38,669 bases of DNA, taken from assembly GCA_017467705.1 (NCBI GenBank), contig JAFUSC010000100.1:1-38669 (forward strand), written 5' to 3'. This DNA comes from Prevotella sp. Lineage in GTDB: Bacteria; Bacteroidota; Bacteroidia; Bacteroidales; Bacteroidaceae. The notes under the pieces were generated by a model. The model had not been told where the DNA came from, made no database searches, and saw only the letters and a program-made list of their open reading frames with translations. Below, in pieces: positions 1 to 38,669 of this stretch. Both the position numbers and the translations under genes were made by a program. Positions within the stretch are counted from its first letter, which is position 1; each line of letters opens with the position of its first letter.

Positions 1-108
1 GCTTTCAGGGCTGAACTCAGGGGTATCAGGGATGAGAAATTCTTCCTATACAGGCTCTCTATGATTTATGCTTACCCCCACTGATTATCGACTGACCCCC
101 TTATAAGG

Positions 109-122
109 CTATAGGCCTATAG
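109..122. repeat. 14-bp perfect palindrome abutting the nuclease stop codon
   Basis: CTATAGGCCTATAG is self-complementary and lies directly next to the stop codon of the endonuclease gene. It has no T-run, so a terminator role is not supported. The remaining bases 1-108 hold no gene or motif that I can recognise. Confidence 0.4.
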
Positions 123-123
123 G

Positions 124-1113
124 CTATTTCAGCCCCCACGCTCGTTTGACATTGTCAACGGCGAGTGATTCAATCTTATCTTCTACGTCATCGGGTAAGT
201 TGCAGAAGAAGTCAATGCCGGTCTTCTCTTCCAGCTCGTCAATGTTGACGGCATAGTTCGCCAAAGGATCGTTCTCGCTGATGTTTCCGCTGTGCTGAAT
301 CCAGAAGCCCAAAGCCTTATACCCTTGTGAGTTCTTGCAAAGCAGTGCCATGAAGAAATACTTGGGTACGGGAATCTTGTTAGCTCCGCTGCCTACGTAC
401 TTGATGATATTGGCATCGCTGTCAATGGTGCCGCCCTTCACCACGTAGAGCGTGTCGCGGAAACTGCCGCGATTCCATGTGCGCACCTGACTTTCCATCT
501 TCTCCCAAATGCCGGCGTTAAAGCCGTTGACCTGTGGCTGCATGTTGGTGAGGTAGAACGTCTGACGGTTACACTCATAGGACCCGAGACGGTCAGCAGA
601 CGGACAGATGTGACCGTGGTCATAGCCCGTGCCCCAGTAAGGCTCTTGTGTAAACTGGTACTGGGAGCTCAGGAACTCGTCGTTCGGGTATTGGCTGTCC
701 GAAGTCAGGCTTCCTTTAGGGGTGACGGTGTAACGTGATGTGTTCGACACGGCAATGCTTTCATACATCTGATAGCATGACCAGCGCTGGGCGTGTATGT
801 CGGTGTCCCATTCCACGGTGTAGTTGATACCTGTTTCGCCTGTCCTTGAGTTCAGCGTTGCAGTGTGCACTACGGGGATGCTGCTGCCGCCTTTCAGTTT
901 GGGGAATTCCAGTCGCCACGCCTCGGCGCAGACGGTCGTGGCGTTCTTGTTGGCATTGTTATTGTCAGTGGGGCTGTTGCCTTGGCCTTGGTTGTTGTCG
1001 TCTTGATTGGTGTTGTTGTTGACGGGCTGTGGCACAAACGGGTCATCGTCGTCGCCGCAGGCAGCGAGCGTCAGCCCGAACAAGGCAATGAGTAATAGCT
1101 TTTTCGTCTTCAT
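124..1113 (-). CDS. Secreted DNA/RNA non-specific endonuclease, lipoprotein
   Basis: A 329-residue member of the NUC1/NucA ββα-metal endonuclease family (DNA/RNA non-specific endonuclease), which cuts DNA and RNA without sequence preference using one metal ion. The N-terminus is a lipoprotein signal ending LTLAAC (Cys19), followed at once by GDDDD; an acidic run right after the lipid cysteine is the known surface-export signal of Bacteroidota lipoproteins, so a cell-surface location is likely. Residues 25-60 are an Asn/Gln/Asp-rich tether. The catalytic motif is YDHGHICPSADR (residues 164-175): the usual DRGH is DHGH here, with His168 the expected catalytic base. The metal-site region follows as NMQPQ (190-194), Asn199 and Glu207. 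It is separated from rpmE2 by a terminator and has no co-directional partner downstream in the window. Family assignment is firm; substrate in vivo is inferred. Confidence 0.9.
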   Translation of the reverse strand: MKTKKLLLIALFGLTLAACGDDDDPFVPQPVNNNTNQDDNNQGQGNSPTDNNNANKNATTVCAEAWRLEFPKLKGGSSIPVVHTATLNSRTGETGINYTVEWDTDIHAQRWSCYQMYESIAVSNTSRYTVTPKGSLTSDSQYPNDEFLSSQYQFTQEPYWGTGYDHGHICPSADRLGSYECNRQTFYLTNMQPQVNGFNAGIWEKMESQVRTWNRGSFRDTLYVVKGGTIDSDANIIKYVGSGANKIPVPKYFFMALLCKNSQGYKALGFWIQHSGNISENDPLANYAVNIDELEEKTGIDFFCNLPDDVEDKIESLAVDNVKRAWGLK

Positions 1114-1128
1114 AGGCTTTTAGCTGAT

Positions 1129-1173
1129 AAAAGGGCGCTTCCGGCATATGCAACTACTGGAAAGCGCCCTTTT
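1129..1173 (-). terminator. Likely terminator of rpmE2
   Basis: AAAAGGGCGCTT (1129-1140) pairs perfectly with AAGCGCCCTTTT (1162-1173), and the inner TCC/GGA bases extend the stem past one bulge. It lies between the rpmE2 stop and the endonuclease start, both on the minus strand. On the minus strand the stem ends in four Ts, so it would stop rpmE2 transcription; the near-symmetrical ends would also allow activity in the other direction. Confidence 0.65.
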
Positions 1174-1196
1174 AAATTGTTACTTTTTGGTTTATC

Positions 1197-1451
1197 TTAT
1201 TTCTTCGCAGCCTTACCGTAGCGGCTCATGAACTTATCAACACGACCAGCGGTGTCAACGAGCTTGCTCTTACCTGTGTAGAACGGGTGAGAGGTGCTTG
1301 AAATTTCGATTTTTACCACGGGGTAAGTCTCGCCTTCGAATTCTACGGTGTCATTGGTCTTTGCGGTAGAACGCGAAAGGAACATATCGCCGTTGGACAT
1401 GTCCTTGAACACGACGGGGCGATAGTTTTCTGGATGAATACCTTTTTTCAT
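1197..1451 (-). CDS. rpmE2: 50S ribosomal protein L31 type B
   Basis: The 84-residue product begins [17 protein letters not shown] and contains [23 protein letters not shown], split here by family knowledge into the L31 N-terminal strand region and the SHPFYTG signature. It lacks the CxxC zinc-ribbon cysteines of type A L31, so it is the zinc-independent type B (YkgM-like) form. It is a component of the large ribosomal subunit near the central protuberance. It is a single-gene unit with its own promoter about 90 bases upstream and a strong hairpin terminator downstream. Length is normal for the type B family. Confidence 0.96.
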
Positions 1452-1537
1452 TTTTGTTTACTTATTTATTTTAATTTACTTGTAATGTTTCCTCGCTATG
1501 CATGCCTCTTCGTGGGGCCATGCGCGCAATCAGGGTG

Positions 1538-1569
1538 CAAAGGTACGAAGAACTGAGCAAATAACCAAA
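1538..1569 (-). promoter_or_regulatory. Bacteroidota-type promoter for rpmE2
   Basis: Read on the minus strand, TTTG (1566-1569) is followed after 20 bases by TACCTTTG (1538-1545), matching the -33 TTTG / -7 TAnnTTTG promoter of the Bacteroidota primary sigma factor. The predicted transcript start near 1530 leaves a leader of about 80 bases before rpmE2. Confidence 0.75.
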
Positions 1570-1600
1570 CGAAAACGGATATTTTTTTCGTTTATTCACT

Positions 1601-1765
1601 TTATTCGTCTTCAAAGAACCCTGAATCAGTCACTTCGCGGGCTACTGTCCTGATGCCCGGGTCTTCTTGATCGGTAGCGCTCGGGCCAGTGCTTGATAAA
1701 GCTATGATGTACTGCATTTCAATCTTGATGGTCTCTATGTGGGGTTGTTGATAGTCCTTTTTCAT
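1601..1765 (-). CDS. 54-residue peptide downstream of C10 peptidase
   Basis: An ATG at 1763-1765, six bases after the peptidase stop codon, opens a 54-codon frame ending in TAA at 1601-1603. The product begins MKKDYQQPHIETIKI, has a short apolar stretch (MQYIIALSSTG), and ends in an acidic tail SGFFEDE. There is no standard signal peptide or lipobox. The six-base spacing and shared strand argue for translational coupling with the protease. I recall similar short proteins (MKKxYxxP start, acidic FF/FW-DE tail) in Prevotella genomes, but know of no assigned function. Possible roles are a peptide cargo, an inhibitor of the protease or a substrate; none is shown by the sequence. It could also be a chance frame, though its basic start and tight spacing make that less likely. 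Confidence 0.65.
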   Translation of the reverse strand: MKKDYQQPHIETIKIEMQYIIALSSTGPSATDQEDPGIRTVAREVTDSGFFEDE

Positions 1766-1771
1766 TGTTTC

Positions 1772-4630
1772 TTACTTGATGATGATTTTCTTACCGTTCT
1801 TGATATATATGCCTGTGGTGGGGTGGGTGATGGGGCGCCCGTCGAGCGTGTACCACGTGGCATCGTCAGCTGCATTGGCGGGCAGTGTGGGGGCTACTTG
1901 CTGGATGGCTGTTGGCTGGTTTCCTTCTGAGCCGATGCTTAATGCCTGCGGCTGGTCGCCAAGCATGGATCCGAGTGCCTTGAAGTAGGCACGGAAGGGT
2001 GCAACGGCTGCACTGCTTGGGTCAAAAGAGTTACCATCGTTATTCAACTGGTATACAGTGCCGGCATTGGTGCTTTCTGTCACGCCGGCAAACTTATAGT
2101 GATAGCCGTTGGTTGACATGACCGCATCAGCTGTAATGTTGACACCTGTGCCAATGAACGTGATGTCCTTATCGGTCAGGTCCCATTCGTCACCCCACTT
2201 GTCGCCCGGCACGGCGATGATGTAAGGCGTGTCGGCGTTCATGGTGGTGGCGAAGTCGAAGTTGATGGTTGAACCTTCCTCGCTGCTGAACTTCTTGACC
2301 CAGAAGTGCTTACCTGTGTCGGTGCTGCTGTGGAACCAGTCAATCACCTTGTCGCCTTGTTTCACCTGACTGACGTCGAAGGGCAGCACAATGGTGCTCC
2401 AGCCTTTTTCGCCGTCAGCCCCGACGGTGAACTGCCGTGTGTAGGTTGCTTCCGTGGCCGTGAAGTCCAGTGGTGCCCGGAAACCGTTGCCGTCAGTCAG
2501 TGTCAGTTTCGTGCATGTGCCGCCAACCACGACGTTCTTGTTGTCGAGTCCTGTGGGGGAGTCGGTGCTGTTGATGAAGTAGAGCGTGTTGGGATTGCTG
2601 TTGGGCGTGACGGATGTAACGCCGGTAATGCCCGATAAGTCGACGGCCAGAGCGTCTGCCGGTGTTACGTAACTCGTGGCCGGCGCAATCGTGCTCTCCG
2701 TGCCGTCAGCACCGTAGACGGTGATGCCGGGATTGCAATAGAACTCATAACGGGTTTTGCTATCTGAAATGATATTGCATGTGTTGTTATTGAAATTATA
2801 GACTTCGATTGCGTAGGAAACCAAGTTTGATGTGCTGAGTCCATTGTATTCAATGTCTATTTCCTGTGTCCCGTTTCCTGTTAAGTCTAATAGGTAATTC
2901 TGCTTTGATATGTAGGGACCTCTGCCACTGCCGGAACGGTTAGCTCCTGTCCAAGTAAACTCTATCAGACGCACGGTGACAGTTCCTTTATAAGCTTTAC
3001 CCGCCGTTTCTGTCATGGTAAGCGTGGCGTGGAAGGTCTTGCCGTAGTTGATGGTGAATCGCTCGCGGTCAGTGCCTCCCGTGGTTGAGCTTACGTTGAC
3101 CTCTGAGACTTTGACTGTTCCGATATCACCTGCCGAGGCAATGGTGATGGGAAGTGTTGTCAAGTTTTCACTTGAACCGCTCTTGCGCAACAGCAAAGTA
3201 AAGGTGCCGGCGCTTTCGGGGGTGAAGGTCAGTTCAATAGTTGTGTTGCTTCCTGCTGCTAACTCTATCTGTTGACCGGCTAAGAGCTTCGAAAACGTGC
3301 GCAACGTGATGCTGCCTGAGTAGGTCTGGCTACCAGTGTTGTTAATGGTCGCCTGAATGGTGACGGGCTGGCCCACGGTGGGTGCGGCTGTCTTTTGGGT
3401 CATGCTGGCTGTCAGCGTGGTGCTGCTTGATGCAGACGGCGTAGGCACAGGTGTACTGATGCCGTCGTCTGCGGGCTTGATGTTGATGATGGCATCCTGA
3501 TCGATGATATATCCGTCTTGCGACGTGGAACCACCGATGCCTTGCTGACTGGGATAAAGCACGGAGAGCTTGAAATATCCGTCACTGCCGCCGCCCCAGC
3601 CCCAGTTGATGTGGAAGTAGTCCTCTTCCTGATAACCGTCGCACACGAAGGCATGACCGCCACCTGTTGACGATCCGCCCAGCACCAGCGGTCCGTTTGT
3701 CGTCAGTTCGGTGTAGATGATGTTGAGCCAGTCCTCGTAGAGGTAGTCCTTGCGGTCAACGTGCACCACGTCGGCATCATAGCCGAAGTAAGTTGTCAGT
3801 ACACCGGGTATGGCTTCGTTGTAGGCACCTGACGATTCTCCGTAGTTCATCTTCAAGGCGGCACCCACATACTCCATCAGACGTGCCACTTCTTCTGCTC
3901 CTGTGTCAGTCTCAGGGTCATCAGTCTTGGTGTATGTGTCTCGCAGGTAGTTCCAGTAGAATGTGCGTTTCGGCTTAACGCCCGTTGCGGGTTGGCCGCT
4001 CAGTGTTCCTCCGGTAAATGTCTTGTCGTATGTGGGGATGTCTATGAGTGTTTCCGTCGTCGTAATGCCAGCAACCTTTGCACGATGATACATCACCTGA
4101 CAGGTGGCGGTGCAGACACAACCGGCGGCTGATTTGTGCTCGCTGTCGTAAAGTGGAGCGTAGTAGTTGTAGGGATTGTCCTGATTCCATTTGCTGGTCA
4201 TTTGTGGGGCTACGGGCTGGCGTGTCGTAGCGGCGGCGCGTTGCGATGCATGCTGTGCCGGCACGTCGGGATGCTCACTGAGCCACTGCAGCTGGTCAGC
4301 ATAGCCTTGCAACCATGCGCGCAGGTTGTCAGGCATGTTGTCGGTTGTCAGCTCGCCCTCGTCGGCCCAGCCGAGAATGGCATCCGTGCGGTCGTCGCCG
4401 CTGACGATGACAAAGCCCTGACGCTGGCCGATGTTAAACACGTAGTATTGGGTGATCTCTGCGCCGTTGCGGGCCTTCATCCGTGCTGGGCTAAGGCTCC
4501 GCGCGGCGGGCTTGCCGCGGCTGATGAGAAACTGTGCTGCCTTCTGGCGTGCCTGTTCGCGGGTGATGGGGCCGGCCATGACCGCTGTTGTCATGAACAG
4601 CACCAGGCAGATGAGTAGAGTTCTTTTCAT
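1772..4630 (-). CDS. C10 family (streptopain-type) secreted cysteine peptidase
   Basis: The 952-residue product is a papain-fold protease of the streptopain/interpain family (MEROPS C10). It has a Sec signal (MKRTLLICLVLFMTTAVMA), a Spi-type propeptide up to about residue 140, and the catalytic domain at about 140-390. The nucleophile is Cys171 in AAGCVCTATCQVMYH and the catalytic histidine is His326 in GGGHAFVCDGY, followed by the family motif HINWGWGGGSDGYF. The C-terminal 550 residues are beta-rich Ig-like or adhesion modules, far longer than the ~400-residue streptopain. The tail WYTLDGRPITHPTTGIYI...GKKIIIK resembles a type IX secretion C-terminal domain, which would place the enzyme on the surface or outside the cell. 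The 54-codon peptide gene follows immediately. Mature function is likely protein degradation or host-factor cleavage, which is an inference. Confidence 0.93.
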   Translation of the reverse strand: MKRTLLICLVLFMTTAVMAGPITREQARQKAAQFLISRGKPAARSLSPARMKARNGAEITQYYVFNIGQRQGFVIVSGDDRTDAILGWADEGELTTDNMPDNLRAWLQGYADQLQWLSEHPDVPAQHASQRAAATTRQPVAPQMTSKWNQDNPYNYYAPLYDSEHKSAAGCVCTATCQVMYHRAKVAGITTTETLIDIPTYDKTFTGGTLSGQPATGVKPKRTFYWNYLRDTYTKTDDPETDTGAEEVARLMEYVGAALKMNYGESSGAYNEAIPGVLTTYFGYDADVVHVDRKDYLYEDWLNIIYTELTTNGPLVLGGSSTGGGHAFVCDGYQEEDYFHINWGWGGGSDGYFKLSVLYPSQQGIGGSTSQDGYIIDQDAIINIKPADDGISTPVPTPSASSSTTLTASMTQKTAAPTVGQPVTIQATINNTGSQTYSGSITLRTFSKLLAGQQIELAAGSNTTIELTFTPESAGTFTLLLRKSGSSENLTTLPITIASAGDIGTVKVSEVNVSSTTGGTDRERFTINYGKTFHATLTMTETAGKAYKGTVTVRLIEFTWTGANRSGSGRGPYISKQNYLLDLTGNGTQEIDIEYNGLSTSNLVSYAIEVYNFNNNTCNIISDSKTRYEFYCNPGITVYGADGTESTIAPATSYVTPADALAVDLSGITGVTSVTPNSNPNTLYFINSTDSPTGLDNKNVVVGGTCTKLTLTDGNGFRAPLDFTATEATYTRQFTVGADGEKGWSTIVLPFDVSQVKQGDKVIDWFHSSTDTGKHFWVKKFSSEEGSTINFDFATTMNADTPYIIAVPGDKWGDEWDLTDKDITFIGTGVNITADAVMSTNGYHYKFAGVTESTNAGTVYQLNNDGNSFDPSSAAVAPFRAYFKALGSMLGDQPQALSIGSEGNQPTAIQQVAPTLPANAADDATWYTLDGRPITHPTTGIYIKNGKKIIIK

Positions 4631-4686
4631 ATTCCGGTTTATTTTGTTCTGTACCTTTATTCCGTTTTTGCGTTCTTTTCAGCCGA

Positions 4687-4694
4687 CAAAGTTA
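4687..4694 (-). promoter_or_regulatory. -7 element for the C10 peptidase gene
   Basis: On the minus strand the bases read TAACTTTG, an exact TAnnTTTG match, about 57 bases upstream of the peptidase ATG. The nearest TTTG (4719-4722) is 24 bases further up, longer than the usual 19-21, so the -33 element is uncertain. Confidence 0.55.
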
Positions 4695-4739
4695 CGAAAT
4701 AAGTGAGAGAAAATGAAACAAAACAAACTTTTTCTTTTA

Positions 4740-4827
4740 TTTTCAGTTTCCGCAATGCCTATTTTCAGTTGGCACAAAGCCCGTTTTCAGTTGCCGTAAT
4801 GCCCGTTTTCGGTTGACAATGCTATTC
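4740..4827. repeat. 22-bp-period array A (TTTTCAGTTG type)
   Basis: Four consecutive 22-base units start at 4740, 4762, 4784 and 4806. Each begins TTTTC(A/G)GTT and ends in a variable half with a GCC(C/T) close. No open reading frame of note crosses it. It lies in the 526-base gap between the peptidase promoter and the OB-fold lipoprotein operon terminator; that gap is almost wholly made of arrays A, B and C. Confidence 0.75.
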
Positions 4828-4834
4828 TTTTGAA

Positions 4835-4944
4835 TTGTCATATAGCTTATATTGATTTGTAATATAGATTAAATTACATTGTAATATAGACTATATTACA
4901 TTGTAAAATAGACTATATTACAACGTGAAATAGACTATATTACA
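4835..4944. repeat. 22-bp-period array B with palindromic units
   Basis: Five 22-base units (4835, 4857, 4879, 4901, 4923). The most regular unit contains TGTAATATAG-A-CTATATTACA, a perfect inverted repeat with 10-base arms round one base. The first and last units are degenerate. The array is AT-rich, in contrast to the roughly half-GC surroundings. Confidence 0.85.
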
Positions 4945-4959
4945 AATGCATAAAAGCCT

Positions 4960-5025
4960 TTTGTCAATTGGAAGTCTGTGGTTTGTCAATCGAAAGGCTC
5001 TACTTTGTCGGCTGAAAGTCAGCGC
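4960..5025. repeat. 22-bp-period array C (TTTGTC type)
   Basis: Three units begin TTTGTC at exactly 4960, 4982 and 5004. The third (CTTTGTCGGCTGAAA) equals the minus-strand sequence that overlaps the peptidase -7 element at about 4676-4690. The first (TGTCAATTGGAAGT) recurs at 23211-23224 in another intergenic region. Confidence 0.7.
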
Positions 5026-5054
5026 ATTACACGTCGTTATGCGTCATTTTGGTA

Positions 5055-5098
5055 TAAAAAAACATCGGGCTATAACCGTTAAAGATTACAGCCCGATG
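5055..5098 (-). terminator. Terminator of the receptor/OB-fold lipoprotein operon
   Basis: CATCGGGCT (5063-5071) and AGCCCGATG (5090-5098) form a 9-bp GC-rich stem with an 18-base loop. On the minus strand the stem is followed by a run of seven to eight Ts (5055-5062 complement). It lies 59 bases after the last gene of the operon. Confidence 0.75.
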
Positions 5099-5156
5099 AT
5101 GTTTGCGCTATATAATATATGTATTCCTTATTATATTATACGCGCGCGAGGCGGTT

Positions 5157-6773
5157 TTATTTTACGCTGACAAAGTATGCGTTGACCACTTCAATCTTTC
5201 CGTTATAAGAACCACGGTTGCCGATGATAGTGATAGTCTTTCCATTCTCAATGTCATATTGGCTGACAAGCTCCTGGAATTTCATTTTGGCACCGCCCTT
5301 TTCTGACAAAACTCCATAGACATAAACAGAGCCGGTACTGTCAGTAAGGTCAAAGTTACCGTATTGGTCGCCGTCTTTCAGGTTGCTGATGGTGCCCGTG
5401 AGCTGATACCATACATCGGTGCTCTCAGCTGCGGCATTGAAGTCGGCTACTGATATGGCTGTTACGCCACTCGGAGTGTCAGGCGTGTCAGGCGTGTCGT
5501 TGCCGCCGTTGCCGGTCTGTCCGTTCAGCGAGTAGATGTAAGCCTTCTTGCTGGCGGTCTCCAGTGTGCCACCGTAGTTCGTGATCTGGCCGTAGACAAT
5601 GACTTCGTCGCCGACATTCACCTGGGTGTTACCGTCAACCCATGCCTTGTTGTCGAAGTAGTAGACGCTGTAGCAGGTGAACTGTGTGCTGCTGGTTGTT
5701 CCATCGTCGGAGATGTCGAACGTGGCAGTGCCATACTGAGCGCTGAATGTGTATTTGATTGACGAAATCTTGCCTTTGATGTAATAGCTGTCGGTGCTCA
5801 CTTCCTTGTCGCCCAACTGGCTTGCAGCAGCAGCTGCTGCTACGACATTGAACGGGTTGGCCTGTGAACCGTCACCGCTTGCTGCGCCGCTGGGTGTGTC
5901 AGGTGTGTCGGGGGTGTCGCCGCCTTCCACGCTGACGAAGTATGCGTTGACCACTCCAATCTTGTCGTTGTAAGAACCGCGGTTACCGATGATGGTCAGC
6001 TTGCTGCCGTTCTTGATGCCCTTAGCGGCTACGAGGTCCTGGAACTTCTTGGACTCGCCTCCCTTTTCGGCCAGAAGACCGTAGACGTAGACTGAGCCTG
6101 TGGCATCCTCGAGGTCGAAGTTACCATACTGGTCGCCGTCTTTCAGGTTCTTCACCGTACCCGTCAGCTGATACCACACGCTGGTGCTTTCAGCAGCTGC
6201 GTTGAAGTCGGCAATGCTGACGGTCTGCACGTCGCCGCTCGGAGTGTCAGGCGTCTCACCGCCGCCACCTTCGCCGTTGATGGAGAGCAGGATGCTGCCC
6301 GTGGTGAACTCGAGCACAGAGCCCATGAAGTTAACCACTTTACCGGAAACGACCACGAGGTCGCCGTCCTTGATGACCGTTGCACCGGCAGCGTTGAACT
6401 TCTCGCCGTTCAGACCGTAGCCACGGTAGATTTCCAGCTTGTTGGCCTTGCCGCCTGCATCGTCAGAGATGTAGTAGGTGGCGTTACCGTAAGAGCCAGA
6501 GGTGTCAATCTCGTCGATGGCTGACACGTAGCCCTTCACCACCATCACGATTCCGTCGTCGTCGCCGGTCAGTGAAGAAGCTGCTTGCAGGGCTGCAGCC
6601 ACGTTGTAGGGATCATCGGCTGTGCCGCTTCCTGCCGGGTCGACGGTGATGGCTTCGCCGCCATCAGTACCCGGGTCAATAATCATTCCAAACGGTGAGG
6701 GAACGTCCTCACAGCTGGTGAATGTGAAGGCCGCCATGGCCAGCGCAATCAAAGAATAAGCTATCTTTTTCAT
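5157..6773 (-). CDS. OB-fold (DUF6359-type) repeat lipoprotein
   Basis: The 538-residue product has a lipoprotein signal ending TFTSC (Cys21) followed by the acidic EDV, consistent with surface display. Four OB-like modules alternate: a DUF6359-type module (about 45-170), module X (about 185-285), a second DUF6359-like module (about 298-425) and a second module X (about 440-538). The two X modules share long identical stretches such as YQLTGT and LKDGDQYGNFDL. They are joined by TPDTPDTPSG linkers. OB folds of this kind bind nucleic acid or other ligands and occur in YhcR-type extracellular nucleases, but no nuclease domain is present. It is the third gene of the operon led by the TonB-dependent receptor, 45 bases after the DUF5689 gene. 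A role as surface binding protein for the receptor's substrate is inferred. Confidence 0.8.
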   Translation of the reverse strand: MKKIAYSLIALAMAAFTFTSCEDVPSPFGMIIDPGTDGGEAITVDPAGSGTADDPYNVAAALQAASSLTGDDDGIVMVVKGYVSAIDEIDTSGSYGNATYYISDDAGGKANKLEIYRGYGLNGEKFNAAGATVIKDGDLVVVSGKVVNFMGSVLEFTTGSILLSINGEGGGGETPDTPSGDVQTVSIADFNAAAESTSVWYQLTGTVKNLKDGDQYGNFDLEDATGSVYVYGLLAEKGGESKKFQDLVAAKGIKNGSKLTIIGNRGSYNDKIGVVNAYFVSVEGGDTPDTPDTPSGAASGDGSQANPFNVVAAAAAASQLGDKEVSTDSYYIKGKISSIKYTFSAQYGTATFDISDDGTTSSTQFTCYSVYYFDNKAWVDGNTQVNVGDEVIVYGQITNYGGTLETASKKAYIYSLNGQTGNGGNDTPDTPDTPSGVTAISVADFNAAAESTDVWYQLTGTISNLKDGDQYGNFDLTDSTGSVYVYGVLSEKGGAKMKFQELVSQYDIENGKTITIIGNRGSYNGKIEVVNAYFVSVK

Positions 6774-6818
6774 ATCTTTCTTGTTTTTAGTTTCATTTTT
6801 ATTGGTTTTACTCCTTCA

Positions 6819-8555
6819 TCAGTTTGCGTAAGTGATTTCAATGGTCTGTGCGCGCAGCTGCACACCGCCCTTGGCCTCGGTGTTGTCGTTGACAATGGTC
6901 AGCGTGTTGCCGCTGGCTGTGCCGTAGAGCATCGAGTTGCCCACGTAGTCAGTGCCGCTGTACGAGTCGCACGTGATGACCACCTTGGCGATGGGCTTGC
7001 TGGCTCCCGTGATGGCAATGGTGTTCTTGGCATAGATGCGCACACCCTTGGTGTTGGCGTAGTAGGCCGGTGCCGTCGTGCCGTCACCCTTTGCGAAGGT
7101 GATGGTGGTGCCGTCGCTGAGCGTTGCCGTGGTGACGGCAGCCTTGTCTTCCCAGCCCTGCTCGTTCAGGTCGGCAGTGATGGTGGTGCCTGAAGCCGTC
7201 ACGTCGTTGTTGACCAGTGTCAGCACGGTGCCGTTCACGTTGACCGTCACGTTGGAGTCGCCGGTCGGGGTGTCGGGTGTGTCAGGCTCGTCAGGCGTGT
7301 CGTTGCCGCCCTCACCGTTGATGGAGAGCAGCTTGCTGCCGGTGGTGAACTCGAGCGTAGTGCCACTGAAGTTGACCACGGTGCCTGATACCACCACGAG
7401 GTCGCCCTCCTTGATGACCGTTGCACCGGCGGCATTGAACTTCTGGCCGTTCAAGCCGTAGCCGCGATACACTTCCAGTGCATTGACGTCGCCGTCCTTG
7501 TCGTCAGAGATGTAATAGGTGGCATTGCCGTAAGTGCCTGACGTGTCAATGTCGTCAATCTTCGACACGTAGCCCTTTACCACCATCTCAATGCCGGCAT
7601 CGTCGGCTGACAGCGTGGAAGCCTTCTGTATGGCTGCCGTCACGTTGTAGGGGTCAGTAGCCGTTCCGCTGCCGGCGGGGTCAACGGTCGGTACGTCCTC
7701 GGGAACGTAGGTCGAGGTCTGCACATCGCTCACCTGACGCAGCAGAATCTGCCACGTGTTGTTATAGCGTGTGGCAATACCCGTCACGTCCACATAGCCC
7801 TCGGGCATGATGGCGTTGGCAAAGTCGCTGTAGGTGCTGGTGCGCAGCACGAGCGTGCGGTTGCTGATGCCCTCGAACGAGCGGTTGGCACAGTTGGCCG
7901 TCAGCGAGACGCTGCCGTCGGTAGGAGCATACACGGCTTTGCCGTTGGCTTCCTGTATCTTGACGTGGCGCAGCGTGATGAGCTTGCCGGCGTCCTTGCT
8001 GAAGTCGAGCTTGTTGATATTGGTCACTTCGAGCGGCGTCACCTGATTGCCGGAGCTGAGAATCTTGAAGTGGTTGTTCCATGTGGCGCGGCTCATGCGG
8101 CTGACGTAGGTGCTGCCGCTGGCGCTGGTGTAGAGCGTACCAATCTCAGCCTGCATGCCATAACCGCCGATGTAGAGGCCCTGAAGCTCAATGAGAATCT
8201 CCTGACCTACGGGCAGATAACCGTACAGACCGCCCTGGGCGATGCATACGAGGATGGCGCCCGACTCGTCTTGCAGGGCTATTTCATTGTAGATGTTGCC
8301 CTCGATGTCGTTGCCCGTCACGATACCCTTGATCTGGATGGACTTCGTCACCTGCTCGTAAGCGCCGCCCTCAATGACTGAGGCGTACTGGCTCTTCAGC
8401 TGAGCTATGGTGATGACGTTCGTCTCCGTCAGGTACTGGTTGCCAAACACGTTCTGTGTCTCCTCGGTTACCGGATTGCTCCAGTCCCCATCCATGCACG
8501 AGCTCAGTCCAAGCGTGCATGCCAATGCAAAGAGAATATACTTAATCTGTTTCAT
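6819..8555 (-). CDS. DUF5689 / DUF6359 surface lipoprotein
   Basis: The 578-residue product has a lipoprotein signal ending GLSSC (Cys20). Residues about 42-280 match DUF5689, an OB-fold family usually encoded beside TonB-dependent receptors in Bacteroidota (IKGIVTGNDIEGN, then AGKLITLRHVKIQEANGK). Residues about 290-420 are a DUF6359-type module closely similar to that in the next gene (NAAGATVIK, GDLVVVSG, LEFTTGS). A DTPDEPDTPDTPTGD linker leads to a beta-rich C-terminal domain (about 440-578) that I do not recognise. It starts 13 bases after the receptor gene, so the two are surely co-transcribed. It probably acts as a ligand-binding partner on the receptor. Confidence 0.82.
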   Translation of the reverse strand: MKQIKYILFALACTLGLSSCMDGDWSNPVTEETQNVFGNQYLTETNVITIAQLKSQYASVIEGGAYEQVTKSIQIKGIVTGNDIEGNIYNEIALQDESGAILVCIAQGGLYGYLPVGQEILIELQGLYIGGYGMQAEIGTLYTSASGSTYVSRMSRATWNNHFKILSSGNQVTPLEVTNINKLDFSKDAGKLITLRHVKIQEANGKAVYAPTDGSVSLTANCANRSFEGISNRTLVLRTSTYSDFANAIMPEGYVDVTGIATRYNNTWQILLRQVSDVQTSTYVPEDVPTVDPAGSGTATDPYNVTAAIQKASTLSADDAGIEMVVKGYVSKIDDIDTSGTYGNATYYISDDKDGDVNALEVYRGYGLNGQKFNAAGATVIKEGDLVVVSGTVVNFSGTTLEFTTGSKLLSINGEGGNDTPDEPDTPDTPTGDSNVTVNVNGTVLTLVNNDVTASGTTITADLNEQGWEDKAAVTTATLSDGTTITFAKGDGTTAPAYYANTKGVRIYAKNTIAITGASKPIAKVVITCDSYSGTDYVGNSMLYGTASGNTLTIVNDNTEAKGGVQLRAQTIEITYAN

Positions 8556-8568
8556 TGTTGTTGACGTT

Positions 8569-11121
8569 TTAGAATCTGTAAGTGATGTTCAGCATACCAT
8601 TGATACCGTAAGCGTAGTATTTCTTCGGGTTGAGAGAGAACTTGTACGCGCGTACATTATTCATAGTACCGTCGTCCTTCACGGTGTAGTCGCTGCGGCT
8701 CTGCTCGTAGCCACCCGTCACGATGTGGGTGTTGTTGAGCAGGTTGGTCAGCATCAGGTTGATGCTGAGCATGCGACCGTGGCGCAGACGCAGGCTCTTG
8801 CCGATGGATGCGTCGAGCATGAAGCCGCCGTTGCCGCGAGCCTGATCGGGAACGATGAAGTTACCCTCGTTGTCGACGCTGCTCATCGTGGTGAGCGTGC
8901 TCTGATAACGATAGCTGGGTGAGTAGCTGAGGTAGATGCGCTGGTAGTAGTTGCCGTTCAGGTCGATGTACCAACCGTTGGAGTGGTAGCTCAGACCGAG
9001 GCTGTAGGCTGACAGCGGAGTGCCTGCCTCGCGCATGCCCTTGTTCATGACGATGTCCTTGTGGTAGGTGCTCTTCGTCGAGTTCATGTAGATGACGTCA
9101 GCGTTGTTCGTGTTCTTGGCTTCACTGATGGTACCGATGGCCTTCAGGTCGAGCACGTCGAGCAGCTTGAACTTTGCGCCCAGCTCCACGCCGTAGTAGG
9201 CTTTGCTGATGTTGGTCAGTGAGACGTATGAGAACGAGTTGATGTCGTCGAAGTAGAAGTTCTGCCACTCCGTGCCCTTAGCCACTGAGCTGTAGTAACC
9301 GCTCAGGTTGGCCTTCAACCATGAGTTCTGGTAGTTGTAGCCCACCTCAGCGCTGAACACGCGCTCGTTCTTGAGGTTGTTCACGAAGTCGTTGGTGATT
9401 TCGGGCGACACGAAGGCTGCCTGAGCCTGCGGTGCGCGCCATTCGTAACCTAAGCCGAGTGAGATGGTGTTGCCGGCGCCCAGGTTATAGGTCAGTCCGC
9501 CCTTGGCACCTCCGTCGAGGAAGTGGGCCGTTCCGCCCTTGCCGTAGGAGTTCGTGGCTGCCATACCGTTCTTCATCAAACCCTCGCGCTGCATCTGCGT
9601 GCCGCCGATGCGGGCTGCGATGAACGTGTGCAGGCGGCCCTTGCTGTAACGGTAGTTTGCCCAGTAAGCGGCCTTGCTGACGAAGATGTTGTAGTTGTAA
9701 CGGAACTTGTCACCCTCGCGGACAATGGCGTTGGGGTTGTTCATGTCGTACTGCACCTGATCCTGCAGCGCTGAGTAGGTGCCCAGTGCGTAGGTGTTGA
9801 TGTTGTGGAACATGTCTGCACCGAGCAGGTCTTCCATCGTGGCGTAGTGCATGCCCTTGTTGGTGGCAAGCTGCAAGCCCATGTTCAGCGTAGAGTTCTT
9901 GGTGAGGTCGGTGCGCAGCGTTGATGCCAGTGTCAGGTTGAGGTTGTTGATGTTCTTGGCCTCAATGAAGTACATGGCGTCGGTGCCCTGTGCGCTGGCC
10001 TGCTGGTTAGCGTAGTACAGACGGTCGAAGTTAATCTGGCGTGCTTCTTTCGAGCCCATCAGGTAAGTGCGTGCCGTGTAGAAGTCCAGATAGCCCTGAT
10101 GCGTGCGGTTGCGCGTGTCGGTGGCATCCCAGACGTCGAAGTAGCTTGACGGCAGGTTCTTCCAGTAGTCCGGCTGCGGGTTGTCGGCGTTGTTGTAGTT
10201 CAGTCGCGTGCCCTTATACATGCTGTACTTGCCGAAGAGCGTCGTGGTGAGCTTCGTGTCTTTGTTGATCTTCCAGTCCCATGTCAGCATGACTGAGGGC
10301 GAGAAGTCATTGACCACGCGCGAATTGCGCACCTTGCCGTTCTGGTAGCCCCAGTAGGGGTTGTAGTAGTTGTTGTTGGCGAGCCAGTAGCTCTCGTCGG
10401 TTGCGGCACCTTGGGTGGAGCGCTCGGTGGGGTTACCCCACGTGACGAGTGACAAGGAGTGCTTGTCGTTAAACACTTTCTCGACGCCGAAGAAGTAGGA
10501 GAGGGAGTTGTAGAACGTTCCCTCAACGTAACCACGGTTAGCCCAACGGTACGACAGACTGGCCGTGAACGCCCAACCGTCGGCATTGAGTCCGGAGTTG
10601 TAGGTATACATGCCGCGCAGCGTGTAGTTGCGGTTGGCGGCACTGACCGTGGCCCGGTGTCCGGCGGCGAAGTGGGTGGGACGGAAATCGTAGTTGTTCG
10701 AACCGCCCATGGCCGTCATGGAGAAGTTGTTGACTTCAAAAGGCAATGAGTTCTCCACACCGCGTGTCTGGTTGTTCAGACCGCCAATGAGCGAGAAACG
10801 GAACTGGCCCGACTCCATGTCGTTCATCGGCGCACCGTTGATATACATCTCATTGTACTTTTGGTTAAAAGCACGATACCTGAAGCGCACGGGACTGAAC
10901 AGGAAACCTACGCTGTTGGCATAGGTGTTGTTGTTCGAGGAGATGATGGTGACGTTCTGCGTCATGTCGTCGTCCTCGCCCAGCTGAGCTTCGGTGAAGG
11001 TGAAAGCCTGTTCGTCCTGCAGTCCGGTGTTCTCAGGCGTTGTCGGTGTGTCGACAACCTGAGCTGATGCGGATGAGGCGATGCACAAGGCCATCACAAC
11101 AAGTTTCAGCTTTTTCTGCAT
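8569..11121 (-). CDS. TonB-dependent receptor-like outer-membrane protein
   Basis: The 850-residue product has a Sec signal (ending ASSASAQ) and a plug-like segment with YNEMYINGAPMND, then a long beta-barrel rich in aromatic/Asn strands ending in LNITYRF, the terminal-Phe signal for BAM insertion. The 80-100-residue carboxypeptidase-regulatory-like domain at the start of SusC proteins is missing, as in the DUF5689-associated receptor type. It heads a minus-strand operon with two OB-fold lipoproteins. Divergent genes encode a secreted phosphodiesterase-type enzyme, a DNA glycosylase and uridine kinase. Transport of a nucleic-acid-derived substrate is therefore suggested by context only; the protein itself shows nothing substrate-specific. 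Confidence 0.85.
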   Translation of the reverse strand: MQKKLKLVVMALCIASSASAQVVDTPTTPENTGLQDEQAFTFTEAQLGEDDDMTQNVTIISSNNNTYANSVGFLFSPVRFRYRAFNQKYNEMYINGAPMNDMESGQFRFSLIGGLNNQTRGVENSLPFEVNNFSMTAMGGSNNYDFRPTHFAAGHRATVSAANRNYTLRGMYTYNSGLNADGWAFTASLSYRWANRGYVEGTFYNSLSYFFGVEKVFNDKHSLSLVTWGNPTERSTQGAATDESYWLANNNYYNPYWGYQNGKVRNSRVVNDFSPSVMLTWDWKINKDTKLTTTLFGKYSMYKGTRLNYNNADNPQPDYWKNLPSSYFDVWDATDTRNRTHQGYLDFYTARTYLMGSKEARQINFDRLYYANQQASAQGTDAMYFIEAKNINNLNLTLASTLRTDLTKNSTLNMGLQLATNKGMHYATMEDLLGADMFHNINTYALGTYSALQDQVQYDMNNPNAIVREGDKFRYNYNIFVSKAAYWANYRYSKGRLHTFIAARIGGTQMQREGLMKNGMAATNSYGKGGTAHFLDGGAKGGLTYNLGAGNTISLGLGYEWRAPQAQAAFVSPEITNDFVNNLKNERVFSAEVGYNYQNSWLKANLSGYYSSVAKGTEWQNFYFDDINSFSYVSLTNISKAYYGVELGAKFKLLDVLDLKAIGTISEAKNTNNADVIYMNSTKSTYHKDIVMNKGMREAGTPLSAYSLGLSYHSNGWYIDLNGNYYQRIYLSYSPSYRYQSTLTTMSSVDNEGNFIVPDQARGNGGFMLDASIGKSLRLRHGRMLSINLMLTNLLNNTHIVTGGYEQSRSDYTVKDDGTMNNVRAYKFSLNPKKYYAYGINGMLNITYRF

Positions 11122-11157
11122 AGATTAGTAATTTAAATGTTAATACATAATTTGATG

Positions 11158-11165
11158 CAAAGTTA
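11158..11165 (-). promoter_or_regulatory. -7 element of the receptor operon
   Basis: The minus strand reads TAACTTTG 37 bases upstream of the receptor ATG. No clear -33 TTTG sits at the usual distance. It lies in the 199-base intergenic region shared with the divergent promoter at 11291, so the two operons could be co-regulated. Confidence 0.6.
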
Positions 11166-11290
11166 AACAAATATTATGAAATAAACGATTTTTGTTTTCT
11201 CTTTTTTTCGAAAAATGTCATAATTTCTCTTATTTGGCCTTTTTCTTGAAAAAAAATGGTGATTTCGCGCGTTAAATCGAAAAATTGCAT

Positions 11291-11298
11291 TATCTTTG
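11291..11298 (+). promoter_or_regulatory. -7 element for the exonuclease/glycosylase/uridine kinase genes
   Basis: TATCTTTG matches TAnnTTTG exactly and lies 23 bases before the chosen ATG at 11321. This supports that start over the upstream in-frame ATG at 11285, which would lie before the promoter. A -33 element is not obvious. Confidence 0.6.
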
Positions 11299-11320
11299 TG
11301 GCATAAAAACCAGGAACTAT

Positions 11321-12373
11321 ATGAAAAAACTATTCACTTTTATCGCGCTGATGTTGCTGCTCAGCACCGGCACGGCGCAAGCACAAGAACGGAAATTCTC
11401 GGTCTATGCCGTCGGTTTCTACAATCTCGAGAACCTTTTTGACACCTGTCACGATGTCGGTCACAATGACTATGAGTATCTGCCCAATGGCGCTAACCAG
11501 TGGACGCCGCTCAAGTATGAGCACAAGCTGCGCAACATGGCGCGCGTGCTCAGTGAAATGGGCACCGACAAGCTGCCCTCTTCAATCGGCTGCGCCTTCA
11601 TCGGTGTGTCGGAGGTGGAAAACGCCAAGTGTCTTGCCGACCTCTGTGCCCAGCCCCCATTGGCAGCGCGTAACATGCAGTTCTGCCACATCGAGGGTCC
11701 CGACCAGCGTGGCGTTGACTGCGCACTGCTTTACAATCCGAAGCTCTTCACCGTGCGCGACGTGAAGCTTGTACCTTATATATATGTATTACCCGAGGAC
11801 AGCATGCGGGCCACGCGCGGTTTCCTGACCGTCAGCGGCACCTTGGCCGGCGAGCATGTGGCCGTCATCGTCAATCACCTGCCCAGCCGTTTTGCCGGTT
11901 CGTTCTATCGTGAGGAAGGCGGCCGCCAGATCAAGCTGGTGAAGGACTCGTTGCAGCGGGAAGACCCGAACGTCAAGATATTCATCATGGGTGACATGAA
12001 CGACGACCCGCAGGACCGCTCCATGGCTGTGGAGCTGGGTGCACGCCGCGAAATCAGCGACGTGGAAGACGGCGGACTGTGGAACCCGTGGTGGAACGTA
12101 CTGGCCAGCGGCACGGGTACGCTGATGTATCAGGGTGCCTGGAACCTGTTTGACCAGATCATCATCTCAGAGAATCTGCTCAACCGCAGCGGTCGCAAGG
12201 ACTATTCGACGCTGAAGTATCTCAATCATCAGGTGTTCCGTCGTGACTATCTGTTCCAGCAGGAAGGCAAGTATAAGGGCAACACCCTTCGCACGCATGC
12301 CGGTGGCCAGTGGCTCGACGGCTACAGCGACCACCTGCCCACGGTTGTCTATCTTGTGAAAGAACAAAAGTAA
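11321..12373 (+). CDS. Secreted endonuclease/exonuclease/phosphatase family protein
   Basis: A 350-residue EEP-superfamily phosphodiesterase (DNase I/exonuclease III fold). The N-terminus is a Sec signal with cleavage after GTAQA, so it is periplasmic or outside the cell. Family residues are visible in order: the Asn of FYNLENLFD, the metal-binding Glu of VSEVEN, GVDCALLY, the His of NHLPSR, GDMNDDP and the terminal SDHLP. The ATG at 11321 is preferred because it begins the signal peptide and follows the promoter. The DNA glycosylase gene starts five bases after the stop, indicating an operon. In Bacteroidota such enzymes often accompany DUF5689/TonB receptor pairs. Its substrate may be nucleic acid, but EEP enzymes also cleave phospholipids and inositol phosphates. 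Confidence 0.86.
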   Translation: MKKLFTFIALMLLLSTGTAQAQERKFSVYAVGFYNLENLFDTCHDVGHNDYEYLPNGANQWTPLKYEHKLRNMARVLSEMGTDKLPSSIGCAFIGVSEVENAKCLADLCAQPPLAARNMQFCHIEGPDQRGVDCALLYNPKLFTVRDVKLVPYIYVLPEDSMRATRGFLTVSGTLAGEHVAVIVNHLPSRFAGSFYREEGGRQIKLVKDSLQREDPNVKIFIMGDMNDDPQDRSMAVELGARREISDVEDGGLWNPWWNVLASGTGTLMYQGAWNLFDQIIISENLLNRSGRKDYSTLKYLNHQVFRRDYLFQQEGKYKGNTLRTHAGGQWLDGYSDHLPTVVYLVKEQK

Positions 12374-12378
12374 TTTTT

Positions 12379-12954
12379 ATGGAATATCATCCGTTACAGC
12401 CATTTCTGCCTGAGGGAGCGCGCCTGCTGATGTTGGGCTCGTTCCCTCCGGCACGTAAACGCTGGTCAATGGAGTTCTTCTATCCTAACTTTACCAATGA
12501 CATGTGGCGAATCTTTGGCCTGTGCTTCTTCGATGACAAGATGCACTTCGTCGATGAGGCGGGCAAGACCTTCCGCCGTCCGGCCATAGAAGCCCTGCTT
12601 CGTCAGCACGGCATCGCGCTCTACGACACCGCCACGGCCGTACGCCGTACCACGGGCACTGCTGCCGACAAGGATCTGGAGGTGGTGGAGCCGACCGACT
12701 TGGAGGCATTGCTGCGCCGCTTGCCGCAGTGCGAGGCCGTGGTCACCACGGGGCAGAAAGCCACTGATGTGTTCTGTGCCCACTTTCAGCTGCAACAGCC
12801 GAAGGTGGGCTCTTTTGTTGTGTTCACGTTCGACGGACGCCCCATGCGGCTCTACCGCATGCCCTCGTCGTCGCGCGCCTATCCCTTGTCAGTTGAGCGC
12901 AAGGCTGAATACTATCGGCCCCTGTTCGACACGTTATTCAATCACAAATCGTAA
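12379..12954 (+). CDS. Uracil-DNA-glycosylase-superfamily protein (possibly hypoxanthine-DNA glycosylase)
   Basis: The 191-residue cytosolic protein carries a UDG-fold signature at its start: LMLGSFPP (residues 17-24), FFYPNFTNDMWR (33-44), then GIALYDTA and a late VVTTGQKA strand. The GSFP plus NDxWR pattern fits the single-domain hypoxanthine/uracil glycosylase branch that removes deaminated bases from DNA. The ATG at 12379 is chosen because an upstream start would overlap the preceding gene by 21 codons. No strong Shine-Dalgarno is present, which is common in this phylum. Five bases separate it from the gene before and 20 from uridine kinase, so all three are probably co-transcribed. Exact base specificity cannot be read from the sequence. 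Confidence 0.75.
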   Translation: MEYHPLQPFLPEGARLLMLGSFPPARKRWSMEFFYPNFTNDMWRIFGLCFFDDKMHFVDEAGKTFRRPAIEALLRQHGIALYDTATAVRRTTGTAADKDLEVVEPTDLEALLRRLPQCEAVVTTGQKATDVFCAHFQLQQPKVGSFVVFTFDGRPMRLYRMPSSSRAYPLSVERKAEYYRPLFDTLFNHKS

Positions 12955-12974
12955 ACTCGTAAATCAAAAAAGAG

Positions 12975-13589
12975 ATGTATATTATCGGTATTGCAGGCGG
13001 TACAGGTTCAGGCAAGACCACCGTCGTAAAGAAGATTGCCAAGGTGCTGCCCGCACATTGCGCAGCTGTCATTCCTCTTGACTCTTATTATAATGACACG
13101 ACGGGCATGACCGACGAGGAGCGCCGCCAGATTAACTTCGACCATCCCGATGCGTTCGACTGGAAGCTGCTGACCGAGCACATCAAGATGCTGAAGAACG
13201 GTCAGGCCGTGGAGCAGCCCACCTACAGCTACGTGCTCTCCAACCGTCTGCCCGAGACGGTGCATGTGGAGCCGAAGCCCGTCATCATCCTCGAAGGCAT
13301 CATGACCCTGCACTACAAGAAGCTGCGCGACATGATGGACCTGAAAATCTTTGTGGACACCGACAGCGACGTGCGCCTCATCCGCAACATCCGCCGCGAC
13401 GTGGTGGAGCGTGGCCGCACGGTTGACATGGTGCTCGAACGTTACGAGCGCGTGCTCAAGCCCATGCACGAACAGTTCATTGAACCGACGAAGAAGTTTG
13501 CCGACCTCATCATCCCTTGGGGCGGCGAGAACAAGAACGGCATCCATATCCTGAAGACCTACATCGAAGGCATCGTGACGGGGGTGTAG
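12975..13589 (+). CDS. udk: Uridine kinase
   Basis: The 204-residue product is a P-loop nucleoside kinase that phosphorylates uridine and cytidine to UMP and CMP. The Walker A is GGTGSGKT (residues 8-15). Further Udk features are the LDSYYND segment, the INFDHPDAFDW motif, YSYVLSNR, and EGIMTLHY, followed by the RDVVERGR lid region. Length is normal. It is the last gene of the plus-strand set with the secreted EEP enzyme and the glycosylase; salvage of uridine fits a locus that degrades external RNA, though udk is also a housekeeping gene. Confidence 0.95.
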   Translation: MYIIGIAGGTGSGKTTVVKKIAKVLPAHCAAVIPLDSYYNDTTGMTDEERRQINFDHPDAFDWKLLTEHIKMLKNGQAVEQPTYSYVLSNRLPETVHVEPKPVIILEGIMTLHYKKLRDMMDLKIFVDTDSDVRLIRNIRRDVVERGRTVDMVLERYERVLKPMHEQFIEPTKKFADLIIPWGGENKNGIHILKTYIEGIVTGV

Positions 13590-13592
13590 ATT

Positions 13593-13622
13593 TTGCTTTT
13601 TCGAAAAAAGTTCTTATCTTTG
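13593..13622 (+). promoter_or_regulatory. Promoter of the DUF3791/DUF3990 module
   Basis: TTG (13593-13595) and TATCTTTG (13615-13622) are 19 bases apart, a good -33/-7 pair. The expected transcript start is near 13628, about 20 bases before the first gene of the module. Confidence 0.75.
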
Positions 13623-13649
13623 TAACCGAATATTAATGATTGGGATTTT

Positions 13650-13880
13650 ATGGGTGATAGGGAATTGGATTATAAAATACAATACATAGTACTATGTGTC
13701 AGTGAGTTTGCCAGTCGCTACCATTTGACGAACAGACAAGCTTACGCATATCTAAACCGTTATGAAGGGCTGTCTTTTCTTGATGACTGTTATGAGGCAG
13801 AGCACACATTATCATTAGATGACGCTGTTGCTGATTTGACGGTTGTGTGTAAACGAAATGGAGGAGGACTTGGCGCATGA
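13650..13880 (+). CDS. DUF3791 small protein, putative antitoxin
   Basis: The 76-residue product resembles DUF3791: a helical protein with YIVLCVSEFASRYHLT, then QAYAYLNRYEGLSFLDDCYEAEHTLS, and an end in DLTVVCKRNG. The family is typically found directly upstream of DUF3990 genes. Here its stop overlaps the next start (ATGA at 13877-13880), indicating coupled translation. An antitoxin or partner role for the downstream ADP-ribosyltransferase-like protein is a reasonable inference from the pairing but is not shown by the protein. Confidence 0.75.
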   Translation: MGDRELDYKIQYIVLCVSEFASRYHLTNRQAYAYLNRYEGLSFLDDCYEAEHTLSLDDAVADLTVVCKRNGGGLGA

Positions 13881-14353
13881 GACTATATCACGGCACTAAT
13901 GTCGATTTCCAACAAATAGATATAAACCTGTGCAAGCCTAATAAGGACTTTGGCCGAGGTTTTTATTTGACGGACATTGAATCGCAAGCACAAGCTATGG
14001 CCGTCAGGCGGACGCGCTTAGTCGGTGAAGGTTCCCCCGTGGTGTTATCCTATGAGTTTGACGAGAAACTCCTGACAAATGGAAAACTCAAGGTGTTTCG
14101 TTTTGACAAACCGAATCGTGAGTGGGCTCTTTTTATCTTGAATAATCGCATGGCATCGGAAACAGGCTATCAGCATGACTATGACGTTGTCATTGGCCCT
14201 GTGGCCGATGATGGTGTTGTATTTCAACTTAATCTCTTTATGAATCATGCCATCAGCGAAGAGCAGTTAGTAGGACAGCTGACTTATCGTAAACTGAACA
14301 GGCAGTATTTCTTTGGAACAGAGTTCGCTATTTCACAACTTCACCGAATATGA
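13877..14353 (+). CDS. DUF3990 ADP-ribosyltransferase-like protein, putative toxin
   Basis: The 158-residue product begins MRLYHGTNVDF; the HGT at residues 5-7 and GRGFYLT at 26-32 are the NAD-binding motifs of the ART-fold DUF3990 family. Later family marks are REWALFILNNR (81-91), YDVVIGPVADD (102-112) and QYFFGTE (143-149), where Glu149 could serve as the catalytic acid. It overlaps the genes on both sides by four bases (ATGA), forming a tight three-gene unit with DUF3791 upstream and a 73-codon gene downstream. This fits a toxin-antitoxin or phage-defence module that modifies a cell target with ADP-ribose. The target is unknown. Confidence 0.78.
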   Translation: MRLYHGTNVDFQQIDINLCKPNKDFGRGFYLTDIESQAQAMAVRRTRLVGEGSPVVLSYEFDEKLLTNGKLKVFRFDKPNREWALFILNNRMASETGYQHDYDVVIGPVADDGVVFQLNLFMNHAISEEQLVGQLTYRKLNRQYFFGTEFAISQLHRI

Positions 14354-14571
14354 ATTTTGAAGCACGTCAATTGATAGACAATGTAGTAAAGGAAATAACC
14401 AAGCTGTTGATGCGCGACCGTGGTATGGCAATGCGCGAAGCACTTGACTTGGTTTATAATTCACAGTTTTATGAGAAGCTGGAAGACCTTGACACAGGGC
14501 TGTATTACCAAAGTCCGCTCTATAACTATGAGTTTTTGAAACACGAAATCATCTATGGAAAAATAGCTTGA
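14350..14571 (+). CDS. Third gene of the DUF3990 module, unknown function
   Basis: The 73-residue product is acidic and helical (MNFEARQLIDNVVKEITKLL, then MREALDLVYNSQFYEKL, DTGLYYQSPLYNYEFLKHEI). I do not recognise a named domain with certainty. Its ATG overlaps the stop of the DUF3990 gene by four bases, so it is co-translated. The size and place suggest a second antitoxin-like component or chaperone for the ART protein. It has no signal peptide or membrane segment. Confidence 0.65.
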   Translation: MNFEARQLIDNVVKEITKLLMRDRGMAMREALDLVYNSQFYEKLEDLDTGLYYQSPLYNYEFLKHEIIYGKIA

Positions 14572-14613
14572 CGTGGGGGCTAATCAGTTAATAACCAAAA
14601 TGGACAGTAAGAT

Positions 14614-15522
14614 ATGAAGATGACAATGAGGATATTTTTATTTGTGTTGCTGTTGGCCATGCTGCCGACGACGGAGACCTTTGGACAGATCAAGGACCGC
14701 GTTGCGAAGCCGCGTCCTAAACCGCCGACGACAACAACGACAACGAAGCCCAAACCGCCGAAGAAGAAACCGACAAAGCCGACGACGACCACCACGCCGA
14801 CGCAGCCAAGTGTCAACACGCAGCCGCGTGCTAATGAGACCATTACGGTGAACGGCGTTTCGTTCCGAATGATTGGCGTTCAGGGCGGCACGTTCACGAT
14901 GGGTGCCACGAGCGAACAGGGTTCGGATGCATATGACAGTGAGAAACCTGTGCATCAGGTAACGTTGTCGTCGTTCAGCATCGGCGAGACGGAGGTGACG
15001 CAGGAGTTGTGGCAGGCGGTGATGGGCAGCAACCCCTCTAACTTTAAGGGCTCTCGTCGCCCCGTTGAGAAAGTTTCGTGGGAGGACTGCCAGACGTTCA
15101 TCACGAAACTGAATCAGTTGACGGGCCGTTCGTTCCGTCTGCCAACGGAGGCAGAGTGGGAATATGCCGCGCGTGGCGGCAACCGCTCTAACAGCTATAA
15201 GTATGCGGGTGGCAGCAGTATTGGTGATGTGGCTTGGTATTACGACAACATCGGCAATCAGACGCACGATGTTGGAGGGAAGCGTGCGAATGAGTTGGGC
15301 TTATATGACATGGCTGGCAATGTGTGGGAGTGGTGTCAGGATTGGTACGGCTCATACAGCTCGGGCAGTCAGACGAACCCTCGCGGTGCATCTTCGGGCT
15401 CCGGTCGCGTGAGCCGTGGGGGCAGTTGGTTCAGCTACGCGGGGAGCTGCCGCGTGTCGGGTCGGAGCAGCCTCACGCCCACGATCCGCGACTTCATCTT
15501 GGGGCTTCGGCTCGCCCTCTGA
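14614..15522 (+). CDS. Exported FGE/C-lectin-fold protein with a DGR-like variable C-terminus
   Basis: The 302-residue product has a Sec signal (RIFLFVLLLAMLPTTETFG, cut before Gln), a Thr/Pro/Lys-rich stalk (about 30-70) and a formylglycine-generating-enzyme/sulfatase-modifying domain (about 78-300), a C-type-lectin-like fold. Domain marks are GGTFTMGATSEQG, IGETEVTQELWQAVMG, RLPTEAEWEYAARGG and GLYDMAGNVWEWCQDWYG. The C-terminus keeps the usual frame RGGSW...CRVS.R...TPT.R...GLRLAL, but the positions normally filled by Asn are variable residues with codons of the form NNC or NNT. That pattern fits adenine-directed mutagenesis by a retroelement, as in Treponema TvpA. A catalytic FGE role is unlikely; ligand binding at the surface or in the periplasm is inferred. 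It starts 42 bases after the ART module with no promoter of its own that I can see. Confidence 0.85.
   Translation: MKMTMRIFLFVLLLAMLPTTETFGQIKDRVAKPRPKPPTTTTTTKPKPPKKKPTKPTTTTTPTQPSVNTQPRANETITVNGVSFRMIGVQGGTFTMGATSEQGSDAYDSEKPVHQVTLSSFSIGETEVTQELWQAVMGSNPSNFKGSRRPVEKVSWEDCQTFITKLNQLTGRSFRLPTEAEWEYAARGGNRSNSYKYAGGSSIGDVAWYYDNIGNQTHDVGGKRANELGLYDMAGNVWEWCQDWYGSYSSGSQTNPRGASSGSGRVSRGGSWFSYAGSCRVSGRSSLTPTIRDFILGLRLAL
15415..15519 (+). other. Putative DGR variable region (VR)
   Basis: Codons 268-302 of the FGE-fold gene. At twelve positions where relatives carry Asn, the codons are TTC, AGC and TAC (273-275), AGC (278), GGT (283), AGC, AGC and CTC (285-287), ATC (291), and GAC, TTC and ATC (293-295). 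All are one or two changes from AAC or AAT at the first two bases, with C kept in the third in eleven of twelve. The residues between them (Trp, Cys-Arg-Val, Thr-Pro-Thr, the final Gly-Leu-Arg-Leu-Ala) are conserved. This is what copying from an AAC-rich template with changes only at adenines would leave. No matching template or reverse transcriptase is in the window. Confidence 0.65.
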
Positions 15523-15549
15523 GTTCAGCCGCATTTGCCGCTTTAGTTC

Positions 15550-15790
15550 AGCCGCATTTGCAATGCGGCTGCTGTTGGTCGGTGCATTTTTAATGCACAA
15601 AGAACGAGCAGAGGATAAGGTGCATGGCGTGTGGATATGTGGTGCATTGCAAATGCACCGACCAACTGCATCGGCATTGTAAATGTCGATGAACGGGAAT
15701 GCCGATGAACGGGGATAAGGTGCGTGGGCGTGGATATGCGGTGCATTGCAAATGCACCGACCAACTGCATCGGCATTACAAATGCCGATG
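15550..15790. repeat. Array of six 3-base-loop hairpins with ATT/AAT stem tops
   Basis: Six inverted repeats lie at 15550-15570, 15582-15598, 15641-15659, 15669-15691, 15740-15758 and 15768-15790. Stems are 7-10 bp and all close with ATT-nnn-AAT, the outer bases being AGCCGC, GTGC, GGTGC or CATCGGC. The third and fourth hairpins form a unit of about 100 bp that is repeated as the fifth and sixth. The first begins 28 bases after the stop codon of the variable-protein gene. The rest of 15523-15942 holds no gene that I can support. Confidence 0.85.
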
Positions 15791-15942
15791 AACGGGGAAT
15801 CTTTCTGTCTGCAAGCAGGGAAGAACAGGGTGTATGTCCTGTCCGTACTCTTTATTAGATTGTGCGGAGAATGATTATTCAGCAGGATGTCCTTAGTAGG
15901 CTGCCGATGCCGAAAGGGACATCCTGCTTAAATATAGTATAG

Positions 15943-16562
15943 CTATGGATTAGGGTATGCCATATCAATACCTCTGGGTAGAAAGTATCCCTTGATGCAA
16001 TTCGGATTACAGACGCATAACTGGATATGGTTCTTCTCAGCGAAGCCCGCATTTGGGTATAACGGTTTCCCTTCCCAAAATACACCTTTTACAGAGTCGT
16101 ATGGACGCTTATTGGCTAGTTTGTTGTTTTGTGCATTGTCTCAATCACGGCACAATCTAATTTGCGGAGTAACAAATCCGTAGAGTTGCCCATATTTGTA
16201 TTTTGGGGCATCGACATTCCCGTCTCTTTGCACATTGCAACCAAGGTTTCATAGCCTTTCTTCAATTCCTCCAGACATAATGAGTCTGTTAAGTCCAAGC
16301 AATACCCCAAATCAATAATGGCGCCAATAACGGCAGGCGTTTTGACTGATGAACTCTTACGTTTTGCAAGTTCTTCTGCCCATTGCAGTGCTCTTGCTTC
16401 ATTGTTCTCCCAAAAGTAGATGCCATTGCCCAGCCAGTCGTAATCATTAGTACTGGCGAGGAGAGCGTCCTCGCCAGCAACTACTTTATCCACCACAGAC
16501 TGGTCGCAACCATGAAAACCGATAACAAGGTTCGACCGTCTTGAATACAAGGTCTCATTCAT
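15943..16562 (-). pseudogene. ADP-ribosyltransferase-like gene, frameshifted
   Basis: The frame from ATG at 16562 encodes 148 residues with ART-like marks (LVIGFHGCDQS at 13-23, YDWLGNGIYFWENN at about 41-54) and stops at 16116 just after METMHK-type residues. Shifting by one base, translation resumes as ANKRPYDSVKGVFWEGKPL and ends in KGYFLPRGIDMAYPNP with a stop at 15943. This continuation matches what I remember of the family's C-terminus. Restoring one A to the A4 run at 16127-16130 joins the two parts into about 206 residues. It may be a decayed toxin, a slippage-controlled gene or a sequencing error. Its start overlaps the stop of a 47-codon partner gene. Confidence 0.75.
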
Positions 16563-16702
16563 CGGTACATCGGTGCTAAATTACCTGTCGCGTCCATAAT
16601 TCCCGCTTCTTGCAGGAATGCGGTAGCCTTTTCTTTAGAGGATGTGATTTCTTTTATCACGGCCTCCAGTCGTTCTCTTCTGTTGTGCTCAAACTCTGGC
16701 AT
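16559..16702 (-). CDS. 47-residue partner of the frameshifted ART-like gene
   Basis: An ATG at 16702 preceded by a purine-rich GAGGTGA site opens a 47-codon frame ending in TGA that overlaps the next ATG by four bases. The product (MPEFEHNRRERLEAVIKE, then a SKEKATAFLQEAGIMDATG segment) is a small charged helical protein. The arrangement of small gene, ATGA overlap and ART-like gene mirrors a toxin-antitoxin operon, so an antitoxin role is inferred. It has an evident promoter 42-70 bases upstream. No named domain is recognised. Confidence 0.7.
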   Translation of the reverse strand: MPEFEHNRRERLEAVIKEITSSKEKATAFLQEAGIMDATGNLAPMYR

Positions 16703-16743
16703 TACTCACCTCACTTTCTTTATTGGTTTTCTCTTTCATGATG

Positions 16744-16773
16744 CAAAATTAAAACAAATTTCTGAAATAACAA
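16744..16773 (-). promoter_or_regulatory. Promoter of the second ART-like module
   Basis: On the minus strand TTG (16771-16773) and TAATTTTG (16744-16751) are 19 bases apart, matching the -33/-7 pattern. The start codon of the 47-codon gene follows about 42 bases later. Confidence 0.7.
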
Positions 16774-16965
16774 TGCTTTTTGAAGAAAAACTGTGGAAAT
16801 ATTTGTGTTTAGTTTGAAATTAGTTTGAAATTGCCGACCGTAAATTTCTGTTAATTCTGTTAAATTTTCGGGCTGAATTTTTCTGGGATTTTTGGGTGTA
16901 ACTACGATTCAACAGTGGGCTAAAACGGTATAGTTTGAGCGAGAGGCGGCAGCTTTCGGGTCGGG

Positions 16966-17115
16966 AACTACCGACTTTCGACGTGCGAAACGGCATGTTT
17001 CAGCTCGCAAAACGCCGCGTTTCGCGTTGCAAAACGGCACGTTTCAGCGCCTGAAACGGTGCGTTTGGCAACCTGAAACGGCCTGTTTTGCATGACCGAA
17101 AAACGCGATTTTTCA
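16966..17115. repeat. 22-bp-period array D (AAACGG type)
   Basis: The AAC core of successive units begins at 16966, 16988, 17010, 17032, 17054 and 17076, exactly 22 bases each. Most units read AAACGG..nGTTT plus a variable 9-10-base half, so each is also an imperfect palindrome (AAAC...GTTT). A further degenerate copy sits near 17101. The rest of 16774-17317 holds no gene that I can support. Confidence 0.85.
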
Positions 17116-17317
17116 CTTGGTGCTGATTATCAGTAACTTACAAAGTGGCTCATAATTCGCGTATTTACGACCGATGGCAAACTTTTTTGGAAAGTGCCTC
17201 TTTTTCGTGTTAATAGATTTTGGTTGATTGTTAAACTTTGCAAAATTCCTCGCCTGTCGGCATCAAGCTGAGCCCTCATGTTTTGCTGTCTCGGAAATAA
17301 TGCTTATTTTTGCAGAA

Positions 17318-17325
17318 TAACTTTG
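17318..17325 (+). promoter_or_regulatory. -7 element for the histidine phosphatase gene
   Basis: TAACTTTG matches TAnnTTTG, 47 bases upstream of the ATG at 17373. No clear -33 element is present. Confidence 0.5.
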
Positions 17326-17372
17326 CATCATAACAATGAGCGAAAACATCAACATGTAAGGACGTACCACGC

Positions 17373-17903
17373 ATGGCAACAACTCTTTATCTGGTCCGTC
17401 ACGGTGAGACGGTGGACAACGCGCGGCAGATTATGCAGGGTCAGACGCAGGGCGAGCTGACGGAGCAGGGTAGGGCACAGGCAGCTGAGGTGCGTGAGCA
17501 GATGCGCCGGAAGCAGATTGATGCTGTCGTTTCGAGTGACCTGAAACGTTCGGTAGACACGGCAACCATCATTGCCGGACCGCACGGGCTGACGGTCAGT
17601 CAGACGCCGCTGCTGCGTGAGCGCGACTGGGGCGACTTCACGGGCCGCTACATTCCCAGCCTGAAAGGGGAGCCGTTTCCTGAAAACGTAGAATCGCTGG
17701 ACTGCCTGTTACAGCGAGCCCAGCGATTCCTGGAATTTATTATGAACAACTATGAGGGTCAGTCGGTTGTTGCCGTCGGTCATGGCATCATCAACAAAGC
17801 CATTCAAGCCGTCTATCATCACAAGCTGATGCGCGAGGTGCCGCGTATGGCCAATGCTGAGGTGCGTGTGTTGGAGTTGACCGAGGACTACCTTTCTTCT
17901 TAA
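17373..17903 (+). CDS. Histidine phosphatase family protein (phosphoglycerate-mutase-like)
   Basis: The 176-residue product shows the branch-1 histidine phosphatase signature LYLVRHGETVDN, with His10 the phosphorylated residue. SSDLKRSVDTA supplies the second Arg region and AVGHGIINKAI the second catalytic His. It is shorter than cofactor-dependent PGM (about 230-250), so it is more likely a general phosphatase of the CobC/GpmB type. It is cytosolic. Its TAA shares four bases with the stop of the convergent His/Gly-rich gene on the other strand. Substrate is not evident. Confidence 0.88.
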   Translation: MATTLYLVRHGETVDNARQIMQGQTQGELTEQGRAQAAEVREQMRRKQIDAVVSSDLKRSVDTATIIAGPHGLTVSQTPLLRERDWGDFTGRYIPSLKGEPFPENVESLDCLLQRAQRFLEFIMNNYEGQSVVAVGHGIINKAIQAVYHHKLMREVPRMANAEVRVLELTEDYLSS

Positions 17904-19018
17904 CGGTGTCTGCCGAAGCCACCACCGTGGCTGCCGCCGTGACTACCACCATGACTTCCTCCGAAACTGCTGTTGCTGCGCGGCGACGTGTTGCCGAAGG
18001 AGCGCGTTGTCGGTGTTGACGTGCGCGGAGCCGTGGTCGTCGAACGCGGCGTCGTTGTGCGCGGAGTTACGGTTGAACGCGGTGTGGTGTTGTTGAAAGA
18101 ACGCGGTGTCGTGGTTGTTGTACGCGGCGTCGTGGTCGTTGTGCGCGGAGTTACGGTTGAACGCGGTGTGGTGTTGTTGAATGTGCGCGGCGTGGTCGTT
18201 GTACGCGGGGTTATCGTGCGCGGTGTCGTGGTCTCGTTGTTGCGCGGTGCCGTTGTGCCGCTCAAAGTGCCGCGACGTGTGTCGTCAAAGCGCGTCAATG
18301 GTCTTGTGTTGCCAAGGTTTCCGTGGTTACCATGATTGACCGTTGTACCCTCATTGCCATGGTTGCCGTGATTCCCGTGATTCCCGCCATTACCAAAGTT
18401 CCCATGATTGCCATGATTCCCGTGGTTCCCATGATTGCCATGATTGCCGACGGTGGCGTGTGTTGAGCTGTTGCCGTGGCGGTTTCCTCCGCGATAATCG
18501 CCGCGATCCCAGCCGTCACGCATGCCGAAATGTCCGCGCGGTGTGTTGTGGAAGTGGTCCCGACGGCCGTGGTAATAGCCGTGTCCGCCGACGTGATGCC
18601 AAGCGTGACCGCCGCGGTATGTGGCATAGAAGTAAGGACGTCCGAAGTAGAAATAGTCACGATGCGGGTAGCGGGCGTAGATGCCAAAGTGCCAATAGCC
18701 GGCGCTCCAGTAGAGTGGACGGTAGAAATAGCTGGCTGCACAGAAAGCCCTCCACTGCCAGTCGAGCAGGATGTAGCTGATGTCGAGGTTGCGACGCTCC
18801 CAGTAGACACCGTAGACATCGTCGACACTGGTGACTCCCATCAGGTAGTCGAGGTTGATTTCGTAGGCTGCCTCATATTGCTCATCGGTCAAGTTGAGCT
18901 CGTATGCCATCTTGTCGGTGAGGAAGAGGGCCTCGTTGCGAGCCTGTTCGTAGCTCATCGCGTTGGCGGCAGTTGCTGTCATCGTCAGCATGACTACCAG
19001 GGCTAACATCTTTTTCAT
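17900..19018 (-). CDS. Secreted His/Gly/Asn- and Thr/Pro-rich repeat protein
   Basis: The 372-residue product starts at 19018, where the signal peptide begins (MKKMLALVVMLTMTATAANA); an upstream in-frame ATG would add 23 residues before it. After the signal comes a conserved-looking domain of about 110 residues with TDKMAYELNLTDEQYEAAYEI and many Tyr/Trp/Phe. It is followed by a His/Tyr/Gly-rich segment, tandem GNHGNH repeats, two copies of a TTPRSFNNTTPRSTVTPR unit, and a GGSHGGSHGG tail. Low-complexity His-rich tracts may bind metal or stick to surfaces. I do not recognise a family with certainty. It is divergent from wzi, 180 bases away. Confidence 0.75.
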   Translation of the reverse strand: MKKMLALVVMLTMTATAANAMSYEQARNEALFLTDKMAYELNLTDEQYEAAYEINLDYLMGVTSVDDVYGVYWERRNLDISYILLDWQWRAFCAASYFYRPLYWSAGYWHFGIYARYPHRDYFYFGRPYFYATYRGGHAWHHVGGHGYYHGRRDHFHNTPRGHFGMRDGWDRGDYRGGNRHGNSSTHATVGNHGNHGNHGNHGNHGNFGNGGNHGNHGNHGNEGTTVNHGNHGNLGNTRPLTRFDDTRRGTLSGTTAPRNNETTTPRTITPRTTTTPRTFNNTTPRSTVTPRTTTTTPRTTTTTPRSFNNTTPRSTVTPRTTTPRSTTTAPRTSTPTTRSFGNTSPRSNSSFGGSHGGSHGGSHGGGFGRHR

Positions 19019-19197
19019 AATCACTATTCTTTTAAGTTGTTCGACATTCTTGATTGTTTTCGTTTGCAAAATAACAACATTTTCCACGTCCGTGCAAAGG
19101 ATTTTCCCTAAACAAGAGGGGGAAAATCCCTACGGTTACAATAATTGCCCGTTTTGTGCGTTATAATTTAAAAGAATCAAGACAATTATCAGAGACG

Positions 19198-20784
19198 ATG
19201 AAGATACGTGACGTGCGAAATGCTTTCTTTTTCTGTTTCGCTTTTCTATGCCTCCCGGCGTCGGCCCAGGACTTTGAGGACGACGAGACGGCCACCGAGG
19301 GACTTCACTTTAACGTGGAGATGCAGGCGTCGTTGACGGTTCGCGGTGACAATGAACCGCTTTGGCTCAATGCCAACAAGTACGGCCTCAGCTCACTTGA
19401 CAAGAGCAACGGCTACCTGCGTGCCGGTCTGTCCCGCCCGTTGAGCAATGACAATGGCCGTAAGTTCGGCTTCGGTGCCGGCATTGACATGGCCGTAGCC
19501 TATGGTTTTACGAGCAAAGTCATTGTGCAGCAGGCCTATGTTGAAGGCCGTTGGCTTCGGGGTGTGCTCACGGTGGGCAGCAAGGAATATCCCTTGGAAC
19601 TGAAAAACGCGGAGCTGAGCACCGGTTCGCAGACGCTTGGCATCAATGCCCGCCCCGTTCCGCAGGTGCGTCTGGCACTTGGTGAATACTGGGCACTGCC
19701 CATCACCGACGGATGGGTGAGCATCAAGGGCCATGTGGCTTACGGCAAGACGACCGATGACAACTGGCAGAAACGCTTTACGGACCAGCAGACGAAGTAT
19801 TCAGAAGGTACGCTTTATCACAGCAAGGCCGGTTACATCAAGATAGGTAATGATTACAGGTTCCTGCCCGTGTCGTTAGAGTTGGGTCTGGAGATGGCAA
19901 GCGTGTTCGGCGGAAAGTCGTATAAGACGGGTATTGCCGACGTTATTCAGCATGAAGGCGGACTCAAAGGCATGTGGCATGCTTTCATGCCGGGTGGCAG
20001 CGAGACCATAGAGGCTGGAACGGCTTACGAGAACGCATCAGGCAACCAGTTAGGCAGTTGGCTGTTCCGTCTGAACTTTGACTATGAGAACTGGTATCTC
20101 GGTGTTTACGGCGACAAATATTTTGAAGACCACTCAGGCATGTTCCAGCTTGACTACGACGGTTATGGCACCGGCAGCGAGTGGAACGTGAAGAAGAAGA
20201 GCCGCTATCTGCTTTACGACTTTAAAGACATTCTGCTCGGCCTTGATTTCCGTCTGAAGGACAATACCTGGATTAACAATGTGGTGTTGGAGTACATGTA
20301 TACCAAGTATCAGAGCGGTCCCATCTATCATGACCACACGAAGAACATCAGCGACCACATCGGCGGACGTGACAACTACTACAACCATCACATGCTGACG
20401 GGCTATCAGCACTGGGGGCAGGCCATGGGTAATCCGCTCTACACATCGCCGCTCTATAACACTGACGGCAACATCTATTTTTGGAACAACCGTTTCATGG
20501 CATGGCACTTGGGCATCAGCGGTGATCCGAACTTTAATCTGCACTACCGGTTGCTGGCCACGTTACAGCGTAGTTACGGCACCTATTACCGTCCTTACAC
20601 CGACGCACAGAACACGCAACACCTGTTGGCAGAAGTGCTCTATCGCTTCCCGGCTTATTCAAAGATGCGTGGATGGAGCATCAAGGCGGCTGCCGGTGCA
20701 GACTTCGGTTCAGTCTATGGCAACAACCTCGGCTTCCAGCTGACCATTGCCAAGACGGGTTTCTTCAGACTCAGTAAAAAGTAA
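19198..20784 (+). CDS. wzi: Capsule assembly Wzi family outer-membrane protein
   Basis: The 528-residue product has a Sec signal ending LPASAQ and matches the Bacteroidota capsule assembly protein Wzi, an outer-membrane beta-barrel that retains capsular polysaccharide on the surface. Typical segments are PLWLNANKYGLSS near the start, VVQQAYVEGRWLRGVLTVGSKEYPLE split across a strand pair, DNYYNHHMLTGYQHWGQAMGNPL, and NRFMAWHLGISGDPN. The ATG at 19198 begins the signal peptide; an upstream ATG at 19156 would bury it. A lipoprotein gene follows 24 bases downstream. It fits with the polysaccharide genes that begin at 21456. Confidence 0.88.
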   Translation: MKIRDVRNAFFFCFAFLCLPASAQDFEDDETATEGLHFNVEMQASLTVRGDNEPLWLNANKYGLSSLDKSNGYLRAGLSRPLSNDNGRKFGFGAGIDMAVAYGFTSKVIVQQAYVEGRWLRGVLTVGSKEYPLELKNAELSTGSQTLGINARPVPQVRLALGEYWALPITDGWVSIKGHVAYGKTTDDNWQKRFTDQQTKYSEGTLYHSKAGYIKIGNDYRFLPVSLELGLEMASVFGGKSYKTGIADVIQHEGGLKGMWHAFMPGGSETIEAGTAYENASGNQLGSWLFRLNFDYENWYLGVYGDKYFEDHSGMFQLDYDGYGTGSEWNVKKKSRYLLYDFKDILLGLDFRLKDNTWINNVVLEYMYTKYQSGPIYHDHTKNISDHIGGRDNYYNHHMLTGYQHWGQAMGNPLYTSPLYNTDGNIYFWNNRFMAWHLGISGDPNFNLHYRLLATLQRSYGTYYRPYTDAQNTQHLLAEVLYRFPAYSKMRGWSIKAAAGADFGSVYGNNLGFQLTIAKTGFFRLSKK

Positions 20785-20808
20785 TCATTCAGAATAAACG
20801 GCACGACA

Positions 20809-21252
20809 ATGAGAAAACTGCTTTACCTTTCTATAATATATATAGGTCTCGGCATGGGACTTTGCACGTCATGCAGCATTGAGACGTCTGACAACGGCAA
20901 ACTTGACGGCTTCTGGCAATTGCAACAGTTAGACACCATCAGCACAGGCGGAGAGACAGACATGCGTGATAGCATGCATTTCTGGGCTGTGCAAAAAGAC
21001 TTGTTGGAGGTGAATGAGCGTATCACGGATGCACAGGTGCTTTTCCGCTTTGAACATGTGGGTGACTCGTTAATACTGTCAGAGCCTTATTATGACCTGC
21101 GCGATTCGTCAGACATCAGGATCAATGACCCGTCATTGCTTAACCGCTTTGGCATCTACCACATGCGTGAGGCGTTCTACGTGGCAAACCTCACCAGTAG
21201 CAAGATGGAACTGAAGTCAGACCGCTACTATTTCCATTTCCGGAAATATTAA
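20809..21252 (+). CDS. Lipocalin-like lipoprotein
   Basis: The 147-residue product has a lipoprotein signal with Cys22 in CTSCSIE. After it comes KLDGFWQLQQLDT, typical of lipocalin-like DUF4923/DUF5004-type Bacteroidota lipoproteins that start with a GxW strand. The rest is beta-rich and ends MELKSDRYYFHFRKY. It lies 24 bases after wzi and is probably co-transcribed, so it may sit at the envelope alongside capsule functions; the ligand is unknown. Confidence 0.7.
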   Translation: MRKLLYLSIIYIGLGMGLCTSCSIETSDNGKLDGFWQLQQLDTISTGGETDMRDSMHFWAVQKDLLEVNERITDAQVLFRFEHVGDSLILSEPYYDLRDSSDIRINDPSLLNRFGIYHMREAFYVANLTSSKMELKSDRYYFHFRKY

Positions 21253-21260
21253 TTTTTTAG

Positions 21261-21433
21261 GGAGTTCAGGAGTTCAGGAGTTGCAGGAGTTACAGACAAT
21301 AGCTCATGCGGCTCCATGAACACGCAGTTCATGCCCTACGGTACATACGCTCATGCGGCTCCATGAACACGCTGTTCATGCCCTACGGTACATACGTCTG
21401 TAACTCCTGTAACTCCTGAACTCCTGTAACTCC
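21261..21433. repeat. Large inverted repeat enclosing a 47-bp tandem repeat with two hairpins
   Basis: The left arm (21261-21297) is made of a GGAGTTCA-type 8-9-base repeat. The right arm (21396-21433) is its reverse complement with about two mismatches and one extra base, giving a stem of about 37 bp. The loop is exactly two tandem 47-base copies (21302-21348 and 21349-21395) differing at one base. Each copy contains the inner hairpin CATGAAC-acgcn-GTTCATG. It lies between convergent genes (lipocalin-like on plus, sugar transferase on minus), so it could act as a two-way terminator. Confidence 0.9.
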
Positions 21434-21455
21434 TAAGGAAGGAGAAGAACCTTCC

Positions 21456-22064
21456 TTAAAACTGCTTCCCGAAGGCGATGCTGAGGAATGTCTTGACCAG
21501 AATCTTCATGTCGAACCACCACGAACGGTGCTCCAGATAGTACAAGTCAAGCTCCAGACGGCGCAGCATCTTCTCCATGGTGTCCGTGTAACCGTTATAG
21601 AGCGTGGCATAAGACGTTACGCCCGGCCTTATCTGGTAAAGCTCCGTGTAACGCGGATTGTGCTCCATAATCTTGTCAATGTAGTATTTCCGTTCGGGCC
21701 GGGGGCCGATGAACGCCATGTCACCCTTTAAGACGTTCCATAACTGCGGCAGTTCGTCCAAGTGGTGTGCGCGCAGTGTCTTGCCCGTGCGCGTCAGCAG
21801 GTGGTCATCCTTCTCCCCGCTGAACAGGTGATAGCCCTCATCTTTCACGTCCAGTCGCGTGCTGCGGAACTTGTAGATGGTGAACGGCCGTCCCCCCAGG
21901 CCTATGCGCTCTTGACGGAAGATGACGTAACCGCCGTCTTCCTGTTTGATGCGCAGGTAACAGTAGAGAAAAAGCGGCGCGAAGACTATGAGTGAGCACA
22001 GTGCCATGACGAAGTCTGCCACTCGCCGGAAACCCTCTGACAGTTTGTTCAGTCCCTTTCTCAT
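21456..22064 (-). CDS. Undecaprenyl-phosphate sugar phosphotransferase (PglC/WcaJ-type)
   Basis: The 202-residue product is a bacterial sugar transferase that starts repeat-unit synthesis by moving a sugar phosphate onto undecaprenyl phosphate at the inner membrane. One membrane segment (ADFVMALCSLIVFAPLFLY) is followed by the family motifs VIFRQERIGLGGRPFTIYKFR, LDELPQLWNVLKGDMAFIGPRPE (shown in parts by family knowledge) and YQIRPGVTSYA. It is the short PglC-like type without the extra N-terminal helices of WcaJ. Its ATG overlaps the stop of the WecA-type gene by four bases. Confidence 0.92.
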   Translation of the reverse strand: MRKGLNKLSEGFRRVADFVMALCSLIVFAPLFLYCYLRIKQEDGGYVIFRQERIGLGGRPFTIYKFRSTRLDVKDEGYHLFSGEKDDHLLTRTGKTLRAHHLDELPQLWNVLKGDMAFIGPRPERKYYIDKIMEHNPRYTELYQIRPGVTSYATLYNGYTDTMEKMLRRLELDLYYLEHRSWWFDMKILVKTFLSIAFGKQF

Positions 22065-23158
22065 GATGATGCCGTCGGGGAATTAGGGGTGAACAGGTTG
22101 AGCAGCACGTGCAGCAGGGCATAGAGCACCACGTCAATGATGATGATGACGTTGAAACTGACCGTCAGACTGAGAAAGTAGTTGAGCGCCATGAACAGAA
22201 TGGCCAGCGCGATGATGGTGATGAGCGTCTGGTGCTGTGTCAGTCCTATGTTCATCAGCTTGTGGTGTATGTGCCTCTTGTCGGGCGACATGGGTGACTT
22301 TTTGTGCATGATGCGTACCATGGCTACACGTGCAGCGTCGAAAGTCGGTATGAGCAGCAGCGACAATGAGATGAGCAGGCCGTTGCCGTCAAACGGTTTA
22401 AGGTTCGGATTGACCATGGACAGCTTCAGGCTGAGAAACGACAGCAGGAAGCCCAGCGTCAGCGAACCGGTGTCGCCCATGAATATTTTGCGGTTCTTCG
22501 TCGTGTCGCCCCACAGGTTGAACCACAGGAAAGCCAACAGCACGCCGATGAGTGAAGCAATGATGATGGCATAGAAGGGCAAGGCCCACATGGTGAAGTA
22601 ATACCAGAAGCCCAGCAGTGCCAGCACGGAGAGACAGCCCGAAAGCCCGTCGATGCCGTCGATGAGGTTCATGGAGTTTGCAACGAAAGCCACAATGAAC
22701 ACCGTCAGCGGTGCTCCCACGTAGAACGGAATCTCGTAAATGCCGAACAGCCCTTGCAGGTTGTTAATGTATAGGCCCGACAATGGCAGCATCATGGCTG
22801 CTATGAGCTGTGTGGTGAGCTTGGTTGAGGCTTTCAGGCCCAGCACGTCGTCGAGCAGTCCCGTGGTGTAGATAAGCAAAGCACCAAAGAAGAAGTAAAC
22901 CGTCCACAGGCTGAGCGTCAGTTTGTGCTCTCCGCTGAGTCTGTAGATGGCAAACACTACCATGCAGCCCACGATGACGCACGGCAGAAACACCACGCCG
23001 CCCATGCGTGGCACCTGCGTCTTGTGAACCTTGCGGGCGTTTGGCAGGTCATACAGACCTTTGCGCTTGCAGAAGTCAAGTATGGCAGGCGTCGTCAACA
23101 AGCCACCTAAGAAACTGATGATGAGTGCTATAAGGGTAAAATATTTGTCAATAGTCAT
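22061..23158 (-). CDS. MraY/WecA-family undecaprenyl-phosphate sugar-1-phosphate transferase
   Basis: The 365-residue polytopic membrane protein has about ten hydrophobic helices. Catalytic marks of the WecA family are GLLDDVLGL (Asp pair), NLIDGIDGLSG, the magnesium-site FMGDTGSLTLG, and the cytosolic HIHHKL loop. It transfers GlcNAc-1-P or a similar sugar to the lipid carrier. It is coupled to the following sugar transferase by a four-base overlap; having two initiating transferases side by side suggests two glycans, or that one of them serves another pathway. It is divergent from the beta-helix gene. Confidence 0.92.
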   Translation of the reverse strand: MTIDKYFTLIALIISFLGGLLTTPAILDFCKRKGLYDLPNARKVHKTQVPRMGGVVFLPCVIVGCMVVFAIYRLSGEHKLTLSLWTVYFFFGALLIYTTGLLDDVLGLKASTKLTTQLIAAMMLPLSGLYINNLQGLFGIYEIPFYVGAPLTVFIVAFVANSMNLIDGIDGLSGCLSVLALLGFWYYFTMWALPFYAIIIASLIGVLLAFLWFNLWGDTTKNRKIFMGDTGSLTLGFLLSFLSLKLSMVNPNLKPFDGNGLLISLSLLLIPTFDAARVAMVRIMHKKSPMSPDKRHIHHKLMNIGLTQHQTLITIIALAILFMALNYFLSLTVSFNVIIIIDVVLYALLHVLLNLFTPNSPTASS

Positions 23159-23252
23159 TCAATTTGATTTGATACTTTTATTATATAACGCGCGTATAGC
23201 ATGATTATTATGTCAATTGGAAGTTTTTTGCAACAATTATCCGCTTTCTTTC

Positions 23253-23280
23253 TTGTTGTCGTAAATTCTTTGTATCTTTG
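23253..23280 (+). promoter_or_regulatory. Promoter of the beta-helix gene
   Basis: TATCTTTG (23273-23280) is an exact -7 match with TTG at 23253-23255, 17 bases upstream. The transcript should begin near 23287, only a few bases before the first ATG, so either the message is nearly leaderless or a later ATG is used. Confidence 0.6.
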
Positions 23281-23292
23281 CGGCAAAAACAA

Positions 23293-24639
23293 ATGACAAT
23301 GAAAGAAATCATGAACATAACAACACAGCAGAATTTTCATGTAAGTGCAAAATCAGTCGCATTACACAGGCTTATGATGGGGTTGTTAGTTGTGCTCTTT
23401 TCAGCAACAGCAGCAGCCATTCCCACGTATTATGACACGGCAGGATGCAATGTTAACAAGTTATTTAAGTCGGCCAAGGCAAGGTATGTGATACGCTATG
23501 CTCACCAGTTCAGTGACACGCTGCGTATTCCTCACGGTTGCGAAGTGCGGTTCAGGGGAGGAAGGTTGACGGGGCCCATTGTGTTTGATGCTACAAAACT
23601 GAGTGGAAAAGTCAATATGAAAGGCGCTCATATCAGTGGCAGCGTGAGAAACACCACGCTGAACGCCTCGTGGTTCTGCGCGATGGACGGTATGACAGAT
23701 GATGCACCGGTCATCAACGAGATGATTGCCGTCAAAGGAAACATTGTTTTTCCGCGGGGAACCTATCGGCTGATTGCGCCTTACGGACGTGAGAACTTCC
23801 ACATTGGTATCAAACGACACAACGTGCAGCTGACAGGTGAGACGGGGGCTGTCTTTTTGACAAAGGAACGTCTGGGAATGATTTGCGTGTTTACCAAGAA
23901 GAATGACATTGCCAACAGCGTGAGGAATGTGAGCATCAAGGGTCTCACCTTCCGCACGGTGAACGATGGCAGCACGTTTCTGGAATGGACGCACGCCATA
24001 CAGACCAAGGGCGTCAACGGCTTCACGTTGGAAGACTGTACCATTGAGGACTTCTGGGGTGATGGCATTTGCCTGAACCATTACGGTGATAACCCTGAAA
24101 CGGGTGAAAGGGCGCGAAATCAGAATGTGAGGATAGTGAACAATACCATCGTGGGCGGCAAATTGCATAACAACCGTAACGGCATTTCAGTCATCAACGG
24201 ACAGAATGTGCTGATTCAGGGGAACACCATACGCAACACCTCACGTCACGACATGCCAGGCGCTATTGATGTGGAGCCAAACAACTCGGCCTATACCATA
24301 GAGAACATCCGCATCATAGGCAACACAATTGATGGTTCGCGTGGTGGCTGTGGAGCTATTGAAATCTGCATGTTCAACGGTGGGCCGGGACATCACATCT
24401 ATGTGGAGGATAACGTCATCAGCAACTCCAACTTAGGCATCTATATCTATCTGAAGACCACAGACACAACAGAGCACTTCGTCATACGTAATAACTACGT
24501 TGCAGCCGATACGCCGCCCTACAAGTTTGTGGGCGACGGCAGGTCGAAAGACTGGATCATCAGCGGCAACACCTTTAAACGGGCTACCAATGAGCGCATC
24601 CCGGGCAAGCTGCAAATCAGGAATTTGCAGGTGAAGTGA
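23293..24639 (+). CDS. Secreted right-handed parallel beta-helix protein
   Basis: About 448 residues with a late signal-like segment (RLMMGLLVVLFSATAAA) and then a pectate-lyase-like solenoid. Short repeating strands are visible: VSIKGLTFR, FTLEDCTIEDFWGDG, VRIVNNTIVGG, VLIQGNTIRN, IRIIGNTIDG, IYVEDNVIS and VIRNNYV. Such folds occur in polysaccharide lyases, hydrolases and epimerases. I see no decisive catalytic residues, so the activity is open. Starts at 23293, 23299, 23311 or 23371 are all possible; the promoter favours a downstream one. It sits on the plus strand within the polysaccharide cluster, eight bases from the convergent GT4 fusion, which suggests editing or cleavage of that glycan. 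Confidence 0.8.
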   Translation: MTMKEIMNITTQQNFHVSAKSVALHRLMMGLLVVLFSATAAAIPTYYDTAGCNVNKLFKSAKARYVIRYAHQFSDTLRIPHGCEVRFRGGRLTGPIVFDATKLSGKVNMKGAHISGSVRNTTLNASWFCAMDGMTDDAPVINEMIAVKGNIVFPRGTYRLIAPYGRENFHIGIKRHNVQLTGETGAVFLTKERLGMICVFTKKNDIANSVRNVSIKGLTFRTVNDGSTFLEWTHAIQTKGVNGFTLEDCTIEDFWGDGICLNHYGDNPETGERARNQNVRIVNNTIVGGKLHNNRNGISVINGQNVLIQGNTIRNTSRHDMPGAIDVEPNNSAYTIENIRIIGNTIDGSRGGCGAIEICMFNGGPGHHIYVEDNVISNSNLGIYIYLKTTDTTEHFVIRNNYVAADTPPYKFVGDGRSKDWIISGNTFKRATNERIPGKLQIRNLQVK

Positions 24640-24647
24640 GTGGAAGG

Positions 24648-26861
24648 TTATGACAATGCACGGTATGTTTCCATGTGCTTGTCAATCACTTGCTTGATTG
24701 AAAACTCCTTTTCTGCCTTTTCCCTGCCGTGGCGTCCCATGTCGCGCCGCAACTGTGGGTTGTCAATAAGCGTCTTGAGCTTTTCGGCCAGTGCCTGACT
24801 GTCTCTGACGGGAATCAGATAACCGCTCTTACCATCGTCAACCGTGTCCTTACAGCCAATAGAGTTCGTAGTCACGATAGGGCGTCCGATGGCACAGGCT
24901 TCAATGAGCGACTTGGGAACTCCCTCGCGGTAGTAGCTGGGGAAAGCCATGATGTGTGATTGGATGAGCAACTGCTTCACATCGTCGCGGTATCCCATCC
25001 ACTTGATGTATTTGCCGTCACACAATTGTTCCAGCTCCTGTTTCTTCAATGCCTTCGGATTGTTGGACAGCCCGCCGCATAGCCAGAACTGCACTTTCCC
25101 CTCATAGTCCTTGCGCAATTGCTCAGCGGCTTCAATGAGTTCAATAACGCCTTTCTCTTTGACCATGCGGGCCGTGAATAGCACGGTGATGGCACCTGAG
25201 TCTTGCTCAGGAGTATACTTGTAGTCCTCCAAGTTGATGCCTGAGCCTTTGATGAATACAGACATGTGCCTGTTGATGATGTGATGTTGCATGAACAGGT
25301 CTTCGTCCTCATGGTTCTGGAAGATGACCTTGACGTTGTCGCGTTGGTGTGAGAAACGCAGCAACAGCAGGATTCCCTTGGTTGTTGCTGACAGATTTTC
25401 ATCAGAAAACATGACGCCCAGACCGCTGACGGCATTGACTACGCCCTTTACATGAGCGAGTCGGGCAGCCAGTCCGCCCCAAAGAATGTTTTTCAGTCCA
25501 ACGTGGTGGACAATGGCATCCTTGTTCTTGCGGTAAAGTTTCCACAGGAACATGAATGTCCTGAGTTCTTCTGTCAGGTTTGTTCCCGTAGGGTTGATGG
25601 GGAGGTCGATGATTTTCAGCCCCAGCTCTTTCACTTCCTGTTTCCGGCCAGTGTCCTTGCAGACGATGGTAACGTCCCATCCGTCGTGCAAAGCTGCCAA
25701 GGCAATGTCCTGACGGTGTGACAGGAAAAATCTGTCTTCATTGACAATCATCATGAGCTTAGGGCTCCGATGGGTCAGCTGTTCCCAGAAAGCCTTGTTT
25801 CTGTCATACGAGAAAGCTTCATCGTAACGTTTCTTGGCGTTCTGTGCATATTCTTTGTAGTGACTCCAGTCGGCAGCTAATTCCAAAATGGCCTCTGTCC
25901 ATGCCGTTGCTGTTGCTCGGTCGGGGATGAGAAATCCCGTTTCATGGGTCACTACTTGTCGGTTATAGCCTACGTCAGAAGCAATGACAGGCATGGCAGC
26001 AGACGTGTATTGAATCAGTTTGAAGCCCCCCTTGCCTCGCGTGAACTCAGTGTCAGGTAGCGGCATGATGCCGATATGAGCCAGAGCCATTTCCTGCTTA
26101 GCCCTTTCCCTGGTCCATCGGATGTTCACAATGTTCAGGTGAGTAGTTGCCGCAGTTAATGGCTTGCTACAGACAATGTGCAGGCTCAGTTTCTTGTGAT
26201 GCTTCTGTTGTAACACACGTGCCGCCTCATCCAGAAAAGGAATGACTGACGTGATGTAAGGAAGCCCCGATGCCGTGGCAACCCAAACGAGACGTGTTTC
26301 TTGAACGTATAGCGCTTGTCGCTGTGCCATAACTGCTGCCGTGTCAAGGGTTTTCATGTCGCCGTCAGTCGTGGGTAGCAGGCTGGCTTTCTTTCGATGC
26401 TCAGGGGCAAGCAGCGTCAGCAGAAAATTGTTAGTGACAACGATGTGGTCGCTGTGTCGGGCGAAGAAGCGAAAATCACGTCGTGGACAGCTCTTGTTTT
26501 CAATGATATTGTCGTCAAAGTCCCATATAATCTGATTGTTACGAGCCAGTCTTTTGATTAGGAGGCGGTGTAGTAATGGCATGTGGTGAGGTACAATCAC
26601 ACGCGAGATGATGACAGTCCCGTTGCATAAGGTCAGCCAGTCGTGAAGCAGAAACAATAGGGTGCGGCAGACGTAGATGAGATATAGGACGGGCATGAAG
26701 AGCAACTTGCCAAATCTCCCGCTGCTGTGCCACCATGTATAGACATTGTCGGGTAGGGCAGAGTGAATCTCGGCCCTGCTGTTGGCGAAGTATTGCGTCA
26801 GCCTGTAGTAGCTTGAAGGGGTCAGACTGGCGTTAGAGACATAGATAGATGTTCGAGTCAT
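24648..26861 (-). CDS. Double glycosyltransferase (two GT4-type enzymes fused)
   Basis: The 737-residue product holds two complete GT-B glycosyltransferases in one chain. The first (about 1-350) contains RGKGGFKLIQYTSAAMPVIASDVG and GFLIPDRATATAWTEAI regions typical of GT4 C-lobes. The second (about 358-737) restarts with LMMIVNEDRFFLSHRQDIA and has FTARMVKEKGVIELIEA, MAFPSYYREGVPKSLIEA, with the GT4 E(x7)E pair, and GYLIPVRDSQALAEKL. Each lobe is the normal length of a single GT4, so one protein could add two sugars in sequence. No internal frame break is seen, and a clear methionine-rich restart (MMIVNEDR) marks the join. It acts at the inner face of the membrane on the lipid-linked repeat unit. 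Confidence 0.9.
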   Translation of the reverse strand: MTRTSIYVSNASLTPSSYYRLTQYFANSRAEIHSALPDNVYTWWHSSGRFGKLLFMPVLYLIYVCRTLLFLLHDWLTLCNGTVIISRVIVPHHMPLLHRLLIKRLARNNQIIWDFDDNIIENKSCPRRDFRFFARHSDHIVVTNNFLLTLLAPEHRKKASLLPTTDGDMKTLDTAAVMAQRQALYVQETRLVWVATASGLPYITSVIPFLDEAARVLQQKHHKKLSLHIVCSKPLTAATTHLNIVNIRWTRERAKQEMALAHIGIMPLPDTEFTRGKGGFKLIQYTSAAMPVIASDVGYNRQVVTHETGFLIPDRATATAWTEAILELAADWSHYKEYAQNAKKRYDEAFSYDRNKAFWEQLTHRSPKLMMIVNEDRFFLSHRQDIALAALHDGWDVTIVCKDTGRKQEVKELGLKIIDLPINPTGTNLTEELRTFMFLWKLYRKNKDAIVHHVGLKNILWGGLAARLAHVKGVVNAVSGLGVMFSDENLSATTKGILLLLRFSHQRDNVKVIFQNHEDEDLFMQHHIINRHMSVFIKGSGINLEDYKYTPEQDSGAITVLFTARMVKEKGVIELIEAAEQLRKDYEGKVQFWLCGGLSNNPKALKKQELEQLCDGKYIKWMGYRDDVKQLLIQSHIMAFPSYYREGVPKSLIEACAIGRPIVTTNSIGCKDTVDDGKSGYLIPVRDSQALAEKLKTLIDNPQLRRDMGRHGREKAEKEFSIKQVIDKHMETYRALS

Positions 26862-26897
26862 GTCAGCGTGGAGCGTAGCGCATTGAGCGTCATTGCT

Positions 26898-26990
26898 TAT
26901 TATTTAATGTCTAACGTTTATTGTTTAACGTTTATTGTTTATTGTTTATTACTTATTGTTTAACGTTTATTGTTTATTGTTTAATGTCTA
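26898..26990. repeat. 7-base-period AT-rich tract (GTTTATT)
   Basis: GTTTATT and GTTTAAC units alternate through the 119-base gap between two glycosyltransferase genes and run into the stop codon of the upstream GT2. TTTAATGTCTAA occurs at both ends of the tract. The tract may vary in length by slippage. Confidence 0.7.
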
Positions 26991-27841
26991 AGTCCTGCAA
27001 TGAATCCTCTGACCATCTGTTTCCAGCAGGCGAAGCCAGACTTGATGAGTATCGGGAAATAGATAAACTGGGCTATGTTTTTCAGCCCCTTATTGATTTT
27101 CCATTGCAAAGGTACATAATTTTTCCGAAGTAGCCACATGTAATTGCGGAATTGGTAAAAATATCGGACAGGAGAGGACACAATAATGGTATATCCACCT
27201 ATATAGATGGTGTTTTGTCCTACCATGTGGAGAATGGTGACATCAGGCGTAATCCCACATATATATCCCTTGCTTTTGGCTCGCCAGCACCAGTCGAAAT
27301 CTACATAGTCCATGAACAGTCGATTGTCGCGTGGCCCAACGGATTCCATGATTTCTCTTGTCGTGCAGCCCCCGGATGAGATGATCTCTCGTTTGAGAAT
27401 GAAATGGGGTGATAATGCCTTCTCCTTGTGAATGACAGACTTGTACTCCCTGCCTGTCTCTTTGTTTTCTGTCTTCGGGCCGAGAAACGCTAAGTTGGGA
27501 AAGTCCTGTCTGATATTGTCGAAAGCCTCTGCAATGTCTGTTGCGTAAGTTGTCGGTACCGTGCTGTCCTGATCCAGAAAAACGACATGAGTAGCTTCAG
27601 TATGGTCAAAGACATGCTTGATACCGATGTTCTGCGCTTCGGCTATTCCAACATTCTTTTTCAACGGAATGTATTGCATCATGCCAAGCTGCTCTTCTTC
27701 AAAGGTCTGCTTTTGTGAATTGTCTACAATGGCTCCATGATAGCCCTTTGCCAGTCTTCTGACATTCGCTTTCTCATCATCGTTAGGATGATATAGGATG
27801 ATGATGACAGCTATATTGGATGATGGTATACTTTGTGACAT
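26981..27841 (-). CDS. GT2 family glycosyltransferase (rhamnosyltransferase-like)
   Basis: The 286-residue GT-A enzyme begins with the typical strand IAVIIILYHPNDDEKANVRR and has an acidic metal-binding motif FLDQDST. KKNVGIAEAQNIGIKH is the usual GT2 donor-site helix. MDYVDFDWCWRAKSKG holds the probable catalytic base region (xDxDW). It resembles rhamnosyl- and other deoxyhexosyl-transferases of O-antigen clusters. The stop codon lies in a 7-base-period repeat, so the end of the protein could differ between relatives. The gene is 47 bases after the second GT2. Confidence 0.9.
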   Translation of the reverse strand: MSQSIPSSNIAVIIILYHPNDDEKANVRRLAKGYHGAIVDNSQKQTFEEEQLGMMQYIPLKKNVGIAEAQNIGIKHVFDHTEATHVVFLDQDSTVPTTYATDIAEAFDNIRQDFPNLAFLGPKTENKETGREYKSVIHKEKALSPHFILKREIISSGGCTTREIMESVGPRDNRLFMDYVDFDWCWRAKSKGYICGITPDVTILHMVGQNTIYIGGYTIIVSSPVRYFYQFRNYMWLLRKNYVPLQWKINKGLKNIAQFIYFPILIKSGFACWKQMVRGFIAGLRH

Positions 27842-27888
27842 TTATGCAGATTTACGTAATGTTGTCTGGTATAATGACGATCTTGATT

Positions 27889-28740
27889 CTATTGATGTTG
27901 GAACTTATAGGCCATGCCATCGCGTATGCCACGGAAGAACATGTGTAGACGTCCGGCTTTGTCCTCTTCAATCATAATGATGCGGAAGAACTTACTGATA
28001 AAGATTCTCTTAAAGAAGACATATTTTTCATGAAGTGTCATGACGTCGTAGTTCTTGCGGAAGTTCATGATATGACACTTGGTCCTGCTGTAGGTTCGTG
28101 CCCGTCCGTAGTCATTTGTTACGATATGTAGTATCTTTGATTGGCGAGGCTGTCCGATGGTATGATTCAAAACGCAGTTTGTGAGGCAGACGGTCTGGTA
28201 ATTAGCCCGGATTACTTGATAGGATAAATCATGATCTAAGGCATCAAGTGGAAATGCCTCGTCAGCACCTTGTATTGCAGTAAGAATCTCGACAGGAATT
28301 ACTGTGCCTGAATTAATGAAAATGCGTCTAAAGTGTAACGGTTGGGTGATTGGCCAATTGTCGAACCCTTTTATATAAGGGGTGTAAACCCATTTGTTCC
28401 CTTTTGTCCAATATTCCTCAATCTGTTGACGATAACCTGCAAAGTCCTGCCACTGGCTGTCTTGATCCATGATGAGCAGCATGTCATAACCCTGTTCTTG
28501 TGCGTGACGCCATGCAAAATTGATGGCAGGAGCAATGCAAAGGTTCTCCCCAGTTCCATACCATGTGATAGCGGTTTTGTGGTCGGACAGGGCAGGGAGT
28601 ATATACGATTTGTAGCCAGCCTCAAGCGGTGAGTTGTCCCAGATGATGAGCTCATCCAGCCCGTCAATATATCGCTTGATGTTGTCTACTGCCTGTTGTT
28701 TGGCAGGGTTATACAATGTTACGATGCCTAATATCTCCAT
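27889..28740 (-). CDS. GT2 family glycosyltransferase
   Basis: The 283-residue product starts MEILGIVTLYNPAKQQAVDN at 28740; upstream in-frame codons read as flippase sequence in another frame and look non-protein-like. The nucleotide/metal motif is LLIMDQDSQW, with FPLDALDHDLSYQVI as the acceptor-side acidic segment. The ATG overlaps the flippase stop by 13 bases, indicating coupled translation. It is a relative of the next gene (same DQDS motif) and probably adds a sugar to the same repeat unit. Confidence 0.88.
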   Translation of the reverse strand: MEILGIVTLYNPAKQQAVDNIKRYIDGLDELIIWDNSPLEAGYKSYILPALSDHKTAITWYGTGENLCIAPAINFAWRHAQEQGYDMLLIMDQDSQWQDFAGYRQQIEEYWTKGNKWVYTPYIKGFDNWPITQPLHFRRIFINSGTVIPVEILTAIQGADEAFPLDALDHDLSYQVIRANYQTVCLTNCVLNHTIGQPRQSKILHIVTNDYGRARTYSRTKCHIMNFRKNYDVMTLHEKYVFFKRIFISKFFRIIMIEEDKAGRLHMFFRGIRDGMAYKFQHQ

Positions 28741-30068
28741 ATACCTGTTGCCTGACCGTTGAGAATTTTGTTGAACTGGATAACATTGACTACCAGTCCC
28801 GGAATGTTGCAGAAGCACATGACAGCCATGAACCACAGAATGTCGTGTGTATAGCTGCTCACAGCCCATGCCAAAGGTATGAACACAATGGCAGAAACCG
28901 TCATATAGAGTTGCAGTCGGAGTGCTCCAACGCCATTTAGGAAGTATGAATAACGCATGCTGATAATCAGTAGGAAAATATACAAGGCCATCATGGCTGT
29001 CATGCCAAGTGGCACATTACAGGTGTCGCCAATCCATCGCTGAATCCAAAGCTGATAGACCCAAGGTGAAACTGCCACCATGAGAACCAGCAATACGGCT
29101 ATGCCCATGATCATCCAGTTCATCTTCTGGCTTGCATGTCGAATCCAATCCATGTCACCCCGTTCGTATGCGTCGGTCGTTGCATTCCAGAAAGGCATAC
29201 AGATGACCGTAAAGCCGACCATGACCAGACTAATATAACGATAGGCAATTTGATAGGGAGTAACCATCTCGGGTGTGAAGAAACGCGAGATGAGTATGTT
29301 TGCCGTCATAAACTGTATGAGTCCGGCCACTTGGAGCCAGAAGAACTTGATGCCCAAGTTGCCTAACTCCAAAGCAGAATGGAGATTGACGAACTTCAGC
29401 GAGGGGCGCAGATAGGGGAAACGTAGCCAGAACGTATAAGGATATGCCAACACGTAAACGGCCAATGGTGCTACGGTGTTGGCTATAACAATGAACAGGA
29501 ATGATGCGTGCCCACACCAGTAAAGGGCTGCGGTGAGTAGCAATGCCAGAGTCTGGCCTAATGCCAGTAGCATGTTGTTGACAGCCGGCAGCTGTAATCC
29601 CATATATACATTGCCGATGAATTTGAGGACAAACGTCATACATACCAGTGTGACGGCGCAAATCAATGCTATACGTAGTTCAGGGATAATGTCCGGTTTA
29701 ACATTCAGGAAGTGGTATACGTCAGTATACCAGATAAGTAACAATAGTAATAAAAGCAGGGGAAAAACAATGCATACAAGCATGGCCATGGTGGAGCTGA
29801 CCACTTGTCGGGCTTCTTGCATTTCCTGATGGGCAATGTGTGCAGCCAGCTTGTTGCGAAGACCGTTACCCAACCCTATGTCCATGTGGTCGACCCATAC
29901 TAATAGACTACTGATAGTCAGCCAAACACCATTTTGATACTGGCCAAGACATTCCAAGGTGAGTGGTACCATGATTAGAGCAACACTTGCCGCCCAGCCC
30001 TTGATGAAAAATGATGCAATCACATTCTTCACCAGTAGTTTCGTGCGATTATCTTTGCTTTTACTCAT
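28728..30068 (-). CDS. wzx: Polysaccharide flippase (Wzx-type)
   Basis: The 446-residue polytopic protein has about 12 hydrophobic helices and the charged N-terminus typical of the MOP/PST exporter superfamily (NRTKLLVKNVIASFFIKGWAA..., then MDIGLGNGLRNKLAAH, a loop common to Wzx proteins). It turns lipid-linked repeat units from the inner to the outer face of the membrane. It starts 10 bases after the DUF4143 ATPase gene and is followed by the overlapping GT2, so it may be transcribed from the ATPase promoter as well as from the main cluster. Confidence 0.9.
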   Translation of the reverse strand: MSKSKDNRTKLLVKNVIASFFIKGWAASVALIMVPLTLECLGQYQNGVWLTISSLLVWVDHMDIGLGNGLRNKLAAHIAHQEMQEARQVVSSTMAMLVCIVFPLLLLLLLLIWYTDVYHFLNVKPDIIPELRIALICAVTLVCMTFVLKFIGNVYMGLQLPAVNNMLLALGQTLALLLTAALYWCGHASFLFIVIANTVAPLAVYVLAYPYTFWLRFPYLRPSLKFVNLHSALELGNLGIKFFWLQVAGLIQFMTANILISRFFTPEMVTPYQIAYRYISLVMVGFTVICMPFWNATTDAYERGDMDWIRHASQKMNWMIMGIAVLLVLMVAVSPWVYQLWIQRWIGDTCNVPLGMTAMMALYIFLLIISMRYSYFLNGVGALRLQLYMTVSAIVFIPLAWAVSSYTHDILWFMAVMCFCNIPGLVVNVIQFNKILNGQATGIWRY

Positions 30069-30078
30069 GTAGGATGTT

Positions 30079-31362
30079 TTATTCTTTCAGGCAGCCGATG
30101 GGTACAACCATAATGCCGTCAGTGCGGGTATAGGCATAGTCACCGACAGCAGTGAGTACCATCATGAATGATGGAACATTCATGCGTGTGGTGTCAATCT
30201 TATTTGCTAATGCTTTTAGAGTCGATGCTCCTTCCTCTATGAGAGAGTCTCCGCCTAATTTTATTTCGATTAATCCATACTTGCCGTTTCTTAAATGGAC
30301 TACGGCATCACACTCTAATCCGCTTTTGTCTCGATAATGATACACCGATCCGTCAATAGCCTCTGCATATACACGTAAGTCTCTTATGCACAACGTTTCA
30401 AAAAGCAGGCCGAACGTTTCTAAATCGTTTATCAGGTTGCTTGGGCCAAGTCCAAGGGCAGCAACCGCAATGGAGGGGTCAACGAAATATCGGGTGTCAC
30501 TGGTTCGTATGGCCGTCTTGGAACGTAGATTGGGGTTCCATGCGGGCATGTCTTCTATGACAAATATTTTTTTGAGTGCCTTGATATAAGATGCAATAGT
30601 CTCATCGCTTATGTTGTTTGCATCGTTGGCACGGATGTCAGCGGTAATGGTTGCCAGACTTACCTGACCTCCTTGAAGCCGTGCATACGAGCGCATGAGC
30701 CGTTTTGTCCGTTGGACGTCGCGTTCTATGCCGTCAACACGGGATATGTCTGAGCGGGTGATTGCTTCGTAATACTCTGTAACTTGCCTAAGAGCAGCAC
30801 GTTCAGACTTCTTGTTGAGTGATTTCGGCCACCCACCTCTGCAGACAGCAAACGCCACTTGTTCCATAGAGAGACGGTTGATTCCTTCTATGTCTTTAGG
30901 ATGGCTGAAGAGTCTGCCAAGGCTAACTTCTCCTGATGACTCCTGTGATTCCCATAGGCTCATAGGCCTCATGGTCAGCCATGCAAAACGGCCTGCTCCA
31001 GAATGTCGTATCTTGTCATTCTCGGCAGGAACTGCCGAACCGGTAAGCATGAATTGTCCGTCGTCTGTTCTGTGGTCTGTTTCAAACCGGATAGCATCCC
31101 AAAGCTGTGGGGCCAACTGCCATTCGTCTATCAGTCTGGGCGTTTCTCCTTGCAACAGTAGCCTGATGTTTGTTTCTGCCAGATGAAGGTTCTGTTCCAT
31201 TCTTGTCGGATCATCCATATAGAGGACACTCTTGGCGTGTTGCTCTGCTGTGGTCGTCTTACCACAGGCTTTGGGACCTTCAATGAGCACTGCGCCCATT
31301 GCCTCCAACTTCTCTGATAATAATGTATCAGCAATTCTTTGCTTGTATTCTTCCACTTCCAC
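30079..31362 (-). CDS. AAA-family ATPase with DUF4143 domain
   Basis: The 427-residue protein has Walker A GPKACGKTT (residues 29-37), a Walker-B-like RLIDEWQ segment, and FMLTGSAVP, all typical of the AAA_14/DUF4143 family. The C-terminal DUF4143 part ends with GLECDAVVH...YGLIEIKLG, which looks like a PD-(D/E)xK nuclease-fold core. Members are common, scattered, often accessory genes of unknown role; some are thought to be linked to stress or defence. It interrupts the polysaccharide cluster between the polymerase and the flippase, has its own promoter, and is preceded by two repeat arrays, all signs of an insertion. Confidence 0.9.
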   Translation of the reverse strand: MEVEEYKQRIADTLLSEKLEAMGAVLIEGPKACGKTTTAEQHAKSVLYMDDPTRMEQNLHLAETNIRLLLQGETPRLIDEWQLAPQLWDAIRFETDHRTDDGQFMLTGSAVPAENDKIRHSGAGRFAWLTMRPMSLWESQESSGEVSLGRLFSHPKDIEGINRLSMEQVAFAVCRGGWPKSLNKKSERAALRQVTEYYEAITRSDISRVDGIERDVQRTKRLMRSYARLQGGQVSLATITADIRANDANNISDETIASYIKALKKIFVIEDMPAWNPNLRSKTAIRTSDTRYFVDPSIAVAALGLGPSNLINDLETFGLLFETLCIRDLRVYAEAIDGSVYHYRDKSGLECDAVVHLRNGKYGLIEIKLGGDSLIEEGASTLKALANKIDTTRMNVPSFMMVLTAVGDYAYTRTDGIMVVPIGCLKE

Positions 31363-31388
31363 TTTCGTTCCGTTTTATTTCCACAATG

Positions 31389-31419
31389 CAAAGGTACAAC
31401 AAAAATCTTGAATATCAAA
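31389..31419 (-). promoter_or_regulatory. Promoter of the DUF4143 ATPase
   Basis: On the minus strand TTTG (31416-31419), 19 bases, then TACCTTTG (31389-31396) give a near-ideal Bacteroidota promoter. The predicted start near 31383 is about 20 bases before the ATG. Confidence 0.75.
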
Positions 31420-31437
31420 GTTTTTTGTGATGAATTT

Positions 31438-31551
31438 GGTCATTTGGCGCATTTTCGTTTGGCAATTTGGCTTGTTTTTGTTTGGCAATTTGGCTTGTTT
31501 TTGTTTGGCAATTTGGCTTGTTTTTGTTTGGCAATTTGGCAGCATTGGTAT
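31438..31551. repeat. 23-bp tandem repeat array E
   Basis: Units of 23 bases start at 31438 (degenerate), 31461, 31484, 31507 and 31530 (partial). Units two to four are identical and begin GGCAATTTGGC then continue with a T/G-rich half. The strand asymmetry (T and G on plus) is striking. The array lies between two polysaccharide-cluster genes, just upstream of the ATPase promoter. Confidence 0.9.
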
Positions 31552-31586
31552 TATGTGTAGTAGCTCAATATGCACACGATAAAAGT

Positions 31587-31735
31587 AAAAGATGCTCTTT
31601 TGCACTTGAAACGATGGTTCTTTCATGAGTAAACGATGTTTGTTTCGAGTGAAAAGAAGCATCGTTTACTACTGTAAAGTGATATCTCTTTCAACGCAAA
31701 AGACCATCGTTTACTCCTGCGGACGATATCCGTTC
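31587..31735. repeat. 22-bp-period array F (AAACGATG type)
   Basis: Units start near 31587, 31609, 31631, 31653, 31675 and 31697, each with AAA(A/C)GA(T/A)G-like starts. Two units contain the core inverted (CATCGTTTAC), so direct and reversed copies keep the same 22-base phase. Together with array E this fills 31363-31748. Confidence 0.8.
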
Positions 31736-31748
31736 GTGGTGGAGAAAT

Positions 31749-32963
31749 TTATTCTATGTCGCGCGTATTCTTGTCTGTTACCTGCGGATTGACTGCTTCA
31801 TCGTGTGCAATTGATCTGAAGAACACACTTTTGTCTTCATGCAGAATACAGGTGTAAGGGTAAAAGAAATCATAATAGTAGGTGTTTGTTGTCTCGTAGT
31901 GGGAGAAATAGAACCAAAACATTAACAGGATGGTGCCAATGCCCGTGCCAATTCTGATGATAAGATGTTCGTAACTGCGAAACAGCGTGAACAGGAAATC
32001 GGCAAACATAATCAGATAGAATATCTGCACATAGTTATAGAATCGAGCCAACGGATAGATGGCAATGGCTATGATAGCCAGTGCGACCATGAAGCATGTG
32101 AGCTTCTCTTTCTGCTTTCTTTTCTCCTCAGAAGGCTCATTCAGAATCATGTAATACATGACAATGTAAGGGAATACCAGATACGTCAGCAGGTAACGTA
32201 AGTAGCCAAAGAAAGAACTTGCCTGTAATGAGTAGAACATGACTTTCTGTGCGAAGGCTCCCTCTCCGCCAAATGCTAATGACAATACTTTACCCATAAT
32301 GAAGTCACTTGCTAACCAGAAGACGAAACTGAGAATGATGGTGATGTATAAGGTCTTCCATGAAAGTCTGAACCTTATGAATGGGAACAGAATAGCGATG
32401 AAGGCCGAAACATGAAACATCAGCGCAACGGACAGCAGCACAAAGAACAACCATTTCCTGCCGTTCATGTATCCATGTATGCCAAATAAAACCAGTGCAA
32501 TGGCAAAGCCTTCACGCATCACCTCGCAATTGAAGATGAAATACTTGAGTGAGAAGAAGTAAATCAGTATGAACAGGAAATAGCGATGTGTGTATTTGCT
32601 TACGATATAGCAGACGGCAATGTTGATGGCTGCACTTTCCAGCAGTTGAACAGCGTAAAACGAATCAAAAAGATTCTTGCACAGCAGGTTGATAATGGTC
32701 CACAGAGGCATCTGGCCTCTCATGACGAGTCCTGAAAGTATATACTCCTCAGCTTCGAAAAAGGTGTTGGGATATAGTTCAAATTCTTCCATGTAGGTGA
32801 ATTTGTCGGCTCCCAGTCCGTAGCTGAATCCCGTGAGACAAATCATAAAGCCGCACATGAGCCACAAGCGGTGCTGTTTGTGGCTGTCGTATTCCTCTAT
32901 GCCATCATAGCGAATGGAGTAGTAGATAGTCAGCAGTATGAACAGGAGGTAGAATATACTCAT
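31749..32963 (-). CDS. EpsG-family polysaccharide polymerase (Wzy-type)
   Basis: The 404-residue protein has about ten hydrophobic helices and is rich in Phe and Tyr. The early GFSYGLGADKFTYMEEFELYP, the later CEVMREGFAIALVLFGIHGY, and FHVSAFIAILFP are the usual EpsG/O-antigen polymerase marks, including a periplasmic Arg-containing loop and a His before the next helix. It probably joins repeat units in the periplasm. It starts nine bases after the Wzz-type gene, so the two are co-transcribed with the Wza-type gene. The specific linkage made is unknown. Confidence 0.85.
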   Translation of the reverse strand: MSIFYLLFILLTIYYSIRYDGIEEYDSHKQHRLWLMCGFMICLTGFSYGLGADKFTYMEEFELYPNTFFEAEEYILSGLVMRGQMPLWTIINLLCKNLFDSFYAVQLLESAAINIAVCYIVSKYTHRYFLFILIYFFSLKYFIFNCEVMREGFAIALVLFGIHGYMNGRKWLFFVLLSVALMFHVSAFIAILFPFIRFRLSWKTLYITIILSFVFWLASDFIMGKVLSLAFGGEGAFAQKVMFYSLQASSFFGYLRYLLTYLVFPYIVMYYMILNEPSEEKRKQKEKLTCFMVALAIIAIAIYPLARFYNYVQIFYLIMFADFLFTLFRSYEHLIIRIGTGIGTILLMFWFYFSHYETTNTYYYDFFYPYTCILHEDKSVFFRSIAHDEAVNPQVTDKNTRDIE

Positions 32964-32972
32964 AAGACTCTT

Positions 32973-34040
32973 TTAAAACCATTTGATCAGTTCCTTGCGG
33001 AAGAGATATGCTATGGTGCCTATGGTGGCTAAGAACATCATGACGGCTACAAAAATCATGCGTTTCGGGCCGGCCGGCTTCACGGGAACGGTTGCATTGG
33101 TCAGCGTTGTAAATGCCGGGGTGTTCTCCTGAACCTTGGCAATAGCCGTCTGGAGTTGAGTCTTGAGTGTGCTGTAGGTGTTATATTTCAACTGCATGTC
33201 GTTTTCCAGGTCATCACGCTTGGCGCGATAGCTTTCCAACACAATGTCCATGTTGGCATCGGCAAAGCTACCGTAAAGCTGTCGGGCCTTTTCATAATCG
33301 CTTTTGGCGTCGGCTGTCAGTTTCTTATAGAACTCGTAGTCTATGCGTGATTTCTTTGTGCGGTAGTCAGTGATGAACACTTGCAGGTGCTCTTTGATGC
33401 TGTCGGCCAGCAGCGCACTCACCATGGGGTCTTGGTCTTTCACGGTGATAGTTACTACATCGGTGGTACGGCTATAGGTACAGGTGATGTTGGAACTTGC
33501 CTTTTCAATGACCTTGCTGGTTGATTCTGACAGTCGGAAAGGGTCAAACCGTTTACCGTCTTTGCCGGGGATGTCTGCTTCGGGCTCCTTACTCATCAAT
33601 GAGTTCACCCAGTTTTTCAACATCTTGAACGGTACGGTCAGGAAGTTCTGCTTTTGGTGGTTCTTCAGGTAGTCGTAGTAGTCGGTGTCTAGTTCACCGT
33701 CAATGGTCTTGATCTTAATGTCCATCAGTCCGACCAGGAACTCCGTGGAGCTGAACAGGTCAGGATAGAGCTGTGGATAAATAGCGTCTGTCGATGCATT
33801 GCCGATGTTGACGCCGAAGCTGGAAGCCAGTGAGGCCAACCCTCCTGCACCTTCATGCGAGGATGATTCGGGTGCCACAGACACCTCTGACACATAGTAT
33901 CTGGGCTGGGGGAGAATCCATAGGCATGACAAGGCGAAAGTGATAAGCCACACCTTTACAAAAAGCCATTTCTTCGCTTTTATTCTTGCTGCTACGGCGG
34001 TGAAGTTAATGTCACTCCGTTTCTTCTTTTCTTCTTCCAT
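32973..34040 (-). CDS. Wzz/GumC-type polysaccharide chain-length protein
   Basis: The 355-residue protein has a charged N-terminus, membrane segment one at about 28-46 (WLFVKVWLITFALSCLWIL), a large periplasmic domain with coiled-coil (about 220-300), and membrane segment two near the end (MIFVAVMMFLATIGTIAYLF), preceded by the Pro-rich VPVKPAGPKR. There is no fused tyrosine kinase, so it is the co-polymerase type. It controls chain length and bridges the Wzy system to the Wza-type exporter. It lies 15 bases after the exporter gene in the same operon. Confidence 0.9.
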   Translation of the reverse strand: MEEEKKKRSDINFTAVAARIKAKKWLFVKVWLITFALSCLWILPQPRYYVSEVSVAPESSSHEGAGGLASLASSFGVNIGNASTDAIYPQLYPDLFSSTEFLVGLMDIKIKTIDGELDTDYYDYLKNHQKQNFLTVPFKMLKNWVNSLMSKEPEADIPGKDGKRFDPFRLSESTSKVIEKASSNITCTYSRTTDVVTITVKDQDPMVSALLADSIKEHLQVFITDYRTKKSRIDYEFYKKLTADAKSDYEKARQLYGSFADANMDIVLESYRAKRDDLENDMQLKYNTYSTLKTQLQTAIAKVQENTPAFTTLTNATVPVKPAGPKRMIFVAVMMFLATIGTIAYLFRKELIKWF

Positions 34041-34055
34041 AAATACTTTTTTCCC

Positions 34056-36593
34056 TTACTTCAACAAGTTTGCAATGGAGGCCAGCATGGTGGCGATGGA
34101 GGCGGTGCCTGAGCCGATGGCCATAATCTCCTGTATGGTCATGCGTCCGCTTGAGGGCTTGCTGGGCACCACAATCTCACAGCCTGGCATCACTTTCGTA
34201 TTGTAGCCCACGCGCGCCACCGTTCCGTTCATATATATAATATAGGTACGGCTCTTCTTGGCTCGGTTGCCCCAGCCGCCGGCTTGGTTGATGTAATACT
34301 TCACGCTCTTGCCTTCGCGGAACGAGACGGTGTTGGGATACATCACGTCGCCGCTGATTTTCACGGTTCCCGTGTACTCCGGCACGATGATGCGGTCGCC
34401 TTCGCGCAGCACGATGTCTTCATCGCTGCCGGGATTAGCAAGGGCTTGATCCAGATGAATACCTACATAATAGGTGTTGCCGATGTCGAGTTTCTTGATG
34501 TCCAGTGTGTCCTTATCACCGCTTTGCGCCTTCACCATCTTCAGCACGGTCTCCATGCGCAGACGCTCTTCAGGTGTTATCTTGCGTTCCAGTCGGGCAC
34601 CTGTCGGATAGGCGGTGTTGGTCAGTCCGCCGGTCTGACGTATGATCTCGCTGATGCGCTGGCTCTTCTTGCTGAGTGTGTAGGTGCCGGCAAAGAGCAC
34701 TTCACCCTCCACCGTGACGTTCTGCTGCTTGGAGTAGCCCGGGCTGGTGCGCACATACACTTCATCGTAAGGCTGCAACTTGAATCCCGGCTCACCGTCA
34801 ATGACGAATCCCTCGCGCAGGGCGAATGAGAACGTGTGGGCAATGGTGTCTGATGCTGTCGTGGCTGACGGGTCGCTGATGCGGCGTGCCACGTCGACCT
34901 TCACCGTCGATGCGGCGTCTTTCAGTCCGCCGGCCTGTAGCACAAAGTCTTCCAGCGTCTCGTTGTCAGCGTACTGGTAGACGCCCGGATAGAGCACCTC
35001 GCCGTGTATGGTCAGAGTCTTCTCTTCCTGCATCTCTTTCTTGCTGGGAATGAAGATGACATCCTCGTTGCGCAGGGGCACATCGGCCACCGTGCCGTCC
35101 AAGATTCCCCTCAGGTCGAACGACAGCACCTCCAGCGTGCGGTCGGGCTTCATGCGGTGCATCATGGCGTGCGGTGTGAATGCTTCTTCGGTTACGCCTT
35201 CGGCTGACTCAATGAGCTGGCGCACGGTCTGGATGTTGCCGCCCACCTGATACATGCCGGGACGGAACACGGCACCCTTCACCTCCACCATGTTCGAGAA
35301 GCGCGGCAGCACGGAGTCCACGCTGACGGAGTCTTCGTCGCACATGCGGAACTGTGTCAGCTCAAACTCGCCGACGTTGTAGACTGAATATTGTGAGCCA
35401 GCCTTGCGTATCACGCGCACCGACTTCTTGTAGGCGTCGCCTGTGAATCCGCCAGAGTATTTCAGCAGCGAGTTGATGCTTTCCGTCGATTTCATCTCGT
35501 AGAACATCGGGCGTTTCACCTTACCCGTGATGTTGACCAGACAGTCGTATGGACCCACAATGATGACGTCGTTGTCAGCCAGCCGCACGTTGCCCGTCTG
35601 CTGTCCGTTCAGAATGTAGTCGTAGACGTCAACGGTTGATATCTCGCGGTTGTTGCGGAACACCTTGATGTTGCGCAGTGTGCCGATGTCGCTGATGCCT
35701 CCTGCCATGTAGAGCGCGTTGAAGACAGTCGAGAACGCTGACAGCGTGTAGGTGCCCGGTGTGTTCACCTCACCCATCACGTTGACCATGATGGTCTTGG
35801 TCTGTCCCACGGTCAGGCGAATCTTCGACGACTGATAGCGTGCGCCGAGCTGTGAACGCAGCCGTGCATTGGCCTGCTCGACGGTCAGTCCGCTCACGTT
35901 GACGGGGCCAAAGCCCTCCAGCTGTATGGTGCCGTCGGGCGACACGCTGCTCTGGAACGATTTGTGTGATGCTCCCCACACGTCGACGAACACTGCGTCG
36001 CCGGGTCCCAGCCGGTAGTTCTGCGGTGTGGCAATGTTCATGGGCGGCTCGAATGTCAGGTTGGGGTTGTTGAAGATGTCACGTCCGAACACCTTGCGCT
36101 TGTTGGCTTCCTGCTGTTGCAGGTAGTCCTCCAGATACTGCTGGCGCATCAGTCCGAGCGAGTCGGGCATGAATCCGTCCAGCTCGCCCTGCATGGCCAT
36201 GAATTCCGGGTCGTTGTCGTCGTACGTGTTCTTGTATTTCGGGTTGCGTGCCGTACTGCGTATATAGGGCGTCGAGTTCGGATCAATCTTCTTCGAGGGC
36301 TGCGTGGCGTTGTTCTGCCGCAGCCGGTCCTCGGCTGATGTGCCCGTCGTGATGTCCTGTGCACCCAGTCCGTCGTTGCGCATCTGTCGTTCATACGTGT
36401 TGCGCACACGCTTAATCTGTTCTATATTGACGCCGCGCTGCATCAGTTTCGTCACAATCTGTGCCTGCGTCGCACCCTGTTCGTGCTGCTCGACGATGAA
36501 CTGGAATATCTGCTGGTCCGTCATGGTCGACTGGGCCATCACCGCCGTGGCTGAAGCTATCAGCATCATCACTGAGAGTATGTACTTCTTCAT
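34056..36593 (-). CDS. Multi-SLBB polysaccharide export protein (Wza-type)
   Basis: The 845-residue exported protein has a Sec signal (ending TAVMAQ), a helical N-terminal region, a polysaccharide export domain (YRLGPGDAVFVDVWG, about 200-290) and about six SLBB beta-grasp repeats. The repeat cores read MGEVNTPGTY, TGKVKRPMFY, KGAVFRPGMY, HGEVLYPGVY, EGEVLFAGTY and SGDVMYPNTV. It ends in a hydrophobic stretch (IMAIGSGTASIATMLASIANLL). Escherichia coli Wza has about 380 residues and two SLBB folds, so this is the long Bacteroidota form. It forms the outer export channel and heads the minus-strand operon with the Wzz- and EpsG-type genes. No lipobox is seen. Confidence 0.92.
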   Translation of the reverse strand: MKKYILSVMMLIASATAVMAQSTMTDQQIFQFIVEQHEQGATQAQIVTKLMQRGVNIEQIKRVRNTYERQMRNDGLGAQDITTGTSAEDRLRQNNATQPSKKIDPNSTPYIRSTARNPKYKNTYDDNDPEFMAMQGELDGFMPDSLGLMRQQYLEDYLQQQEANKRKVFGRDIFNNPNLTFEPPMNIATPQNYRLGPGDAVFVDVWGASHKSFQSSVSPDGTIQLEGFGPVNVSGLTVEQANARLRSQLGARYQSSKIRLTVGQTKTIMVNVMGEVNTPGTYTLSAFSTVFNALYMAGGISDIGTLRNIKVFRNNREISTVDVYDYILNGQQTGNVRLADNDVIIVGPYDCLVNITGKVKRPMFYEMKSTESINSLLKYSGGFTGDAYKKSVRVIRKAGSQYSVYNVGEFELTQFRMCDEDSVSVDSVLPRFSNMVEVKGAVFRPGMYQVGGNIQTVRQLIESAEGVTEEAFTPHAMMHRMKPDRTLEVLSFDLRGILDGTVADVPLRNEDVIFIPSKKEMQEEKTLTIHGEVLYPGVYQYADNETLEDFVLQAGGLKDAASTVKVDVARRISDPSATTASDTIAHTFSFALREGFVIDGEPGFKLQPYDEVYVRTSPGYSKQQNVTVEGEVLFAGTYTLSKKSQRISEIIRQTGGLTNTAYPTGARLERKITPEERLRMETVLKMVKAQSGDKDTLDIKKLDIGNTYYVGIHLDQALANPGSDEDIVLREGDRIIVPEYTGTVKISGDVMYPNTVSFREGKSVKYYINQAGGWGNRAKKSRTYIIYMNGTVARVGYNTKVMPGCEIVVPSKPSSGRMTIQEIMAIGSGTASIATMLASIANLLK

Positions 36594-36696
36594 TCCTTTT
36601 TGGTCTTATTGTTTACGTTCGTGCATAATAATCCATATTAATAAACCCCTTTTCGTGCAAAATATTGCAGTAAATGACAATTTTTTTGCGAATTAT

Positions 36697-36727
36697 TTTG
36701 CAAGTTATGCGGAAATCACTAACTTTG
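36697..36727 (+). promoter_or_regulatory. Promoter of tmRNA
   Basis: TTTG (36697-36700) and TAACTTTG (36720-36727) are separated by 19 bases, the consensus layout. The start would fall near 36733, about 50 bases before the mature 5' end, leaving a short precursor leader. Confidence 0.75.
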
Positions 36728-36785
36728 CACCGTGGTTAGCCGTTTTAGCGGCTCACCCACTTACTGCTCACCACTCACCAAAAAC

Positions 36786-37182
36786 GGGGATAACTGGATT
36801 TGACGGCGAGATGAAATGGTGTGTAAGCATGCGGAGCGACGGCTGTAGGCTCCATAATCACTCCGGTCAGAAAATTAATTGGCGAAAACAACTACGCTCT
36901 CGCTGCTTGATTGAAGTATAGTAAATCACTGGCTTAATCCTCTTACCAGGTAGGAGGACGAGACATCGCCCCACGGATGTGTCTTCGAATCATGTGGACC
37001 CGGCGGTGCAGGAATTTCGGAGATAGCACGCGTAGTGCTCCGATGCGTGTGTGAAACTTAGGAGCTAAGGCGCCGGTTGGTGGTCCAGGTCTTGCCTGCG
37101 CACGAAAATGAAGGCTGGAATAAGCATGTAGAAAGCACATGGTTTCCTTGTTCGGACGAGGGTTCGACTCCCTCTATCTCCA
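36786..37182 (+). ncRNA. ssrA: tmRNA
   Basis: Transfer-messenger RNA that rescues stalled ribosomes and tags the unfinished protein. The 5' end GGGGATAACTGG pairs with TATCTCC at 37175-37181 to form the acceptor stem, and the T arm GAGGG-TTCGACT-CCCTC is at 37159-37174. The tag frame reads GENNYALAA followed by TGA (36881-36910), with GGC as the resume codon and the usual Ala charged on the RNA ahead of it. The terminal CCA is not encoded. The molecule is one piece, about 397 bases. It has a good promoter and a hairpin terminator. Confidence 0.95.
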
Positions 37183-37193
37183 CTGACATTCCG

Positions 37194-37229
37194 AAAGAAG
37201 AACTCTCACTCTTGTGGGGGTTCTTCTTT
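37194..37229 (+). terminator. Terminator of tmRNA
   Basis: AAAGAAGAAC (37194-37203) pairs perfectly with GTTCTTCTTT (37220-37229), and inner CT/GG bases lengthen the stem; the right arm ends in three Ts and the next bases are AT-rich. It begins 12 bases after the tmRNA 3' end. Confidence 0.75.
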
Positions 37230-37275
37230 ATATATATAATGTACGTGCGCGCGTATACCCCTCGCTCGCTTCGGG

Positions 37276-37354
37276 AACTGCCGATTCTCGTCGTGAGAAC
37301 TGCCGATTCCCGATGCGAAAACTGCCGATTCTCAACGCGGGAATCGGCAGTTTT
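37276..37354. repeat. 22-bp-period array G ending in a two-way terminator hairpin
   Basis: The core AACTGCCGATT(C) starts at 37276, 37298 and 37320, and the fourth copy at 37342 is inverted. The third and fourth copies therefore form a 14-bp perfect stem, AAAACTGCCGATTC (37318-37331) with GAATCGGCAGTTTT (37341-37354), with a 9-base loop. The A and T ends give a T-run on either strand. It lies eight bases beyond the stop of the glutamine synthetase gene and downstream of tmRNA, so it could end both transcripts. Confidence 0.85.
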
Positions 37355-37361
37355 AAAATTG

Positions 37362-38669
37362 CTATCTGATAAACAACAGTTCACGGTATTTCGGCAACGG
37401 CCAGAGCGAGTCGTCAACAATGAGCTCCAGCTTGTCTATCTGGTAACGGACGTCGTCAAGTCGTGGCTCCACCGTGTCGTGATAGGCAATGGCCTTCTCG
37501 TGCTCGTCTTCAATCTTGTTGGCCAGCTTGCGGGCATTGACCAGCTCTTCGACCTGACGTTCGATGGTGCTGGTGCGCTCGGCTATCTCCTCAATCAGCT
37601 TGATGTTGCGGGCTGAGAGCCGTTCGGCCTTATCAGCAGGGAAGATGGCGGCCATGTTCTCCACGTTCTTCAGCAGAGCACTCTGATAGCGCGTGGCCAC
37701 GGGAATGATGTAGTTCATGGAGAGGTCGCCCAGCACGCGGGCCTCTATCTGAATCTTCTTGGTGTAGGTTTCCCACTTCACCTCGTTGCGGGCTTCCAGC
37801 TCTTTCTGGGTCATCACGCCCAGACTCTCGAACATCCGGATGCTCTCTGCGTCAAGGTAACGCTCGAAAATCTTGGGGCACGACTTCGCTACATCCAGCC
37901 CGCGACGTTCGGCCTCCTGTACCCATTCGTCGCTGTAGCCGTTGCCGTCGAAGCGGATGGGCTTGCAGGTCTTGATGTCCTGACGCAGCACGTCGATGAT
38001 GGCATGCATCACGGCGGAGTGGTCGGTACCTGCCAGCTTCTTCTCCAGTTCGGGAATCTTGGCGTCGACACGCTTCTTGAAGTCGACCAGAGCCTCGGCG
38101 ACGGCACTGTTGAGGGCGATCATCGCGCTGGCACAGTTGGCCTCGCTGCCCACGGCACGGAACTCGAAGCGGTTACCCGTGAAGGCGAAGGGCGACGTGC
38201 GGTTACGGTCGGTATTGTCGATGAAGAGTTCGGGAATCTCTGGGATGTCCATCTTCCACACATGCTTAGCCCCCCCTACGGCCCCCGAGGGGGCTTCTAT
38301 GGCTTGCAGGTCTATAGTGTCCCCCTCGGGGGACGAATGGGGGGCTTCAATGTGGTCAAGCAGTTCGCTGAGCTGCTTGCCGAGGAACGACGAGATGATG
38401 GCAGGCGGTGCCTCGTTAGCGCCTAAGCGGTGGGCGTTGGTGGCACTCATGATGCTGGCCTTCAGCAGTCCGTTATGGCGATAGACACCCATCAGCGTCT
38501 CGACGATGAACACGGCGAAGCGCAGGTTCTGTTCGGCTGTCTTGCCCGGTGCGTGCAGCAGGATGCCGTTGTCGGTCGAGAGACTCCAGTTGTTATGCTT
38601 ACCAGAGCCGTTGATGCCGGCAAAGGGCTTTTCGTGCAGCAGCACGCGGAAGCCGTGCTTGCGGGCCAC
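37362..38669 (-). CDS. glnN: Glutamine synthetase type III, C-terminal part (cut by window edge)
   Basis: The 435 visible residues are the C-terminal 60 per cent of a type III glutamine synthetase (about 700-730 residues in full), which makes glutamine from glutamate, ammonia and ATP. Type III marks are GINGSGKHNNWSLST (residues 18-32 of the visible part) and FIDNTDRNRTSPFAFTGNRF (149-168), followed by EFRAVGSEANCA. The true start lies beyond 38669; the GTG at the window edge is internal. Residues about 108-137 (EAPHSSPEGDT... to GGAKHVW) are not expected in the family and are encoded by a palindromic repeat inserted without breaking the frame. The gene ends eight bases from a terminator hairpin. 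Confidence 0.93.
   Translation of the reverse strand: MARKHGFRVLLHEKPFAGINGSGKHNNWSLSTDNGILLHAPGKTAEQNLRFAVFIVETLMGVYRHNGLLKASIMSATNAHRLGANEAPPAIISSFLGKQLSELLDHIEAPHSSPEGDTIDLQAIEAPSGAVGGAKHVWKMDIPEIPELFIDNTDRNRTSPFAFTGNRFEFRAVGSEANCASAMIALNSAVAEALVDFKKRVDAKIPELEKKLAGTDHSAVMHAIIDVLRQDIKTCKPIRFDGNGYSDEWVQEAERRGLDVAKSCPKIFERYLDAESIRMFESLGVMTQKELEARNEVKWETYTKKIQIEARVLGDLSMNYIIPVATRYQSALLKNVENMAAIFPADKAERLSARNIKLIEEIAERTSTIERQVEELVNARKLANKIEDEHEKAIAYHDTVEPRLDDVRYQIDKLELIVDDSLWPLPKYRELLFIR
38268..38346. repeat. Palindromic repeat inserted in frame in glnN
   Basis: An outer pair AGCCCCCC (38268-38275) and GGGGGGCT (38339-38346) encloses two perfect inner palindromes: GCCCCCGAGGGGGC (38281-38294) and GTCCCCCTCGGGGGAC (38319-38334). 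The whole 79-base element is translated with no stop as a Pro/Gly/Ala-rich loop. The layout (outer stem, two inner hairpins) is the same as at 21261-21433, and a CCCTACGG motif is common to both. Confidence 0.85.

Follow-up and report, generated by a model that had tools for sequence, protein, structure and literature searches.

A probable dispersed DGR target encoding an apparently exported TvpA-like protein in a Prevotella genome bin

The window, by which we mean the whole stretch of DNA analysed, is one entire contig of 38,669 bases (C48) from a genome bin (G000) that comprises 2.53 Mb on 170 contigs, with a completeness of 77% and a contamination of 4.26%. It contains a gene whose last 35 codons were described in the initial annotation as looking like the variable region of a diversity-generating retroelement (DGR), a bacterial system that rewrites chosen positions of a binding protein, served by a reverse transcriptase (RT) and a template located elsewhere. 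The features of the locus are listed below.

14614..15522, forward strand: target gene, encoding a probably exported protein of 302 aa with an FGE-sulfatase / C-type-lectin-fold domain (open reading frame, Pfam and PDB matches)
14614..14688, forward strand: probable signal peptide, with a basic start and a hydrophobic stretch ending in ...TFGQ (translation read by eye; end approximate)
14689..14838, forward strand: linker rich in Pro, Lys and Thr (translation read by eye; edges approximate)
15370..15525, forward strand: tract almost without silent differences from the gene on contig C114 (83% identity to G000:C114:10561-10716)
15397..15519, forward strand: variable region, in which the AAC/AAT slots number 14, with 12 lying within 15415-15519 (differences from C114, and their fall on adenines of foreign templates)
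15520..15526, forward strand: stop codon and following bases, TGAGTTC, a candidate homing-initiation end by its position
15549..15571, no strand assigned: perfect hairpin with a 10-bp stem and a 3-nt loop, 26 nt past the stop, a candidate DGR hairpin/cruciform

Residues 86-301 of the encoded protein match Pfam family PF03781 (E 5.9e-49), and the top PDB match is 2y3c, Treponema denticola variable protein 1 (TvpA; E 9.4e-46), in an alignment that extends to residue 301 of 302. Formylglycine-generating enzymes (FGE) rank behind TvpA in the same search, with a best E of 1.6e-23, and the protein is nearer in sequence to TvpA than to these enzymes. Judged from its sequence, the gene has the make-up of a DGR target, a C-type-lectin-fold domain and, at the 3' terminus, the variable region. 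A structure model of the protein (mean pLDDT 64.9) was poor in the tail, with residues 247-283 below 50, and was left unused. Relatives of the gene with a named source belong to Prevotellaceae and other Bacteroidales, and many derive from ruminant MAGs. The bin holds 10 FGE matches, two of which lie side by side on another contig, with about 750 bases between them (G000:C11:14237-14809 and 15555-16217; L008 and L009). A DUF3990 gene (PF13151) lies shortly 5' of the target gene at 13877-14353, and an open reading frame 3' of it on the opposite strand (16116-16562) resembles the DUF3990 gene by eye.

The slot codons in 15415-15519 read TTC AGC TAC / AGC / GGT / AGC AGC CTC / ATC / GAC TTC ATC. 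All 12 are NNY (11 NNC and one NNT), just as the initial annotation had described them. The probability of such a run is 0.0014 by the codon usage of the window and 0.027 given the amino acids present, and the codon pattern by itself is weak, suggestive evidence of a DGR.

A self-comparison of loci for adenine-biased near-repeats recovered the cassettes L021, L030, L069, L077 and L083, each with an adjoining RT gene; by eye, the remaining rows of that comparison were short repeats or hairpins. Later additions, L105, L142 and L143, bring the total to eight cassettes with an FGE target, an RT and a template; the RT of L143 is split over two frames, and L083 has a variable region that departs from the 35-codon frame. 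Translated in the same frame, the foreign templates give RGGSWNNNARNCRVSNRNNN... or close variants of it. The statement that relatives carry Asn at the slots holds for these templates, in which the slots are AAC or AAT except for one each in L142 (AGT) and L069 (GAT), and fails for other targets, which vary there. Codons 15403 and 15412 are also AAC/AAT in several templates, bringing the slots to 14 in all. Where the window has TGAGTTC, many related targets have TAGTTC or TAGTTT and most templates TAGCTC. We counted 65 tails with 12/12 NNY among the 105 distinct ones of the family that fit the frame, and six of the 65 are templates by our tally; the count covers tails fitting the 35-residue frame, as do 4 of the 10 FGE matches of the bin itself and not the other six. 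In the cassette of the congener G009 (L105), a gene between target and RT (L105:1059-1553) encodes an HRDC domain (PF00570, E 1.8e-7).

The matter is settled by comparison with a second gene of the bin, on contig C114, which matches the 3' end of the window gene at 83% over 156 bases. Over the 199 codons upstream of this stretch, the two genes differ at 46 first, 38 second and 105 third positions, as is usual for old paralogs. The corresponding counts are 0, 0 and 1 in the 9 codons of 15370-15396, and 13, 9 and 4 in the 41 codons of 15397-15519. Third positions thus differ in 105 of 199 codons upstream and in 5 of the last 50 (Fisher P 1.8e-8), these five requiring an A in the template or drift. 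Within the variable region, 18 of 28 first and second positions of the slots differ but none of their 14 third positions; in the backbone, 4 of 54 first and second positions and 4 of 27 third positions differ. Since silent differences vanish in the tail while slot differences stay, the two sequences indicate that a single adenine-mutable template was the source from which both were rewritten and that the tail is a real DGR variable region. The low third-position counts (slots and backbone alike) further suggest that the last rewriting was recent relative to the divergence of the remainder of the genes. With contamination at 4.26%, the two genes likely, though not provably, come from one cell.

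The same conclusion is reached from the foreign templates. Between 19 and 23 of the 26 differences in the variable region coincide with adenines of each of the eight (23, 20, 22, 22, 21, 19, 20 and 20 of 26; hypergeometric P 8e-13 to 2.7e-9). The confinement of differences to template adenines is therefore seen indirectly, through foreign templates and through the slot and third-position counts of the pair. Together these observations strongly support the DGR-type variable region proposed in the initial annotation, and the stretch delimited there is real; the homogenised tract is longer, running from about 15370 to 15525, just past the stop.

Backbone and slot positions were compared for six tails, leaving out G257:C71 and C35 because of indels and G232:C1 because it is shorter. 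A third tail from the bin, that of the paralog on C28, is also 12/12 NNY, yet differs from the window gene at 10 of 27 backbone third positions, as an older leftover or the product of another template would. The same count, 10 of 27, separates two tails of the congener G232, as would be expected of old leftovers or tails from other templates. In G153, a genome with no match to a DGR RT at E <= 1e-30, three 12/12 NNY tails lie on one contig (L022, at 357, 3514 and 5819); one pair of them, compared separately, is identical at all 23 backbone third positions and differs at 12 of 24 slot positions.

Phage BPP-1 requires a hairpin downstream of its variable region (PMC3240598), and the window has a candidate for one, with a stem score of 10, below the cut-off of 12; the C114 gene scores 15. 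Stem scores of at least 12 occur after 27 of 97 family tails and in 1 of 291 random control stretches of the same loci, and are equally frequent in 12/12 NNY tails (16/58) and in other tails (11/39). The window hairpin is also a member of a local GCATT-AATGC repeat family. A palindromic cluster at 15546-15800 has five copies of the core GCATT-NNN-AATGC, all at 15554-15785, against 0.14 expected in the window; it includes the near-repeats 15631-15697 and 15730-15796 (94%) and looks like a REP-type repeat family, and a similar hairpin follows the C28 paralog. The local repeats and the low stem score make the role of the window hairpin uncertain, and since stems are as common after tails that are not 12/12 NNY, hairpins are weak support for a DGR in this family.

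We therefore read the gene as a dispersed, or remote, DGR target that probably encodes an exported, TvpA-like protein with a C-type-lectin fold, its cassette having been, or still being, elsewhere in the species; we put the probability of this reading at about 0.9. By analogy with BPP-1, the DGR reverse transcriptase would copy a template RNA of about 130-150 bases with errors at adenines, and the cDNA would replace the 3' end of the target gene. AAC and AAT codons would become NNC and NNT with the frame intact, so that the binding residues vary, and we infer that the protein binds varied ligands. The cassette itself might lie in the unassembled part of the genome or on another replicon, or might have been lost recently.

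The reported absence of RT and template from the window is confirmed and extends to the 170-contig assembly. The target is not part of a complete cis cassette, since no RT or template was found in the 38,669-base contig. In the whole bin, at its 77% completeness, PF00078 gave no match, and a profile built from five DGR RTs gave none at E <= 10. A template search with 15370-15525 as query returned FGE genes and short noise only. The L021 template, the sole foreign template used as a query in this genome, matched C114 (E 1.7e-13) and C48 (E 2.1e-12), and otherwise gave three matches at E 0.28-0.99. As a control, the five-RT profile finds the RT of G009 at 510 bits, and PF00078 recognises it at 63 bits.

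Across the genus, the RT profile finds matches at E <= 1e-10 in 49 of 150 genomes; G009 alone exceeds 200 bits, and the weaker matches are unclassified. Five genus genomes with similar tails (G000 and four others, 77-87% complete) have no RT match at E <= 0.01; chance absence from every one of these assemblies is unlikely, and loss is possible. The DNA searches of the genus scored two candidates per genome in one round and up to five in another, and templates of congeners may have been missed. The profile was also run on 50 of the 69 genomes behind 80 relative loci, all 50 with FGE relatives. Eleven match at E <= 1e-30, seven of them above 290 bits and four at 109-144 bits, these last being unclassified. 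A tail could be counted in 43 of the 50, the seven others including the genomes of L083 and L052, both among the seven that bear an RT above 290 bits. Thirty-eight of the 43 have a 12/12 NNY tail, and 33 of these 38 have no DGR RT above 290 bits, against five that do. By eye, the table of relatives shows no clear excess of targets at contig ends.

Carriage by mobile DNA was considered as well. A motif scan flagged no RT beside six viral relatives of the target, its one hit there (L101) being an FGE protein by eye, and carriage by phages was rejected on these loci. Viral relatives of the RT reach at most 40% identity to a cassette RT among the best 80 of 553 matches listed. Plasmid and phage collections gave RT matches in 14 and 49 records, each below 60% identity and at most about 35% among the matches listed (8 of 14 and 8 of 49), and these gave no sign of a mobile element with this RT clade. 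A strict template pattern had no viral match; a looser one had two, of which L240, an IMG/VR contig, encodes an FGE-type template (RGGSWNNNANNCRVANRNNNNPSNTNNNIGFRVA, at L240:8092-8271) and L241 does not.

Evidence that such targets can be served in trans comes from a relative, G162, whose template and RT lie on a contig of 43,693 bp and whose remote target L031 lies on one of 105,106 bp. Over 144 bases the remote target differs from the template at 21 positions, all 21 of them template adenines, and the mismatches of the cis target are likewise 21 of 21 at adenines. Against the same template, the L045 target of G173, a genome with no RT match at E <= 1e-30, has 24 mismatches, 22 of them at adenines. 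Two further candidates fit less well: L046, in G162 itself, is unfit as a target of that template (31 of 108 mismatches at A), and the remote target L076, on the contig of the L030 cassette, is a poorer fit, with 23 of 31 mismatches at A and 8 elsewhere. At E <= 0.001 the G009 template finds no match beyond itself and the cis target; remote targets thus exist in the order without being universal. In our bin, the window gene and its C114 counterpart are separate targets with one backbone, which implies service in trans at some past time. The initial description of the gene as a remote target served in trans is thus partly supported, with sequence evidence from G162 and, for the past, from this pair; ongoing service in G000 is one possibility, and loss of the cassette or a gap in the assembly would suit the data equally well.

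Whether the cassette persists divides the preferred reading in two. That it is still in the species, absent from this assembly or carried on a separate replicon or mobile element, has in our judgement an even chance. The recent homogenisation of two targets, the incomplete and fragmented assembly and the perfect fit of the G162 remote target to its template all favour persistence; the lack of an RT in five of five genus genomes searched with similar tails, and the low identities of the plasmid and phage matches listed, speak against it. That the cassette has been lost from the species or strain, leaving variable regions frozen and drifting, is a serious possibility to which we give slightly less than even odds. 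Loss would account for the absence of RT and template from G000 and of an RT from four congeners with similar tails, as well as for the scarcity of strong RT matches among relatives (7 of 50 genomes; 5 of 38 when only those with full NNY tails are considered), and it has a precedent in eight T. denticola isolates reported to have targets with no RT and no template (PMC4891356). It fits less well with the recent rewriting of the C48/C114 pair, with the pair in G153 that differs at no backbone third position although that genome has no RT match, and with the incompleteness of our own assembly.

Since most genomes with full NNY tails have no strong RT match, yet G000 and G153 hold recently homogenised pairs, one may speculate that FGE-type DGRs of gut and rumen Bacteroidales operate by a division of labour, in which target-only genomes would be served in trans, intermittently, by sporadic cassettes in the species or on mobile DNA, diversification being a shared service. 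We regard this as unlikely.

Explanations that dispense with a DGR fare far worse. One such alternative is diversifying selection of the ordinary kind, acting on the exposed loops of an FGE-family protein with a bias for codons ending in C. It could draw on the modest codon probability once amino acids are given, on the 40 family tails, out of 105, that vary at the same positions without being 12/12 NNY, and on residues such as E, K or W at slot positions in the paralogs on C94 and C153. It leaves unexplained why silent differences are nearly absent from a tail whose upstream sequence has so many, and why the differences coincide with adenines of foreign templates, and we consider it very improbable. 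Hardly credible at all is ordinary gene conversion between the two genes, which would account for their common 3' end and for the abrupt change near 15370 from divergent to near-identical sequence, but would have copied the slots too; like selection, it is contradicted by the slot and third-position counts.

A DGR target can thus be recognised without its cassette, from two paralogs in which silent differences vanish and slot differences remain. In the sampled genomes targets exceed reverse transcriptases, for which assembly loss, cassette loss or intermittent service in trans could each be the reason, and the contrast between frequent targets and rare RTs raises the question of how the target proteins are kept diverse. 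A large global metagenome survey states that its own approach would not detect remote targets (PMC8144416), and such targets are probably under-counted in fragmented genomes.

Remote and leftover DGR targets are a kind already known from other bacteria, and a literature search judged by titles returned none plainly on a Bacteroidales FGE-type remote target. FGE-sulfatase is described as a common target domain in human microbiomes, where targets on contigs without an RT were sought (PMC4159848), and sulfatase-modifying-factor proteins have also been named as DGR targets (PMC6642488). The DGR of T. denticola, with TvpA, resembles our case in its FGE-sulfatase/C-lectin targets, in having several dispersed, remote targets per template and in the isolates that retain targets without RT and template (PMC4891356); here the genome is of Bacteroidales type, its assembly is incomplete, and the template is deduced from two targets and foreign templates. 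The remote variable proteins of cyanobacteria, with 76 remote targets reported, are similar in being C-lectin paralogs that are dispersed far from the cassette and resemble its template, but are multidomain and mostly predicted to be cytosolic, whereas the present protein is apparently exported and has a linker and one recognised domain (PMC7517822). The DGR of BPP-1, which acts on Mtd, shares adenine-restricted rewriting at the 3' end of the target; it is a phage cassette with an adjoining target, and for the hairpin behind its variable region the window offers a candidate known from sequence (PMC3240598). The eight cassettes L021, L030, L069, L077, L083, L105, L142 and L143 have the same target family, frame and template slots as the window gene and differ from it in that RT and template adjoin the target, with a distance of about 1.7 kb in most of them between the start of the variable tail and the template that follows.
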